Below are positions 1 through 61,091 of a stretch of DNA of 61,091 bases, piece by piece. The stretch is from Defluviitaleaceae bacterium (GTDB lineage Bacteria > Bacillota > Clostridia > Lachnospirales > WRAX01), in the NCBI GenBank assembly GCA_009780415.1, contig WRAC01000010.1, forward strand, positions 1 through 61,091, in the 5' to 3' direction. The notes below the pieces were generated by a model. It was not told the origin of the DNA. It did not search any database and saw only the letters and a program-made list of their open reading frames with translations. The position numbers and the translations under genes were made by a program. Every line of letters begins with the position of its first letter. Position 1 is the first letter of the stretch.

Positions 1-129
1 AACCGCAATGCCGCAGCTCTCCTGCCCCCTGTGCTGCAGCGACACAAGGCCGTAAAAAATATCCGAGGTCACATTCCTCGCCGTTGAATAAACGCCGATT
101 ATGCCGCATTCTTCGCGTAGTCCGCCCAT
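1..129 (-). CDS. purF: amidophosphoribosyltransferase, N-terminal 43 residues (runs off window)
   Basis: This is the start of glutamine PRPP amidotransferase, the first committed enzyme of purine synthesis. Read on the minus strand from ATG at 127-129, the peptide contains [10 protein letters not shown] and then [16 protein letters not shown]. Those are the N-terminal glutaminase segment of PurF, with the catalytic Cys at codon 8, usually exposed by propeptide removal, and the conserved HRGQES turn. The frame is open to the window edge. It begins 10 nt after the phosphohexomutase stop, so the two are probably co-transcribed. purE and purK lie about 11 kb away on the other strand, so the purine genes here are not in one cluster. 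The family call is firm, but only the first 43 codons can be judged. Confidence 0.9.
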
Positions 130-139
130 TTTATACCCC

Positions 140-1864
140 TTAAACTATAGCTATGGCATTGTTTACGCCATCTGTGAAGACCGAAAGGGCTTTATCGGCG
201 GCCTCGAGGGTATCCTCGCGCACGCCCAGGTAGACCTTTATCTTCGGTTCCGTGCCGGAGGGTCTTACGCAAAACCAGCTGCCGTCTTCAAGGACATAGT
301 AGAGCACGTCGGAAAGGGGCAGACCCGTGGAGGTTGTGCCTGCTGCGGTTTTTACTTCCTGTGTAAGATAATCGCGGCGCTCAATGATGTCTACGCCGTT
401 TATGGCCGTTACCGGGTCTTGACGCAGCCGCGCCATGACCGCCTTTATTTTAGCAAGTCCGTCCAAGCCTGGCATAGAGATATTTATAGTCGTTTCCCTG
501 TAATAACCGTATTTTTCGTAAAGCTCCATAATTCCGTCCTGCAAGTCCATACCGCGCTTTTTATACGACGCCGCCATTTCGCAGATAAGTAAGGTCGCCG
601 TAACCGCGTCCTTGTCGCGTGAATGGGTGCCGATCAGGTAGCCGATGCTTTCCTCAAACCCCATAATAGGGCTGTGTTTGCCGCTTCTCTCGAACTCTCC
701 GATTTTTCCGGCGATATACTTAAAGCCGGTGAGGACTTCGTAATACGCGGTATTATGGGCTTTGCAGACGGCTTTTGTCATGTCGGTGGATACAATGGTT
801 GATGTGATGGAGGCGTTGTCGGGGAGGTTTCCATTCGCGGATAATTCCGAAAGCAGGAATTCCGTTAGCAGAACACCGATTACATTGCCGCTGAAGTAGA
901 CCGTTTCGCCGTTTTTACGGATTACTACGCCTACCCGGTCGCTGTCCGGGTCGGTCGCTACGGCTATGTCGGCGTTTTTCTCTATCAAAAGTTTAATGGC
1001 AAGGTCGAAGGTTTTAGGGTTTTCCGGGTTGGGGAAGCCAATTGTGGTGAAGTCCGGGTCGGGCAATTCCTGCTCCGCCGGGACGTAAACCCGCGTGAAA
1101 CCTACCTCGGCAAGTGCGCGGCGCACGAGGACATTACCCGCGCCGTTAAATGGCGTGTAGATAATGCCGAAATCGTTGGCCATTTCCTTGATAAGCTTTC
1201 GTTTTTTGCTGTGCGCCATAACCTCGCGCATAAAAGCGTCGTCAACTTCCTTGCCGATGGAAACGAAAAGCCCGGATTCCGCCGCGGATTCCATATCAAT
1301 AACGCGGATGGCGGAAAAGTCGCTGACATTGTTCACTTCGTCGATTATTTCCTGATCGCGCGGTTCTTTCACCTGCCCGCCGTCCTCCCAATAAACCTTG
1401 TAACCGTTATATTCCGGCGGGTTGTGGCTGGCGGTGACGACGATCCCCGCGATGCAGTTCAAATGGCGTACGGTGAAGCTCAGTTCGGGGGTTGGGCGCA
1501 GGCCCTCAAAAACAAAGGCCTTGATGCCGTTGCCGCACAGGGTTAATGCGGCGGTTTCGGCGAACTCCTTTGAAAACCGGCGGGAATCGTAGGCGATGGC
1601 GACGCCGCGCTCCCTGCCGTCGGGCGCGTGTTTAAGGATATAGTTAGCCAGGCCCTGGGTGGCCTTGCGCACGGTATATATATTCATGCGGTTTGTACCC
1701 GCTCCGATAACGCCGCGCAGGCCCCCCGTCCCAAAATCCAGGTTCTTGTAAAAGCGTTCCTCTATGTCTTTCTCATTTTCGGCTATCTCACGCAGTTCCT
1801 TCCGCGTTTCATCGTCGAAATACGCGTCCTCAAGCCATCTGGTGTATACGTTCCTGTAATCCAT
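140..1864 (-). CDS. pgcA: phospho-sugar mutase (phosphoglucomutase/phosphomannomutase family)
   Basis: The 574-residue protein interconverts hexose 1- and 6-phosphates in the cytoplasm. All four landmarks of the alpha-D-phosphohexomutase superfamily are visible: the catalytic serine loop [11 protein letters not shown] (Ser about 146), the metal-binding loop DPDSDR (305-310), the sugar-binding FEESIGY loop (about residue 404), and the C-terminal phosphate-binding [12 protein letters not shown]. Length matches the PgcA-type enzymes of Bacillota (about 570-580 aa). The start is supported by an AAGGAGG-type site just upstream. Substrate preference (glucose or mannose) cannot be decided from the sequence. 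purF follows 10 nt downstream in the same direction. Confidence 0.93.
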
Positions 1865-1893
1865 TAATTAACCTCCTTAATCATGTACGCACC

Positions 1894-1902
1894 ATTATAT
1901 CA
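1894..1902 (-). promoter_or_regulatory. extended -10 promoter for the mutase-purF unit
   Basis: On the minus strand the sequence reads TGATATAAT about 30 nt before the mutase start. This is a TGN-TATAAT extended -10 with no convincing -35 box. It faces away from the yajC promoter, so the intergenic region is divergent. Confidence 0.5.
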
Positions 1903-1922
1903 CAAATTATTTATGAATACTA

Positions 1923-1952
1923 TTGACTTACGATAACTTTTCCTATTATAAT
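1923..1952 (+). promoter_or_regulatory. sigma-A-type promoter for yajC
   Basis: TTGACT (1923-1928) and TATAAT (1947-1952) are separated by 18 bp. The reading frame of yajC is open back to the TTG of the -35 box, so an upstream start is excluded and translation must begin at the ATG at 1989. Confidence 0.75.
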
Positions 1953-1988
1953 TGCAGATGGTTATATATTAAATTGGGAGATGCTGGG

Positions 1989-2492
1989 ATGAAATTATTA
2001 CAGGGTTTAAATGAATTGGGATACTCCTTTCTTGTGATTGGCGAAAATACGATTGGTGAAGTGCAGCAGCCTGCCGGCGAAGCGCCTCAGGGCGGCGAGC
2101 AGGGCGGAGGCCTTTTCGGCGGCTCAATGATTTTTATGTGGGTGGCGATGTTCGCCGCGCTGTATTTTTTCATCATCAGGCCGCAGCGCAAGCGTGACAA
2201 AGCGCAGAAGGAAATGCAGTCGGCGCTTAAGGTCGGCGACAGGGTCGTTACCACGTCGGGTATGTTCGGAAAAATCGTAAGCGTCGGCACAGACGCGTTT
2301 ATGCTTGAGTTCGGGGATGTGCGCGGCATACGCGTACCCGTGCGCAAAACCGATGTCGTCGGCATAAAAACGCCGAACATGTCGCCGCCTGGCAGCGAAC
2401 CCATGCCCCTTGAGGACACGAAGGAAGATAAGAAAGAAGATAAAAAAGACAAGAAAAGCAGCGACAAAGATGAAAAAAAGGACGACAAATAA
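1989..2492 (+). CDS. yajC: preprotein translocase subunit YajC
   Basis: YajC is the small membrane subunit that accompanies SecDF at the Sec translocon. The 167-aa product has an unusually long N-terminal stretch rich in Gly, Gln and Glu, then one membrane helix (IFMWVAMFAALYFFIIRPQ), followed by the family hallmark RPQRKRDKAQKEMQ and LKVGDRVVTTSGMFGKI. A highly charged lysine/aspartate tail of about 30 residues ends the protein. The ATG at 1989 is chosen because it has a GGGAG-like site and lies downstream of the promoter. Typical YajC is about 90-120 aa, so both the 40-residue N-terminal region and the charged tail are extensions. secD and secF are not in the window. Confidence 0.92.
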   Translation: MKLLQGLNELGYSFLVIGENTIGEVQQPAGEAPQGGEQGGGLFGGSMIFMWVAMFAALYFFIIRPQRKRDKAQKEMQSALKVGDRVVTTSGMFGKIVSVGTDAFMLEFGDVRGIRVPVRKTDVVGIKTPNMSPPGSEPMPLEDTKEDKKEDKKDKKSSDKDEKKDDK

Positions 2493-2498
2493 CAAGCG

Positions 2499-2524
2499 GG
2501 CCGCTGCCAAAGCGGCCTTTGCCA
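2499..2524 (+). terminator. intrinsic terminator after yajC
   Basis: A perfect 7-bp stem GGCCGCT/AGCGGCC with a 5-nt loop is followed by TTT and, a few bases on, TTTTT. It is a moderate terminator that isolates yajC from the next gene, which has its own promoter. Confidence 0.6.
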
Positions 2525-2554
2525 TTTTTGCAAGTTTTGGCAAGCCTATCAATG

Positions 2555-2583
2555 TTGACTAAAAATATAAAAAATGATATAAG
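2555..2583 (+). promoter_or_regulatory. promoter of the six-repeat secreted protein
   Basis: TTGACT (2555-2560) and TATAAG (2578-2583) are 17 bp apart, about 20 nt before the gene's start, which has an AAGGAGGG ribosome-binding site. Confidence 0.7.
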
Positions 2584-2603
2584 TTTAAGAAAGGAGGGAT
2601 TTT

Positions 2604-4466
2604 ATGAAAACAGTTAAAAAGCTTTTACTGGCAGCTTTATTGATAATATCCGCGGGGCTGATGATGGGCGCCGATATGACAGGGCATCCGATTCTGGGCA
2701 AATGGGCGGCGGACGGCATGGTTCAAGGATGGTACTTTGCGTCCGGTGAGGGCGACACGATTGAATTCTTCGCGGACGGAACGTACATTTTCTCGCGGAT
2801 GGAAGGCATACTGTACCGTGACGACGGAACCAGCGTCAATTTCATACAGACATATTACGGCGCATGGAAGGAGCTTGATGACGGAACCCTTTGGTTCGAC
2901 GCGGACAAAGACCCCATGGCAGAATACTTTAACAACCCGGAATACCGCGTGGCGTTCGACACGTCCGTCACAATAGGTAACGGCAGACATCCCGAAATCC
3001 TCATGATTTTCCCCGATGCCTCCAATTTGCATTTCTGCTATACCAAAGTCAGCGGGCAGGACAGTGCGCTCACCGGCAGATGGATAGATACGGAGGGCCA
3101 GGTGGTGGAATTCTATGAAAGCGGCGACTGGGCGGCCACATATATTGAACGTAACTGGTTTTTTCCCAGATATGAGTATATGCGCGGCGTATGGCTTGAC
3201 CTTGGGGAAGGGCAGTTAAAGATATTGGGCGAACGCAACGAAATAATACAATATGAAATCAATAGCGGTATCCTTAGTATCTGGCTTGATCATGACGGCA
3301 GGCCTTTAATGTTTAACAGGCCGGAAACAGCCAGAAGCCCGCTGACCGGGCATTGGAAGGTTGACCCCGCTGAGCTGGCTCAGCTTATATTCCTGTCTAT
3401 GGAAGCGATGGGCGAATACTATTACATGGAGTACATGGATTATACCAGCCAGATGAGCTTTGTGTTCATGCCGGACGGAACCTTGGCTGTTAAAATGGTT
3501 ATGATATATGATGACCTGAATGTCGAGGGGCAATATGAAACGGGATACTGGCTGCACTTGGGCAATGACAGGATCAGAATGGTTGTGGACGGCAAGCCCG
3601 TTGATGTCAGCTATAAGCTTGTGGACGGCGTGATACATTTTGATTTTTACGGGGCGTTTCTAGAGGGCGAGGGTATCGACATTGCGGCGGATACGGCGTT
3701 CCGGCTGATTGAAGTGCCGTCTATTGATACCGGGCTTGTTGGTGAATGGGTATTCTATGACTTCTGGGGTCTGAATAGTTTGGAATTTTTTGAGGACGGC
3801 ACACTATACCAAAGCCCGGATGTACACGGCACATGGCTGGATGTGGGAAGCGGGCGCCTAAAAGTGAGTGCTGCCGATGATGACGAAACCTTTATTATTT
3901 TCTATACAATCTTCGACGGATGCCTTGTCTTTACGTATCTGGAACGGGAAGCGGTTGCCTTGACACAATATGTCACGCCGCCGCCCAGCCCTGTAATGGG
4001 CGCGTGGGAAACAGCGGCGGGTGAAAGCTGGCGCTTCCTGCCCGGAGGAATTTTACAGCAAGACGGCCCTGACGGGGTAAGAACGGGCGGATGGGTGGAC
4101 TTAGGCGGCGGGCGTGTGCGCGTTACGCTTGGCGGTGACGTTTCGGTGTTTATGTATGAGGCCGGAGGCAGTGTAATGACGCTAAGGCATGGGGTTTACG
4201 GTCTTGTTATTAATTTATGGGCAATATCACATCCGGTAATAGGCAAGTGGGAGGACTCGGGCGGCGTTTTATGGGATTTTCATAGAAACGGTATTCTTAT
4301 GCGCGGGGATGACATGGGCACATGGACAGACCTGGGTGACGGGCGCGTCCTTGTATCAATCAGCGGTGACGAGAGCGTTTTCGTCAGTGAAGCCGATAGC
4401 ATAAGGCTTTCGCTTACGCATGAGTTGTTTAATTTTACCATCAGATTCGGAAAGGCAGACAGATAA
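2604..4466 (+). CDS. secreted six-repeat protein of unknown function (lipocalin/DUF5640-like repeats)
   Basis: The 620-aa protein starts with a Sec-type signal peptide (charged MKTVKK, then a hydrophobic run to about residue 23) without a lipobox Cys, so it is probably released or wall-associated. The rest is built from six imperfect repeats. Each begins with a (P/L)xxGxW motif (PILGKW, ALTGRW, PLTGHW, GLVGEW, PVMGAW, PVIGKW), has a central FxxxG(D/T) strand, and ends with a GxWxDLGxGRLxV motif. This pattern recalls the short beta-barrel lipocalin-like/DUF5640 domains common in clostridial surface proteins; that match is by eye. The later repeats are shorter (about 70 residues) than the early ones (about 110-130). 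It has its own promoter and no informative neighbours. No catalytic residues are evident; a ligand-binding or adhesive role is only a guess. Confidence 0.7.
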   Translation: MKTVKKLLLAALLIISAGLMMGADMTGHPILGKWAADGMVQGWYFASGEGDTIEFFADGTYIFSRMEGILYRDDGTSVNFIQTYYGAWKELDDGTLWFDADKDPMAEYFNNPEYRVAFDTSVTIGNGRHPEILMIFPDASNLHFCYTKVSGQDSALTGRWIDTEGQVVEFYESGDWAATYIERNWFFPRYEYMRGVWLDLGEGQLKILGERNEIIQYEINSGILSIWLDHDGRPLMFNRPETARSPLTGHWKVDPAELAQLIFLSMEAMGEYYYMEYMDYTSQMSFVFMPDGTLAVKMVMIYDDLNVEGQYETGYWLHLGNDRIRMVVDGKPVDVSYKLVDGVIHFDFYGAFLEGEGIDIAADTAFRLIEVPSIDTGLVGEWVFYDFWGLNSLEFFEDGTLYQSPDVHGTWLDVGSGRLKVSAADDDETFIIFYTIFDGCLVFTYLEREAVALTQYVTPPPSPVMGAWETAAGESWRFLPGGILQQDGPDGVRTGGWVDLGGGRVRVTLGGDVSVFMYEAGGSVMTLRHGVYGLVINLWAISHPVIGKWEDSGGVLWDFHRNGILMRGDDMGTWTDLGDGRVLVSISGDESVFVSEADSIRLSLTHELFNFTIRFGKADR

Positions 4467-4491
4467 GTACTGTATCCTAGGGGTGATTATT

Positions 4492-5394
4492 GTGGGGCGC
4501 GGAAAAATAGCGGACGCCGTAAAATCGGGCGGAATACTGTGTTCGGACGGCGCGTGGGGCACGATTTTGATAGGGAAGGGTCTTAAACCTGGGGAATGCC
4601 CGGAATTGTGGTGTCTGGAGAACCCGGACGCCGTGCGGGATATAGCGCGGGCTTATATAGACGCGGGGGCGGATATGGTTAAAACCAACAGCTTCGGGGC
4701 CACAAGCTTTAAGCTGCGCCCGTTTGGATTGGATTCACGTGTTTCGGAAATAAACGAGGCCGCCGCAAAACTGTCAAGGGAAGCCGCCGGGGATAAGAAT
4801 TGGGTTATAGCCAGCGCCGGGCCGACGGGCAAGCTTGTCATTACGGGGGAGGTTACTGAGGAGGAACTGTACGGGGCATACAAAACCCAGGCCATAGCCC
4901 TCGAAAAAGGCGGCGCGGACGCCGTTTGCTTTGAAACAATGATGGCGGTTGACGAAGCCGTCGCGGCCGTAAAAGCGGCTAAGGAGCACACCGGGCTGGA
5001 GGTTATCTGCACTTTTACGTTCTCGCCCATAAAAAAAGGCGGTTTCAGGACGCTTATGGGCGATACTCCGGCAGCGGCATGCAAAGCGGCGGCCGATGCG
5101 GGCGCGGATATTGTGGGCGCGAACTGCGGCAACGGTATTGCGGATATGGCGGCGATTGTTAAGGAAATCCGGGAAAGCTTACCGCATACCCCTATAATCG
5201 TACACGCTAATGCCGGAATACCGGAGCTTAACGAAAACGGGCATGAAACTTTCCCTGAAACGCCCGAGATAATGGCGGCTGGCGTTGCCGCGCTGATTTA
5301 TTCCGGAGCGGATATAATCGGCGGGTGCTGCGGCACAACGCCCGCGCACGTGAAAGAGATAAAGGCGCGCTGCCGCCGGTATGGGTTGGCCTGA
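4492..5394 (+). CDS. homocysteine S-methyltransferase family protein (MetH Hcy-domain, stand-alone)
   Basis: This 300-aa TIM-barrel protein corresponds to the homocysteine-binding module of cobalamin-dependent methionine synthase, or to MmuM-like enzymes. The zinc-binding cysteines are present: NCGNG (Cys about 212) and GGCCGT (Cys 279-280). The N-terminal SDGAWGT motif also fits. It lacks folate, cobalamin and reactivation domains, so it must work with partner proteins or use a small methyl donor such as S-methylmethionine. The start is taken as GTG at 4492, with an AGGGGTG site 7 nt upstream. Longer forms would run into the preceding gene. It ends 7 nt from a convergent gene. Confidence 0.85.
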   Translation: MGRGKIADAVKSGGILCSDGAWGTILIGKGLKPGECPELWCLENPDAVRDIARAYIDAGADMVKTNSFGATSFKLRPFGLDSRVSEINEAAAKLSREAAGDKNWVIASAGPTGKLVITGEVTEEELYGAYKTQAIALEKGGADAVCFETMMAVDEAVAAVKAAKEHTGLEVICTFTFSPIKKGGFRTLMGDTPAAACKAAADAGADIVGANCGNGIADMAAIVKEIRESLPHTPIIVHANAGIPELNENGHETFPETPEIMAAGVAALIYSGADIIGGCCGTTPAHVKEIKARCRRYGLA

Positions 5395-5401
5395 ATTGCC
5401 G

Positions 5402-5665
5402 CTACGCCGTTAATTTCTCAAAATCAATATCATACCTCTTGTTGCTTTCGTGTTCAATAAGAAAGCCGTTCGTCAAACGGATACGGAGAACATAGGTGTT
5501 CGGGTCGCTCTCGTCCACGTGCCTGTTGCTGTACCACGCGGAAAAGACGGCCCTCAACTTTTCCATAATACCGGCGTTTTCCCCGGCAAGGACATGCCCG
5601 AGGTTTTCGCCGATACCATGAGCGGTAAACCACATGCCGCAAACCGCGACACCGTGATTGTTCAT
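5402..5665 (-). CDS. small hypothetical protein (87 aa)
   Basis: I do not recognise the family. The 87-residue product is soluble, with no signal peptide or membrane helix, and has two Trp residues and a single Cys. The start is well supported: a GGAGG site sits 9 nt before the ATG. It lies 23 nt downstream of the QueG-like gene in the same direction and is probably co-transcribed with it. The position suggests an accessory role to that iron-sulfur protein, but nothing in the sequence proves it. Confidence 0.65.
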   Translation of the reverse strand: MNNHGVAVCGMWFTAHGIGENLGHVLAGENAGIMEKLRAVFSAWYSNRHVDESDPNTYVLRIRLTNGFLIEHESNKRYDIDFEKLTA

Positions 5666-5688
5666 CTTTAAAACCTCCGCTTTTTATT

Positions 5689-6609
5689 CTAACAATCCGG
5701 TAACGCGGGGATATGCCCCCTGTCAATCATATCAAATAAAACCCGCAGGTTACGGGGGACGGTAGGCCAGTAGTCAAGACCCAGAAAATGTATTTTCTTT
5801 TTTAGTTCCTCTGATGCGTCATCATATGGCGCGCCGGCCAGCAGCCTTTCGGTTTCCTCCTGATCCAATGCCGCTTCGATAATTTCTTGACCCTTATTCA
5901 TCGGGCAGCCCGCCTGGCACATCAGGCAGTCATATGGGGTATGGTGCACGGTATCCGGCAGCCATTCGGGGAAATCACGCGTATCTTCATTTATTGCGGA
6001 AAGGCATTTTTGATTATCAATGAGGAAGCGGTCTTTATTTATAGCTTTCGTCGGGCAGTTCAAGGTACATATGCCGCAGCCGCCGCATTTTTCCGAAACG
6101 ACGGATTCTCTCCATGCGTCGTTTTCGCAGGGCATTTCCGTTGAGAAAGCGGTTAAGATAAAACAACTGCCCATGCCCTCCACATAGGCGATATTATTTT
6201 TGCCATACTCTGCTAAACCGCTTTGTACCGCTATCCGTTTCAACGGCAGATCGAATTCAGCTTGTATTGCATAACCCGCCCTTTTCATCTCTGACTTTAT
6301 GTATTTTTCTATCTTATCCGTGTTTGCGGTAACGTGCGCGAAAGCATTGTAATCCTTCCCGCCTGCGGTAAATCTAACCTTCGCATAAGCGGGGCGCGAT
6401 ACCGCAACTATTATAATTGATTTCATGCTGCCGGGAATCGCTTCAAACTTGTACATATTGTTAAAAATCCACTCTTGAAAACCGTTTAATTCCGTTTCCT
6501 CCCGGAACCTACATAAATCGTTTTGCAAGGTTTTCATTCGCTCAATGGATACAACGGCCATCTTCCCTCCGTTTTGCTCTATGTAGTTCTTCAATTCATC
6601 TATAAACAT
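5689..6609 (-). CDS. epoxyqueuosine reductase-like 4Fe-4S double-cluster protein
   Basis: The 306-aa protein carries two [4Fe-4S] cluster motifs arranged as in QueG: C175-x2-C178-x2-C181-x3-C185, followed by C202, C228, C231 and C235 with the CLMCQAGCP signature. The N-terminal half has the QueG-like fold pattern (SIIIVAVSRPAYAKV; GLAEYGKNNIAY), which in true QueG holds cobalamin. True QueG reduces epoxyqueuosine in tRNA. Many clostridial paralogues of this length are merely annotated as QueG-like, and no queuosine genes are nearby. A GGAGGAGG site precedes the start. It may be an epoxyqueuosine reductase or a paralogous reductase; the double ferredoxin domain is the certain part. Confidence 0.8.
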   Translation of the reverse strand: MFIDELKNYIEQNGGKMAVVSIERMKTLQNDLCRFREETELNGFQEWIFNNMYKFEAIPGSMKSIIIVAVSRPAYAKVRFTAGGKDYNAFAHVTANTDKIEKYIKSEMKRAGYAIQAEFDLPLKRIAVQSGLAEYGKNNIAYVEGMGSCFILTAFSTEMPCENDAWRESVVSEKCGGCGICTLNCPTKAINKDRFLIDNQKCLSAINEDTRDFPEWLPDTVHHTPYDCLMCQAGCPMNKGQEIIEAALDQEETERLLAGAPYDDASEELKKKIHFLGLDYWPTVPRNLRVLFDMIDRGHIPALPDC

Positions 6610-6694
6610 TTACATCCTCCTCCGGTTCAATTTTAAATTTATTCTACCGCACAAACATGACAACAGCATGTCATATTATGTAAATATTTGCTTG

Positions 6695-6806
6695 ATACCA
6701 AGTTGCAATCTAAATCACACTAACTCCGGGCGGATGAGCCAGTACGCTCACGCTCAGGCCGGTTCATCCGCCCGTAGTAAGTGTTGCTTTGATTGCAACT
6801 TGGTAT
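6695..6806. repeat. 112-bp palindromic interspersed repeat, copy 1
   Basis: The element is bounded by perfect 16-bp inverted ends ATACCAAGTTGCAATC. The arms continue as an imperfect palindrome through a GGCGGATGA / TCATCCGCC inner stem. Its reverse complement matches copy 2 (40399-40510) at about 106 of 112 positions. It lies in the divergent region between the QueG-like gene and the aldolase gene, ending 3 bp before a -35 box. It has no coding capacity, so it is MITE-like or REP-like. Confidence 0.9.
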
Positions 6807-6809
6807 GAC

Positions 6810-6838
6810 TTGACAGAAGGTAAAAAATATATTAATAT
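6810..6838 (+). promoter_or_regulatory. promoter of the KDPG aldolase gene
   Basis: TTGACA (6810-6815) and TAATAT (6833-6838) are spaced by 17 bp, immediately downstream of repeat copy 1. An AAGGAG site (6850-6855) precedes the ATG at 6863. Confidence 0.7.
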
Positions 6839-6862
6839 TTTATTAATCGAAGGAGTGACAGA

Positions 6863-7822
6863 ATGGATACCACGGCTAATATTTACGAGCATATTTTTAA
6901 TTGCGGGATTATCCCCGTGATTAAGGTGGAGGACGCGTTAGACGCGCCACCGCTGATGCAGGCCCTTGGCGCGGCCGGTATAAACGTTATGGAGATAACT
7001 TTCCGCACAGACGCCGCCGAGGCGGCTATTCGCAGCGTTGCCGGTTCGGGGGTTCTGGTCGGCGCCGGAACCGTTTCAAATGTGGAGACGGTAAAAAGAG
7101 CGGTGGACGCGGGCGCAATGTTCATCGTATCGCCCGGTTTCAATCACGATGTAGTAAAATACTGCACAAGTAATAATATTAATGTAATACCGGGTGTTGG
7201 CGGCCCTACAGACATTGAAGCCGGGCTTTCCTACGGATTGGATGTTATGAAATTCTTCCCGGCGGAAACAAACGGAGGCGTAAAGGCGTTAAAGGCCATC
7301 GGAGCGCCCTATGGGGGTGTTCGGTTCATGCCCACGGGCGGAATCGATATAAACAACTTGGCTTCCTACCTCTCCCTTGATTCCGTCGTGGCTTGCGGCG
7401 GAAGCTGGTTTGTACGCGAGGATTTGATAAAGGCTAAAAATTTTAACGAAATCACACGGCTGGCGCGTGAGGCGGTTAAGACAGTACATAATTTCACCTT
7501 CGCGCATCTGGGCATAAACACGGCGGACGAAGCATCCGCAGGAGCGCAGGCTGACGCGTTCACCAATTTATTCAATTTCCCCCAGCGCGATACAGGCATG
7601 TCTATTTTCTCAACAGACTGCATTGAAATCATGAAGTCCCAGGGCTTGGGCGATTTTGGCCATATCGGCATCAAGTGCCTGAATGTTGCCCGCGCCATGG
7701 CCTATCTTGAATCACGGGGAGTAGAGCTGGATCACGAAACCGTCCGCCTCCGCGGCGGCAAACCGGTCTTTATTTATTTAAAAGAACCCATCGGCGCGTT
7801 TAGGGTTCATATTCTACAATAA
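6863..7822 (+). CDS. KDPG/KHG aldolase fused to a C-terminal VOC-like domain
   Basis: The first 210 residues are a class I 2-keto-3-deoxy-6-phosphogluconate / 4-hydroxy-2-oxoglutarate aldolase. The Schiff-base lysine is Lys130 in DVMKFFPAE, Glu44 lies in MEITFRT, and phosphate-binding MPTGGI is present. It would split KDPG into pyruvate and glyceraldehyde 3-phosphate. Residues from about 215 to 319 are a second module (FAHLGINTADE ... GHIGIKCLNVARAMAYLESRGVE ... AFRVHIL) resembling a glyoxalase/VOC fold with a metal-ligand-like His near HLGI and a HIGI strand. Normal aldolases end near 210 aa. The gene has its own promoter, and a sugar importer follows 102 nt downstream, so it probably opens a uronate/sugar-acid operon. 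The VOC assignment is by pattern. Confidence 0.88.
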   Translation: MDTTANIYEHIFNCGIIPVIKVEDALDAPPLMQALGAAGINVMEITFRTDAAEAAIRSVAGSGVLVGAGTVSNVETVKRAVDAGAMFIVSPGFNHDVVKYCTSNNINVIPGVGGPTDIEAGLSYGLDVMKFFPAETNGGVKALKAIGAPYGGVRFMPTGGIDINNLASYLSLDSVVACGGSWFVREDLIKAKNFNEITRLAREAVKTVHNFTFAHLGINTADEASAGAQADAFTNLFNFPQRDTGMSIFSTDCIEIMKSQGLGDFGHIGIKCLNVARAMAYLESRGVELDHETVRLRGGKPVFIYLKEPIGAFRVHILQ

Positions 7823-7924
7823 CAGTATTAAATTTTTACATGCATTCTTTAATTTATCTATGTACAAAAAACCGTTTTTTTATTAGCATAAAATTAGACA
7901 AATTTATCAGATGGGGGGCTTTGC

Positions 7925-8887
7925 ATGGAAGCATATCAGTCAAATAACCCAAGCAACGGCGCCCGGAAACGCGATAACAGCGGCAAATTCTATAAAAACA
8001 TGCTGCATCTCAAGCGTTACGGAACGCTTTATTTGCTTTTAATTATTCCATTTGCGCAAATCCTCCTCTTCAGATATACGCCGATGATAAACATACTGGC
8101 GGGGTTCAAGAAAAACCAATTCCTATGGCCCCTGTTTGAGCGGCCCTGGGCGGACAACTACGGCTTTGAGTTCTTTATCAAGGCATTCCAGGATCAGTAC
8201 TTCCTTGAAGCCCTGCGCAACACCTTTATGTTGAATATACTCGACTTAGTTTTAGGGTTCCCCATCCCCATTATATTGGCGCTTTTGCTTAATGAGCTGC
8301 GGTATATGAAGTTCAAGCGCTTCACCCAAACCGTGCTGTATATGCCGCATTTCCTGTCTTGGGTCATTATCGCAAGCCTTGCCACCCAGGTTTTTGCCTC
8401 CAGAGGCATTGTAAACAATTTTCTGGGTACGTCAATACCGTTTTTACAATCCCCGATAAACTGGGTATTTACTTACATATTTGTAGGCATATGGGCAAGC
8501 ATGGGATGGAATACTATTATATACCTGGCTTCCATAACCGCCATAAACCCGGAGCTTTACGAGGCTGCCGCCGTCGACGGCGCGAAACGGTTCCGCATGA
8601 TGTGGCATGTCACCCTCCCAGGCATCCGCCCGGTAATAGTCATCCTCCTCATACTGAGCCTTGGGCGCATTCTGGGCACCGACTTCGAACGCATCATGGC
8701 TATGCGTAACCCGCTTGTATTTGAATACTCTGATACTATATCCGTTTATGTCTACAACATGGGTATCAGAGGTATGCAGCAGAGCCTTGCGGCGGCAGTC
8801 GGCCTGTTCCAATCGGTTGTCAGCGTTGTATTCCTGCTTATGGCAAACACTATTGCCAAGCGCTTCGGCGAGCGCGGTATATTGTAA
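7925..8887 (+). CDS. carbohydrate ABC transporter permease, LplB/CUT1 type
   Basis: The 320-aa membrane protein is the first of two permeases for an oligosaccharide importer. After a 30-residue cytoplasmic lead it has about six hydrophobic helices. The cytoplasmic EAA loop (EAAAVDGAKRF, from about residue 213), which docks onto the ATPase, is clear. The (Y/F)xPM motif after the first helix (RYTPMINILAGF) is typical of the LplB/YtpC-like polysaccharide branch. The second permease follows 13 nt downstream and a lipoprotein binding protein closes the set. No ATPase gene is present, as usual for this branch, which shares an MsmX-type ATPase encoded elsewhere. Confidence 0.9.
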   Translation: MEAYQSNNPSNGARKRDNSGKFYKNMLHLKRYGTLYLLLIIPFAQILLFRYTPMINILAGFKKNQFLWPLFERPWADNYGFEFFIKAFQDQYFLEALRNTFMLNILDLVLGFPIPIILALLLNELRYMKFKRFTQTVLYMPHFLSWVIIASLATQVFASRGIVNNFLGTSIPFLQSPINWVFTYIFVGIWASMGWNTIIYLASITAINPELYEAAAVDGAKRFRMMWHVTLPGIRPVIVILLILSLGRILGTDFERIMAMRNPLVFEYSDTISVYVYNMGIRGMQQSLAAAVGLFQSVVSVVFLLMANTIAKRFGERGIL

Positions 8888-8900
8888 GGGAGACGGGTTC

Positions 8901-9773
8901 ATGATTTCAAAGAACAATTCTAAAATAGGCGATACAATAATAATCTTAGTTTTCATCATCTTGATAATGCTCTGCATCATCCCAATGATGAATGTCTTTT
9001 CTCGCTCGCTTAGTTCCTCCTCCGCCCTTGTCCGCAATGAGGTTGGCATATGGCCGAGAGGATTAAATTTCGACGCGTTCAGAGCGGTGTCAAACGACCC
9101 CAAATACTTCCGTTCCCTCATCTGGACGGTCATACTTACCCTTATCTGTACGCTGTTCTCCTTGTTCCTTACGGTTTGCTGCGCCTATCCCTTCGTTTAC
9201 AAGCAGCTAAAGGGGCGGCGCATAATTAACACTATGCTTATATTCACCATGTATTTCAGCGCAGGCACTATCCCTAACTTTCTTCTGATGAAAAGCCTGG
9301 GCCTCCTCGACCACCCCCTTGTATTGATAATCCCCAGCGCATTAAGCGTTTACAACATGATACTAATGCGCAGCTTTTTCTATGGCTTGTCAGACAGCCT
9401 GCGAGAGTCCGCAGAGATGGACGGCGCCGGGCCCCTTCGTGTCCTAACCAGTATTTACCTGCCGCTGTCAAAACCCGCCCTTGCCACAATCGCGCTCTTT
9501 TACGCGGTATCGCGCTGGAACGGCTACGGCGACGCTTTGGTATTTATGAACAACGCTAGGGAATGGTACCCAATCCAGCTTTTGCTGTACAACATCCAGC
9601 AGGACACGCAATCCATTGAAATCACACTTCAGGAAGGTTTCGCGCCGCCGGGGCTTCCGCAAGCGGTAAGAGCCGCCACGGTAGTTATCGCCACTATACC
9701 AATCCTATGCGTATACCCGTTTTTGCAAAAGTATTTTGTTCAGGGCGTTACGCTGGGGGCCGTTAAAGAGTAA
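8901..9773 (+). CDS. carbohydrate ABC transporter permease, LplC/YtcP type
   Basis: The 290-aa permease is the partner of the preceding one. It starts at ATG 8901 with an AAGGGAGA site. A longer open frame reaching back into the previous gene is not used. Six hydrophobic helices and the EAA loop RESAEMDGAGPLRVL (about 168-182) are visible, and the protein ends with the common GVTLGAVKE tail. It is probably translated from one mRNA with 7925-8887. Confidence 0.9.
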   Translation: MISKNNSKIGDTIIILVFIILIMLCIIPMMNVFSRSLSSSSALVRNEVGIWPRGLNFDAFRAVSNDPKYFRSLIWTVILTLICTLFSLFLTVCCAYPFVYKQLKGRRIINTMLIFTMYFSAGTIPNFLLMKSLGLLDHPLVLIIPSALSVYNMILMRSFFYGLSDSLRESAEMDGAGPLRVLTSIYLPLSKPALATIALFYAVSRWNGYGDALVFMNNAREWYPIQLLLYNIQQDTQSIEITLQEGFAPPGLPQAVRAATVVIATIPILCVYPFLQKYFVQGVTLGAVKE

Positions 9774-9787
9774 AAACTTGGTAACAA

Positions 9788-9810
9788 CCTATGGGGCGCA
9801 GCCCCCAAGG
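9788..9810 (+). terminator. intercistronic hairpin before the binding-protein gene
   Basis: GGGGC/GCCCC with a 3-nt loop, extended by CCT/AGG across a 2-nt internal bulge. There is no T-run, so it is more likely a processing or stabilising hairpin than a terminator. Confidence 0.4.
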
Positions 9811-9841
9811 CCTTATAATATAGTTAAAAGGAGGAAATTGA

Positions 9842-11554
9842 ATGAAGAAATTTCTTAGCATCTTGCTGACATTGGCGATGTGTGCGGGCGTTTTTGCCGG
9901 CTGTGGCTCAGACGGAGTCATACGCGGCGTATCGCTGGGCGAGGTCATCGAGTACGCGTCGCTTGCCGAGAGGCTCGAGGCTTACGGGCTTGACGAAAAC
10001 CGCAGGTTTATCGAACCCCGTTCCATCACAGTAGAGGTTTTTGACCGTGAAAACGCCGCCAACGGCGGCACGGACCCAACAAACAACGCTTACACTGATT
10101 GGATCAAGGAAGGCTTGTTACGCGACCACAATATCATAGTTGAGTTTGTACGCGTGCACCGCTGGACGGAGGCCGACGTAATCGTAAACCTGCTGGCCGC
10201 GGGAAGCGCGCCTGATGTTTGCTATAGCTACAACATCAACGCCGTCAACACCTATGGCAGAATGGACGCGATATGGGATCTTAACCCCTTTATGCATAAC
10301 AGCGAGGAGTTATTCCCGAATATCTGGGAAACGCTGGGCAGAACGAACATTTTCCAGAATCAAGATCCTCAGACAAACCACCTTTGGATGCTTGAAGGTA
10401 TGAACTACGGCGGTTTAAGGTTAAATACCTTTGTGCGTGAGGATTGGCTTGAGGCTCTTGGTATGGACGCGCCCACCAGCGAGGCTGAGTTTGAGGCCAT
10501 GCTTATCGCTTTCCGTGACAACGCCGAGCTTCTTTTGGGCAGCGACGCGGATCAGATGGTCCCCTTTAATCTTGCCCAGGACGTAGGCTGGCAGGCAGGG
10601 CTTTTAATTGAAAGCTATATTCCAAACGACATTACGGATAGGGAATGGTATATCACCGATTTCCACGACAGAAGAATGTTTAGGACCGGCGTCAAAGAAG
10701 CGATCCGTGTGTTAAACAGATGGTATAACGACGGCTTGATTGACCCCGACTTCGCCCTTTACGGCCCCGGTAACGACACTCCGGAGGACAGAAAAAAGGC
10801 CGGTTTTGTCGGCGCGTTTATCCATAACTGGGATTATCCCTACCGCGGCGGCGAACAGGGTATTACCGCGGAATTACACAGGAATGTAGGCGAACACGCG
10901 AACTTTATCGCGGTTGATACTTTCCTGAACGACGCGGGGTTACACCGCAAGTTCCTGCCCACGACCACAGCGGACCGCAAGATTTTCCTCCCCTCCACAA
11001 ATACCGAGCCCGTGGCTTCCTTGCTGTATGTTGACTGGATATCAAGGCCGGAAGTCATCCTGTACCTGCAAACCGGTGAAGAGGGCCTGACGCATGAGAT
11101 AATGGATAACGGAGCTATAAGGATAATACCGGCTCCCGCTCACGATCCTATGTTTATGAACTCGCCCCGGAACATTGACTATACCATAGGCTACAACGGG
11201 AACGGTTTTATCAATATTGATGATCAAAGGGTAAAAACTCTGTCCTTGGCGCTTGGCTACGCAGAAGTACCGCCGCGTTTAATTGAGGCTGCTTTCGCAG
11301 CCGGAACAAATGATGGCCGCACTACCAAAGCGGTAAACGTAGGTATTATAGAGTCTGAAGACGGCCTTTCCAATACGCTTAGAGACAGGATGGAAGCGCT
11401 TTGGGCTACATCCATAGTAGCCAGTCCTGAGGATTTTGACAGTGTTTACGACGCCGCGATGGATAACATCATGATTAACATCGGTAACGCCAGCATTGCC
11501 GAGCGTACCGAGAAATTCGCGGAATTCTACGGCGATGTTGATTGGCTTCCGTAA
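9842..11554 (+). CDS. extracellular sugar-binding lipoprotein, LplA type
   Basis: The 570-aa solute-binding protein captures the substrate for the two permeases just upstream. A lipoprotein signal is present (MKKFLSILLTLAMCAGVFAGC, lipid-modified Cys at 21). The body has the long LplA-like layout, including DVCYSYNINAVNTYGRMD, an FVREDWLEALGMDAP segment, and late GYNGNGFINIDDQRV. An AAGGAGG site precedes the start. Binding proteins of this length usually take complex plant or host glycans; the exact ligand is unknown. A 10-bp hairpin 24 nt after the stop separates it from purE. Confidence 0.9.
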   Translation: MKKFLSILLTLAMCAGVFAGCGSDGVIRGVSLGEVIEYASLAERLEAYGLDENRRFIEPRSITVEVFDRENAANGGTDPTNNAYTDWIKEGLLRDHNIIVEFVRVHRWTEADVIVNLLAAGSAPDVCYSYNINAVNTYGRMDAIWDLNPFMHNSEELFPNIWETLGRTNIFQNQDPQTNHLWMLEGMNYGGLRLNTFVREDWLEALGMDAPTSEAEFEAMLIAFRDNAELLLGSDADQMVPFNLAQDVGWQAGLLIESYIPNDITDREWYITDFHDRRMFRTGVKEAIRVLNRWYNDGLIDPDFALYGPGNDTPEDRKKAGFVGAFIHNWDYPYRGGEQGITAELHRNVGEHANFIAVDTFLNDAGLHRKFLPTTTADRKIFLPSTNTEPVASLLYVDWISRPEVILYLQTGEEGLTHEIMDNGAIRIIPAPAHDPMFMNSPRNIDYTIGYNGNGFINIDDQRVKTLSLALGYAEVPPRLIEAAFAAGTNDGRTTKAVNVGIIESEDGLSNTLRDRMEALWATSIVASPEDFDSVYDAAMDNIMINIGNASIAERTEKFAEFYGDVDWLP

Positions 11555-11578
11555 GAACTTTATACGATAATTAAACAG

Positions 11579-11612
11579 AAAGGCCCTATGGTTCGCGCCG
11601 TAGGGCCTTTTA
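11579..11612 (+). terminator. hairpin between the binding-protein gene and purE
   Basis: A perfect 10-bp stem AAAGGCCCTA/TAGGGCCTTT with a 12-nt loop. The T-run is only the three Ts in the arm, so it is probably a partial terminator. No other promoter was found for purE, which starts 17 nt after it. Confidence 0.6.
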
Positions 11613-11628
11613 AGACGGGAGGCTTTGC

Positions 11629-12153
11629 ATGAAAGTCGGAATAATAATGGGCAGTGACTCTGATTTGCCCATTATGAAGGAAGCCGCCGATTTCCTTGGC
11701 GATTTGGACATTGCTTTTGAAATGTCCATTGTTTCTGCGCACAGAACGCCTAAAAAGCTTTATGAATATGCGGAGACGGCAAGGGATAGGGGACTTGCCG
11801 TAATAATCGCCGGTGCCGGGGGTTCCGCGCATTTACCGGGAATGGTGGCGTCTATGACCACATTGCCCGTAATCGGTGTGCCTGTGAAATCAAGGGCATT
11901 GGACGGGGTTGACTCCCTGTATTCCATCGTGCAGATGCCGCCCGGCATTCCCGTGGCGACTGTTGCGATAAACGGGGCTAAAAACGCCGGGATACTCGCG
12001 GCATCCATTTTATCCGTACACAACGCGGAGATTGCGCAAAAGTTGAGTATATTTAAAGAAAGCCTGACAGAGATGGTAGACAGAAAATCCGCCAGGCTGG
12101 ACAAAATCGGATACGAAGCCTATTTATTGGAAATGAGGGCGTTAAATAATTGA
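11629..12153 (+). CDS. purE: N5-carboxyaminoimidazole ribonucleotide mutase
   Basis: PurE converts N5-CAIR to CAIR in purine synthesis. The 174-aa protein has the class I PurE signatures GSDSDLPIM near the N-terminus, SAHRTP (about 43-48), and [14 protein letters not shown]. It is followed directly by purK, whose TTG start overlaps the purE TGA, so the two are translationally coupled. The C-terminus extends about 10 residues beyond the usual end. The only upstream signals are the hairpin at 11579-11612 and a GGGAGG ribosome site. I saw no purine riboswitch. Confidence 0.96.
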
Positions 12154-13313
12154 GAAATATTGATATAACGAAAAAGCGGATTGGCATAATCGGCGGCGGG
12201 CAGCTTGGAAAGATGATGATTTTGGAAGCGAAAAGACTTGGGTTATATGCCGCCGTGCTTGACCCGGCGGCGGATTGCCCCGCCCACAGCATATGCGACC
12301 GGCATGTTATCGCCGGTTTTGATGCAAACGAAGGGTATTTTGAACTGGCGGACCATGCCGACGTAATAACATATGAGTTTGAGCATATTAACGCGGAGGC
12401 TTTGCAAATTCTGGAAAATCGCGGTCACCTTGTTTACCCTTCCGTTACGAGCTTAAAAGCCATCCAAAATAAGTATGAGCAGAAAAATATTTTAAATAGG
12501 AACGATATACCTGTGCCGCGTTTCGCCGCGGTTGCCGGAACGGATGAAATACGGGAATATGGTGAAAAAGACCGCTTTGGCTACCCGCTTATGCTAAAAA
12601 CCGCAACGGGCGGATACGACGGCAAGGGAAACGCGTTGATTCATAATGAGCGCGAAATCGAAAACGCGTACCGTTTGCTGGGCGGCGGGGCAAAAGGTTT
12701 GATGGTAGAGGAATTTGTAGATTTTGAGAAAGAGATATCTATTATCGCGTGCAGGGGTATTGACGGAACAAGAGTTATTTACCCTATTGGCGAAAATATA
12801 CATGTAAACAGCATTTTAGATACAACAATCGTTCCGGCAAGGATTGGTGATACGGCTATAAACGAGGCGGCATCTATAGCCGATAGGGTAATGGAGGTTT
12901 TCGAGGGCGTGGGAACGTTCTGCATTGAACTTTTTGTGGCGAAAAATGGTAAGGTATATGTAAACGAGGTAGCTCCGCGCCCGCATAACTCGGGCCATTA
13001 CACGATTGAGGCCTGCTTCGCCAACCAGTTTGAAAATCACATCCGGGCGATTGTGGGGCTGCCTTTTGGGAATGTAAGATTGATTTCACCCGCGGTTATG
13101 GTGAACCTTTTGGGTGAGAACGATGGAGCGGCATCCCTTGCCGGTTTGGAGGAGGCTTACCGCGACCCCGATGTGCACGTCCATCTTTATGGCAAAGCCT
13201 GTTCCAAAACAGGCAGAAAAATGGGGCATTTAACCGTTGTTAACAGTACGGTGGATGGCGCCGTTGAAAAAGCGCGGCGTGCAAAAAGCCTGGTGCGTGT
13301 TATCGGCTGGTAA
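12150..13313 (+). CDS. purK: N5-carboxyaminoimidazole ribonucleotide synthase
   Basis: PurK uses ATP and bicarbonate to make N5-CAIR from AIR, feeding PurE. The 387-aa ATP-grasp protein begins with [13 protein letters not shown], carries the ATP-grasp segments [12 protein letters not shown] (about 150) and [18 protein letters not shown] (about 272), and is of normal length. The start is TTG at 12150, overlapping the purE stop (ATTGA), with GAGGG about 10 nt upstream. It ends at a strong terminator. Confidence 0.96.
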
Positions 13314-13341
13314 ATAATTCATATAATTGTGTTGATTTATG

Positions 13342-13375
13342 CGCTGTCCTGTATTATTCAGGGCGGCGTTTTTTT
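13342..13375 (+). terminator. intrinsic terminator after purK
   Basis: A 10-bp stem (CGCTGTCCTG/CAGGGCGGCG, two G-U pairs) with a 7-nt loop is followed by seven Ts. It is a convincing terminator. Confidence 0.85.
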
Positions 13376-13554
13376 ATCGAACTGAAAGAATTGAGAGAAT
13401 GTTCAGTGTGTGACTTGCAATTTCACATTAATATATTATTATATGTTAAGGGCTTCATTCGTTAATAACAAATGAATTTGTGGTTATAATTCTAATATAA
13501 TAACATTCGGCAATTTAAAGTTAAAAATTATAAAAATGAAAGGAGGGAATCTGT

Positions 13555-14004
13555 ATGGGAAGAAGGCCAAAAAATCCCGCTTCGGATGACTCTTTCGCTG
13601 AGCTTGAAAAGGTAAATCCAAAAGCCGCGTATATGAAGCAAAAATGCAGCACTATTGGCAAAAACATTCGCGAGCACCGCAGACAAAGAAGATTTTCTGT
13701 CGAGAACTTGGCTGAATACCTTGAGTTATCCGAATCTTATATCGGGCTGCTTGAGCGTGGCGACAGATGTCCAAGCCTTAAAATTGTTTACAAGCTCTGT
13801 GATTTATACGGGATAACGACAAATGATCTGTTAATGCCGGTACCCGATGCCTCCAAGGGCGACTTGAACGTAGCCGAGGACAGAGCCGCCTATAACGCCA
13901 AAGTGCAGACGGATGCTATTGTATCTTTGCTTCGAACACTTTCTGAAAATGAAATGGAGTTTGTAATCGAAACAATAAAGAATGTGAGAAAGTACAGCAA
14001 ATAA
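13555..14004 (+). CDS. XRE-family helix-turn-helix regulator
   Basis: The 149-aa protein has a Cro/CI-type HTH at about residues 32-92 (IGKNIREHRRQR ... LAEYLELSESYIGLLERGDRCPSL ... YKLCDLYGITTNDLL). A basic N-terminal lead and a C-terminal helical tail of about 50 residues, perhaps for dimerisation, complete it. An AAAGGAGGG site precedes the ATG, and the gene is bounded by terminators on both sides. The upstream 180 bp is very AT-rich with several possible -10 boxes (for example TATAAT at 13485 and 13496), but none has a clear -35. It immediately precedes the ABC/surface-protein operon and may regulate it. Confidence 0.88.
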   Translation: MGRRPKNPASDDSFAELEKVNPKAAYMKQKCSTIGKNIREHRRQRRFSVENLAEYLELSESYIGLLERGDRCPSLKIVYKLCDLYGITTNDLLMPVPDASKGDLNVAEDRAAYNAKVQTDAIVSLLRTLSENEMEFVIETIKNVRKYSK

Positions 14005-14028
14005 TAAGTAAATTGCAATCGCTAACTG

Positions 14029-14065
14029 GAAGAACATGTTAATTGAATGTTCTTCTATTTTTTTT
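14029..14065 (+). terminator. intrinsic terminator after the XRE gene
   Basis: A perfect 9-bp stem GAAGAACAT/ATGTTCTTC with a 9-nt loop, followed by TATTTTTTTT. Confidence 0.88.
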
Positions 14066-14092
14066 GTGTTTTTTCTTTTTTTGTGGTAGAAT
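14064..14092 (+). promoter_or_regulatory. promoter of the ABC/surface-protein operon
   Basis: TTGTGT (14064-14069) and TAGAAT (14087-14092) are 17 bp apart. The -10 carries a TGG extension. The -35 lies in the T-run of the preceding terminator. Confidence 0.55.
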
Positions 14093-14133
14093 GGGATGTA
14101 TGTGTCTTAAAATAGCTTGGGAGGAAAGGCTTT

Positions 14134-14847
14134 GTGGAGATTGTAGCTGATTTAAGAAATGTGAGAAAAATATACAAAATGGGCGATGAGCGGATTATGG
14201 CCCTTGACGATGTAAACCTTACCTTCGAGAAGGGCAAGATTTATTGCTTGCTGGGGACGTCCGGCTCCGGCAAATCAACGCTCCTGAACGTTATGGCCGG
14301 GCTTGAGCATCCCACCAGCGGAAGCATCCGCTTCAAGGCGGGCAACATAGAGAAGATGTCGGAGAAACAGCTGGCCCTCTTCAGGCAAAAATACATAGGT
14401 TTTGTGTTCCAGCAATATAATTTGCTGCCGACGCTCACCGCGCTCGAAAATGTCATGCTGCCCCTGATATTCCGTAAATTCGGACGTGCCGCACGCAGGA
14501 AAAAGGCCTTGGAAATGCTCCGCTCCGTCGGCCTTAATAACCGTTCGCGGCACAAACCTTCCCAGCTCTCCGGCGGTCAGCAGCAACGCGTCAGCATAGC
14601 GCGCGCCTTCGTAAACAGCCCCGAAATCGTTTTCTGCGACGAACCGACGGGGAACCTAGACACCAAGACGACAACCGAGATGATGGACTTAATAACCGGA
14701 ATGGCTCGCAAATTCAACCAAACCTTAATAATAGTAACGCATAACAACGAGCTGATAAGCTACGCCGATAAACTAATACGCATCCGGGACGGGAAGATTG
14801 ACGAAGCCGTGGATGTTGTAAAAGAACAAGAACTTTTTTTGAAATAA
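14134..14847 (+). CDS. ABC transporter ATP-binding protein, MacB/LolD-like
   Basis: The 237-aa ATPase has Walker A GTSGSGKST (41-49), Q-loop FVFQQYNLLP, signature LSGGQQQR (145-152) and Walker B VFCDEPTGNLD (from about 166). These are the features of ATPases that power MacB/FtsX-type permeases. The start is GTG at 14134 with a GGGAGGAAAG site. It is the first gene of a three-gene unit with the 1385-aa surface protein (31 nt downstream) and the permease at 19038. Such ATPases drive mechanotransmission rather than bulk transport; that is family knowledge, not proof here. Confidence 0.93.
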   Translation: MEIVADLRNVRKIYKMGDERIMALDDVNLTFEKGKIYCLLGTSGSGKSTLLNVMAGLEHPTSGSIRFKAGNIEKMSEKQLALFRQKYIGFVFQQYNLLPTLTALENVMLPLIFRKFGRAARRKKALEMLRSVGLNNRSRHKPSQLSGGQQQRVSIARAFVNSPEIVFCDEPTGNLDTKTTTEMMDLITGMARKFNQTLIIVTHNNELISYADKLIRIRDGKIDEAVDVVKEQELFLK

Positions 14848-14878
14848 AACGTCATATATACCGAGGGGATGAATAATA

Positions 14879-17800
14879 ATGAAAAAATTTACTTTAATGA
14901 TGCTGGTTATGTTTGTGGTGATTATATTTACACCGGTTTTTGTTCATGCGGGTCTTTCTGCGGAAGTTAGGAATATGCCTGGAATGATTTATGACGGTGA
15001 TGAAGTAAGGTTAACGCTGGTATTTAGCAAAGATAAACCGGACGGGGACATTTATAATCTTATAATACATAGGCCGGAAATTACGTCCGACCGAATAGAC
15101 GTCAGAGGATTAAGAACTTTTAATTTTGAAACTCTTGATGACGATACATTGGAGTTGGAATTCACAGTACTGGTTTTCCGCGATGTGCCGGCTGGAAAAA
15201 TAGAGTTTACAATTGATTATCTCTATTCATTAGACCCGCATGACGTGAATAGGCAGCATAAGGTACAGACAATAGCAATAGATGTCTTAAACCGTTATTC
15301 GGGCCCCGTCGAATCAAGCGCGCTGTCCATTCAAAGCGGCAGCAGCACATTGACTGCCGGACACAGCAGCGATGCGGCTTTGGTTTTTATGAATATAGGG
15401 AATGAAAATATTGTTGGGACAACCATTGTCCCCGGCAGCAGCCAAGGAATAATCGTCTCCCCGACATCAAATATAACGGCGGGAAACCCGCTTAGACCCG
15501 GACAATCCAGAAATATAATCATAGGTCTAAACGGCGCAAACCTAGACAAGGAAGCAGGCGGTACAATAAACATACCCATCGACGTAACGTTCACGACTGA
15601 ATCCGGCGCGGTAGGTTCTGTGCGTACTTCTATCGCCGTCGAAATAAATCCCGGCGCAACCCCGCGGCCTTCGCCGTCGCCAACCCCGCGCCCCGATGTC
15701 AACCGCGAGGCCGACTTGAAAATGACGGGGCCGAACGAATACTTTACCGTGCGCCCCGGTGAATCCGTGGCCGTCGGTATAACCTACAAGAACGATTCGC
15801 GTAATAACCCGGCGCAAAACTTAACTTTTGCCCCGGAAATGATGGTTGGCTGGAGAAACGAATTTGTGCGGAGCAGTAACGTCCTGCTGTCGCCCGGGGA
15901 CGAACGGACATTTCATTTTGTCATCAATCCCCTGCCCGGTGTAAGCCCCGGCGTTTATGACGTTTGGTTCACTTATACATATACTTGCGTAAATAATAAG
16001 GAGTATACCGGCAGGGGATCGGTGAAGATAGAGGTTGAGGAAGGGCCGACGCATTCGCCCCTCCTTGTAATTGACGAATTTTATACGGACATAGATATCG
16101 TGCGCCCCGGCGACAACTTTATCGCATACGCAAATGTCGTTAATTTAGGCGACGCCGTGGCCGAAGCGGTTGAGGTCTCGGTGTCCTCTTCCGGCCTTGG
16201 CCCCAGAGGCATAACGCTGACCGGCTCCGACACGCTTATATTGCCGAACGTCTTACCCGGCGGTTACAGCCCCGCGGGCTTTACGATGAAGGCCCATGAG
16301 GATATGGCGTCGGGTACATATCCTATAGAGTTTAACGTGAAATTCGGGGATGGCAGATCCTTCAAAAGCACTTATTATCTTACAATAGCGGGCGAAACGG
16401 GCGCGGGTATACGCGGACAGTTGGAATCCGTTAAATTGGAATCTTCTCAGGGCCCCTTCAACGCGGGCGATTCCGCCGGAATATGGTATACATTCGCAAA
16501 CACAGGCATCGAAACCGCAAGGAACATACGTGTCAGCCTTGACATACCCACCGGGCTGGTTCCGACAAGTCCCAATATACAGCTTTTTACGGAAATTGTA
16601 CCGGAAGATGCATATGAGGTCGTTTTCCACCTTTCCCCGACTGAGGAATCACGTACGCAGACATACTTGGTCGGTGTAATTACCCAATACGAGACGGGGC
16701 GGCGGAACGCTGACGGAACCCCTGTTATAGAGAGCTTCACCCAATATGTGGGCATTAACGTAAGGCGGCCAGGGCCGACGCCAACCCCGGCGCCCGGCAC
16801 AGGCGTAAGCCAGGCGCGGCTTACGGGGTTTACTGAAAACCCGGAGGAAAGATTAAGCGCGGGCGAAAGCGGCACAATTTTTGTGACTTTAATAAACACC
16901 GGATCCAGAACCGCCACAAATGTCGTGGTTAAGGGAGAAACGCCGCAGGTGATAGTGCCTGTGTCCGCGCCGGCGCAAACAATACCGGAGCTTCGCGCGG
17001 GGCAGTCCGTAACACTTGAGTTCTCATATATGCCCACGTCTGAAGCAAGAACGATGACTTATGAAATAGGTTTTGCCATAGATTTTGAAACCGGCATAAA
17101 CAGGGAAGACGGCGTAAGGGTTACAAGCAGTATACAGCAGTACGGGCATATCGCTGTGGAGGGTGAGCCGGGTACCGGGGCGGCGCGGGCTCGGTTGCAA
17201 TCCGTTGGGCTGGAGACGGCCCAAGGCCCCTTTAATGCGGGAGACAGCGCGGAAATTACATATACGTTCACAAACAGAGGCGGCGAAACTGCGGGTAACG
17301 TACGCATTAGCCTTGTCATACCCCCTGAGATGGCCGCTGAATTAGTTCCTACAAGCCCCAATGTATTGCTCTTTCCGGAGATAGCGCCGGATGACGGACA
17401 CGAAATTACTTTCCTTCTTTCCCCAACCGAGAGTTCGCGTACCAAAACATACCTTGTCGGCGTTAATACGCTATACGAGACAGGACGGAGAAACGCCGAC
17501 GGTACCCCGGTTACGGAGAGTTTTACGCAATATGTCGCCATTAACGTTGTACGGCCGGATTCGGACTTGGCAACGGGGGTAAGCCAGGCGCGGATTATAG
17601 GCTTCACCGATAGCCCCGGGGAGAACTTGGGTGTGGGCGAAAGCGGCACGATTTACTTAACATTAACAAATACCGGAACAAGAACCGCCTCAAACATCGT
17701 AGTTAAAGGGGAAGCGCCGTCAGCGATAGTGCCCGCGTCCGCGCCCGCGCAAACAATACAGGAGCTTCGCACGGGGCAGTCCATAACCCTTGCTTTTACG

Positions 17801-19036
17801 TACATACCCACATCCGAAGCCAGAACAATGGCTTACGAAATAGGTTTTTCCGTTTCGTTTGAAAACGGGATAATATTGGAGGACGGCACCAGAGGCAAGG
17901 GCAGTATCCAGCAATACGGGCATATATACTCCAGAGGAACCGGGGTGTTTGGGCCGGACGGCGTGGACAGAAGCGTACCCAGGCTTATTTTGAGCGAGTA
18001 TAGGATTACAAGCACAAACGAGGAAAACCCAAGGGTGGTTTTGGCGGGGCAGGAGTTCGACATGTTTATGCGCGTCCAAAATACCCATCCAACCAAGACC
18101 GTAAGTAATATTATCGTCTCACTTACCATGCCGGAGACCACCGGAACGGCCCAACCTGTCAGCAATGTATTTTCGCCTGTTTCCGGCAGTAATTCCTTCT
18201 ACATTGCTTCGATAGAACCGGGCGGGGAGCAGGAAATCGACCTGCGCATGTTTTGCCTGAACAACGCCCAGGGCCGCAACTATGTGATGCGGATCCTGTT
18301 CGAGTACGAGGATTCGGATGGCGAATCCCATAAAGGCTCTCAGGAGGTGGGCATAACCGTGCGCCAGCCGGATAAAATGGAGCTTGGCCCCGTTAACTTC
18401 CCGTCGTTTATGAGCGTGGGAGATATGCATTTCCTAAGCTTCTACTTCCGCAACACGGGCTACGTGACCCTCAGGAACCTAAAGATAACCGCGGAAGGCG
18501 AGGGCTTTGACGGCTCCGGCGCGGTTTACATCGTGGGTAACTTCAATATGGGCGGTTTTGATTTTTATGACGGCTTTATAAGGGCGCTGGAGCCCGGTGA
18601 GCATACATTGAGAATAGTCGTTACATATGACCTGGATACAGGCGAACACGTAGTATACACGGAAGAAGCAACCGTAACCGTTTCGGAGGGCTTTGACTTT
18701 GATATGGGCTTCGACATGGGAATGGGCGATATGGGCGGAAGAATGATGATGGGCGGCATGGGCGGCGGTATGGTAGTTGTGGACAGCGGCGGCAGAGGTG
18801 GCGGCAGGCCCGGCGGCGGCTTTGACATGGGCGGGGGCATGGATATGTTTGGATTCGACGAACCCGCTCCCGAGGGCTTTGCGGCATCCGTTGTATATTG
18901 GACAAAAAGGGGTTTGAATTATGCAAACAGCAGAGTTTGGCCCTGGATTTCCGTGGGCGGCGTAATTGGCCTGGGCTTAACGTTTTTCTTTGTGCGCGGG
19001 GTAAAAATGCGCAGGGCGTATTCGCTGGAGACTTAA
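14879..19036 (+). CDS. giant extracytoplasmic CARDB/COG1361-like repeat protein with C-terminal membrane anchor
   Basis: The 1385-aa protein has a signal peptide (to about residue 25), at least eight Ig-like beta-sandwich domains, and one C-terminal transmembrane helix (WISVGGVIGLGLTFFFVRG) with a short basic tail. The domains carry the phrase GESxxIxxTxxNTGxxTAxNV typical of CARDB/COG1361 S-layer-like modules. Proline-rich linkers such as TPRPSPSPTPRP join some of them. A two-domain block of 258 residues is duplicated in tandem (16418-17940). Before the membrane helix lies a Gly/Met/Asp-rich stretch of about 60 residues (GFDFDMGFDMGMGDMGG and onward). It sits between the ATPase and permease genes, and the permease start is 1 nt after its stop, so it is likely the extracellular partner of that ABC complex. 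Adhesion, envelope assembly or substrate capture are all possible. Confidence 0.82.
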   Translation: MKKFTLMMLVMFVVIIFTPVFVHAGLSAEVRNMPGMIYDGDEVRLTLVFSKDKPDGDIYNLIIHRPEITSDRIDVRGLRTFNFETLDDDTLELEFTVLVFRDVPAGKIEFTIDYLYSLDPHDVNRQHKVQTIAIDVLNRYSGPVESSALSIQSGSSTLTAGHSSDAALVFMNIGNENIVGTTIVPGSSQGIIVSPTSNITAGNPLRPGQSRNIIIGLNGANLDKEAGGTINIPIDVTFTTESGAVGSVRTSIAVEINPGATPRPSPSPTPRPDVNREADLKMTGPNEYFTVRPGESVAVGITYKNDSRNNPAQNLTFAPEMMVGWRNEFVRSSNVLLSPGDERTFHFVINPLPGVSPGVYDVWFTYTYTCVNNKEYTGRGSVKIEVEEGPTHSPLLVIDEFYTDIDIVRPGDNFIAYANVVNLGDAVAEAVEVSVSSSGLGPRGITLTGSDTLILPNVLPGGYSPAGFTMKAHEDMASGTYPIEFNVKFGDGRSFKSTYYLTIAGETGAGIRGQLESVKLESSQGPFNAGDSAGIWYTFANTGIETARNIRVSLDIPTGLVPTSPNIQLFTEIVPEDAYEVVFHLSPTEESRTQTYLVGVITQYETGRRNADGTPVIESFTQYVGINVRRPGPTPTPAPGTGVSQARLTGFTENPEERLSAGESGTIFVTLINTGSRTATNVVVKGETPQVIVPVSAPAQTIPELRAGQSVTLEFSYMPTSEARTMTYEIGFAIDFETGINREDGVRVTSSIQQYGHIAVEGEPGTGAARARLQSVGLETAQGPFNAGDSAEITYTFTNRGGETAGNVRISLVIPPEMAAELVPTSPNVLLFPEIAPDDGHEITFLLSPTESSRTKTYLVGVNTLYETGRRNADGTPVTESFTQYVAINVVRPDSDLATGVSQARIIGFTDSPGENLGVGESGTIYLTLTNTGTRTASNIVVKGEAPSAIVPASAPAQTIQELRTGQSITLAFTYIPTSEARTMAYEIGFSVSFENGIILEDGTRGKGSIQQYGHIYSRGTGVFGPDGVDRSVPRLILSEYRITSTNEENPRVVLAGQEFDMFMRVQNTHPTKTVSNIIVSLTMPETTGTAQPVSNVFSPVSGSNSFYIASIEPGGEQEIDLRMFCLNNAQGRNYVMRILFEYEDSDGESHKGSQEVGITVRQPDKMELGPVNFPSFMSVGDMHFLSFYFRNTGYVTLRNLKITAEGEGFDGSGAVYIVGNFNMGGFDFYDGFIRALEPGEHTLRIVVTYDLDTGEHVVYTEEATVTVSEGFDFDMGFDMGMGDMGGRMMMGGMGGGMVVVDSGGRGGGRPGGGFDMGGGMDMFGFDEPAPEGFAASVVYWTKRGLNYANSRVWPWISVGGVIGLGLTFFFVRGVKMRRAYSLET
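16418..17940 (+). repeat. tandem duplication of a 774-bp (258-codon) two-domain unit
   Basis: Inside the giant protein gene, the block starting at 16418 recurs at 17192, an offset of exactly 774 bp that keeps the frame. Landmarks repeat at the same offset: GPFNAGDS codons at 16451 and 17225, and GVSQAR at 16802 and 17576. The two copies differ at many codons, so the duplication is not very recent. Confidence 0.9.
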
Positions 19037-19037
19037 T

Positions 19038-20483
19038 ATGAACAGTTTCGACACTCTATCGATGGCGTTAAAAAACCTTTATAAACGCAAGCTGCGCACC
19101 TTCCTTACGGTGCTGGGCGTTGTGGTGGGCGCGTGCGCGATTATCATTATGATATCCCTTGGGCTTGCCATAAACCAGGGGTTTGAGGAGCGCATGATGT
19201 CCACGCCGAACGCCACGGTTATTAATATATATAATTACAGCGGTTTTGGCGGGCATGATCCCTTCGCGCTGGTTCTTGACGACGAAATGTTTGACCGTAT
19301 ACTGCAAATACCGGACGTTGAAGCCGTTACGCCCTGGGTAAATGTGTGGGGGATTAAATCTGTTATTGGCCGCTACGTAGCGGATTTGCAGGTATTTGGT
19401 GTTTATCCGGAAGCACTGCCTTATTTGGGATATGAGATTGAGGAAGGCCGCTGGCTTACGTCGGAAGACGAGTGGGGTATATTATTCGGATCAACCGTGC
19501 CTATGGCGTATATGACACTGCGTGAGCGAAACGACTGGCGTTTATATTACACCAGGATGTACGAAGGGGACGGCAGGGCACATGTAAATGTGCTGAGGGA
19601 CCGTATTAGGATAAGCGTTGACTGGAGTTTTGGCGAGGAATGGTCGTACGGTTTCGCGGATGGATATGAGGACGATTTCGATCCCTTTGGCGATAACGAA
19701 AACACGCAAAGGGCGGTCAGGCCGCACCGGGTCGACGGCGTGGGCGTATTGACCCAAGGTGAGAACTGGGAAAGCGCGCACGCTTCATTTATGAACGTCC
19801 GTACGGCTGTGGCATTGCAGGAAGAACGCGAAAAATGGCAGCAGAACATGTGGGGCGGCGGTAGCGGCACCAATATCAGTACCAGCCAGCAAGCCGCAAG
19901 ATATGACCGTGGATTCATAAAATGCACCGACGTAAACGCCATTGACGGCGTTATCGAGGAACTGGAGAAGCTGGGTTTCAGGGATGGCGAGCATATTTGG
20001 TATCCCGCGTCTTATATTAAGGAATTAAGGGACACCATGGCAAGCCTTCAAATGCTTTTGGGCGCGATGGGCGGCATATCGCTGTTTATCGCCACCATCG
20101 GGATTTCGAATACCATGATTATGTCGACAATAGAGCGTACAAAGGAGATTGGCGTAATGAAGGTTATCGGCGCGTCCCTGCGCGATATCCGCAAGCTCTT
20201 TCTGCTTGAGTCCGCCATAATCGGCTTCTTTGGCGGGGCATTGGGCGTTGGCGTCAGCTACCTCGCCTCATACTTTCTAAACGAAAACGGACTAGATTTC
20301 TTCAAGTTCATTGATATGTACAATTTTTACGGTGAAATGCAGGCCATGAAGGTTTCGATTATACCTTTCTGGCTTAGCGGACTCAGTCTCTTATTTGCCG
20401 CGGTAATCGGCCTTGTAGCCGGGTTCTTTCCCGCGCAGAGGGCCACAAAGCTCAGCGCGCTTGCCGCGATAAGGACGGATTGA
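19038..20483 (+). CDS. ABC transporter permease, MacB/FtsX family
   Basis: The 481-aa permease has the MacB layout: an N-terminal helix after LKNLYKRKLRTFLTVLGVVVGACAIIIMISLG, a large extracellular core domain (about 45-330), and a C-terminal FtsX segment with three helices containing TIGISNTMIMSTIERTKEIG and VMKVIGASLRDIRKLFLLES. The extracellular core has an acidic/aromatic insert (about 160-240) larger than in simple MacB cores. It begins 1 nt after the surface-protein stop and completes the three-gene module. Its last 32 bp overlap the convergent SRPBCC gene. Confidence 0.92.
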   Translation: MNSFDTLSMALKNLYKRKLRTFLTVLGVVVGACAIIIMISLGLAINQGFEERMMSTPNATVINIYNYSGFGGHDPFALVLDDEMFDRILQIPDVEAVTPWVNVWGIKSVIGRYVADLQVFGVYPEALPYLGYEIEEGRWLTSEDEWGILFGSTVPMAYMTLRERNDWRLYYTRMYEGDGRAHVNVLRDRIRISVDWSFGEEWSYGFADGYEDDFDPFGDNENTQRAVRPHRVDGVGVLTQGENWESAHASFMNVRTAVALQEEREKWQQNMWGGGSGTNISTSQQAARYDRGFIKCTDVNAIDGVIEELEKLGFRDGEHIWYPASYIKELRDTMASLQMLLGAMGGISLFIATIGISNTMIMSTIERTKEIGVMKVIGASLRDIRKLFLLESAIIGFFGGALGVGVSYLASYFLNENGLDFFKFIDMYNFYGEMQAMKVSIIPFWLSGLSLLFAAVIGLVAGFFPAQRATKLSALAAIRTD

Positions 20484-20955
20484 TAAGATAATCAGCCAAT
20501 CTGGGCCACTCGGTTTTGCAATGTTTTTCGAGAGCCGTTTGAAATGATTTATTAAAATACAGCCTTATGAACGGGTCGAATAATTTACCAAAACCTTGAT
20601 ACCCTAACCTCAGTTCGTGCTTGATATGAACACCGCCCGGTGAATCATTCAATTCCAAGCTAAGAAAAGCCGGAAGCCGCATACCGGCTTTTTTCATCTG
20701 CCAAACAATATGCTTGGGCCGTATTGCCGTGGCAACTACCGCATGGAAAGCAAGCCGGCGTTTTTCGCCCAGGTATTCGTCATAATAAACTTCATCGCCA
20801 AGATGGTTTTCAACCCCGGGTTTTGTAATACGAAATTGCAAATGCTCCTCCGGCCACCACTCGCTGTATCGCTTACTGTCGGGGTTAATCATAAAATCGT
20901 AAAATTGCTCCGCCTCAGCGCCGGGAACAATCAATTCAACAATGTGGCTAATCAT
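20452..20955 (-). CDS. SRPBCC-fold (START/polyketide-cyclase-like) protein
   Basis: The 167-aa protein has the layout of SRPBCC ligand-binding domains: an initial strand IVELIVPGAEAEQFYDFMINPD, a central beta-sheet, and a long C-terminal helix (FIRLYFNKSFQTALEKHCKTEWPRLADYL). Members bind small hydrophobic ligands; this one's ligand is unknown. The ATG lies 1 nt after the stop of the nitroreductase gene and has no separate strong ribosome site, so translation is probably coupled. Its 3' end overlaps the convergent permease gene by 32 bp. Confidence 0.78.
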   Translation of the reverse strand: MISHIVELIVPGAEAEQFYDFMINPDSKRYSEWWPEEHLQFRITKPGVENHLGDEVYYDEYLGEKRRLAFHAVVATAIRPKHIVWQMKKAGMRLPAFLSLELNDSPGGVHIKHELRLGYQGFGKLFDPFIRLYFNKSFQTALEKHCKTEWPRLADYLINPSLSRQAR

Positions 20956-20956
20956 T

Positions 20957-21658
20957 TCAAATCACGGTCCCCATATAAACGCACCCTTTTCTGCCGGGCA
21001 CGTTTGCTTCTTTAATGTAATTAAAATTTTCGCTTTCTTCCGCAATATGGCAAAGGGCGATACCCATGTCGATACAACCCAGTTTGTTATAGAAAAACCC
21101 AAGAAGCGGATTGGATTTTTTTCGGTAACAAAGGATTTTATTATTATCAGCGATAAAATACCAATTCTGCGCATTTACGCCGCTGGGCGCAAGTCGAGCC
21201 GCTTCCAACCTTTTGTCGGAGCCTTGGCTGATATCTGACAGCGGTTTGCGTTTAAACTCGGAAAGATCGCGGTGCAAAGGCTCGCCGGGTTTGCCAAAAG
21301 CCAAGGAAATAACATGGGGCAAAACGGACGCTTCTATTTCCTGCGGCTTTGACGCCCCCAGCCAGCAGGCTCCAAGCCCGGCCGCGGAAAGGAACAGGTC
21401 CAGCTGCTGCCCGACGAAACCGATGTTTTCATATGCGCCTTCTTTCTCTTCGCTCCCGAATATTAAATAGTGCGGTGCCTTGATGTTAAATAAACCCTTG
21501 GTTTTGTTTGTAATTTCAATGCTGTATCGTATGTCCGGGTATAAGGGTTTTACATTTTCAATTTGCGCCCGTACTTTTTCAAGGGTTGCGGAGTCCAGCG
21601 CAGCGGGGTCGTATTTTCGTATTGATTTCCGCTTTCTGATTATTTCGGCCATCAACAT
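20957..21658 (-). CDS. nitroreductase-family protein (TM1586-like)
   Basis: The 233-aa protein begins with the nitroreductase helix motif IIRKRKSIRKYDP and has a second FMN-site pattern LEAARLAPSGVNAQNWYFI near residue 150. The two half-domains are of the TM1586-like type, in which one chain resembles a tandem of nitroreductase elements. It would bind FMN and reduce an unknown electrophile with NAD(P)H. A GGAGG site stands 9 nt before the ATG. It is followed directly by the SRPBCC gene. Confidence 0.85.
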   Translation of the reverse strand: MLMAEIIRKRKSIRKYDPAALDSATLEKVRAQIENVKPLYPDIRYSIEITNKTKGLFNIKAPHYLIFGSEEKEGAYENIGFVGQQLDLFLSAAGLGACWLGASKPQEIEASVLPHVISLAFGKPGEPLHRDLSEFKRKPLSDISQGSDKRLEAARLAPSGVNAQNWYFIADNNKILCYRKKSNPLLGFFYNKLGCIDMGIALCHIAEESENFNYIKEANVPGRKGCVYMGTVI

Positions 21659-21780
21659 TTAATGTTACCTCCACTCTCGATATTTTTTATAAAAAATAAA
21701 TATTTCTTCTATTGGCGTTTCAACCGCTCTTGAGATATCAATCGCTAATTTCAAATGGATTATTATGTCAATAATACATC

Positions 21781-21905
21781 TTAATCCCTTTCCCGAATCG
21801 TAACGCGTACCGTATCGCCCGGATATCTTTCAAGAAGCCGATTATATAGCACACTGAGCCGTCGGAGTTTTTCACGCCCATATTTACAACGCTTCCGTCA
21901 TAAGG
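21781..21905 (-). pseudogene. degraded fragment of a DUF1905 gene
   Basis: The minus strand encodes YDGSVVNMGVKNSDGSVCYI and KDI, nearly identical to the intact gene at 22864-23154. After a deletion of about eight codons the frame shifts, and it then continues as GDTVRVTIRERD plus a stop, matching that gene's C-terminus GDRVKVTVRERE. Only the last 40 or so codons survive. It is a partial, broken duplicate. Confidence 0.8.
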
Positions 21906-21942
21906 TTGTGTTACATTAGAACCAACTAAACGTCTGATACGC

Positions 21943-22815
21943 CTATACTGCAAGAGTAATTCTACTCCACTTTGTAAATATAGTAACTGGATCATAACCT
22001 ACTCTAAAGTAAAATTCATTACTGCCACCGGTCATGTGCGTTGCACCTAAAAGTTTTGTTCTTCGTACAAGTTCGGAAAGAGCCGCTGCCGCGAGTCCTT
22101 TTCTTCTATGCTTAGGTTCTGTGCAAAACGGTTCCAGATATGCTAATTTATTTTCGGGTATATACCACATCATAGCATAGCAAGCATAATCACCTTTATC
22201 GTCAACAATTACCACGTCCAACTCAGGAGTTCTGTTCGGAGCAGTATCAAAACGCCGTACCGTTTCAATGCCACCCTCGGAATCACCTTGTTGGTCGAAA
22301 CCTCTCCAAGTAGCGTTCTGTAATTCTAAACGGTCACAATCAGCTAAGGGTTTAAAATGGTATCCTTCCGGTAATTTATAATTGAGCGTGTTCTTTGAAA
22401 AATCGTAAATCCCTTCTTTATGTTCACAAATTAATTCGTATCCTTGCCTTTTTATTTCATCAATTATACTTTTTTGGCTGCTGTAAACGCAAAGATGCAA
22501 ACTTCCATCTTCTTTGCTTAGTCTTTCATGTGAATATTCTATCATTTTTGTAATAATTACTTCATAACCGGGTGTTAAATTGAAATATGCCTCTCCGATT
22601 TTGCTGTCATACCAACAAAACCCGACAATACATCCGTCATCCTCCCATATAGTATTTCTATGGTCTTGTGTATGGTCAGTCCAATACAGTAATTGTGAAT
22701 ATTCAAAAGCTGTTGCCGGCTTCCCGTTGCGCCAGTCTATTTCGTAGTTTTTAATCATAAAACGATATACTTTTTCAAAATCAACTAAACAACGGTAGGG
22801 TCTTTGAATTATCAT
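21943..22815 (-). CDS. GNAT-family N-acetyltransferase (two-domain)
   Basis: The 290-aa protein has an N-terminal GNAT-like half (RPYRCLVDFEKVYRFM ... IVGFCWYD ... GYEVIITKMIEYSHERL) and a C-terminal active-looking GNAT half with the acetyl-CoA pyrophosphate loop CTEPKHRRKGLAAAAL (about 235-250). It would transfer an acetyl group to an unknown amine. The start has a TTGGAGGTACAG ribosome site. It lies between a broken and an intact DUF1905 gene, all on the minus strand. Confidence 0.87.
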   Translation of the reverse strand: MIIQRPYRCLVDFEKVYRFMIKNYEIDWRNGKPATAFEYSQLLYWTDHTQDHRNTIWEDDGCIVGFCWYDSKIGEAYFNLTPGYEVIITKMIEYSHERLSKEDGSLHLCVYSSQKSIIDEIKRQGYELICEHKEGIYDFSKNTLNYKLPEGYHFKPLADCDRLELQNATWRGFDQQGDSEGGIETVRRFDTAPNRTPELDVVIVDDKGDYACYAMMWYIPENKLAYLEPFCTEPKHRRKGLAAAALSELVRRTKLLGATHMTGGSNEFYFRVGYDPVTIFTKWSRITLAV

Positions 22816-22863
22816 ACTGTACCTCCAATAAATATTTATTTTACAATAAGAATAACACGAAAA

Positions 22864-23154
22864 TTATTCCCGCTCCCTAACAGTCACTTTTACCCTATCC
22901 CCCGCCTGCTTCCCAATCTTCGCCCGTATATCTTTGCGTATGCCAATAATATAACACACCGACCCATCCTCATTCTTCACACCCATATTTACAACGCTTC
23001 CGTCATAAGGTTCTCCGTCAAATGTGGCGTGAACCTTAACCCTGCCTTTGCCGAACTCCGCGCGTATATCATAAGGGAAGGCTGCATACGCGCCGCCTTT
23101 ACCCGTTTCGGCGGAATTTATAACCGCTTCGTATATATAAACTTTATCGTTCAA
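22864..23154 (-). CDS. DUF1905 domain protein
   Basis: The product is a compact beta-barrel of about 96 residues (VYIYEAVINSAE ... GAYAAFPYDIRAEFGKGRVKVHATFDGEPYDGS). It matches the DUF1905 pattern, including IRKDIRAKIGKQAGDRVKV. The function of the family is not known; it often accompanies YdeI/OmdA-like proteins. The start is set at TTG (23152-23154), which has a GGGAAGG site 8 nt upstream. ATG codons further upstream lack ribosome sites. A TATAAT (minus strand, about 23175) precedes it, so it may have its own weak promoter besides reading through from the methyltransferase gene. Confidence 0.78.
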   Translation of the reverse strand: MNDKVYIYEAVINSAETGKGGAYAAFPYDIRAEFGKGRVKVHATFDGEPYDGSVVNMGVKNEDGSVCYIIGIRKDIRAKIGKQAGDRVKVTVRERE

Positions 23155-23198
23155 TTTATCGCCGCCTTCCCGCATTATAGCAAATTTCAGGGTTTTAT

Positions 23199-24005
23199 TT
23201 ACAATTTCCGTCCGACATACATTAAATGCTCTGACCAGCTGAGCAACTCCTCGCGGTCCCAGAGCTTTTCGCTTAAATCCAGCCAAAGGTCAATGATTTC
23301 CTTGGGCTGCGACATGATGTTCGGCTCGCAGGGCGAAACTATGCCTTCCTGACCGAACAAATGCAGCTTTTCAAGGGGAAACTGAGCCATAAATGGTAAT
23401 AATTCGCTTTGTTCGATAAAAAATGCTTTTGTGAAAGCGTCGCCGGCATAGCTTCTTTTATCAATAACGCTCTGTATAAATTCTATTTCGCAAGGAGCTG
23501 TGGAGGCAATGATTTCGGGCATGAATTTCATGCCGTATATTATACCGCCCATCATATTTATAAACGAAACAAACATTACGCCGCCCGGTTTAAGCAGGTT
23601 TATGCTTGCTTTTACAGAATTAACGCGGTCCGCTTCGTCTAATAAATGATACATCGGCCCCATAAGCAAAACATGGTCGAATTGACCGTTAACCAATTTA
23701 TCGGCCTCGCGCGCGTCGCCTGTGACGGTGCTGATTGAAAGCCCAAGTTCGGCGGCGCGTTCCTTTCCGTACTTGGTATTTCCGGCGGATAAATCGAACA
23801 GTGTCACGCTGCAGCCCTTTTCAGCCAAGTAAACCGAATACCGGCCCGGCCCGCCGCCGATGTCTAAAACCGAATTGCCCGGCTTTATGTAGCGGTCAAG
23901 CATCCGGCATGTTAACAAATATTCCGGCCTGCCCGCTATGCGGTTCCATTCGCGCTCAACTTCCGCGTCATAATAATCCATGACGATTTTCGTGGTTTCA
24001 TCCAT
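23199..24005 (-). CDS. class I SAM-dependent methyltransferase under leader control
   Basis: The 268-aa protein has the SAM-binding motif I VLDIGGGPGRYSVYLAEKG (about 46-64), acidic motif II (VTLFDLS), and a post-motif DHVLLMGPMYHLL. The substrate is not evident; it is not an Erm-type rRNA dimethylase. A GGGAG site precedes the ATG. The gene is preceded by a 230-nt leader with a small upstream ORF and an intrinsic terminator, an arrangement known for inducible antibiotic-resistance genes. That context hints at a role in resistance or ribosome protection, but this is inference from the regulation alone. Confidence 0.88.
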   Translation of the reverse strand: MDETTKIVMDYYDAEVEREWNRIAGRPEYLLTCRMLDRYIKPGNSVLDIGGGPGRYSVYLAEKGCSVTLFDLSAGNTKYGKERAAELGLSISTVTGDAREADKLVNGQFDHVLLMGPMYHLLDEADRVNSVKASINLLKPGGVMFVSFINMMGGIIYGMKFMPEIIASTAPCEIEFIQSVIDKRSYAGDAFTKAFFIEQSELLPFMAQFPLEKLHLFGQEGIVSPCEPNIMSQPKEIIDLWLDLSEKLWDREELLSWSEHLMYVGRKL

Positions 24006-24039
24006 TTTAACCCACTCCCTTAATATGTTATTACAGAAT

Positions 24040-24076
24040 AAAAAAGCGGCTAAGGTTGTACTTTCCTCAGCCGCTT
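24040..24076 (-). terminator. intrinsic terminator in the methyltransferase leader
   Basis: On the minus strand: stem AAGCGGCTGAGG / CCTTAGCCGCTT (one mismatch), 9-nt loop, then TTTTTTA. It sits about 35 nt before the methyltransferase start, downstream of the leader ORF, so it would stop transcription before the gene unless disrupted. Confidence 0.85.
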
Positions 24077-24111
24077 AATGATTTTATAATCCGGTAAAAG
24101 ATACTATCCTC

Positions 24112-24204
24112 TTATAAAATCAAAAAGAGACTAAGCCTGCGTCCGAGCGGATTAGCAAACTTAGGTTCAGAATCAAAAAACCAAGCTGTCATATAACTCT
24201 TCAC
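24112..24204 (-). CDS. 30-codon leader peptide
   Basis: A small ORF starts at GTG (24202-24204) with AAGGGG about 8 nt upstream. The same frame also has an ATG six codons earlier. It encodes 30 residues beginning VKSYMTAWFFDSEPKF and ending in the hydrophobic run LSLFLIL. It lies 33 nt downstream of the -10 box and ends within stem C, 36 nt before the terminator stem. I do not recognise the peptide. Position, ribosome site and following terminator are what support translation. Confidence 0.65.
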   Translation of the reverse strand: MKSYMTAWFFDSEPKFANPLGRRLSLFLIL

Positions 24205-24236
24205 AGTGCCTACCCCTTTCATAAGAGTTATCATTC

Positions 24237-24265
24237 AGTTTAACAGACAATAAACGCAATGTCAA
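24237..24265 (-). promoter_or_regulatory. promoter of the leader/methyltransferase unit
   Basis: On the minus strand TTGACA (24260-24265) and TAAACT (24237-24242) are spaced by 17 bp. Confidence 0.75.
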
Positions 24266-24309
24266 TCCATGTTTTAAAATTGTAATCTATACGCAACAAT
24301 TACGACATT

Positions 24310-25236
24310 TTAAAGCCTCGACAGAATAAAGAAAGCCTGTGCTTCCGGTGCGGCGCCGGGTTTGTCGAAGTGAGGCGCGCCGCATGCCCCGCGCAGTATG
24401 CCGTACTCGTCCACTTGCTTCAAGACGGCATCGAGCGTTTCCGGGACGCGTTTCATAAACGAAGCGTCCAGCCAGCCCGTTTGCACGCCCTTTTTAATCG
24501 TATAGCACAGCATCTGGGCGAAATTGGCTTCCACAAAGGTATCCGGGTCGTCCAATATATTATGGAACAGCATATCGTTCCGCTGCAGCTCCAGCGCGGA
24601 TTCAATTGTTTTACGCACAATCTCGGCGTAACGTTTCTTCGTATTTGAATCGTTTATGCCCTCAATCATGCGGGCAAGACCGCTTATGGCCCAGCCGTTT
24701 CCGACACCCCAGAATTTATCTATGATAAACCGGCTCTCGGTTTCATCCCAGATGTGCTTGAACAGTGATTTTTCCGGGATATACAAATGTTCAATGTAAC
24801 CGTCGGCCTGTTTAATAGCCTCGGCTTCGTAACCGGCTTTCACAAGGCCGGGCGGCAGCATATACATGGAATCCACCCAAAACTGTTTGGCGTAATCGAC
24901 ATGGTAGACGATTCCCGTTTCGTTGCGCGGCGCGTCCTCAAGTACCCAACGCAGCGCTTTGTACAGAGCGGTTTTTAGCATTTCGTCCCTTGTTATTTCA
25001 ACGGCTTTTACATGAGCCTCCAAAGCGGATAAGGGGTCGGTGCATGTTGTCTCGCCGTACATTAGACCCAGCCGGCCATCGTCCCTTTGGCGGTTGGCCA
25101 TGTCGAGAACGAGCCCGACAGCCGTCTCCGTATCCCCCGCCTCAAAAAAGGCTTGGGCGCAAACTCCTTGTTCCCAAGAATGGCGCTGCATACACAACAA
25201 CGCCATTTTTGCCTTGTTTATTATATCCATGCTCAT
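24310..25236 (-). CDS. GH105/GH88-like unsaturated glucuronyl/galacturonyl hydrolase
   Basis: The 308-aa protein follows the (alpha/alpha)6-barrel pattern of YteR/GH105. The catalytic Asp lies in FWVDSMYMLPP (Asp122), and the WGVGNGWAISGLARM motif spans residues 176-190. It would hydrate and release unsaturated uronic acid from pectin oligosaccharides made by lyases, in the cytoplasm because there is no signal peptide. It is somewhat shorter than typical GH105 enzymes (about 350-380 aa). Its ATG overlaps the stop of the PL22-like gene by 4 bp (ATGA), so it is the last gene of the operon. No strong terminator follows, only a weak AT-rich stem near 24280-24305. Confidence 0.85.
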   Translation of the reverse strand: MSMDIINKAKMALLCMQRHSWEQGVCAQAFFEAGDTETAVGLVLDMANRQRDDGRLGLMYGETTCTDPLSALEAHVKAVEITRDEMLKTALYKALRWVLEDAPRNETGIVYHVDYAKQFWVDSMYMLPPGLVKAGYEAEAIKQADGYIEHLYIPEKSLFKHIWDETESRFIIDKFWGVGNGWAISGLARMIEGINDSNTKKRYAEIVRKTIESALELQRNDMLFHNILDDPDTFVEANFAQMLCYTIKKGVQTGWLDASFMKRVPETLDAVLKQVDEYGILRGACGAPHFDKPGAAPEAQAFFILSRL

Positions 25237-26246
25237 GGTTTTTTTATTTGGTCAAGATCTATTGCGCAAACGTTGCAAAAACCTTTATCAATCGGCGCGT
25301 TGTACAATACCACATTGCCTGAGCGGTTGAAGGAGGGATGCGGATGCTCCGCGCCGGTTGCAGGTTCCGCAAGGTTTGCCAGCACTTCCTCCGCGCCCGT
25401 CTCGGCGTTTATAAGCATGATTTGGTTTTTCCATCCCATGTAAACGCCGGTTATGCGGTCGGCTGTTATCCATTTGCCCGCTCTGTCGGGAGCGCAGTGC
25501 AGGTATTGCGTGGATTCAGCCATAACCTTGAAATTATGACCGTCCCTGGTTCCGCGCATAATGTGGTTCGGATATTTAATAAAATATAAATAATCCCCGT
25601 CGCCCGTCCATACCTCGTGGGTAATCCAATCGCCTTCTTTTTCCACATAATACGGGCGTACCGTGCGTGTGGGGTAATCAAACATCCAAATGCGTTGTAA
25701 GGCGTCACCCGTTGTTTCATGTATGTACATAACGGATTCGTCATCCCCGGGGCAGGCTTGGCAATGGCCAAGAACATGGTCATCTTTCCAGACAACTTCC
25801 GCAACGCCCTTTTTGGGGTCCAGCACAACCAGCGCGTAAATTTTATTGGCAAGCTGGTACGAGCTCCATATCAGCCCTGATTTTGATGCCGAAAAATGCC
25901 CGGTACAGCGCCCGGGCGGCAGAACGCCCACTTCCGTAAGCTTGCCCGTGAGCGTCTCGAACCTGTACACGGAATCCTCTTTTCGCACATAAGCGCAATC
26001 GCGGTGATAATCCATCCCCAAATTCGTATAACCTTCCCCGAGCGCCAGTTCCTGCTTCCCCGTCGCGTACTCCACACGGTAAATAGCCGATTTTTCGTTT
26101 TCGGTTCTTATGTAAAAGAAATATTTATCATCGGAAGTAAAACTTTCCGTCGTAAAGTAAAACTTGCTGGAACGCTCCTTGCTGTTGGTAAACTGCTTGA
26201 TAACATACCCTGTATCTTTGTCCTTGTATTCAAATAATTCGTTCAT
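25233..26246 (-). CDS. oligogalacturonate lyase-like beta-propeller protein (PL22-like)
   Basis: The 337-aa protein is a seven-bladed-propeller-type sequence with repeated SxDxKYxxY blades. It has the PL22-type signatures GHCQACPGDD and AEHPHPSF followed by GNVVLYNAP near the C-terminus. His residues of that kind bind the catalytic Mn2+ in oligogalacturonate lyases, which cleave di- and tri-galacturonates to unsaturated products for the neighbouring GH105. It has no signal peptide, as expected for a cytoplasmic enzyme. It lies between the binding-protein gene, with a hairpin in the gap, and the GH105 gene. Substrate could also be a related uronate. Confidence 0.75.
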   Translation of the reverse strand: MNELFEYKDKDTGYVIKQFTNSKERSSKFYFTTESFTSDDKYFFYIRTENEKSAIYRVEYATGKQELALGEGYTNLGMDYHRDCAYVRKEDSVYRFETLTGKLTEVGVLPPGRCTGHFSASKSGLIWSSYQLANKIYALVVLDPKKGVAEVVWKDDHVLGHCQACPGDDESVMYIHETTGDALQRIWMFDYPTRTVRPYYVEKEGDWITHEVWTGDGDYLYFIKYPNHIMRGTRDGHNFKVMAESTQYLHCAPDRAGKWITADRITGVYMGWKNQIMLINAETGAEEVLANLAEPATGAEHPHPSFNRSGNVVLYNAPIDKGFCNVCAIDLDQIKKP

Positions 26247-26265
26247 TTGCTTCCCCCTGTTTTAA

Positions 26266-26295
26266 TGAAAAAGGGGAACTATAAAAGCTCCCCTT
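26266..26295 (-). terminator. hairpin after the pectin-operon binding-protein gene
   Basis: On the minus strand: AAGGGGA / TCCCCTT with an 11-nt loop, followed by TTTC. It starts 22 nt after the binding-protein stop and precedes the PL22-like gene. It is likely a partial terminator or mRNA 3'-end stabiliser. Confidence 0.6.
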
Positions 26296-26316
26296 AATTA
26301 TTATTTAAATGTTGAA

Positions 26317-27849
26317 TTACTCTTCGATTGTGTTTACTTCGTCAAAAGCGACTTGCAGCTCGTCAAGGGAGTCCTGACCGCCTTCGGCGTACCAGCGGGC
26401 GGTTTCTAATCCGAATCCTGCCAAGTCGATATTACCCATGACATAGTTGACGACCGCGTCGTCTATGATCTGGTTAAGGGAGCGCATGCTGAGTGTCCAG
26501 GTGGGGGACATTACCGCAAACGGAAGTATCGGGTTGTAAACGGCAAACTCAATGTTTTCAACCTGTACTTCGTCATGGCGGACTTCGCGCGGGTTGCGCC
26601 ACTGCCTGTAGGTAAGGTCGTCCCTCATTCTAAACTGGTTCAGGCCTTCTACTATATCCCAGCCATTGAGGATTTCCGCGCGGGGGATAACTAAAATGGT
26701 TTCGTCGTCAACCCATTCGTAGTTTACGTCTTCCGCGCCCCAAATCAAGATATTCTGGCCGATTTCATCGTTCAGCATGTTAAGGAAGTTGAGATGGTGG
26801 CGTAAATCCTCCTCGGTTCTTGCTCCGGTGGTGGAGATGGCGACATAACCCATATGCCCGTCATGGGCGCGTACGAGGAGTTCCCCGTGTCTATTGGCAA
26901 CGGAACCCATTACCCAGATATGAGTGCCGGCATCGACATCTTCCTGTGTGATAATGCCGTTGTCGCGTAAACCGTTGGCGGCGCGTCTGGATTCGTCAGT
27001 AACGTCCATATGCCAGCCAGCTTCGCTTCTGCGCAGGAAATGCGCCCAATCGCTCGTTTGCAAGGCCGCGAAGTCTGTGTTGATTAAGCCTTCGTCGTAT
27101 AATTTCTTGCTGAAATCAAGCGCTTCGATGAAGCCTTCATGCTCAAACCACGGATAAAGCTGACCTTCCTCGTCAACGCCGAATCTGTTTGGCGCGCCGT
27201 GCATTACAGCCAGGTCATGGAAGGGACCCATGTGGAAGCCGGTCCAAGCCATGCCGAATGTTGCGCTGCCGTCACCGTTGGGGTCGTTGTTTGTGAACGC
27301 GTACAGTACCTCGTACAGCTCGTCAAGGGTTGTGGGTTCCTCAAGCCCTACGTTCTCAAGCCAGTCGCTGCGGTAAACCATGCCGGGGCGTCCGACGGGG
27401 CGCATACGGGGGATACCGAAATAGCGGCCGCCGATGGATATGTTGTTAAAGACGTTCTGGTTGATTTCGGCCAAGTTCGGGTATTCCATGATATAATCGG
27501 TGATATCCCAGAAAGCGCCGGACTGGGCGGCCTGTACGATAGGCCCGGTGTTACCGGTTATTACGACAAGGCCGGGTAAATCGTCGGTCAGACGGGTGTT
27601 CATCTGCGCGTCATAATCCGCGTTCAGAACATAGAATAATTCGATTCTGTAACCGGTATGTTCCTCCAGCGCTAATATAGCCGGATGGTCGCTGGCAATA
27701 ATCTCGCCGCTGTGGGATACTGTGAGGATGGTGATGGTGTAACGGTCATCACCGTCGTCGCGGGTACCGGAACCGCAGGCTGATAAAACCATTGTAAAGG
27801 CTAGCATTACAGCCGTTACCGCAACAAGTAACTTTTTCATTGATTTCAT
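26317..27849 (-). CDS. extracellular sugar-binding lipoprotein, LplA type
   Basis: The 510-aa binding protein has a lipoprotein signal (lipobox LSAC, Cys 25). It shows the LplA/YtcQ-like features AILALEEHTGYRIE, PGLVVITGNTG, an FGIPRMRPVGRPGMVYRSDWLE segment, and NNDPNGDGSATFGMAW. It would present pectin-derived oligosaccharides to the two permeases encoded just upstream on the minus strand. A GGAGGAAT site precedes the start. It is the third gene of the operon. Confidence 0.9.
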   Translation of the reverse strand: MKSMKKLLVAVTAVMLAFTMVLSACGSGTRDDGDDRYTITILTVSHSGEIIASDHPAILALEEHTGYRIELFYVLNADYDAQMNTRLTDDLPGLVVITGNTGPIVQAAQSGAFWDITDYIMEYPNLAEINQNVFNNISIGGRYFGIPRMRPVGRPGMVYRSDWLENVGLEEPTTLDELYEVLYAFTNNDPNGDGSATFGMAWTGFHMGPFHDLAVMHGAPNRFGVDEEGQLYPWFEHEGFIEALDFSKKLYDEGLINTDFAALQTSDWAHFLRRSEAGWHMDVTDESRRAANGLRDNGIITQEDVDAGTHIWVMGSVANRHGELLVRAHDGHMGYVAISTTGARTEEDLRHHLNFLNMLNDEIGQNILIWGAEDVNYEWVDDETILVIPRAEILNGWDIVEGLNQFRMRDDLTYRQWRNPREVRHDEVQVENIEFAVYNPILPFAVMSPTWTLSMRSLNQIIDDAVVNYVMGNIDLAGFGLETARWYAEGGQDSLDELQVAFDEVNTIEE

Positions 27850-27951
27850 AATATTCCTCCTGTTTTGATTTTATTTCAAGGCTTGCCTTATGGCTTGCCT
27901 GGAAATCAGCACGTGCGGCATGTTGCGGGCGGGACGCCCGCGTTCCCAGCG

Positions 27952-28833
27952 CTACCCTTTTATCGCGCCCACCATAACGCCCTTGGTGAAATGCCTTTGG
28001 ATAAAGGGGTATACGACAAGGATGGGGACGGTGGCAAACACGATAACAGCGTTTCTGATGCTTTCAGACGGCGGTGTGACCAAAGAGGGGTCGAAATTTG
28101 CGTCGTCGATGCGCCCCGCAGACAGCATGACAATACTGCGGAGTATAAGCTGCAGCGTCCAGCGGTCGGGACGGCTGGGTAGGTAGAATAGGGCAGGGCG
28201 GTAAGCGCCCCAGTAACCAACGGCGTAAAAAAGTGAAAAGGTGGCGATTGCCGCTTTGGACAAGGGGAGCACAATCCTTAGAAAAACCGTTATGTCCGAA
28301 GCTCCGTCTATTCTGGCGGATTCCTCAAGCTCCGCTGGGATGGACTGGAAAAAGTTTTTAAGTACTATCAGGTTCCATGTGCTGACGGCACCGGGGAGTA
28401 TGAGCGCCCAATACGAATTAAGAAGGCCGAGGTTGCGGACGTTTAGGTAAGCGGGAATCATTCCGCCGCTGAACACCAGCGTAAATGTTACCATCATTAA
28501 GATGGCGGTACGCCCGACAAGGTACTTTTTAGAGAGCGGATAAGCGAATGTAAGCGTAATTAACATGGATACAAGGGTACCAAGCCCGGTGGTCCAGATT
28601 GAAACCCACAAAGCCCGGGGGAGAGTGCGTGATGAAAATATGTATCTGTAGCCCTCAAGCTGGAAGGTACGGGGAATCAGGAAGAAGGGGCGCGAGGCGA
28701 CCTCCGCCTGGGTGGCGAAAGAGGTGCCGATAATATACACGAACGGTATAACGGTTATCGCCGCGCAAAAGATAAGGAAAAACACGTTGAATACATCGAA
28801 AATCCTTGATGCCGTAGAGTCGTTGCGTATCAT
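27952..28833 (-). CDS. carbohydrate ABC transporter permease, LplC/YtcP type
   Basis: The 293-aa permease has six hydrophobic helices, the EAA loop EESARIDGASDITVFLRIVLPLS (about 178-200; shown to the family by the DGAS and LPLS core), and the typical C-terminal GVMVGAIKG. It pairs with the permease encoded 11 nt upstream. The pair lacks its own ATPase gene, so a shared MsmX-like ATPase is expected. Confidence 0.9.
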   Translation of the reverse strand: MIRNDSTASRIFDVFNVFFLIFCAAITVIPFVYIIGTSFATQAEVASRPFFLIPRTFQLEGYRYIFSSRTLPRALWVSIWTTGLGTLVSMLITLTFAYPLSKKYLVGRTAILMMVTFTLVFSGGMIPAYLNVRNLGLLNSYWALILPGAVSTWNLIVLKNFFQSIPAELEESARIDGASDITVFLRIVLPLSKAAIATFSLFYAVGYWGAYRPALFYLPSRPDRWTLQLILRSIVMLSAGRIDDANFDPSLVTPPSESIRNAVIVFATVPILVVYPFIQRHFTKGVMVGAIKG

Positions 28834-28844
28834 GTTTATCCCCC

Positions 28845-29804
28845 CTAAAAGATCCCGGATTCGCCCGCTTTTTTAGCGAGCTTGTTAGTGCCTAGTATCA
28901 ATACCATGCCTATAACGGATTTGAACAGGCCGATGGCTGTGGTGTAGCTGAATTGCCCGTTTACTATACCCTCCCTGTAGGTGAAGGTGTCAAGCACGTC
29001 AGAAACCACGCGGTTTCCGGCGTTTGACATAAGGAAGAGCTGGTCGAATCCATTATCCAGGACATTTCCCATGCGTAAAATTAATAAAATGACTATGGTG
29101 CTTCGGATGGCGGGCAGCGTTATATGCCAGACCTGCCGCCATCGCCCCGCGCCGTCGACTATGGCGGCTTCGTACTGCTCCATGTCAACGCCTGTCAAAG
29201 CGGCTAGAAAAACTATGGTGCCCCATCCCGATTCCTTCCATATTGTTTGGATGATGATTATAGGCCGGAACCATCGGGGTTCGGTTAGGAAAGAGGCTGT
29301 GTTACCGCTTAAAGTGGTTATCAGGCCGTTTATAGGCCCCGTAGAGTTCAGGAGCATGAAAGAAATACTGGCGACAATGACCCATGAAATAAAATGCGGT
29401 ACGTAAATCGCCGACTGTATGGCGCGCTTGAACCATTTAAGCCGTATTTCGTTAAGGAAAAGCGCCAGTATGATGGGTGCGGGGAAAGCAAAAATTATAC
29501 TGTAAAACGACAAAAGCAGCGTATTTATCATTAGTGTGGCAAATGTGGCGCTGTTGAAGAAATTGGTAAAATGCTTGAGGCCGACCCAGGGGCTTTCGGA
29601 AAAGCCCCGGAAAATGTTATAGTCTTGAAATGAAATCAAAATTCCCCACATGGGGAGGTAGCGGAACAGTATAAAAAACGCCAGGCCGGGTATAAGCATT
29701 ATGTACAACCAGTAGCTCTTGCGCATTATCTTTAGTGTTTTTATGAAACTGTTCCACGAAAATCTTGATTTTCGTACTCTCACGGGCGCAGACGGATTTG
29801 CCAA
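28845..29804 (-). CDS. carbohydrate ABC transporter permease, LplB type
   Basis: The permease has a 35-residue basic lead, six helices (first: YWLYIMLIPGLAFFILFRYLP) and an EAA-type loop EQYEAAIVDGAGRWRQVWHI. The frame is open 8 codons further upstream to an ATG at 29826-29828, but that ATG would lie only about 2 nt from the predicted transcription start and has no ribosome site. The TTG at 29802-29804 follows a GAGAGGTG site by 8 nt and is preferred (319 aa). It is the first gene of the pectin operon. Confidence 0.86.
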   Translation of the reverse strand: MANPSAPVRVRKSRFSWNSFIKTLKIMRKSYWLYIMLIPGLAFFILFRYLPMWGILISFQDYNIFRGFSESPWVGLKHFTNFFNSATFATLMINTLLLSFYSIIFAFPAPIILALFLNEIRLKWFKRAIQSAIYVPHFISWVIVASISFMLLNSTGPINGLITTLSGNTASFLTEPRWFRPIIIIQTIWKESGWGTIVFLAALTGVDMEQYEAAIVDGAGRWRQVWHITLPAIRSTIVILLILRMGNVLDNGFDQLFLMSNAGNRVVSDVLDTFTYREGIVNGQFSYTTAIGLFKSVIGMVLILGTNKLAKKAGESGIF

Positions 29805-29836
29805 ACCACAGACACCTCTCGCGGTCATTTTTAGTT

Positions 29837-29865
29837 ATTGTACACAAAATCCGGCAGAATGTCAA
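29837..29865 (-). promoter_or_regulatory. promoter of the pectin-oligosaccharide operon
   Basis: On the minus strand TTGACA (29860-29865) and TACAAT (29837-29842) are separated by 17 bp. This near-consensus promoter sets the transcript start near 29830. Confidence 0.8.
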
Positions 29866-30004
29866 ATGAAAACAAACCCAAAAACTACACATTAGTTATA
29901 AAATCCAACTAAAATCATAGTAAAATCAACCATTATAAATTTTTGTTAACCATTCTGAACCTTTCCTCGCTAATGTCAAATATTAACGCACACAGTGCTT
30001 TTGT

Positions 30005-30038
30005 GTAACTTATGCGTTTATATTTGTAACTTACGCGT
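30005..30038 (+). promoter_or_regulatory. direct-repeat operator, probable LytTR binding site
   Basis: GTAACTTATGCGT (30005-30017) and GTAACTTACGCGT (30026-30038) match at 12 of 13 positions and are offset by 21 bp, two helical turns. LytTR regulators bind such pairs of direct repeats. The pair lies about 12 bp upstream of a weak -35 region and a TACTAT -10 (30073-30078), just before the LytTR gene. Confidence 0.65.
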
Positions 30039-30094
30039 GGCCCCAAGACTAATAAAGAAGCGCTATCGTAGGTACTATATGGGTAGGTGAGATT

Positions 30095-30544
30095 ATGAGG
30101 CTGATTTTAAAACAATTGCAGGATATTTCCGAAACCGAGGTCGAAATCCGCTATGCGCAAATGGATGCCAGAATACACAACCTTATAAAGCAAGTGGAGC
30201 AGAGCAAGCAATATCTTTATGGCATGGAGAATGGACGGCAGCACCGCATTTTGGTAAATGATATTTTTTATGCGGAAAGCGTGGACAGAAAAACATACAT
30301 TTATACCAAATTGGATATTTTTCATTGTGAGCTGAAATTGTATCAAATACTTATGAAAAACGTTGATTTTGTACAGGCAAGCAAATCCTGTGTAGTTAAC
30401 ATAAACGTCCTGGAAAATATCCGGACATTACTAAACAGCCGTATGGAAGGCACATTGATCAATGGTGAGAAGATAACGATCTCCCGTACCTATATTCCGG
30501 GTATAAGGGCGGCGTTTACCGAAAAGGGAGGAGATGCGGAATGA
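30095..30544 (+). CDS. LytTR-domain transcriptional regulator
   Basis: The 149-aa protein has a short N-terminal helical region and a C-terminal LytTR DNA-binding domain (about 48-143) with HRILVNDIFYAESVDRKTYIY and FVQASKSCVVNINVLENI. There is no receiver domain. This type is usually auto-regulatory and is encoded with a DUF3021 membrane protein and an ABC exporter, exactly as here. It overlaps the next gene by 4 bp. The likely target is the direct repeat at 30005-30038. Confidence 0.92.
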   Translation: MRLILKQLQDISETEVEIRYAQMDARIHNLIKQVEQSKQYLYGMENGRQHRILVNDIFYAESVDRKTYIYTKLDIFHCELKLYQILMKNVDFVQASKSCVVNINVLENIRTLLNSRMEGTLINGEKITISRTYIPGIRAAFTEKGGDAE

Positions 30545-30942
30545 AGAAATTCATCAAGGATTGGCTTATGAATTTTGCGATAATCGTGATTGTCCTGTAT
30601 GTCTTTGATTTTATTTTATATGGGCAGGGGGGAAATAAGGTTTTTATTTTTCAACTGCTTTTTGTCACCCTGCTGATTAGGCTGCTGGCGAAGCTAACCA
30701 GCAAATTTATTTCATTATACTACCCTGTTCTTGAGTACCTACTTGAATTTGCGATGGTTAACATTGTTGTCCTTGGCAGCGGCTTGTTGTTAAAGTGGTT
30801 CAGGCTTGAAAACATCTGGCATCCCATATTAGTCATCGCGGTAGTTTATGCGGCGGCTTTTGTACTGGATTTAACGCGGACAAACCGCGATATCGCATTT
30901 ATAAATGAGCAGATAAAACGCAGACGGGGGTTTGGAAAATGA
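30541..30942 (+). CDS. DUF3021-like integral membrane protein
   Basis: The 133-aa protein has four hydrophobic helices and a C-terminal amphipathic basic tail (INEQIKRRRGFGK). Its size, topology and position between a LytTR gene and an ABC permease are those of DUF3021 proteins, which are thought to act with the LytTR regulator as a membrane-bound brake or sensor. Start and stop overlap both neighbours by 4 bp (ATGA), so all are translationally coupled. Confidence 0.83.
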   Translation: MKKFIKDWLMNFAIIVIVLYVFDFILYGQGGNKVFIFQLLFVTLLIRLLAKLTSKFISLYYPVLEYLLEFAMVNIVVLGSGLLLKWFRLENIWHPILVIAVVYAAAFVLDLTRTNRDIAFINEQIKRRRGFGK

Positions 30943-33458
30943 TAATATATAAACATATATTAAGGAATCTAGGTAAAAAAAAGCTGAGGAGCTTATTGGT
31001 TCTGCTGTCAATTGGTTTATCGACCGCGTTGTTTTTTGCGACATTGGGTCTCGGCGCGGCGATTGAAAGGCTTGCGATTGCCCAGATGCGCCAGTTTACG
31101 GGTTCAACCGATCTTATTATGGTGAATAGGTATGACGAGTTGTACGTTACTACCGATAGCTTGCTGTACATATCTCCAGAAAGCCTTAAAGCGGTTACCG
31201 GGATTAGTTATTATGCGGGCCAGCTTCAGCATTACGCGACGGTTATCCCGGCTGACGGTGACCGTCTTTATATGCAGATTATCGGCGGGGACTTTGCTGA
31301 TTTTGAAAGATTTAACCCCATTGTCTTCGCCGATAGGCATGAAGGGCTTAATGACTTCAGCGGCGATAAAATTATAATAAGCCGGGCTTTTGCGGAAAAA
31401 CATAATTATAAGACCGGAGATATAATGGAAATGCACTTCGGGAAAAGAACGCATGCGCAGATGCTGATTGTGGGGGTAGCCGAATCCACGGGCATATTCC
31501 TTATGGAGCTGCCGGACATTGGCATAGTTCCAATGGATTTCGCAAATGAGGCATTAAACGCGGGCGGCCTGCCGAATGTAATCTATATTGCCGCAAGCGA
31601 CAAGAATCAAATTGATAAGCTTAAGCAAGATATCGAGGCTATTTATCCGCGGGCGGCTGTGGAATACGCGGTCAACGAGCTGCTGGCAGCGTCGCGCGCC
31701 AACACGGCGGCAATGCCCTTTGCGGTTTCGTCAATATTCGTGGTGGTTATGGGCCTGTTTATCGTAATCACCTCGTTCAATCTGATTTTCATTGAACGTC
31801 TGCCGTCCCTTGGCGCGTTCAGAACGGTAGGGTGTACCAAAATAAGGATGACGATGATCAATTTAAGCGAGGCGCTGACGTTTGGTTTGCTGGGCGGGGT
31901 TTTTGGATGTCTGCTGGGCTTGGCCGCGCTTAATATAATCGGGGGCGTTTATGTGCCCGGCGTAAGCGGAGGGGTAGGGGTTACCTTTCAAATCAACAGC
32001 ATACATCTGATTTTTACCGTTTTGTTTGGGGCCGCGCTTACGCTTATCGGGGCGCTTGTCCCGGTTATAAAGATTTCCCGGATCCCCTTGCGCAATATTA
32101 TTTTGGGAGACATCATAAAACATAAAAAAAGAGAGGCATCGCGCAGCGTAATAACGTGCGCATTATCGGCAGTTGTGTTTGCAATGAGTGTACATACACC
32201 GCACTTTATCAAACCGGGTTTAACAAGTTTCATTGTTGCTGTTATATGCATGGTTTTGATTATCGTAGCGTCAATTTTACTGATTCAAGGCGTTATCAAG
32301 CTCATCGCAATATTAATCGGCAGGCGCGCGGGGACATTCGCTGCCCTTTGGATCGGCATAAAAAATGTCACAGACAACAGCAAGCTCTTAGACATTGTAA
32401 GGCTTATCACAATTTCTGTATCATGCACCGTATTTATGGCGGTATTTACACTCTCGGTCAGTAATACGGCCAGGGAAATAAATACGGGTTTTTTCAACTA
32501 TGATTATATGCTGATCATTCGCGGCGCCCGTCAAGATGAGCTTGACAGGCTGAGGGCGGTTGAAGGCGTTGACGACACCCTTGGGTATTACACAGTCTTT
32601 AATCAGTACGTGCCCTCATTTAACTCTTTTTTAAGCGTCCTTTACGGAATCGAGGATGAGAAGTACTTTGATTACGTAAAAACTGATTTTGATAATAATA
32701 CGCTGGCTGCCATTAGGGGTCTTGACAATGGGCGTAACATCATCCTGACCACGCATCTGCAGCGCCTGTTTGATATTAACATTGGCGACGAGGTAACGCT
32801 GAACTTTTATGGGGAGGATTATGTCTACACTGTTACGGGGTTTGTGCATTCTCCCAATGACGGCGGTGTCTCCGGATTTATCTCCGCCGGCAACATCAAA
32901 TCGGACGGCAGGCAAATATCATTTTCCCGGCTCTATGTTCGCGCCGCTGAAACGCCGCAGGCTATGGCAAACACACGCGCCGAATTTTTGGGACGCGTCC
33001 TCTTTATGGAAACAATAGATGATTTATTGGAAGAGAGCTACAACGCTTTTATGCGCATATTCGACGTGCTGACCGCCTATGCCGTTCTGGCTACAATAAT
33101 CGGCGTTGCGGGTATTTTTAACAATACGTTCGCCAGCTTTATCGAAAGGAAAAGGGAGCTGGCCGTGATGCGTTCTGTCGGGATGAGCAAAAGCCAATTA
33201 CGCCGGGTGATGGCATCTGAGGCGGTCGTCATTGCCGTATCCGGTACGCTGCTTTCCTTTGCCGCCGCCGCCGGGATGTTATCCGTCGCGCCCGTGATGA
33301 TGGGATTCATGTGGCATGAGAAATTAATTATTACATATAATCCCGCAATATTCGGCGCGGCTATGCTGTTTATCATGGCGTGCATGTCTTTGGCTGCATT
33401 TGTATCTATTTCAAGGACTTCGAAAATGAGCATAATTGAAGCTATCAAATATGAATAA
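30939..33458 (+). CDS. large ABC transporter permease with two FtsX domains
   Basis: The 839-aa permease has an N-terminal helix, an extracellular domain (about 40-240), an FtsX block with three helices (about 250-390), a central helix pair (about 410-450), a second anchored extracellular domain, and a C-terminal FtsX block (about 710-835) containing ERKRELAVMRSVGMSKSQLRR. This is the ten-helix architecture of permeases that export, or respond to, antimicrobial peptides and lipids. It lies directly upstream of its ATPase (24 nt). Its trigger is unknown. Confidence 0.92.
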   Translation: MIIYKHILRNLGKKKLRSLLVLLSIGLSTALFFATLGLGAAIERLAIAQMRQFTGSTDLIMVNRYDELYVTTDSLLYISPESLKAVTGISYYAGQLQHYATVIPADGDRLYMQIIGGDFADFERFNPIVFADRHEGLNDFSGDKIIISRAFAEKHNYKTGDIMEMHFGKRTHAQMLIVGVAESTGIFLMELPDIGIVPMDFANEALNAGGLPNVIYIAASDKNQIDKLKQDIEAIYPRAAVEYAVNELLAASRANTAAMPFAVSSIFVVVMGLFIVITSFNLIFIERLPSLGAFRTVGCTKIRMTMINLSEALTFGLLGGVFGCLLGLAALNIIGGVYVPGVSGGVGVTFQINSIHLIFTVLFGAALTLIGALVPVIKISRIPLRNIILGDIIKHKKREASRSVITCALSAVVFAMSVHTPHFIKPGLTSFIVAVICMVLIIVASILLIQGVIKLIAILIGRRAGTFAALWIGIKNVTDNSKLLDIVRLITISVSCTVFMAVFTLSVSNTAREINTGFFNYDYMLIIRGARQDELDRLRAVEGVDDTLGYYTVFNQYVPSFNSFLSVLYGIEDEKYFDYVKTDFDNNTLAAIRGLDNGRNIILTTHLQRLFDINIGDEVTLNFYGEDYVYTVTGFVHSPNDGGVSGFISAGNIKSDGRQISFSRLYVRAAETPQAMANTRAEFLGRVLFMETIDDLLEESYNAFMRIFDVLTAYAVLATIIGVAGIFNNTFASFIERKRELAVMRSVGMSKSQLRRVMASEAVVIAVSGTLLSFAAAAGMLSVAPVMMGFMWHEKLIITYNPAIFGAAMLFIMACMSLAAFVSISRTSKMSIIEAIKYE

Positions 33459-33482
33459 GAATTCTAAAGGAGGATATTTTTT

Positions 33483-34169
33483 ATGGCAAATAACGCAGTT
33501 GTTCAGGTGTCGGGAGTAAGCAAGAGCTTCCCGCTTGAGAAAAATAATGTGAGAGTGCTTGATAATGTCAGCCTAACGGTTAACAGGGGTGATTTCCTTT
33601 CGATCATGGGGCCTTCGGGTTCGGGAAAGAGTACGCTGCTGTATCTTATCGGCGGTCTGGATAAGGTTTGCGCCGGACAGATTCTTTTAAACGGCAAGAA
33701 CATATGGGACATGAACGACAGGGGGCAAAGCGTGATGAGGCGCCGCGAAGTTGGGCTTGTTTTTCAATTTTACAACCTCATCCCCAACCTTAACGTTGTT
33801 GACAACATTCTTATGCCGGCTATCCTTGACGGAAAAAAGCCAAAGAGCCTGAAGAAAGACCTTGACGTAATATTGGATATAACCGGCCTAGCCGACAGGA
33901 AGAAGCATATCCCGTGCGAGCTTTCCGGGGGGCAGCAGCAAAGGGTGGCAATCGCCCGCGCGCTGATAACAAATCCTGACGTCATTCTGGCGGACGAACC
34001 TATCGGCAACTTGGACAGCGCCGCGGGCACCCAGGTTTTGAAGCTGTTGCAAAGGGTCAACAGTGAGAAGAAAAAAACCATCATTATGGTGACCCACAAC
34101 ATAGAAGCGACGGCATACGGGAACAGGGTCATAAATATAAAAGACGGTAAAATCATTGAAAGCGCTTAG
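33483..34169 (+). CDS. ABC transporter ATP-binding protein, LolD/MacB type
   Basis: The 228-aa ATPase has Walker A GPSGSGKST (43-51), Q-loop FQFYNLIPNL, signature LSGGQQQRVAIARAL and Walker B ILADEPIGNLD. It powers the FtsX-type permease just upstream. AAAGGAGGATA precedes the ATG. The operon ends 29 nt before a convergent gene, and no clear terminator was seen in the gap. Confidence 0.93.
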   Translation: MANNAVVQVSGVSKSFPLEKNNVRVLDNVSLTVNRGDFLSIMGPSGSGKSTLLYLIGGLDKVCAGQILLNGKNIWDMNDRGQSVMRRREVGLVFQFYNLIPNLNVVDNILMPAILDGKKPKSLKKDLDVILDITGLADRKKHIPCELSGGQQQRVAIARALITNPDVILADEPIGNLDSAAGTQVLKLLQRVNSEKKKTIIMVTHNIEATAYGNRVINIKDGKIIESA

Positions 34170-34198
34170 AGCTTGATTTCTGCATTCTGTTAACGTAT

Positions 34199-35326
34199 TT
34201 ATCTCACCTGGCCAAACATCGTCTCCTTTAAATCTAAATAATAGAGGTAGTTCTCCGGGGTTACGTCCGGCGGGCACCTGTGGTCGCAGAACGGGATAAA
34301 GCCGCCTCTTTCCACCATCGGGGCAAGGGATTGCATATACCCTTTTATGCTTTCCTTCCCTTCAATCATTTTAAGTTTATCAAACCCGCCCATTATGCGC
34401 AGTTCTTTGCCGTGCCGGCTCAGCAATTCGGCAGGATGGGCGCAGCCGTTGACTTCGAAGGGAAAGAGGCAATTTATCCCGCCTTCCAGCAGATAAGGGA
34501 GAATCGGGCGCACGTCCCCGTCGCAATCCGTGTACCAAATATCAATGCCGAAATCCATCAATTTCTTCTTTATCCTTTTATATCTCGGCATTACCACGTC
34601 CCTAAAGAAATTGACCGATACAATGGGGCCGTTCTTGAAGCATATATCCTCCCAACCGCTGGCGAAGTCAAAGTCCACAACGGGAAGCGCTTGGTCAAGG
34701 AAATCCTCGGCAAGCAGACAGCAGGTTTCCACCATGTCCTCGACCATTTCGGGGTAATCATAAGTGGCGTAGGCAAGTCCCTCAAAGGTAAGCATGTCGC
34801 GGATTTTACCGATCATTGAGCCGCAAGAAACCCCAACCGGGAACTCCCGGCTTTTTGGATAAGCCAGCTTGAGCGTATCCGTATTAACAAGCCGCGCGGG
34901 ATCATCACGCCTGAACCGTTCTTTTTTGCATTTTAACCAGTCATCAGGGGTTTCTACGGATGCCTTTATGTAATGCGGGATAGTGTCGTGCCCGTCAGCG
35001 GGAACCTCGGCAAGCAGGCCGTCGCCGTTTATCATTATCTTTTTATCGCCCTTGACCTCGACGACCTTTTGCTCAAAGCATGGTGACATCCATATATTTC
35101 CCGATACATTTTCTATCCTGTCGAAATTGAAGAAGATATCGGCTTCCTCATTGTTTTTTATACCGTTTTCATAAAACAGCGGCCACTTGGTGAAATTTTC
35201 TTCCCAGTAGCCAAACTCCATATTAAAGCACCGGTCAACGGGCTTATACCGCATTTGATTGTTAAACCGCTCCCTGGCCGTCATAGTCCCTTTCCACGAT
35301 GGCCTGCACGGGGTTATTTCACGCAT
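34199..35326 (-). CDS. uroporphyrinogen decarboxylase (URO-D) family protein
   Basis: The 375-aa TIM-barrel protein matches the broad URO-D family (TARERFNNQMRYKPVDR near the start; DFASGWEDICFKNGPIVS; GGFDKLKM). It lacks the N-terminal Arg-rich RQAGR motif of true HemE, so it is more likely a methyltransferase of the MtaA/MtbA kind or a decarboxylase-like paralogue. The start is ATG 35324-35326, with GGAGG 7 nt upstream; a longer TTG start would sit in the ribosome site. It is the second gene after OsmC. Substrate unknown. Confidence 0.8.
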   Translation of the reverse strand: MREITPCRPSWKGTMTARERFNNQMRYKPVDRCFNMEFGYWEENFTKWPLFYENGIKNNEEADIFFNFDRIENVSGNIWMSPCFEQKVVEVKGDKKIMINGDGLLAEVPADGHDTIPHYIKASVETPDDWLKCKKERFRRDDPARLVNTDTLKLAYPKSREFPVGVSCGSMIGKIRDMLTFEGLAYATYDYPEMVEDMVETCCLLAEDFLDQALPVVDFDFASGWEDICFKNGPIVSVNFFRDVVMPRYKRIKKKLMDFGIDIWYTDCDGDVRPILPYLLEGGINCLFPFEVNGCAHPAELLSRHGKELRIMGGFDKLKMIEGKESIKGYMQSLAPMVERGGFIPFCDHRCPPDVTPENYLYYLDLKETMFGQVR

Positions 35327-35340
35327 ATATGCGCCTCCGC

Positions 35341-35739
35341 TCAATTATGTTTTATCGTAACCTTCATCTCGGGCAGATTTTTCATGATTTTTGTCACGGT
35401 GCACGCGTCGAATACACTGTTAATCGGTTTTATATATTGTTCCGGGAACCCTTCGGGGAGCGTCACAATAAACTCGATGCTTTGATAGATACCCTTCTCC
35501 GTGTCTCCCGCAAGCTCCAGCCCGATCCCTTCCGTCGATAATTCCATGCTTTGGCAAAAACCCCGCAAGGTCATCATAGAGCAATTCAACAACGCCGCGG
35601 CCCACATCTGAACCGGAGTAGGGTATTCGCCGCCTCCGCCTTTTGCCGCGGGTATATCCGCTATTAAGGTTAAACCGTCAATTTCTGCCGACACTTTCGT
35701 TTTATCAATAATCCTTGATACAGCCGTTACTTTATCCAT
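35341..35739 (-). CDS. OsmC-family protein
   Basis: The 132-aa protein has the OsmC/Ohr fold pattern with the two redox cysteines (Cys53 in LLNCSMMTL and Cys113 in DACTVTKIM), which in the family reduce organic hydroperoxides. The N-terminal strand region is shorter than in OsmC proper, as in YhfA-like members. GGGAGG precedes the ATG. It is followed 14 nt later by the URO-D family gene and read from a promoter that shares its -35 box with the divergent Opp operon. Confidence 0.88.
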   Translation of the reverse strand: MDKVTAVSRIIDKTKVSAEIDGLTLIADIPAAKGGGGEYPTPVQMWAAALLNCSMMTLRGFCQSMELSTEGIGLELAGDTEKGIYQSIEFIVTLPEGFPEQYIKPINSVFDACTVTKIMKNLPEMKVTIKHN

Positions 35740-35776
35740 TACTAATTACCTCCCGATCAAATTGGGTTACAGCAAT

Positions 35777-35805
35777 ATTTTACCATAAACGCTCATTCTT
35801 GACAA
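35777..35805 (-). promoter_or_regulatory. promoter of the osmC-like gene, overlapping the Opp promoter
   Basis: On the minus strand TTGTCA (35800-35805) and TAAAAT (35777-35782) are 17 bp apart. The -35 overlaps the plus-strand -35 by 5 bp. Confidence 0.7.
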
Positions 35806-35827
35806 TCTTAGTCACAAATATTATAAT
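35799..35827 (+). promoter_or_regulatory. consensus promoter of the first Opp/Dpp operon
   Basis: TTGACA (35799-35804) and TATAAT (35822-35827), spacer 17 bp: a perfect sigma-A consensus. It faces away from the minus-strand promoter that shares its -35. Confidence 0.85.
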
Positions 35828-35880
35828 ATATACTACTCAAACGCCGCAGCCGCCGTTTTTCCCGAAAGGAACAAGCTTCT

Positions 35881-36838
35881 ATGAAATGGAGATACGTTGC
35901 AAGAAGGCTCTTGATCGCTGTACCGACTTTTTTCGGCATAACAATACTTGCGTACATAATCGCTTCGTTCGCTCCGGGAAGCCCGCTGGACGCGTTTCTG
36001 GCGGACCCGCGCATTACGGCGGAGGAGATCGCCCGTTACAGGGAGGCGCTGGGGCTGGACAAGCCCGTGTTTGTCCAGTACCTTAACTGGCCTGAAGGCT
36101 CTGCTCCAAGGCGATCTGGGCTTTTCTATAAGCTCCAGGAGGCCCGTAATAGATTTAATAATGGCCCGTATCGGCCCCACCGCGATGCTGGCGTCGTCTG
36201 CTATAATCCTGTCAATATTAATATCCGTTCCGCTGGGAATCCTTGCGGCCGTAAAACCCAATTCGGCACGTGATTACGTGTCAACGGGCATATCCCTGCT
36301 TTTCGCGTCCACCCCGAATTTCTTCGCCGCGCTTGTGCTGATTTATATATTCGCCGTTAATTTAAGAATACTCCCTTCGGGCGGCATGTTCGACTCGTCC
36401 GGCCAGCGTACCTTGCTCATCCAGCTAAGGCATATGGTTCTGCCTGCTTTGGTATTGTCGTTCCAGCAGATAGGGGGGTGGGTGCGCTATATGCGCTCTT
36501 CCATGCTGGACGTTATGCAGGAGGATTATATACGTACGGCGAAAGCCAAAGGGTTAAAGCGCGGGATGGTCATAATGAAGCATGGCGTAAAGAATTCGTT
36601 GATTCCGGTGGTTACGGTTATCGGTATGTCTATCCCCAGCCTTGTCGGGGGAGCGGTGGTTACGGAGCAGGTGTTCAGCTGGCCGGGCATCGGTTCGTTG
36701 ATGGTGCAGTCCATAGGGTCAAGGGACTATCCGGTTATTATGGGTATAACTGTGTTGATTTCGGTTACGGTATTGCTGTGTAATCTTATCGTCGATATGA
36801 TATATGGTTTGCTGGACCCGCGTATAAGTTACAATTGA
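35881..36838 (+). pseudogene. Opp/Dpp ABC permease (B subunit), single-base frameshift
   Basis: The gene encodes a DppB/OppB-type permease (about 318 aa if restored) in two frames. Frame 1 gives the N-terminus MKWRYVARRLLIAVPTFFGI through DKPVFVQYLNW. After one extra C at 36091-36092 the frame must shift to continue LKALLQGDLGFSISSRRPV to the normal C-terminus DPRISYN, with the EAA-like TAKAKGLKRGMVIMKHGVKNS loop. Everything else is intact, so it is either a recent mutation or a sequencing error in a CC run. It starts an operon with the C permease, binding protein and two ATPases. Confidence 0.85.
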
Positions 36839-36860
36839 TAGATTAATAAGGATGATTGCG

Positions 36861-37730
36861 ATGGATAATAACGGCGGGAAAGATGAATCGTATTTCCTGG
36901 ATGCCCTGCGCAAATTTTTAAACCATAAACCGGCGTTTGCCGGTGTTTGCGTTTTAATACTTGAAATTCTCTGTGTTGTTTTATTACCCATCATCCTGAC
37001 CCTTGATCCGTATACGTCTAACCCGGCGGCTTTCGGCGCGGCTCCCGCTCCCGGTCATTTTCTGGGAACGGATTCCATAGGAAGAGATATTTTCGCAAGG
37101 GTCGTATACGGCGGGCGCACATCCCTGCTCGTGGGGCTTCTGTCAACATTGATAGCCATGTGCCTGGGCACGCCGCTGGGGCTTTTGGCCGGGTATTACA
37201 GAGGATGGGTTGAGGCCGGAATAATGCGCCTTGCCGATATATTCATGTCCTTTCCGTCTATGGTGCTTATTTTAGTTATGGTCGCGGTTGTAGGCCCGTC
37301 CGTCTGGTCGGTCACCATAATTATCGGGGTTCTGGGCTGGACGCAGTTTGCCAGGCTTATCCACGGCAGCGTCCTCAGCGTGCGTGAAAAGGAATATGTG
37401 GAGTCCGCCCGCGCCATCGGAACACCCGATTTCGTTATCATGATTAAATACGTGCTTGCTAACTGCTTCGCGCCGATTCTGATCGCCGCTACTTTTATGA
37501 CCGCAAACGCGATAATATTGGAATCCTCCCTAAGCTTTCTGGGTATGGGCGTGCAGCCCCCGCAGGCGAGCTGGGGCAATCTTCTGTTCGACGCCCAGAG
37601 CCTGACCGTGCTGTCACGCAGGCCGTGGCAGTGGGTGCCGCCCGGATTCATGCTGGTGCTTACCGTGCTTAGCATCAACTTTATCGGTGACGGCGTGCGA
37701 AGCGCTCTGGATCCGAAAATAAGGCTTTAA
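36861..37730 (+). CDS. Opp/Dpp ABC permease (C subunit)
   Basis: The 289-aa permease has an N-terminal cytoplasmic segment, six helices, the DppC signature GTDSIGRDIFARVVYGGRTSL (from about residue 69; shown here split by its GTDSIGRD core), and an EAA loop EYVESARAIGTPDF. ATG 36861 is preferred because AAGG lies 10 nt upstream; an ATG 9 nt earlier overlaps the ribosome site. It works with the frameshifted B permease to import peptides, or other small oligomers, captured by the next gene's product. Confidence 0.9.
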   Translation: MDNNGGKDESYFLDALRKFLNHKPAFAGVCVLILEILCVVLLPIILTLDPYTSNPAAFGAAPAPGHFLGTDSIGRDIFARVVYGGRTSLLVGLLSTLIAMCLGTPLGLLAGYYRGWVEAGIMRLADIFMSFPSMVLILVMVAVVGPSVWSVTIIIGVLGWTQFARLIHGSVLSVREKEYVESARAIGTPDFVIMIKYVLANCFAPILIAATFMTANAIILESSLSFLGMGVQPPQASWGNLLFDAQSLTVLSRRPWQWVPPGFMLVLTVLSINFIGDGVRSALDPKIRL

Positions 37731-37765
37731 GGTTTTACAAAATACAAAGAAGGAAGGTAGTGCTT

Positions 37766-39358
37766 ATGAGAAAGTGCATAGCGCTGATTCTGGCCGCAGC
37801 CATGCTCACGGGCCTCTTGGCCGGATGCGCCGCAGACGGGGCCACCGCCGGAACGGGTGAGAAGGTAATCACCATGGCTATGACAAACCCATGGGACACG
37901 ATGATGCCCCTCAACACCAACAGCAATTACGGCCGCGTGATTTATGACCAGCTTTACGACAGGCTCACAATGAATCAGGCGGACGGCTCCTTTGCCCCGA
38001 GGCTTGCCAAATCATGGGAAGTCAGCGAGGATTCAACCGCGGTGACGTTCCGTTTGGTAGAAAACGCCAAATGGCACGACGGAACGCCGTTTACCTCCGC
38101 GGACGTGGTGTTTTCGTTCCAGCTTTATTCCAATCCGGGCGTTGAAGCTCTCAGCCGCTATCTGCTCCAATACATTGACGGGGTTGACGCTTCCGGAGCG
38201 GAGATATCAGACAAATCCATCGCCGTTGAGGCGCTTGACGACTACACCGTGGTAATCACCATGAAATCGCCAATGTACTATGAAACACTTTTAAATGACT
38301 TAAACAACGTATTTATGATTCCCAAGCATATCTTCGAGGGTAAAACCCCCGAGGAACTAAACGCCCCCACCCTTTGGGAGAACCCCGTGGGAACCGGCGC
38401 TTTCCGCTTTGCTTCCAAGATAGACGGCGAACGCATGGAATTTACGGCTAACGAGGATTATTTCCAGGGCGCGCCGAAGATCGACAGGCTGGTGGTGCGT
38501 ATCATACCCACCGCCAACCTTCTGGCGGGGTTAATCAGCGGCGAGATTGATATTCTGGCGGGCGGCGGCCTTGGCGCGATACTCCTTGACGACTGGGGCA
38601 TGGCAAAGGAGCAGAACAACCTTATAACCGAATCCATCCCCACGCAGAGCTATCAAATGCTTATTATCAACACGCAAAAACCGTACATGACCGAAAGGGC
38701 GCGTCAGGCGTTCTCTATGGCCATTAACCGCGATGTCCTGGTCAACTCCCTGCTTCAGGGCGAAGGCGTTTCGATTGTGACGCCCATCTCACCCATCAGT
38801 CCGTACTACAATCCGGCTGTGGAGGTATGGTTCGACCCTGATTTAGCCAAGCAAATCCTTGAGGAAGAAAACTTCCCCTTCGATCAGGAACTGGTGTTCT
38901 TAGTACCTACCGGCAACACCACCCGCGAGCGCGCCGCCGTCCTTATACAGCAGGACTTCCAAAGGATCGGCGCGAATGTCCGCATCCAATCCGTAGACTT
39001 CCCGACATTGATGAACGATATGCGTGAGGAATTGCATGATTTCGGCGTAATAGGCTCCGGCGGCTCCCTTGACCCGAGCGAAAGCCGGCAGATGATAAAT
39101 CCGGACAGCACGGTTAACTTCTCCCGCCTTACCGATTACACGCTGTCCGATTTAGCCCTCGAAGGAACCTCCGCGCTGACTTTTGAAACGCGCGTACCCT
39201 ATTTTAATCTGTATCAGGAGCTCATGAGGGATACGGCGGCCATTGTTTACCTGTTCACCACTAACAGCCTGATGGCGTACAATAACCGCCTGACGGGCAT
39301 TAATGCCGCTAACTTCAACGTGCTTGACTGGAGCGCGTGGAAGTGGGATATTAATTAA
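37766..39358 (+). CDS. peptide/nickel-type solute-binding lipoprotein
   Basis: The 530-aa binding protein has a lipoprotein signal (LTGLLAGC). Its body has the SBP_bac_5 pattern: LYDRLTMNQADGSFAPRLAKSWEVS, TFRLVENAKWHDGTPFTSADVVFS, and NPVGTGAFRF. AAGGAAGG precedes the ATG. It is the receptor of the first Opp/Dpp operon. A perfect 11-bp hairpin follows 21 nt after the stop. The ligand could be a peptide or another oligomer. Confidence 0.92.
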   Translation: MRKCIALILAAAMLTGLLAGCAADGATAGTGEKVITMAMTNPWDTMMPLNTNSNYGRVIYDQLYDRLTMNQADGSFAPRLAKSWEVSEDSTAVTFRLVENAKWHDGTPFTSADVVFSFQLYSNPGVEALSRYLLQYIDGVDASGAEISDKSIAVEALDDYTVVITMKSPMYYETLLNDLNNVFMIPKHIFEGKTPEELNAPTLWENPVGTGAFRFASKIDGERMEFTANEDYFQGAPKIDRLVVRIIPTANLLAGLISGEIDILAGGGLGAILLDDWGMAKEQNNLITESIPTQSYQMLIINTQKPYMTERARQAFSMAINRDVLVNSLLQGEGVSIVTPISPISPYYNPAVEVWFDPDLAKQILEEENFPFDQELVFLVPTGNTTRERAAVLIQQDFQRIGANVRIQSVDFPTLMNDMREELHDFGVIGSGGSLDPSESRQMINPDSTVNFSRLTDYTLSDLALEGTSALTFETRVPYFNLYQELMRDTAAIVYLFTTNSLMAYNNRLTGINAANFNVLDWSAWKWDIN

Positions 39359-39378
39359 AGCGAGTATTTGTCAAAACA

Positions 39379-39408
39379 CGGGGAGCCGGGCATTAGCCGG
39401 CTCCCCGG
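39379..39408 (+). terminator. intercistronic hairpin after the Opp binding-protein gene
   Basis: A perfect 11-bp stem CGGGGAGCCGG/CCGGCTCCCCG with a 7-nt loop and no T-run. It probably stabilises the upstream mRNA rather than ending transcription. Confidence 0.6.
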
Positions 39409-39436
39409 TAATAAAACGCTGGGAAGTAGGTTTATA

Positions 39437-40395
39437 ATGGAACATCTGCTTTCGGTCAAAGGTCTCAGGACGGAGTTCATGACAAAAAAGGGAATCGTCG
39501 CCGCTGTGGACGGGGTGGATTTTGACGTTAAACGCGGAGAGATTTTAGGCATTGTCGGTGAATCCGGCTGCGGGAAAAGCGTTACCAGCCTGTCCATCCT
39601 CAGGCTTTTGCCGGAAAACGGGCGTGTTGCACATGGCAGTATCGAGCTTGAAGGTAACGACCTTTCGCAGTTATCAGAGAAAAGGATGTGCAATTTACGG
39701 GCAATAAGATTGCCATGATATTCCAGGACCCGCTTACATCGCTGAACCCCACAATGACTATAGGCGAGCAGATGATTGAACCGTTTGCCGTACACAGCGG
39801 ATATACCAAGAAACAGGCAAAGGAAGCCGCGCTGGATATGCTGGGGCGTGTCGGCATATCCTCCCCGAAACGCCGGATGAGGGAATACCCCCACAACCTG
39901 TCGGGGGGTATGCGCCAGCGGGTGATGATCGCGATGGCTTTGTCGTGCAGCCCTGTCCTGCTTATCGCCGACGAGCCAACTACCGCTCTCGACGTATCCA
40001 TCCAGGCTCAGATACTTGAGCTTATACTTAAATTAAGGGAAGATACCGGCACGGCTGTGCTTCTGATAACGCACGATATGGGCGTGATCGCCGGGATGGC
40101 GGACAATGTGCTTGTGATGTATGCCGGGAAGAGTGTGGAGTATGCCTCGGCGGCGAACATATTCAACTCGCCTAAGCACCCCTACACGGAGGGGCTGTTG
40201 AAATCAATCCCGCGCATGGATACGAACGTCGATACCCTCCCCGTTATAGAGGGTACGGTGCCCAACCAGTATAATATGCCGCCGGGATGCCGGTTCCACA
40301 CCCGCTGCGCTTATAAAACAAAGCGGTGCGAAACGGATATTGTTGGAGATTATATGTCGGGCGAAACAAAAGTCGCATGTTTTAAATACGCATAG
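39437..40395 (+). pseudogene. Opp/Dpp ATPase (D subunit), single-base frameshift
   Basis: The gene encodes an OppD/DppD ATPase in two frames. The first, from ATG 39437, holds Walker A GESGCGKS and ends out of frame after KRMCNL. The second resumes with GNKIAMIFQDP, signature LSGGMRQR, Walker [13 protein letters not shown] and the C-terminal Cys-rich GCRFHTRCAYKTKRC. Restoring one G in the GGG run at 39699-39701 rejoins them into about 319 aa. It is the second frameshift in this operon. The palindromic repeat copy 2 starts 4 nt after its stop. Confidence 0.85.
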
Positions 40396-40398
40396 GTA

Positions 40399-40510
40399 AT
40401 ACCGAGTTGCAATCAAAGAAACACTTACTCCGGGCGGATGAGCCGGCCTGAGCGTGAGCGTACTGGATCATCCGCACGGAGTTAGTGTGATTTAGATTGC
40501 AACTTGGTAT
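40399..40510. repeat. 112-bp palindromic interspersed repeat, copy 2
   Basis: It has the same 112-bp length as copy 1 but the opposite orientation. The inverted ends are ATACCGAGTTGCAATC and GATTGCAACTTGGTAT, so one end base differs. It lies between the two ATPase genes of the first Opp operon, 4 nt after one stop and 14 nt before the next reading frame's earliest start. Confidence 0.9.
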
Positions 40511-40524
40511 AAGATTCGCGGAAG

Positions 40525-41523
40525 GTGATAGTTATTTCTGATAATTCTTATGTACATGATAATGCTAATCTTTTTGAAATAAGGAATCTACGTAAGCATT
40601 TTATTAGCCGCAGAAGCATTCTTAATTTCAAGTCCGGTGCGGTCAAGGCCGTGGACGGTGTGAACCTGACCATACGGAAGGGTGAAACTTTGGGGCTTGT
40701 GGGTGAATCCGGATGCGGCAAATCAACGCTCGGGCGGGTTATTTTACGGCTTCTCACCGCCAGCGGCGGAACAATTATGTACAATGGCAGGAATTTATTA
40801 GAGTTTGACAAAAAAACGATGCTTGAAGCAAGGAAACATTTACAAATCGTGTTTCAAGACCCCTACGGCTCGCTTAACCCGCGTATGTCTGTGGAGGAAT
40901 TGGTCGGCGCGCCTATGAAGGTATTTGAAAAAAGCGGAAAAATTCAACGCAGGGAAGCCGTGAAAAACATATTGGAGGAGGTCGGTATCGGAGCGCATCA
41001 ACTCCGGCGTTTTCCGCACGAATTTTCGGGCGGGCAAAGGCAGAGGATCGGTATTGCCAGGGCTTTGATACTTAATCCTGAGTTTGTGGTCTGTGACGAG
41101 CCCGTATCGGCCCTTGACGTATCCGTACGGGCTCAGGTGTTAAATCTGCTCCGCGAGCTTCAAAGGAAAAAAGGGTTGACATATCTGTTTATCTCTCACG
41201 ATTTAAGCGTTATCAAACACATCAGTGACCGCATCGCCGTGATGTATCTGGGAAAGATTGTGGAATTATGCGGCAGGGATAAGCTGTATGAAAGCCCGCT
41301 CCACCCATACACCAAGGGTCTTATGGCCGCCATACCCATACCCGATACGAACATCAAACGCCAGCGCGCCGTGCTTTTGGGGGATATACCAAGCGCCTTC
41401 AATCCCCCGTCCGGGTGTAATTTCCACACACGCTGCCAGTTATGTACCGAGATATGCAAAAATGAGGAGCCCGCGCTGCGTGAGGTTGAGCCTAATCACA
41501 TGGTTGCGTGCCACATGGTATAG
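40525..41523 (+). CDS. Opp/Dpp ATPase (F subunit)
   Basis: The ATPase of about 332 aa has Walker [11 protein letters not shown]-loop IVFQDPYGSLNPR, signature FSGGQRQR, Walker B VVCDEPVSALD, and a C-terminal cluster-type motif GCNFHTRCQLCTEIC. The start is uncertain: the only GTG in frame upstream (40525) lies inside the GGAAGGTG that should be the ribosome site, and no in-frame ATG exists before the conserved region. An ATT near 40534 is the alternative. The palindromic repeat just upstream may have replaced the original start region. Confidence 0.87.
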   Translation: MIVISDNSYVHDNANLFEIRNLRKHFISRRSILNFKSGAVKAVDGVNLTIRKGETLGLVGESGCGKSTLGRVILRLLTASGGTIMYNGRNLLEFDKKTMLEARKHLQIVFQDPYGSLNPRMSVEELVGAPMKVFEKSGKIQRREAVKNILEEVGIGAHQLRRFPHEFSGGQRQRIGIARALILNPEFVVCDEPVSALDVSVRAQVLNLLRELQRKKGLTYLFISHDLSVIKHISDRIAVMYLGKIVELCGRDKLYESPLHPYTKGLMAAIPIPDTNIKRQRAVLLGDIPSAFNPPSGCNFHTRCQLCTEICKNEEPALREVEPNHMVACHMV

Positions 41524-41560
41524 CCGTCTTTAAATTTAAGGGAAATATCCGATTTTTGAA

Positions 41561-41601
41561 AAATAAGGTAGGCAAGGCATACTCGCCCTGCTTATTTTTT
41601 T
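41561..41601 (+). terminator. intrinsic terminator ending the first Opp operon
   Basis: AAATAAG/CTTATTT (7 bp), then a 3-nt internal loop and GGC/GCC, followed by a T-run (41594-41601). Confidence 0.75.
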
Positions 41602-41622
41602 ATCGCTTCTTGACAAAAGCAC

Positions 41623-42177
41623 GTGAGTAATAGTATACTTGCGGGAATGATATTGGCGAAAGACCGCACATCGTCTTTCTTAACACGTCTGTTCGCTTCG
41701 CCGATGACCGCTTCTGATTTCTTGCTAGGCTATACCGCTCCGATGATTGTAATGACATTAGGGCAATCTGCGATAACTCTGCTCGCCGCTTGTCTTTTCG
41801 GGCTTTCGTTCACGGTCAGCATCCTTCCCGCTATTTTGGTGACATCGATAACCTCACTCTTGTTTGTCGGAATTGGTTTATTAACAGGCAGCCTTATGAA
41901 TGACAAAGCGGTAGGCGGTATTTGCGGAGCATTGCTCACAAATGCCGCAGGGTGGTTGTCCGGGGTGTTTATTCCGATTGACTTAATAGGTGGCGCGTTT
42001 AAGACTATAACAGGCATTTTGCCGTTTTATCACGGAGTAGAAGCCGTACGAACAGTCTTGAACGGTGATTATGCCGCGGTTTTACCGCATTTGGCAGTTG
42101 TGTTGGGTTATACGGTTGTTGTTTATATACTCGCGGTTATTGCATTTCGGCGTAAAATGAGCGGCGATAGGGTGTGA
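41623..42177 (+). pseudogene. truncated ABC-2-type permease (C-terminal part)
   Basis: The 184-codon frame holds four or five membrane helices with the ABC-2 permease phrases LAKDRTSSFLTRLFASPMTASDFLLGY and GGICGALLTNAAGWLSGVFIPID. The usual 70-100 N-terminal residues, including the first helix, are missing. The only start is a GTG without a ribosome site, and no partner ATPase is adjacent. It is best seen as the 3' remnant of a drug- or polysaccharide-type exporter gene. Confidence 0.7.
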
Positions 42178-42234
42178 CGGTATGGATAACATCGGAGCCC
42201 CAAGTATAGAAAAGCATTTAATCTAAAAAAAGAC

Positions 42235-42263
42235 TTGATATTTTAATATAGGTATGATAATGT
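42235..42263 (+). promoter_or_regulatory. probable promoter of the HD-domain gene
   Basis: TTGATA (42235-42240) and TAATGT (42258-42263) are 17 bp apart, in AT-rich sequence about 45 nt before the start. The overlapping GATAAT is an alternative -10. Confidence 0.4.
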
Positions 42264-42308
42264 AATTCAAATGGTTTAAAAATCAATATGAATAAGGGGC
42301 ATTTGATT

Positions 42309-44318
42309 ATGTATCCAAACAATTATACTTATCTTCGTTTGGAAATGATTAAGTATTTATCGTTTATCAATACAATCCATGAAGAAACCCGGAAAATTTG
42401 GTTAAAACCAATTCATACATATTATACCGATCACGGAATACCTCATTCGGAACGGATTTTACGTTTATGCGATAAAATGCTGGAATACCATTACGGTCAA
42501 AAATTATGTGAAGAAGAAATCGTTATTTTAGCCGCATCCTGCTATTTACATGATATAGGAATGCAACTGCCTGAATTTTCGGGGCTTGAAAAAAAAGAAA
42601 CTTATTCAAACGCGGAAAAAAACCACATAAGGGACAACCACCACATTGCAAGCGCAAATGCCATAAAAATCATTTTAGTTGAAAAGACAGATATTGACAG
42701 GGGTTTGATAGAGTATATATCACTGATATCCAAATATCACCGTGAAAAGGGTTGTAATATATATAACCTTGAGGATAGCTCGTTTCACGGGAAAAATATC
42801 AGGCTTCGACTGCTGGCATGCATTATGCGGCTTGGCGACGAGCTTGATGTTGACAGCCAAAGGATTGATTTTTCGTCTGCGGAGTTTATTGGTTTGCTCC
42901 CATTAACTAAGATGCATTGGTATTCGCATAAATATATTGAAAGCCTTTCATTTAACGATGGCAGGATTACTGTTTTTTTACGTGTTCCTATTTATCCGAA
43001 AAACCCGGACGCGATTAAGCTTTTGGTTGCGCAATTTATCAATAATATTCAAAAACGCTTGAACGGCGTATATAAAGTAATGTATCAGAATAAATTGTTT
43101 GTTTATCCCAGGGTCAGCGTCAATTCAATTAACAGCGGCATTATGGACGACATACCGGACGACGTTATTGATTATTTATTGGATAATAAAAAGAATATAA
43201 CGTTTAAATACAGAACCGAAAAGAAATCATTGGTAAAACCGATGCCGTTATTAAATGATAATTATCAAGTTATCGGTTCGCATATTTATCTGTCCGTCGG
43301 TAAGCGATTTGAAGTCGGATGTTTGGATTCTCAATTTAGCGATAACCATTTAACAAGCTCCGAATTAATATTTTTAAGACCTGATTATATTTTACGTGCG
43401 GTAAACCCGTATACGGAAATGGTTACAATACATGTTAACCGTTATCCCAATATTGATTGCTTTATAGGCATTTATTTAATTCAAAAGCTTATAATCGAAG
43501 GCAGGCTGGACGAGTTTGACTATAAATTCAGTTTATATTGCATTAAATCGATAAAGGGAGAAACAAAAGCGATAATAGACGGCCACTACTCTTTTAACAT
43601 GTATATTTACACGATAATGCATATGTTTGACGATCATATAAATAATATGGTTGAAAATGCGTTAATCCTCCTTAACACGGTGGATACGATAATCCGTAAT
43701 AATGGTTATGAACTGGATTCGCCTGAATTCCTTGAGGAGTTAGAAAAATCTAACAAGATAAAGAAACTGAAAGAAGCGCTGGACAATGATTATAACGAAT
43801 TTATTGATAACACTGTAAATGAAAAGCGTATAAGGCATTTACCGGCCAGGCGCGTGCCCTGCGAACAGATTGATATATTTCTGCCGTTGCAGAATGATGA
43901 CGATACGATGAAAATTGGGAAAACAAAAGGTTTTATGTGGTATGATGTTCCCGATTGCGAATTGCACTGGCTATGGCCGAAAAGTGATGATGTGCTGACA
44001 TTTGTGCCTACGACGTTAAATGAAAAGAGTGATTATAAAAATAAACAGTTTAAAATCTCGAAATATTATTTTTCGTTGAGGGGAGACAGTATATATTCGT
44101 TAAGCAAATTGGTAGAATTGTTAAGGAAAGCGGAAGCGGATATAAGGAAGGAAATACTGGGAGAGCTGGATTATTCATTTTCGTTAAGGGGAACCGATTT
44201 ATGGAATAATCCGCAAAGGCATAAAAACACAATAGTTGTATCTCCCAGAAAAGGCAGCCTCCTTACCGTTGTTGAGGTTATAGATGTGTTTAATAAATAT
44301 CTGCAAGAAATCGTTTAG
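42309..44318 (+). CDS. HD-domain protein of unknown function, possible conflict-system effector
   Basis: The 669-aa protein begins with a metal-dependent HD domain: HGIPHSERIL (His 42 and 46), the HD pair in CYLHDIGM (81-82), HHIASANAI (111-112), KYHREKG, and RLGDELDVD (Asp 177). This resembles HD-CE domains described from predicted bacterial conflict systems, which may act on nucleotides. The middle has IHVNRYPNIDCFIGIYLIQKL, reminiscent of HxxPDxDA metal sites of DHH-like hydrolases, and the C-terminal 250 residues match nothing I know. No signal peptide or membrane helix is present. The start is ATG 42309 because AAGGGG lies 10 nt upstream. It is clearly AT-richer than its neighbours and sits alone next to a gene remnant, suggesting horizontal gain. 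Confidence 0.75.
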   Translation: MYPNNYTYLRLEMIKYLSFINTIHEETRKIWLKPIHTYYTDHGIPHSERILRLCDKMLEYHYGQKLCEEEIVILAASCYLHDIGMQLPEFSGLEKKETYSNAEKNHIRDNHHIASANAIKIILVEKTDIDRGLIEYISLISKYHREKGCNIYNLEDSSFHGKNIRLRLLACIMRLGDELDVDSQRIDFSSAEFIGLLPLTKMHWYSHKYIESLSFNDGRITVFLRVPIYPKNPDAIKLLVAQFINNIQKRLNGVYKVMYQNKLFVYPRVSVNSINSGIMDDIPDDVIDYLLDNKKNITFKYRTEKKSLVKPMPLLNDNYQVIGSHIYLSVGKRFEVGCLDSQFSDNHLTSSELIFLRPDYILRAVNPYTEMVTIHVNRYPNIDCFIGIYLIQKLIIEGRLDEFDYKFSLYCIKSIKGETKAIIDGHYSFNMYIYTIMHMFDDHINNMVENALILLNTVDTIIRNNGYELDSPEFLEELEKSNKIKKLKEALDNDYNEFIDNTVNEKRIRHLPARRVPCEQIDIFLPLQNDDDTMKIGKTKGFMWYDVPDCELHWLWPKSDDVLTFVPTTLNEKSDYKNKQFKISKYYFSLRGDSIYSLSKLVELLRKAEADIRKEILGELDYSFSLRGTDLWNNPQRHKNTIVVSPRKGSLLTVVEVIDVFNKYLQEIV

Positions 44319-44757
44319 GCAGGTAATTAAGGAAAGAGGTTGTACGCTTTCGCCCGTCAAGAATTAAGGATTTTCTTTTCCCTTCTGGATGCAATCAACA
44401 TATCAAGCACACTAAGTTTTTGCCTTCCCGGAAAAGACCTGTTCGCAAACCTTTAACAACGATTTAGTTCAAAATTATGTATCCCGCAAATTAACGAAAT
44501 ACGTTTATGATCCATTCCTTAACACAACCTTTTTTCTTGATTGTTTCAGTTTTCTCCTCTTCTTTCCACTTTTTCATGCGTTTGGCGTATGCTCACAACA
44601 ATGTAAATCCAAACAGCGATTCGAAATACATGTTTTACTTGGGCATTTAACCGAAACGGGTTTTACAAACAGGTATTTAATAAAATCAAACTATTGACAA
44701 AGGCAGAGATTATCTGCTATTATACAATGAAATCATGGAATGGAGGGGCGGGAGTTT
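44319..44757. other. 439-bp gene-poor stretch with a possible gene remnant
   Basis: No complete gene was found. On the minus strand 44357-44452 is an open stretch of 31 codons whose translation contains NRSFPGRQKLSVLDMLIASR and KKILNS before a stop; it looks protein-like but lacks a start and is interrupted by stops upstream. It may be the tail of a lost gene. The right end holds the promoter of the second Opp operon. Confidence 0.4.
44694..44723 (+). promoter_or_regulatory. promoter of the second Opp/Dpp operon
   Basis: TTGACA (44694-44699) and TATTAT (44718-44723), spacer 18 bp, with a GGAGGGG site before the first gene. Confidence 0.72.
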
Positions 44758-45780
44758 ATGGGTGAGGAAGCCGGCATAAGTTCGGAAAAGCTCCTTGTGA
44801 TTAATAATTTACAAACATCGTTTCGGATAGACGGAAAGTTTTACGCGGCGGTAGACGGGGTAAATCTTTCGATAAATAAAAATGAGGTTTTCGCCATTGT
44901 CGGCGAATCCGGCTGCGGCAAGAGCGCAATGGCCCTGTCGGTTGTTAAATTACATAATGCCAATTATACGAGGCTGTCGGGGGAGATCTTCTTCCAAGGG
45001 CAGGACATATTAAAATTAAAACCGCATGAACTTAACGAGGTGCGCGGCAAGGGTATAGGCATGATTTTCCAGGATCCCCTCACCGCGCTGAACCCATTGC
45101 ACCGCGTAGGTATCCAGATAGAGGAGAGTCTGGTTTATCATACCAACTTGGATAAAGCCGGCAGAAAAGAGCGGGCTATGGAGCTTCTGACCAATGTTGG
45201 CATGGTTGATCCCGAGCTGGCCTACAGGTTGTTTCCGCATGAACTGTCCGGGGGAATGCGACAACGGGCCATGATTGCCATAGCCATATCCGCAAAGCCG
45301 GACTTACTTATTGCCGATGAACCCACGACGGCCCTTGACGTGACTATTCAAGCGCAAATTCTGGATTTGCTTAGGGATTTAAGAAAAGAAACGGGCTCCA
45401 GCATGATATTGATAACCCACGATTTAGGCGTTGTGGCTGAAATGGCGGACCGCGTAGCGGTAATGTACGCCGGGCAGATTGTTGAGACAGCGCCCGTGGC
45501 GGAGATATTCCAAAACCCGTTGCATCCCTATACGCGCTCATTGCTGAATTCCATACCCAGCGCGGATAGTGATGAAGATTGGGATGAAAAGCGGCTCCAG
45601 ACGATACAGGGGATGGTTCCCGGCTTGAAAGACCTTCCAAGGACGGGCTGCCGGTTTTCACACCGCGTGCCTTGGATTAACCAAAGTGACCATCAGGAAC
45701 ATCCGGTTTACCATGAAGCCGACCCCGGGCATTTTGTGCTTTGCTCCTGTTACAAAACCTTTAAATTTGACAGCGTATAA
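44758..45780 (+). CDS. Opp/Dpp ATPase (D subunit)
   Basis: The 340-aa ATPase has Walker [11 protein letters not shown]-loop [11 protein letters not shown], signature LSGGMRQR and Walker [13 protein letters not shown]. The C-terminal region keeps GCRFSHR but has lost the later cysteines of the usual CxxxxxC pattern found in the first operon's OppD. ATG 44758 is chosen for its close GGGAG site; a frame start 18 nt earlier overlaps the ribosome site. It is first in an intact five-gene operon (D, F, B, C, A). Confidence 0.93.
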
Positions 45781-45796
45781 TGGGGGGTGACTCTTA

Positions 45797-46723
45797 ATGG
45801 CGTTACTGGAAGTAAAAGACCTGAAAGTATACTACCCTATAAAAGGCGGCTTACTGGGCCGTACGGTTGGTTATGTGAAAGCCGTTGACGGGGTCAGCTT
45901 TACCATTGAACCGGGGCAGACACTAGGGCTTGTGGGCGAATCGGGAAGCGGAAAAAGCACCACGGGCAAGGCGATACTGGGCCTTGCGAAAATTACGTCG
46001 GGCTGCATTCTTTTTGAAGGCAAGGACATAACGGAGGTTGTCAGGAAATATCGCTCCCCCTATAAAAAAAGCGTACAGATGATTTTTCAGGACGTATATT
46101 CATCCCTTAACCCCAGAAAACGGGTTTTGGATATTATAGCGGAGCCCATACGGAATTTTGAGAAGCTGAGCAAGGCGGAGGAACGCAAAAGGGTTGACGA
46201 GCTGTTGTCTATTGTCGGCCTGTCCAGCGAAAACGCCAAAAAATACCCCTTTGAATTTTCGGGAGGGCAAAGGCAGCGCATAGGCGTTGCGCGCGCCATA
46301 GCTCTTAAACCCAAGCTCATCGTAGCGGACGAGCCGGTTTCGGCCTTGGATCTATCCGTACAGGCGCAGGTATTGAATTATCTGAAGGATATACAAAAGG
46401 AATTAAAGCTTGCCTATCTCTTTGTAAGCCACGACCTGGGCGTTGTGCGCCATATGTGCGAGAATCTTGCCATCATGCACAATTCCCGCTTTGTGGAGTT
46501 CGGCACGAGAAAGGACATTTACGAAAATCCAACACATATCTACACAAAAAGGCTGATTACCGCGATACCCGACATAAACCCCTTAAAAAGGAATGATAAT
46601 AACGAACGCCGCAAGCTGGTCTCCGCGGAATATGAAGAAAAGCGAAATATGTTCTATAGGGATGGATCACAGGTCTATGATTTGAAACAAATAAAGGACA
46701 CGCATTATGTCGCGTTGCCGTAA
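45797..46723 (+). CDS. Opp/Dpp ATPase (F subunit)
   Basis: The 308-aa ATPase has Walker A GESGSGKST, Q-loop MIFQDVYSSLNPR, signature FSGGQRQR and Walker B IVADEPVSALD. It ends with an unusual charged tail (RNDNNERRKLVSAEYEEKR) in place of the Cys-rich C-terminal motif. GGGGGTGA precedes the ATG. It forms a heterodimer with the D subunit just upstream. Confidence 0.93.
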   Translation: MALLEVKDLKVYYPIKGGLLGRTVGYVKAVDGVSFTIEPGQTLGLVGESGSGKSTTGKAILGLAKITSGCILFEGKDITEVVRKYRSPYKKSVQMIFQDVYSSLNPRKRVLDIIAEPIRNFEKLSKAEERKRVDELLSIVGLSSENAKKYPFEFSGGQRQRIGVARAIALKPKLIVADEPVSALDLSVQAQVLNYLKDIQKELKLAYLFVSHDLGVVRHMCENLAIMHNSRFVEFGTRKDIYENPTHIYTKRLITAIPDINPLKRNDNNERRKLVSAEYEEKRNMFYRDGSQVYDLKQIKDTHYVALP

Positions 46724-46739
46724 GACGGGGGAATAGAGC

Positions 46740-47705
46740 ATGTGGAAGACGATACTTAGAAGAGTCTTGATATTAATACCCCAATTATTCGTTTTAAGCG
46801 TCCTTATCTTTTTTTTGGCGCAGTTTATGCCGGGAGACGCCCTCAGGGGCATGATAGGCCCCGACACCACCCCTGAGCAATACGCTATCCTCAGGCAGAT
46901 ACACAGGCTGGACGATCCTTGGTATGTTCAATACGGAACTTGGATGGAGGGTATTTTGGCAAGGGGCGATTTTGGCCGCTCCGTCACACATAAACGACCG
47001 GTAACGGACATTATCGGCGAAAGGATGATGAACACCGTCCGCCTTTCTCTGCTTACCACATTATTTACATATATTATTGCCATACCCTTGGGTATTTTCG
47101 CCGCAAAGAAGAAAGATAGATTTATCGACAAGTCCATTATGTTCTATACTTTTTTGGCATTGTCCATGCCCACGGTTGTGTTTTCTATTATAAACCTGTT
47201 TATATTCGGTTTCCGGCTGCGCTGGTTCCCCGTAAGGGGAAGCGTGGACGCGATGGCAGCTGCCGGCACGCTGGAGCACGCCGTCAGCCGCCTGCACCAT
47301 CTGGTACTGCCTGCCGTAACCTTTGCGCTGCTATCGACAATCAGTATTATATACTTTCTGCGAAACGAGATAATAGATTACGACGCGTCGGATTTCGTCA
47401 CAACCGCAAGGAGTAAGGGCGTTCCCGAAAATAAAGTATACACCGGGCATATATTACGAAACGCCCTCCTGCCCGTAGCCGGAAACGCCGGGCTTATTAT
47501 TGCGGGGTTATTTACCGGCTCCATTTTCATTGAAAGCGTATTCGCGTACCCCGGCATGGGGCAATTATTTGTAACCTCTATAGTAGGCCGCGACTTCCCC
47601 GTCGTGAACACGTTAATTATGTTTTACGCTATACTGACTGTTGTTTCGTATCTCGTTACGGATATTTTGATTACTATTATCGACCCGCGGATACATATTA
47701 AATAA
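46740..47705 (+). CDS. Opp/Dpp ABC permease (B subunit)
   Basis: The 321-aa permease has the DppB/OppB layout: MWKTILRRVLILIPQLFVLS, a periplasmic-type segment with RLDDPWYVQYGTWMEGI, the cytoplasmic loop TTARSKGVPENKVYTGHILRNALLPV, and C-terminal ITIIDPRIHIK. Six helices are visible. It is complete, unlike its counterpart in the first operon. Confidence 0.94.
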   Translation: MWKTILRRVLILIPQLFVLSVLIFFLAQFMPGDALRGMIGPDTTPEQYAILRQIHRLDDPWYVQYGTWMEGILARGDFGRSVTHKRPVTDIIGERMMNTVRLSLLTTLFTYIIAIPLGIFAAKKKDRFIDKSIMFYTFLALSMPTVVFSIINLFIFGFRLRWFPVRGSVDAMAAAGTLEHAVSRLHHLVLPAVTFALLSTISIIYFLRNEIIDYDASDFVTTARSKGVPENKVYTGHILRNALLPVAGNAGLIIAGLFTGSIFIESVFAYPGMGQLFVTSIVGRDFPVVNTLIMFYAILTVVSYLVTDILITIIDPRIHIK

Positions 47706-47715
47706 GGGGGCTGTC

Positions 47716-48579
47716 ATGGAAACTAATGCTTGGAAGGTAATGTGGAGAGAAATCCGCCATGACAAGCTGGCGCTGCTGGGCCTGATTCTCTTTGTGGTTA
47801 CCGTCGTCACCGTTTATACATGGGCTTTAACCATAGATCAAAGCGCCGCCGCGATTGTAAACGTTCGCAATATGAACCAGCCGCCCTCCCGCACGCATCC
47901 GCTGGGTACGGACCCCGGCGGGCGCGATGTGCTGGAGCAGCTTGTTTTAAGCGCAAGGAACTCATTTAATATCACTTTTATAATGACCATTGCCGGCGCG
48001 ATTATAGGCATACTGGTAGGGTTGCTGTCAGGTTTTTTCGGCGGGCATTTGGATAATGTGCTTATGAGGATATTGGACTTTTACGCCATGTTTCCCGCGC
48101 TAATGCTGATTATTGTGTTCATATCCATGATTCCCAGCTATTCGGTGGTCACGTTCGCCGTACTGATGATTGTCCTCTGGTCGTGGCAGGGAACCGCCAG
48201 GCTTATAAGAATAAAGACCTTGCAGCAGGGGGCGCTGGACTATGTTTCCGCATCCAAAACAATGGGTACGCATCCTTTGGTAATCAGCTTCAGGGAGGTT
48301 TTACCAAATCTGGTTTCAATCATCACCAGTAATTTCACACTTAACCTGGCAATGAACATGGGCGTGGAAACGGGGCTTACCTTCCTTGGTTTCGGCCTTC
48401 CCTTCGCAACACCCAGCCTGGGGCGGCTTATCGCTTACGCTCAGATGCCCGCCAACATGACTAACCGGCCGTGGCTGTGGCTGCCCGCCGCGCTTCTTAT
48501 TTTCCTTATGATGCTGTGCGTGAACTTTGTGGGCCAGGCGCTGAACCGCGCCGCCGACGCAAAAAAAAGAATGGTTTAA
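47716..48579 (+). CDS. Opp/Dpp ABC permease (C subunit)
   Basis: The 287-aa permease has an N-terminal helix, the GTDPGGRDVLEQL motif, six helices overall, and an EAA-type loop DYVSASKTMGTHPLVISFREVLPN. It starts 10 nt after the B subunit with an AAGGGGG site. A binding-protein gene follows after 79 nt. Confidence 0.93.
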   Translation: METNAWKVMWREIRHDKLALLGLILFVVTVVTVYTWALTIDQSAAAIVNVRNMNQPPSRTHPLGTDPGGRDVLEQLVLSARNSFNITFIMTIAGAIIGILVGLLSGFFGGHLDNVLMRILDFYAMFPALMLIIVFISMIPSYSVVTFAVLMIVLWSWQGTARLIRIKTLQQGALDYVSASKTMGTHPLVISFREVLPNLVSIITSNFTLNLAMNMGVETGLTFLGFGLPFATPSLGRLIAYAQMPANMTNRPWLWLPAALLIFLMMLCVNFVGQALNRAADAKKRMV

Positions 48580-48658
48580 GTTTGTTATTGTGGGTTAGAT
48601 TATTTTATATAGCAATCAAACTCACTCAGCAATAAATATTTATTAGGAGGATGAAACA

Positions 48659-50467
48659 ATGTTGAAAAAGTTGTTATGTCTGCTGTTGGTTTTTGCGCTG
48701 ACGGCGGCGGTGCTTGTCGGCTTTGATACTGTCGAAGCAGCGGCAGGCACACACCCCCTTGAGGCTATGGATGAAGTTTTGGCCCGTTTTCCCCGTTACA
48801 TCGACACCGGGAAAGAGCATGTGCCGGGCACAACCTTCAGATATGCCATCGGCTCCCCCTCGCCGTGGGCGGGCATGTTTGGCGGCGGCGTGTTCCATGA
48901 TTCCACCGTTGACGCGGAAGTGGTGAACCTTATCAACTCGTCGCTTCTTGCTACGAATGAGTTTTATCAGTTCGGGCAGCATGGTGTCTGCACCTGGGAG
49001 CATGATATGGAAGCCAGAACGCTTACCCTTACCATGCAGTACGACGTATTCTGGCATGACGGGGAACCCCTTACCATGAACGACCTTGTCTACGCCTACG
49101 AAGTTATAATCCATCCCGACTACACCGGGCCGAGGTTTAACGCCGACGCCAGAAACGTAGTGGGCTGGGAAGCCTACAGGGAAGGCGAAGCCGATCATAT
49201 CGAAGGCTTGGTGCTGTCAAACGACAACAAAACCCTTACTATGCATTTCTATGAAATGAGCCCTTCAATGCTGTACTTCGGGCCGTGGACAACCCCGATG
49301 CCGAGGCATATTTTTGAAGGCATACCGGTTGCCGAAATGGCTGAAAGCGACGCGGTACGCGTTAACCCAATAGGCTGGGGCCCGTGGATTGTGGAGAATA
49401 TTGTCCCCGGTGAATCCGTGGCGTTCAGAAGAAACGAGAACTTTGTTTTCGGCGCGCCGCTTATCGAACACCTTGTGGTGGAAAGAATCAACAGTGATTT
49501 TATCCCGACCGCTATGGAAGAGGGTTTATTTGACTTTGTATTCATCTTCCCGACCGCCTATTACGAGGATTATCAGAACCCCACCAACTACACCTACCTT
49601 GGCCGGCCTACCGGCGATTACGATTATATCGCTTTCAGGCTGGGTCACTGGAACGATGAGCTTGGGAAAAATGTATACGCTCCCACAAGAAAGATGGCAA
49701 ACGTGAATCTGCGCAGGGCAATGGGCTTTGCCGTAGATGAGGCCGAGCTTACCGAAACCCTTTTCTTCGGCCTCAGATTCCCCGCCGCAAGCAATATGCC
49801 CCCGCACCACCGCGCGCTTATAGACACAAGCGTCCCCGGCTTCCCCTATAATCCGGAAGAAGCGAACAGGCTTCTGGACGAAGCCGGATATATCGACATA
49901 GACGGCTGCGGTTTCCGCGAATGCCCCGAAGGCGAAAAGTTTGTTATAAACTTCGCTTTCCGCCAAGGCCCCATGGAGGATGTTATAGTACCCTTCTATA
50001 TCCAATCCTGGGCGGCGGTAGGGCTTAACGTGGAGCTGTGGCAGGGCCGCACCCACGAGGTTCTTTTCCTTTGGGATATGCTGGACTTTGACGCCGACAA
50101 CGACGAAATAGACATCTACCACGGCGGATGGTCGCCCGGCGCCAACCCGAGCCCCGACGGTTCATGGGGCCATATCTGGTGGAACCCCTCCAGGTACACA
50201 TCTCCCGAATACGATGCCATAATAGACCGCATCGGTTCCGAAGCCACCTGGGACGAAGCTTACATGCTGGATGCTTACAGCGCGTGGCAGTGGTACTGGT
50301 ACAATAACGCGCCGTACTACACCACCCAGTGGAGAATATCCCTCAGGGCAGTTAATAACCGCGTCACCAATTGGGATACACGGATAGAGTTCGAACCTTT
50401 AGAATTCTATAACAGCGAATACGGCTGGCATAAGATCGGCCTCAGCGCCGACGCGCCGATTAGATAA
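48659..50467 (+). CDS. Opp/Dpp-type solute-binding protein without lipobox cysteine
   Basis: The 602-aa binding protein has the SBP_bac_5 pattern (LTLTMQYDVFWHDGEPLTMNDLVYAYE, IGWGPWIVENIV) and an N-terminal signal. At the expected lipobox (ALTAAVLVGF) the cysteine is replaced by Phe, a one-base change from TGT to TTT; SPase I cleavage after VEA is likely, so it may be secreted rather than lipid-anchored. It is rich in Trp and Tyr in the ligand lobe. A GH51 arabinofuranosidase gene lies directly downstream, so the ligand may be an arabino-oligosaccharide rather than a peptide. Confidence 0.9.
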   Translation: MLKKLLCLLLVFALTAAVLVGFDTVEAAAGTHPLEAMDEVLARFPRYIDTGKEHVPGTTFRYAIGSPSPWAGMFGGGVFHDSTVDAEVVNLINSSLLATNEFYQFGQHGVCTWEHDMEARTLTLTMQYDVFWHDGEPLTMNDLVYAYEVIIHPDYTGPRFNADARNVVGWEAYREGEADHIEGLVLSNDNKTLTMHFYEMSPSMLYFGPWTTPMPRHIFEGIPVAEMAESDAVRVNPIGWGPWIVENIVPGESVAFRRNENFVFGAPLIEHLVVERINSDFIPTAMEEGLFDFVFIFPTAYYEDYQNPTNYTYLGRPTGDYDYIAFRLGHWNDELGKNVYAPTRKMANVNLRRAMGFAVDEAELTETLFFGLRFPAASNMPPHHRALIDTSVPGFPYNPEEANRLLDEAGYIDIDGCGFRECPEGEKFVINFAFRQGPMEDVIVPFYIQSWAAVGLNVELWQGRTHEVLFLWDMLDFDADNDEIDIYHGGWSPGANPSPDGSWGHIWWNPSRYTSPEYDAIIDRIGSEATWDEAYMLDAYSAWQWYWYNNAPYYTTQWRISLRAVNNRVTNWDTRIEFEPLEFYNSEYGWHKIGLSADAPIR

Positions 50468-50494
50468 TAAAGTTTATTCAAACCAATAATAACG

Positions 50495-50530
50495 TTTCCC
50501 CGTTTGGCGCTGCCAAGCGGGGAAAATTTT
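50495..50530 (+). terminator. strong hairpin/terminator after the second Opp binding-protein gene
   Basis: A 14-bp stem TTTCCCCGTTTGGC/GCCAAGCGGGGAAA (one G-U) with a 3-nt loop, followed by ATTTT. Confidence 0.8.
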
Positions 50531-50553
50531 ATGTATGAGGGAGAGCGGTATAA

Positions 50554-52026
<1,473 letters not shown>

Positions 52027-52039
52027 CCATTTTAACCTC

Positions 52040-52109
52040 ATACCAAGTTGCAATCAAAGCAACACTTACTCCGTGCGGAGTTAGTGTGATTTAGATTGCA
52101 ACTTGGTAT
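52040..52109. repeat. 70-bp palindromic interspersed repeat, copy 3 (internally deleted)
   Basis: It has both 16-bp inverted ends (ATACCAAGTTGCAATC and its complement) and the first 34 and last 32 bp of the 112-bp form, but lacks 42 bp of the centre. It is in the same orientation as copy 2. It lies between the arabinofuranosidase gene and the next promoter, 14 nt after the stop. Confidence 0.9.
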
Positions 52110-52138
52110 CACTACATAAAAACATCCAAAATTATTCA

Positions 52139-52168
52139 TTGACAACTTGCGAAAAACAAGTGTATAAT
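52139..52168 (+). promoter_or_regulatory. promoter of the DUF3798 transporter operon with a spacer palindrome
   Basis: TTGACA (52139-52144) and TATAAT (52163-52168), spacer 18 bp. The spacer holds the inverted repeat ACTTG-N7-CAAGT (52145-52161), well placed for a repressor. Confidence 0.78.
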
Positions 52169-52207
52169 AAGCTTTAAGAATTTCACCACAATAAAGGGAG
52201 GATTTAA

Positions 52208-53419
52208 ATGAAGAAACGCAGCATTTTTGCATTGCTCCTGGCGGCTGTTATGATTTTTGCCGTAGCGTGTGAGACAGACGCGCCAGCCGGCTCAGGCGCG
52301 CCAGCCGGCCCTGCGGCCGATGACGGCCCGTTCCCGGGCAAGATCGCCATCGTATCCAGCCCTCTGGACCAGAATGAAGAAGAGTTCCGCTCCGCGGAGC
52401 AGATTGTTGCCAAATACGGCGTTGACAAGGTTTTACACCTTACATACCCCGCCAACTTCATGGCGGAAGCCGAGCAGCTTATAACTATCGTCACATCAGC
52501 GGCAGCTGACCCGGACGTAAGAATCCTCATCCTGAATCAGGCCGTACCGGGTATGATCCCGGCGGTTGACAGGGTTTTGCAAATGCGCGATGACCTGTTC
52601 ATCGTATTTTGCAATCCTCAGGAGGACGCCCCCGAAGTAGGAAAGCGCGCCAACCTGGCCCTTAACCCCGACACCCCCGGCCGCGGTACACTCTTTGCCG
52701 AAGCCGCCCACAACTTTGGAGCCAGCACAATCGTGCACTACAGCTTCCCCCGCCACATGTCTCAGCCCCAGAACGCCGCCCGCCGCAATAACATGGAAGC
52801 GCGTTCCGCTGAGCTTGGCATCGAGTTCATAAACGCCACAGCGCCCGACCCCACCGGTGAAGGCGGCCTCTCCGCCACCCAGCTGTTCATGTACGAGGAT
52901 ATCCCGCGTATGGTCGAAGCTTACGGCCCCGACACCGTTATCTTCGCCACCAACTGCGGAATGCAAACACCAATCCTGAACATGGTTATGGATTATGGAC
53001 TTATGTATGTTGAGCCCTGCTGCCCGTCCCCCTTCCACGCCTTCCCCAACGCGCTGGGCATCGAAGTGCCCCCGGGCATGGGCGATGTTAACTTCGTCAT
53101 CGGTGAAACCACCCGTATTCTGGGAGAGCATGATATGCTAGGCCGCATAGGCAACTGGCCGGTACCCCTTGCGTTCCTGTACACCCACGTTGGCGTTGAG
53201 TACGCCATCCGCGCGGTTAACGGCGAAGTCCCCTATGACGTAATTGACATAGATGTGCTTGCCGAAGTAGTACAGAATTACATCTTTGAAGTCGTAGGTC
53301 AGGATCTCAGCGTTATCCTCAGGCCCTACACCGAGCCTTTCTTCCTTGAAGCGGGACAGGAGCCCGACGTCGTTGTCGATAACTTTATCTGGTTCTTGAT
53401 TGAGCATTTGGTTTATTAA
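52208..53419 (+). CDS. DUF3798-type solute-binding lipoprotein
   Basis: The 403-aa protein has a lipoprotein signal (lipobox FAVAC, Cys 21), a Gly/Ala/Pro linker, and a periplasmic-binding-protein-like fold (IAIVSSPLDQNEEEFRSAEQIV, ILILNQAVPGMIPAVDRV, FVIGETTRILGEHDMLGRIGNWPVP). This is the DUF3798 pattern. It is followed by an RbsA-like ATPase and two permeases, so it is the receptor of a simple-sugar or nucleoside-type importer. A hairpin lies 14 nt after the stop. Confidence 0.88.
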   Translation: MKKRSIFALLLAAVMIFAVACETDAPAGSGAPAGPAADDGPFPGKIAIVSSPLDQNEEEFRSAEQIVAKYGVDKVLHLTYPANFMAEAEQLITIVTSAAADPDVRILILNQAVPGMIPAVDRVLQMRDDLFIVFCNPQEDAPEVGKRANLALNPDTPGRGTLFAEAAHNFGASTIVHYSFPRHMSQPQNAARRNNMEARSAELGIEFINATAPDPTGEGGLSATQLFMYEDIPRMVEAYGPDTVIFATNCGMQTPILNMVMDYGLMYVEPCCPSPFHAFPNALGIEVPPGMGDVNFVIGETTRILGEHDMLGRIGNWPVPLAFLYTHVGVEYAIRAVNGEVPYDVIDIDVLAEVVQNYIFEVVGQDLSVILRPYTEPFFLEAGQEPDVVVDNFIWFLIEHLVY

Positions 53420-53432
53420 TAACGTTTAAACA

Positions 53433-53466
53433 CGGGGCTGTCTCTAGCCGAGACAGCCCCGCTTTT
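53433..53466 (+). terminator. strong intercistronic hairpin after the DUF3798 gene
   Basis: A perfect 12-bp stem CGGGGCTGTCTC/GAGACAGCCCCG with a 5-nt loop, followed by CTTTT. The ATPase of the same transporter follows, so it probably lowers but does not stop read-through. Confidence 0.7.
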
Positions 53467-53501
53467 GCATATTTAGGAATAGGAATCGGGGTTTTTTATG
53501 G

Positions 53502-55181
53502 ATGAGTACTAATTTATTGTCCTTCAAAAATATCACCAAGAATTATTCGGGTAACACTGTTTTAAAAAATGTGAATATCGACATACGAAGCGGGGAGATA
53601 CATGCCCTTGTGGGCGAAAACGGGGCGGGAAAGTCCACGCTTATGAACATTCTGTTCGGTATGCCCGTTATCCACTCGACTGGCGGCTTTGAAGGCGTTA
53701 TGGAGCTGGACGGTAAAGCCGTGGATATCAAATCGCCCTTTCAGGCTATGGACATGGGCGTTGGCATGGTTCATCAGGAATTCATGCTGATCCCCGGTTT
53801 CACTGTTACGGAAAACATAAAGATTAACCGTGAAATCACAAGGGACACCGGTTTGAATAAGGTTACCAAAAAGATTTTTGGCAGCCGTATCCAAACGCTT
53901 GACCGCCCGGCTATGAGCGCCGACGCGGTAAAGGCTCTGGAAACCATGGAAATCGGCATCGAGGAATTCACCGTGGTCAAAGGTATGCCGGTAGGCCACA
54001 TGCAGTTTGTGGAAATAGCACGCGAAATAGACAAAACCAACATCCGCTTGCTGGTGTTGGACGAGCCCACGGCGGTTCTCACCGAATCGGAGGCTGAAAC
54101 GCTGATCCACGCCATGCGGAACCTTGCGAAAAAAGGAATTTCCATTATATTCATCAGCCACCGTTTGGATGAAATCACCGCCGCTTCCGACAGGGTCACG
54201 GTTCTCCGTGACGGCGAGCTGATTATTACAAAGGATACAAAAGATACAAATGTTATAGAACTTGCCGAGCTGATGGTGGGCCGCGGAGTCTCCATAGACA
54301 GGGTTATAGCCGACCGTGCCGGTTCGGGCGACGTTATCCTCACAATAAAGGATCTCCACGTCGCCATGCCCGGCGAACGGGTAAGCGGCGTTGATTTGGA
54401 AGTGAGGAAAGGCGAGATACTGGGCATAGGCGGACTTGCGGGTCAAGGTAAGCTGGGTATTGCAAACGGCCTGATCGGCCTGTATCAAGCCAAGGGCGAG
54501 GTTGTCTTCGATGGTAAGCCGCTGCCTCTGGGCAACGCCAGAAACGCGTTATCCTCAGGTATAGCTTATGTATCGGAGGACCGCAAGGGCGTGGGATTGC
54601 TTCTTGAAGAACCAATCGAGCTGAACATAGCCTTCACCTCTATGCAAATACATAACAAGTTCCTGCAATCCATCGGGCCATTCAGGTTTTACCACGCGCA
54701 ATCCATCCGTGCCAATGCGCGGCAGATGATAGAGGATTTGGACATCCGCTGTACGTCAGCCTTGCAACCGGTGGGCCGGTTGTCTGGCGGCAACCAGCAA
54801 AAGGTATGCGTTGCCCGCGCCCTTACGCAAAAGCCGCGCCTCCTCTTCGTTTCGGAGCCAACACGCGGTATCGACATCGGCGCGAAAAAGCTTATCCTTG
54901 ACTTGCTGCTCAAGCTGGCTGATCAGGGTATGACCATTGTAATGACATCGTCGGAGCTGGCGGAGTTGCGCTCCATCTGTGACCGCATCGCCATCATCTG
55001 TGAGGGGAAAGTCGCCGGTATATTAAAACCCGACGCCCCCGCCGCCGATTTCGGCCTGATGATGTCCGGCGCGGCTGATTTGGTTAAGGAAGAAACAACC
55101 TTCCCCCATGTTATTCCCCCCGATTCCTTTGCAGTCGGCGCGGATTTTGGAAATTTAGGAACGGAAGGAGGGGCGGAGTAA
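53502..55181 (+). CDS. RbsA-like sugar/nucleoside ABC ATPase (two nucleotide-binding domains)
   Basis: The 559-aa protein has two fused ATPase domains. Domain 1 has Walker A GENGAGKST and Walker B LLVLDEPTAVLTE. Domain 2 has a degenerate Walker A (GGLAGQGKLG) but a good LSGGNQQKVCVARAL signature and FVSEPTRGID. This asymmetry is normal in the RbsA/MglA family. ATG 53502 is used; another ATG 4 nt earlier is out of frame. The stop overlaps the next ATG by 1 bp. It energises the two permeases that follow. Confidence 0.93.
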   Translation: MSTNLLSFKNITKNYSGNTVLKNVNIDIRSGEIHALVGENGAGKSTLMNILFGMPVIHSTGGFEGVMELDGKAVDIKSPFQAMDMGVGMVHQEFMLIPGFTVTENIKINREITRDTGLNKVTKKIFGSRIQTLDRPAMSADAVKALETMEIGIEEFTVVKGMPVGHMQFVEIAREIDKTNIRLLVLDEPTAVLTESEAETLIHAMRNLAKKGISIIFISHRLDEITAASDRVTVLRDGELIITKDTKDTNVIELAELMVGRGVSIDRVIADRAGSGDVILTIKDLHVAMPGERVSGVDLEVRKGEILGIGGLAGQGKLGIANGLIGLYQAKGEVVFDGKPLPLGNARNALSSGIAYVSEDRKGVGLLLEEPIELNIAFTSMQIHNKFLQSIGPFRFYHAQSIRANARQMIEDLDIRCTSALQPVGRLSGGNQQKVCVARALTQKPRLLFVSEPTRGIDIGAKKLILDLLLKLADQGMTIVMTSSELAELRSICDRIAIICEGKVAGILKPDAPAADFGLMMSGAADLVKEETTFPHVIPPDSFAVGADFGNLGTEGGAE

Positions 55182-56248
55182 TGGACACGGTTGAAAAAAG
55201 CACATTCTCCTTAAAATCTTTAGTAAGCCGTATAAACGTCCCTACGTTAATAGTATTGGTTTTCTGGATTTTTATCATGATCCTGGGCGTTATCAACAAC
55301 GTTAGCCTTACCTCCATGATAACGGACTCCATAGGCCGTTTCGGGGCTTTGGGAATACTCTCGCTGGCAATGGTTCCGTCGATCCAGTCGGGTACCGGCC
55401 CGAACTTTGCCCTGCCCATAGGCATGGTATGCGGACTGCTGGGGATGGTATGCGCCATCCAGTTCGGGTTCACAAGCTGGGGCTGGTTGATTATATCCAT
55501 TTTACTGTCTGTTGTGTTTGCCTGTATCATCGGATACGGATACGGCATTCTGATGAACGCGGTAAAAGGCTCGGAAATGACCATCGCAACATATACGGGC
55601 TGGGCGTTTGTCTGGCTGTTCAGCATGTTATGGGTTATACTGCCCTTTACTGACTTAAGGCTGCGCCTGCCCCTTGGACAGGGTCTCAGGCAGGATATCC
55701 AGCTTGCGGGTATAAACGCCAGGAATATCCTGACCAATTCCCTTTCATTCGATATCAACGGCATATTCATACCCACAGGGATGATTTTGTTCTTCTTCCT
55801 ATGCTGCTTTTTGGTATGGATGTTTATGCGGTCGAAAAAAGGCATTGCCATAACTGCGGGCGGCACAAACCCCATGTTCGCCGGTGCCGCCGGCCTGCAC
55901 GTAAACAGGAACCGCATATACGCCGGCATGTTGTCAATGGTTCTGGGAGCGGTAGGTACCGTAATATACGCCCAGCATTTCGGATTCATACAGTTGTACC
56001 TGTTCCCAATGATGTTTGCTTTTATCGCGGTTGCCGCCGTTATGATAGGCGGGGCCACGGTACGCCGGGCTAACATAACCCACGTCATTGTAGGAGTGCT
56101 GATCTTTCAGGGACTTTCGGCTAATATGGCTCCCGTCGCGAACGCTATGTTCCCCGGTACCGATATACCCGAAGCCCTGCGCACAATAGTTCAGAACGGC
56201 ATAATCTTATACGCGCTGATGCACGCGAAGGGAGGCGGCGGTAAATGA
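55181..56248 (+). CDS. sugar/nucleoside ABC permease (BPD_transp_2 type), first
   Basis: The 355-aa membrane protein has about nine helices and the family motifs TIATYTGWAFVWLFSML, AGGTNPMFAGAAGLHVNRNR and AVMIGGATVRRANITHVIVG. Such permeases belong to the RbsC/BmpA-associated branch, not the EAA-loop type. It overlaps the ATPase gene by 1 bp and the second permease by 4 bp, so the operon is tightly coupled. Confidence 0.9.
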   Translation: MDTVEKSTFSLKSLVSRINVPTLIVLVFWIFIMILGVINNVSLTSMITDSIGRFGALGILSLAMVPSIQSGTGPNFALPIGMVCGLLGMVCAIQFGFTSWGWLIISILLSVVFACIIGYGYGILMNAVKGSEMTIATYTGWAFVWLFSMLWVILPFTDLRLRLPLGQGLRQDIQLAGINARNILTNSLSFDINGIFIPTGMILFFFLCCFLVWMFMRSKKGIAITAGGTNPMFAGAAGLHVNRNRIYAGMLSMVLGAVGTVIYAQHFGFIQLYLFPMMFAFIAVAAVMIGGATVRRANITHVIVGVLIFQGLSANMAPVANAMFPGTDIPEALRTIVQNGIILYALMHAKGGGGK

Positions 56249-57738
56249 ATAACTCAAACAGCGAGAGAATCAAAGCCTTCCTGTTGGATAATATTGTCGT
56301 CATACTCTTCCTGGGCATAGCCATCTTTGGTATAACGGCCTCAGGCGGCGGCATTACGGGCAACTACACGGTGTATTTCATCAGCTTTTTCAGTGAATTG
56401 ATTGAAAGGGTATTCCGCAACAGCTTCCTTGTCATATCACTGATGATCCCGGTAATAGCGGGTCTTGGGCTTAACTTCGGTATAGTCATAGGCGCCATAG
56501 CCGCGCAGTCCGTTATACTTCTACTGCGTTACCATCAGTTTTACCTCGAAATGAGCGGTATTGCGGAATTTTTATTGGCGCTCCTGCTGTCTTTGCCTCT
56601 TGCGATACTGTTCGGCTGGCTTACGGGCAAGCTCTACAACAAGGTACGCGGTCAGGAAATGATAGCGGGCATGATTGTAAGCTACTTCGCCGCCGGTGTG
56701 TACAACCTCGTATTCCTGTTCATCGTGGGTTATGTCATTGAGGTGGATAAGCTTAATCCCATCATCGCCCCCGCGAATTTGGAAGGTTTAGCGGTAGGCG
56801 TACGCATGACGGTGGATATGGGTGTTATGACGGGCGCGATAGACAACATCATACGCATACCGTTTATGTTCTTTATCATGATCTGCGCCATTACTATGGC
56901 ATGTTACATCGTTTTTACCCAAGTACGCAAGTTTAACCGGGACAGAAAAGTCTTGCTTTCCCCATTGTGCGCACTGGTTTTTATAACGGCAATCGTTGTG
57001 TGGAACGGGCTTGGGTCTATGAACAGAGTAGCTGCGGTATTGGGTTTTCTTGGCGTTGCGGCGCAAATGTGCTTTCTCCTTTATTTCACCTTCAGGCATA
57101 AACGCGAGAACCCTGATTATACCGTGCAAAACAAGGCTTCATTGAGCTTCAACTGCGTCCTGTGCAGCGGTATGATGCTGTGGGCGGTTTACAACATCAT
57201 AATGAACACATTTATGATGCGCGTACGCCAGGCCCCCTTCGCAACCGCCCTGCTGTTCGCCGTCCTGTTCATATTCCTGAGCTATATAATGAAAACCAAG
57301 CTTGGGCAGGACTTCCGCGCTGTAGGCCAAAGTCAGCACATTGCCGAAGTCTCGGGCATAAACGTAAAACGCACCCGTATCATAGCCACCATCTTCTCCA
57401 CTGTGCTTGCCGCATGGGGTATGGTTATCTTCTTGCAAAACATGGGTACGCTTACCACTTATGACAGTCACCGCCATGTAGGCTTCTTCTCAGTCGCGGC
57501 TATTCTGGTAGGCGGCGCGTCCACATCCAGAGCCAACCTCCGCAACGTTATCACCGGTCTCATCCTGTTCCACGCCATGACCATTGTCACACCCGATATC
57601 GCCCGCATCTTCTTCGGGGACACCCCGGGTGTGGCCGAATATTTACGCTCCTTCATGGTTTACGGCGTAATCGGACTTGCCTTGGGTTTGTATGTATGGA
57701 AAACGTTAAAAGCGAGCCAAAGTCAGAATTCATTGTAA
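56245..57738 (+). CDS. sugar/nucleoside ABC permease (BPD_transp_2 type), second
   Basis: The 497-aa permease has about ten helices, a RGQEMIAGMIVSYFAAGVYN motif, AVGQSQHIAEVSGINVKRTR and ILVGGASTSRANLRN, as in the longer partner permeases of DUF3798/BMP importers. It contains a cytoplasmic-type insertion (about 230-300) absent from short RbsC proteins. It is the last gene before a strong terminator. Confidence 0.9.
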   Translation: MNNSNSERIKAFLLDNIVVILFLGIAIFGITASGGGITGNYTVYFISFFSELIERVFRNSFLVISLMIPVIAGLGLNFGIVIGAIAAQSVILLLRYHQFYLEMSGIAEFLLALLLSLPLAILFGWLTGKLYNKVRGQEMIAGMIVSYFAAGVYNLVFLFIVGYVIEVDKLNPIIAPANLEGLAVGVRMTVDMGVMTGAIDNIIRIPFMFFIMICAITMACYIVFTQVRKFNRDRKVLLSPLCALVFITAIVVWNGLGSMNRVAAVLGFLGVAAQMCFLLYFTFRHKRENPDYTVQNKASLSFNCVLCSGMMLWAVYNIIMNTFMMRVRQAPFATALLFAVLFIFLSYIMKTKLGQDFRAVGQSQHIAEVSGINVKRTRIIATIFSTVLAAWGMVIFLQNMGTLTTYDSHRHVGFFSVAAILVGGASTSRANLRNVITGLILFHAMTIVTPDIARIFFGDTPGVAEYLRSFMVYGVIGLALGLYVWKTLKASQSQNSL

Positions 57739-57745
57739 TAAACGT

Positions 57746-57775
57746 AAGGGACGCCCCGAAAGCGTCCCTTTTTTT
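57746..57775 (+). terminator. intrinsic terminator ending the DUF3798 operon
   Basis: A perfect 9-bp stem AAGGGACGC/GCGTCCCTT with a 7-nt loop, then a run of seven Ts. It lies between convergent genes. Confidence 0.9.
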
Positions 57776-57782
57776 GCAATAC

Positions 57783-60700
57783 TTATGCGAACACCAATTC
57801 CAATGTTTTTATTTCATATGGCTTAAATTCAACGGTGAACTCTTTCGCATTCTCCGCAATCAAGGCCTTGCGGTCCTCAAGGCAGTTTGTCTCATAAACC
57901 TCGGCGGAATAGCGGCTGACCGTAACCGTCACATTTGAACGCGTATTCTCAAACTCATACATACGCACAATCACGCTTTCATTGCTTTCGGCTTTCTTTA
58001 CGGTCTCAATCATAATATTCGGGTGGTCAACGTTTATAAAGCTAAAACACCCGGGAAGGCCCGCGCCCGGACCCGCCGCCGGCGCGATATAGGCTGGAAC
58101 ATTTAGATTATGCGCCTCGTGCACCGTCCCGCCGATTTGCCAGTAGCCAGAATGCGGCAGCAGCGAATAAGTGAAGAAATGCTCCTCCTGATCCGTTTCG
58201 GGATAAGGTTCAATGCCGGATTTTATTAGTGTTAAAGCGATAACGCCGTCATGGATGGCGTGACCGTACTTGCAATCGTTCAGTATACTTACGCCAAAGC
58301 CGCCTTCCGAAAGGTCGGCCCATTTATGCGCACAGGTCTCAAACCGCGCTTCGTCCCAGCTTGTGTTTGAGTGCGTGGGGCGCGTTACATTGCCGAATTG
58401 GATGTCGTACGCGGCATGAGGCGATTTGATGTCGGTTATAAAGCGGGTCTTCAACAGGAGCTGACTCTGCTTCCAATCAACATAGCTTTCAAAGTCTATA
58501 CGCGGCGATTTGGCATAGAAATGAATTTTCTGCCGGATTACGCTTTGCAGGAACCTGCGCTCGATATGCAGAACGGCGCGGACGGGGCCGCGTTCAAGCC
58601 ATTCGACGGTAACGGTATCGTCCACAAGCCAACTTTTTTCCGTGTAATACACATCAATATCCCAGTTATCGTAGGTCATCGGCTTGTCCTCGTAAACGCG
58701 CAGCTCATTGCCTAAGCCAAAAAGAACATCCCGCCCGCTTTCTTTATGGAAAAGCCTCGATATAAAGCCGTTTTCATCAAATTCAACATTATAAAAAGGC
58801 GTGTCGATTTTCAAGCCGTCGATAACAAGCTTGTTCTCAATCGTTTCTTTATCTGCGAAACTAAGGCCCAAAGCGCCCTTCGCGGGCATTCCCTCAATAA
58901 AGGCCACGGTTTTGCCGTCGTGGGTTTTTTGAAGGTTGAATGTATTACCCATAGAGTCTGTCAAAGCTTCGGCGTCTACGCCATCCATGATGACAATGTC
59001 GTTTCGGTCAAAGCCCAGCGTGTTTACCGCGGCAATATTACCGGAAACTCGCAAAGCCGCCCCGTCAAGACGCTCCGCCAGCAAGCCCCGCGCGCTTGAG
59101 TCCAGAGCGGTGTACTCATCTCTTGTTACGTCGTAAACCTCTTTAATAGACGTACCGGGCAGGATATCATGGAACTGGTTCAGCAAGAGCGTTTCCCACA
59201 TAGAGTCAAGCTCCGTTTTTGGATAAGGCTTATTTTCCGCAAGAATCGAAATAAACTCCAAGTCCTGGAGCAGCAGCTCACCTTTGCGGTTTGAGCGTTT
59301 ATTCCGCGCCATGGATGTGTATGTACCTCGATGATACTCAAAGTACAGTTCACCCACCCATTTTGGCAATTTGTTATTATCTTTAACTCTGTCAAACAAT
59401 TCGTCAAAGTACTGCCTGGAATCGGCAAAACGTACCTTTGGTGAGCCTTTCACGCCTTTCATCATACGCAGGCCCGTCTCAATCATTTCACGCGTAGGGC
59501 CGCCGCCGCCGTCGCCAAATCCGTATGAAATCAACACATCGTTGTTAAATTCCTTCTGTTGGTAACGGTCCCACGCGCCCATAACGTCGTTGGGATGCAG
59601 GTTGCCGTTGTATGTTGTAAAATAGCGCTCCATCGGGTTTTCAGCGCCGGTAGTGGTGATCATATGGGTAAAGACCTCGCTGCCGTCTATGCCGCGCCAG
59701 TAAAATGTGTCGAAGGGCATACGGTTCCACTGATTCCAGCTCAGCTTAGTCGTCATGAAATATTCCACGCCGCATAGCTTCATTATTTGGGGCAAGGCCG
59801 CGCTGTAGCCGAAAACGTCGGGCAGCCACAGGATTTTGCTGTCCACGTCAAATTCATCCGCGAAAAACTTCTTGCCATAAATAAATTGCCGCACTAGTGA
59901 TTCGCCTGATGTGAGGTTGCAATCGGCCTCCAGCCACATTCCGCCTTCTGTCTCCCAACGATGCTCCCGGGCGCGTTCCTTAATCCGCTCATAGAGCGCG
60001 GGCTGATGTTCCTTTACGAATTTATATAGTTGGGGTTGGCTGGACATAAATACATAATCAGGGTATTCCTCCATATATTTCAAAACCGTCGCAAAGCTGC
60101 GCACGGCTTTCTGGCGCGTCTGGCGCACCGTCCACCACCAGGCCACGTCAATATGCGTATGCCCCACGCAGGTGGCGATTACGTCATCGTACCCCGCAAG
60201 TTTCGTATAAATCTCCTCGCCGGCGATTTCCAACGCCCTGTCTACAGACGCATAAAACCTATCGCTGTACGGTTCACGCAAATCTATGGCATTCAACGTC
60301 TTTTCCAGCGCGACTTCAAGATCAATCCGTACTTTATCGTCTTTGTCAAGGCGGTTAATGATCCTTACCGGAACAAGCAAATCATAGTAGAGCTGTGTAA
60401 TAATTGGCGAAATCTCGGCAATTTTCGCGGTAAGCTCAAGCCCGGAAAGGGTTGTGCCCGTATATCCTTGCAAGTCCACACGGTATTTATGCCCCGTCTT
60501 TGCATGATCCGTGATAAATACATCGGTATGGTTTACATCAAGCCCGCATTCGGCGCGCCCGTCCAGATACGCCAGAAATTGCGGATTTTTGGCATCCCAT
60601 CCCGTGGCTTGTGTAGCGAAAATCAACGACATCGGCTTACCGTCAAAGCTTTCCGGCACCGTTATTTCCGCCGAGAACCAACTATTTTTATCGCTCCCCG

Positions 60701-60878
60701 ACCATTTTTCCTTATCCGGGCAAAAATCGCGGTAAGGTTCCGATGCGTTGTCTACCGCTTCCGACGACCAATAAAGCCCGTCTTTGATTCTCCAGCCCTT
60801 TACATCCGCACTTTGCACTGTCATAAGCCGCAAAAGTCCGTTACAAATAACCTCTGCTCTTTCCTTACGGTAACGCAT
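57783..60878 (-). CDS. alpha-mannosidase, GH38
   Basis: The 1031-aa enzyme hydrolyses alpha-mannosides, typically cytoplasmic in bacteria; no signal peptide is present. The N-terminal beta domain (1-230) is followed by the GH38 catalytic domain with HTHIDVAWWW (zinc ligands His242 and Asp244) and LPDVFGYSAALPQ, where Asp354 is the nucleophile. The FHDILPGTSI region and a C-terminal beta-sandwich then follow. Length is normal. A GAGGG site lies before the ATG and a near-consensus promoter upstream. It faces the DUF3798 operon end-to-end, and may process what that operon imports, though this is a guess. Confidence 0.95.
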   Translation of the reverse strand: MRYRKERAEVICNGLLRLMTVQSADVKGWRIKDGLYWSSEAVDNASEPYRDFCPDKEKWSGSDKNSWFSAEITVPESFDGKPMSLIFATQATGWDAKNPQFLAYLDGRAECGLDVNHTDVFITDHAKTGHKYRVDLQGYTGTTLSGLELTAKIAEISPIITQLYYDLLVPVRIINRLDKDDKVRIDLEVALEKTLNAIDLREPYSDRFYASVDRALEIAGEEIYTKLAGYDDVIATCVGHTHIDVAWWWTVRQTRQKAVRSFATVLKYMEEYPDYVFMSSQPQLYKFVKEHQPALYERIKERAREHRWETEGGMWLEADCNLTSGESLVRQFIYGKKFFADEFDVDSKILWLPDVFGYSAALPQIMKLCGVEYFMTTKLSWNQWNRMPFDTFYWRGIDGSEVFTHMITTTGAENPMERYFTTYNGNLHPNDVMGAWDRYQQKEFNNDVLISYGFGDGGGGPTREMIETGLRMMKGVKGSPKVRFADSRQYFDELFDRVKDNNKLPKWVGELYFEYHRGTYTSMARNKRSNRKGELLLQDLEFISILAENKPYPKTELDSMWETLLLNQFHDILPGTSIKEVYDVTRDEYTALDSSARGLLAERLDGAALRVSGNIAAVNTLGFDRNDIVIMDGVDAEALTDSMGNTFNLQKTHDGKTVAFIEGMPAKGALGLSFADKETIENKLVIDGLKIDTPFYNVEFDENGFISRLFHKESGRDVLFGLGNELRVYEDKPMTYDNWDIDVYYTEKSWLVDDTVTVEWLERGPVRAVLHIERRFLQSVIRQKIHFYAKSPRIDFESYVDWKQSQLLLKTRFITDIKSPHAAYDIQFGNVTRPTHSNTSWDEARFETCAHKWADLSEGGFGVSILNDCKYGHAIHDGVIALTLIKSGIEPYPETDQEEHFFTYSLLPHSGYWQIGGTVHEAHNLNVPAYIAPAAGPGAGLPGCFSFINVDHPNIMIETVKKAESNESVIVRMYEFENTRSNVTVTVSRYSAEVYETNCLEDRKALIAENAKEFTVEFKPYEIKTLELVFA

Positions 60879-60920
60879 TTAATCAACCCTCTATATTTAT
60901 TTTAGGAGATAGATGGTTCA

Positions 60921-60949
60921 ATACTACCATGAATGTTATTGATTGGCAA
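60921..60949 (-). promoter_or_regulatory. promoter of the alpha-mannosidase gene
   Basis: On the minus strand TTGCCA (60944-60949) and TAGTAT (60921-60926) are 17 bp apart, about 45 nt before the start. The rest of the terminal stretch (60950-61091) shows no gene I can support. Confidence 0.65.
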
Positions 60950-61091
60950 GGCTTAATCGGGGGAGCGACACGGCTTACGCATGAAAACTTATAAACCAGC
61001 CGAAAGAATGACATCAGCCATAAAATCGGCATCATACTGACATTTGCGCCGTTTACGAGCAAGGCTCATTTTTGTTGTTGTCGGGAAAACC

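Follow-up and report, generated by a model that had tools for sequence, protein, structure and literature searches.

The three palindromes of the window, by which we mean the whole stretch of 61,091 nucleotides analysed here, are very probably non-autonomous MITEs whose movement would depend on an IS630-type transposase acting in trans, from a group that duplicates the three-nucleotide target TNA. The initial annotation had read them as MITE-like elements from the window itself, and this reading holds over the whole genome: about 30 copies are found at unrelated sites, with inverted ends, target duplications and no genes, and an autonomous IS with identical ends exists in another bacterium.

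All three palindromes lie where they had been placed, and all are intergenic as described. Copy 1 (6696..6805, forward strand) is a 110-bp element of the form TACC...GGTA and belongs to the full-length subfamily. Comparison of its flanks gives the target duplication TGA on the left (6693..6695) and on the right (6806..6808), and the terminal inverted repeat TACCAAGTTGCAATC, which is also the sequence of both ends of a Desulfatibacillum IS630 element (see below), occupies 6696..6710 on the forward strand and 6791..6805 on the reverse strand. Copy 2 (40400..40509, reverse strand) is likewise 110 bp long and is flanked by TAA at 40397..40399 and 40510..40512. With the ends originally drawn the two full copies measure 112 bp, and the alignment bears out their identity of 95% and their opposite orientation. 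Copy 3 (52041..52108, reverse strand), flanked by TCA at 52038..52040 and 52109..52111, is a 68-bp form with an internal deletion, 70 bp by the original ends, in which the tip of the hairpin is deleted. The inverted ends of 16 bp are also confirmed: each of the six ends shows the 16-mer ATACCAAGTTGCAATC with 0-1 mismatch; allowing up to 3 mismatches, the window has 6 matches to it versus 0.5 expected in shuffles. On folding, all three copies form long hairpins, with z from -9 to -12. Two further repeats are observed elsewhere in the window. At 21815-23012, two 93-bp stretches, 81% identical and 1.1 kb apart, resemble a portion of a gene duplicated in tandem, and within the ORF 14879-19036 (1,385 aa) a direct repeat of 300 bp (16799-17872; 77% identity, spacing 774) is a repeated domain.

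The target duplication of the MITEs is the 3-bp TNA, and the element is TACC...GGTA. Of 28 copies, 23 have the same 3-mer on either side, the TNA form is present in 50 of the 56 flanks, and the middle base is common to both sides in 26 (binomial p about 2e-9). These flank statistics place the element TACC...GGTA inside a duplicated TNA, so that the A and the T at the limits first assigned to the copies belong to the target sequence. The single bases that had been noticed on both sides of each copy (G/G, A/A and C/C) are real, being the middle of TGA/TGA, TAA/TAA and TCA/TCA respectively, but the duplication is one of 3 bp; the flanking 3-mers thus replace the duplication of 1 bp that had been suggested.

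The family is by no means restricted to the three copies of the window; the refuting case named in the initial annotation, in which just these three would exist, does not hold. In the assembly that contains the window (85 contigs, 2.53 Mb in all), a search with the 112-bp sequence detects 18 full-length copies of 110 bp, and matches to the end sequence with at most 2 mismatches number 59, versus 0 for the reversed control. The full copies have a mean divergence of 2.3% from their consensus, and two of them, located at different sites, are exactly the consensus, which points to a recent spread. The 68-bp deletion form is represented by two near-identical copies, copy 3 of the window and one on contig C2; their insertion sites are unrelated and their duplications differ (TCA in the window, TGA on C2), so that this form has in all likelihood transposed in its own right. 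Independent insertion is shown for at least two size forms. Copies of 132 and 162 bp with the ends TACCATSTTGCAATC make up a second subfamily, and there are also end-to-end derivatives of 35-47 bp, which still mostly have perfect 3-bp duplications. Nearly all copies have the 15-bp ends at both termini, and the sizes in the genome range from 35 to 162 bp, far below the room needed for a transposase gene.

A transposase with matching ends, which the initial annotation had proposed looking for, is not found in the own assembly but is present in Desulfatibacillum alkenivorans. When about 85,000 species genomes are scanned for ATACCAASTTGCAATCTAA, 19 stretches are obtained, two of which are contig ends in this organism. 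The element pieced together, with additional end matches in the organism, from contig ends that share an identical 239-bp overlap is 1,135 bp long and has a perfect TACCAAGTTGCAATC at both ends, equal to the MITE ends in 15 of 15 bp. Two left ends and two right ends each show TGA and TCA, giving these duplications for two copies. The transposase is encoded in two frames that overlap and carry the domains HTH_33 and DDE_3; when joined, the frames score 194.8 bits against the NCBIfam IS630 model (cut-off 100). Desulfatibacillum is a very distant bacterium, and the real partner of the window MITEs is one that we infer.

The same combination of ends and flanks recurs among relatives of this element, as the related IS630 plasmid elements mostly begin with TAC and have TNA flanks. 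The duplication is TCA for the Acaryochloris and for the Deinococcus element, TTA in four copies of ISAli3, TTA and TAA for Sinorhizobium elements, TGA for the Azospirillum argentinense element, and TTA for an IS630 element in a genome of the same order as the window's; the Caballeronia element begins with TTC and has TTA flanks. Such ends are not recognised for the plasmid elements L200, L201 and L202 or for L213. In Sinorhizobium meliloti AK21, two copies on pSymB have uninterrupted counterparts in RMO17 and 1021, and these empty sites keep a single TAA (RMO17) and a single TTA (1021), which proves the 3-bp duplication for that element and excludes a TA duplication there. The empty site of ISAli3 is a diverged sequence, with CTG in place of TTA. 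The TNA rule is not new, since the three-nucleotide repeats TGA, TAA and TCA, with the ends TACGGACTCCGATTAA, have been published for Deinococcus IS630 elements (PMC10017437).

Putting these together, the MITEs would carry just the two ends TACCAAGTTGCAATC that the transposase recognises, around a self-complementary filler. A transposase of the IS630 family, from the TACC-ended and TNA-duplicating group, would be supplied in trans and excise or copy these ends; the ends would be joined to a staggered cut at T-N-A, and the repair of the gaps would then yield the TNA duplication on both sides. Both the movement of the window copies by such a transposase and the exact chemistry are presumed.

As to the host genome, DDE_3 is matched once, by an IS630-type relic that is frameshifted, has no end-like sequence and takes up the start of contig C27 (L186:1-911). 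The Desulfatibacillum transposase has no match in the own assembly at E <= 1e-12. The genome holds only fragments of IS5-, IS982-, ISAs1-, IS1182- and IS630-type transposases, none of them near matching ends, and the IS5_3, IS982, ISAs1 and IS1182 fragments are rejected as partner, there being no end-like sequences in their loci. These four are found on contigs C50, C5, C26 and C6 (L069, L072, L079 and L076), several of them near contig ends, which suggests that multi-copy IS elements broke the assembly. The source transposase has presumably been lost or not assembled, and may belong to a multi-copy IS missing from the contigs.

Three other explanations have to be weighed. Some IS5 groups, such as IS1031, also make TNA duplications, and the 3-bp duplication by itself is compatible with movement by an IS5-family transposase, of which the genome has a partial frame on contig C50 (DDE_Tnp_1; NF033580, below cut-off). 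However, the locus of this relic shows no end-like sequence, the element with the identical 15-bp ends is of IS630 type, and TACC ends together with TNA recur among the relatives of that element, which leaves IS5 as a quite unlikely mover. It is most improbable that the true duplication is TA, with an element CC...GG for which TNA would be only a preferred flank. Indeed TA directly adjoins CC and GG at both ends, and canonical members of the IS630/Tc1/mariner family including ISY100 duplicate TA (PMC2170065); but a flank preference does not predict that N is equal on both sides in nearly all copies, and the empty sites of Sinorhizobium hold one TNA, not TNATATNA.

The palindromes might also be kept as RNA or DNA structural signals, whatever their origin, for example as a terminator, for mRNA processing or as REP/BIME-like sequences. 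The long and stable hairpins and the intergenic location of all three window copies speak for this, as does the place of copy 2 between two genes for oligopeptide-type ABC ATPases of an ABC transporter cluster. Against it, the window gives no Rfam match at gathering thresholds, the sole terminator-like match is a weak stem of 5 pairs inside copy 2, and the two full copies contain no promoter-like site, so that the Rfam, terminator and promoter scans give no sign of a host function. Moreover, the hairpin shape is usual for MITEs, and it is the ends and the TNA flanks that are kept among the subfamilies while cores and lengths vary. We regard conservation as structural signals as very unlikely. 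In a joint transcript of the two ABC ATPase genes, copy 2 would contribute an additional hairpin, which could affect expression. The ATPase gene upstream of copy 2 (39368-40395) is apparently split into the ORFs 39368-39718 and 39688-40395, with a Walker A-like repeat in the first frame and the remaining domain in the second, which suggests a frameshift or a sequencing error.

Among known systems, the nearest in kind is RUP with IS630-Spn1, and the copies form a new MITE family whose type is familiar. RUP makes a TA duplication. Like the MITEs described here, RUP is short (about 107 bp), gene-less and dispersed in many copies, with inverted ends similar to an IS630-family element and movement in trans proposed (PMC3049150). 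The two differ in host, and the proposed IS partner of RUP is resident while none is found here; the likeness is one of description. The group of TACC- or TACG-ended elements with TNA duplications, namely ISAli3, ISDrpg7/8 of Deinococcus radiopugnans and the Desulfatibacillum element, has the TAC(C/G) termini and the TNA of the MITEs. Its members carry a transposase gene, with about 1.1-1.2 kb for the measured ones, whereas the window MITEs carry none and have the ends alone in common with them. Canonical IS630/Tc1/mariner elements such as ISY100 have a DDE transposase of a related family and cut-and-paste between inverted ends (PMC2170065), but duplicate the 2-bp TA instead of the 3-bp TNA of the MITE group. 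The Nezha-type MITEs of cyanobacteria are, by the passage on them in PMC3049150, short and non-autonomous, and are proposed to be moved by ISNpu3-like IS. The cyanobacterial MITEs with the ends of the window copies (L141, L147 and L153) may or may not be Nezha.

We then present an overall view of the distribution of the ends. Of 16 genomes from the same family, 10 have them, and so do just a few of the further genomes sampled across the order and the class; searches for the ends across the class and the order give, outside the family, scattered hits only and no autonomous partner, and the IS630 matches in same-family genomes have no ends of the TACCAAGTTGC type. Related MITEs of 65-206 bp are identified in same-family genomes, in cyanobacteria, in a Rickettsia MAG and in a gammaproteobacterial MAG; they agree in their TACCA ends and, for the most part, in having TNA flanks, but not in their cores. 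A paper on termite-gut MAGs mentions the Defluviitaleaceae, and four of the family genomes presumably originate from termite gut. Among the cyanobacteria, Nostoc mirabile and Scytonema (L144:4735-4753 and L150:777-795) have a single MITE-like end sequence immediately upstream of similar and identically ordered genes, as though it had been inherited at one site from an insertion of old date. In viral contigs, mostly single unpaired matches to TACCATCTTGCAATC are found, and none forms an inverted pair in range. Of the 39 viral contigs that contain the 18-mer (L080-L118), the majority have one such unpaired copy, which may be a coding motif conserved among related phages and not a transposon end. 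A literature search for the end sequence returns unrelated hits only. It is a tentative and rather doubtful proposal that a MITE lineage sharing these 15-bp ends has extended across the bacterial family, mainly termite-gut MAGs, and into distant phyla, with the transposase missing from the host that has most copies.

On the whole, the analysis defines precisely where the elements of a MITE family from an uncultured lineage end and which target rule they follow, and ties TACC ends and TNA duplication to a subgroup of IS630, with proof from empty sites. Where annotation presumes that IS630 elements duplicate TA, the ends of elements like these would be set wrongly, and such hairpins, one of which lies between transporter genes, are not to be read as riboswitches or terminators. 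If the spread across phyla is true, then together with the forms of 35-47 bp it would suggest that mobility is limited almost only by the ends, and it would further suggest repeated cross-mobilisation by foreign IS630 transposases.
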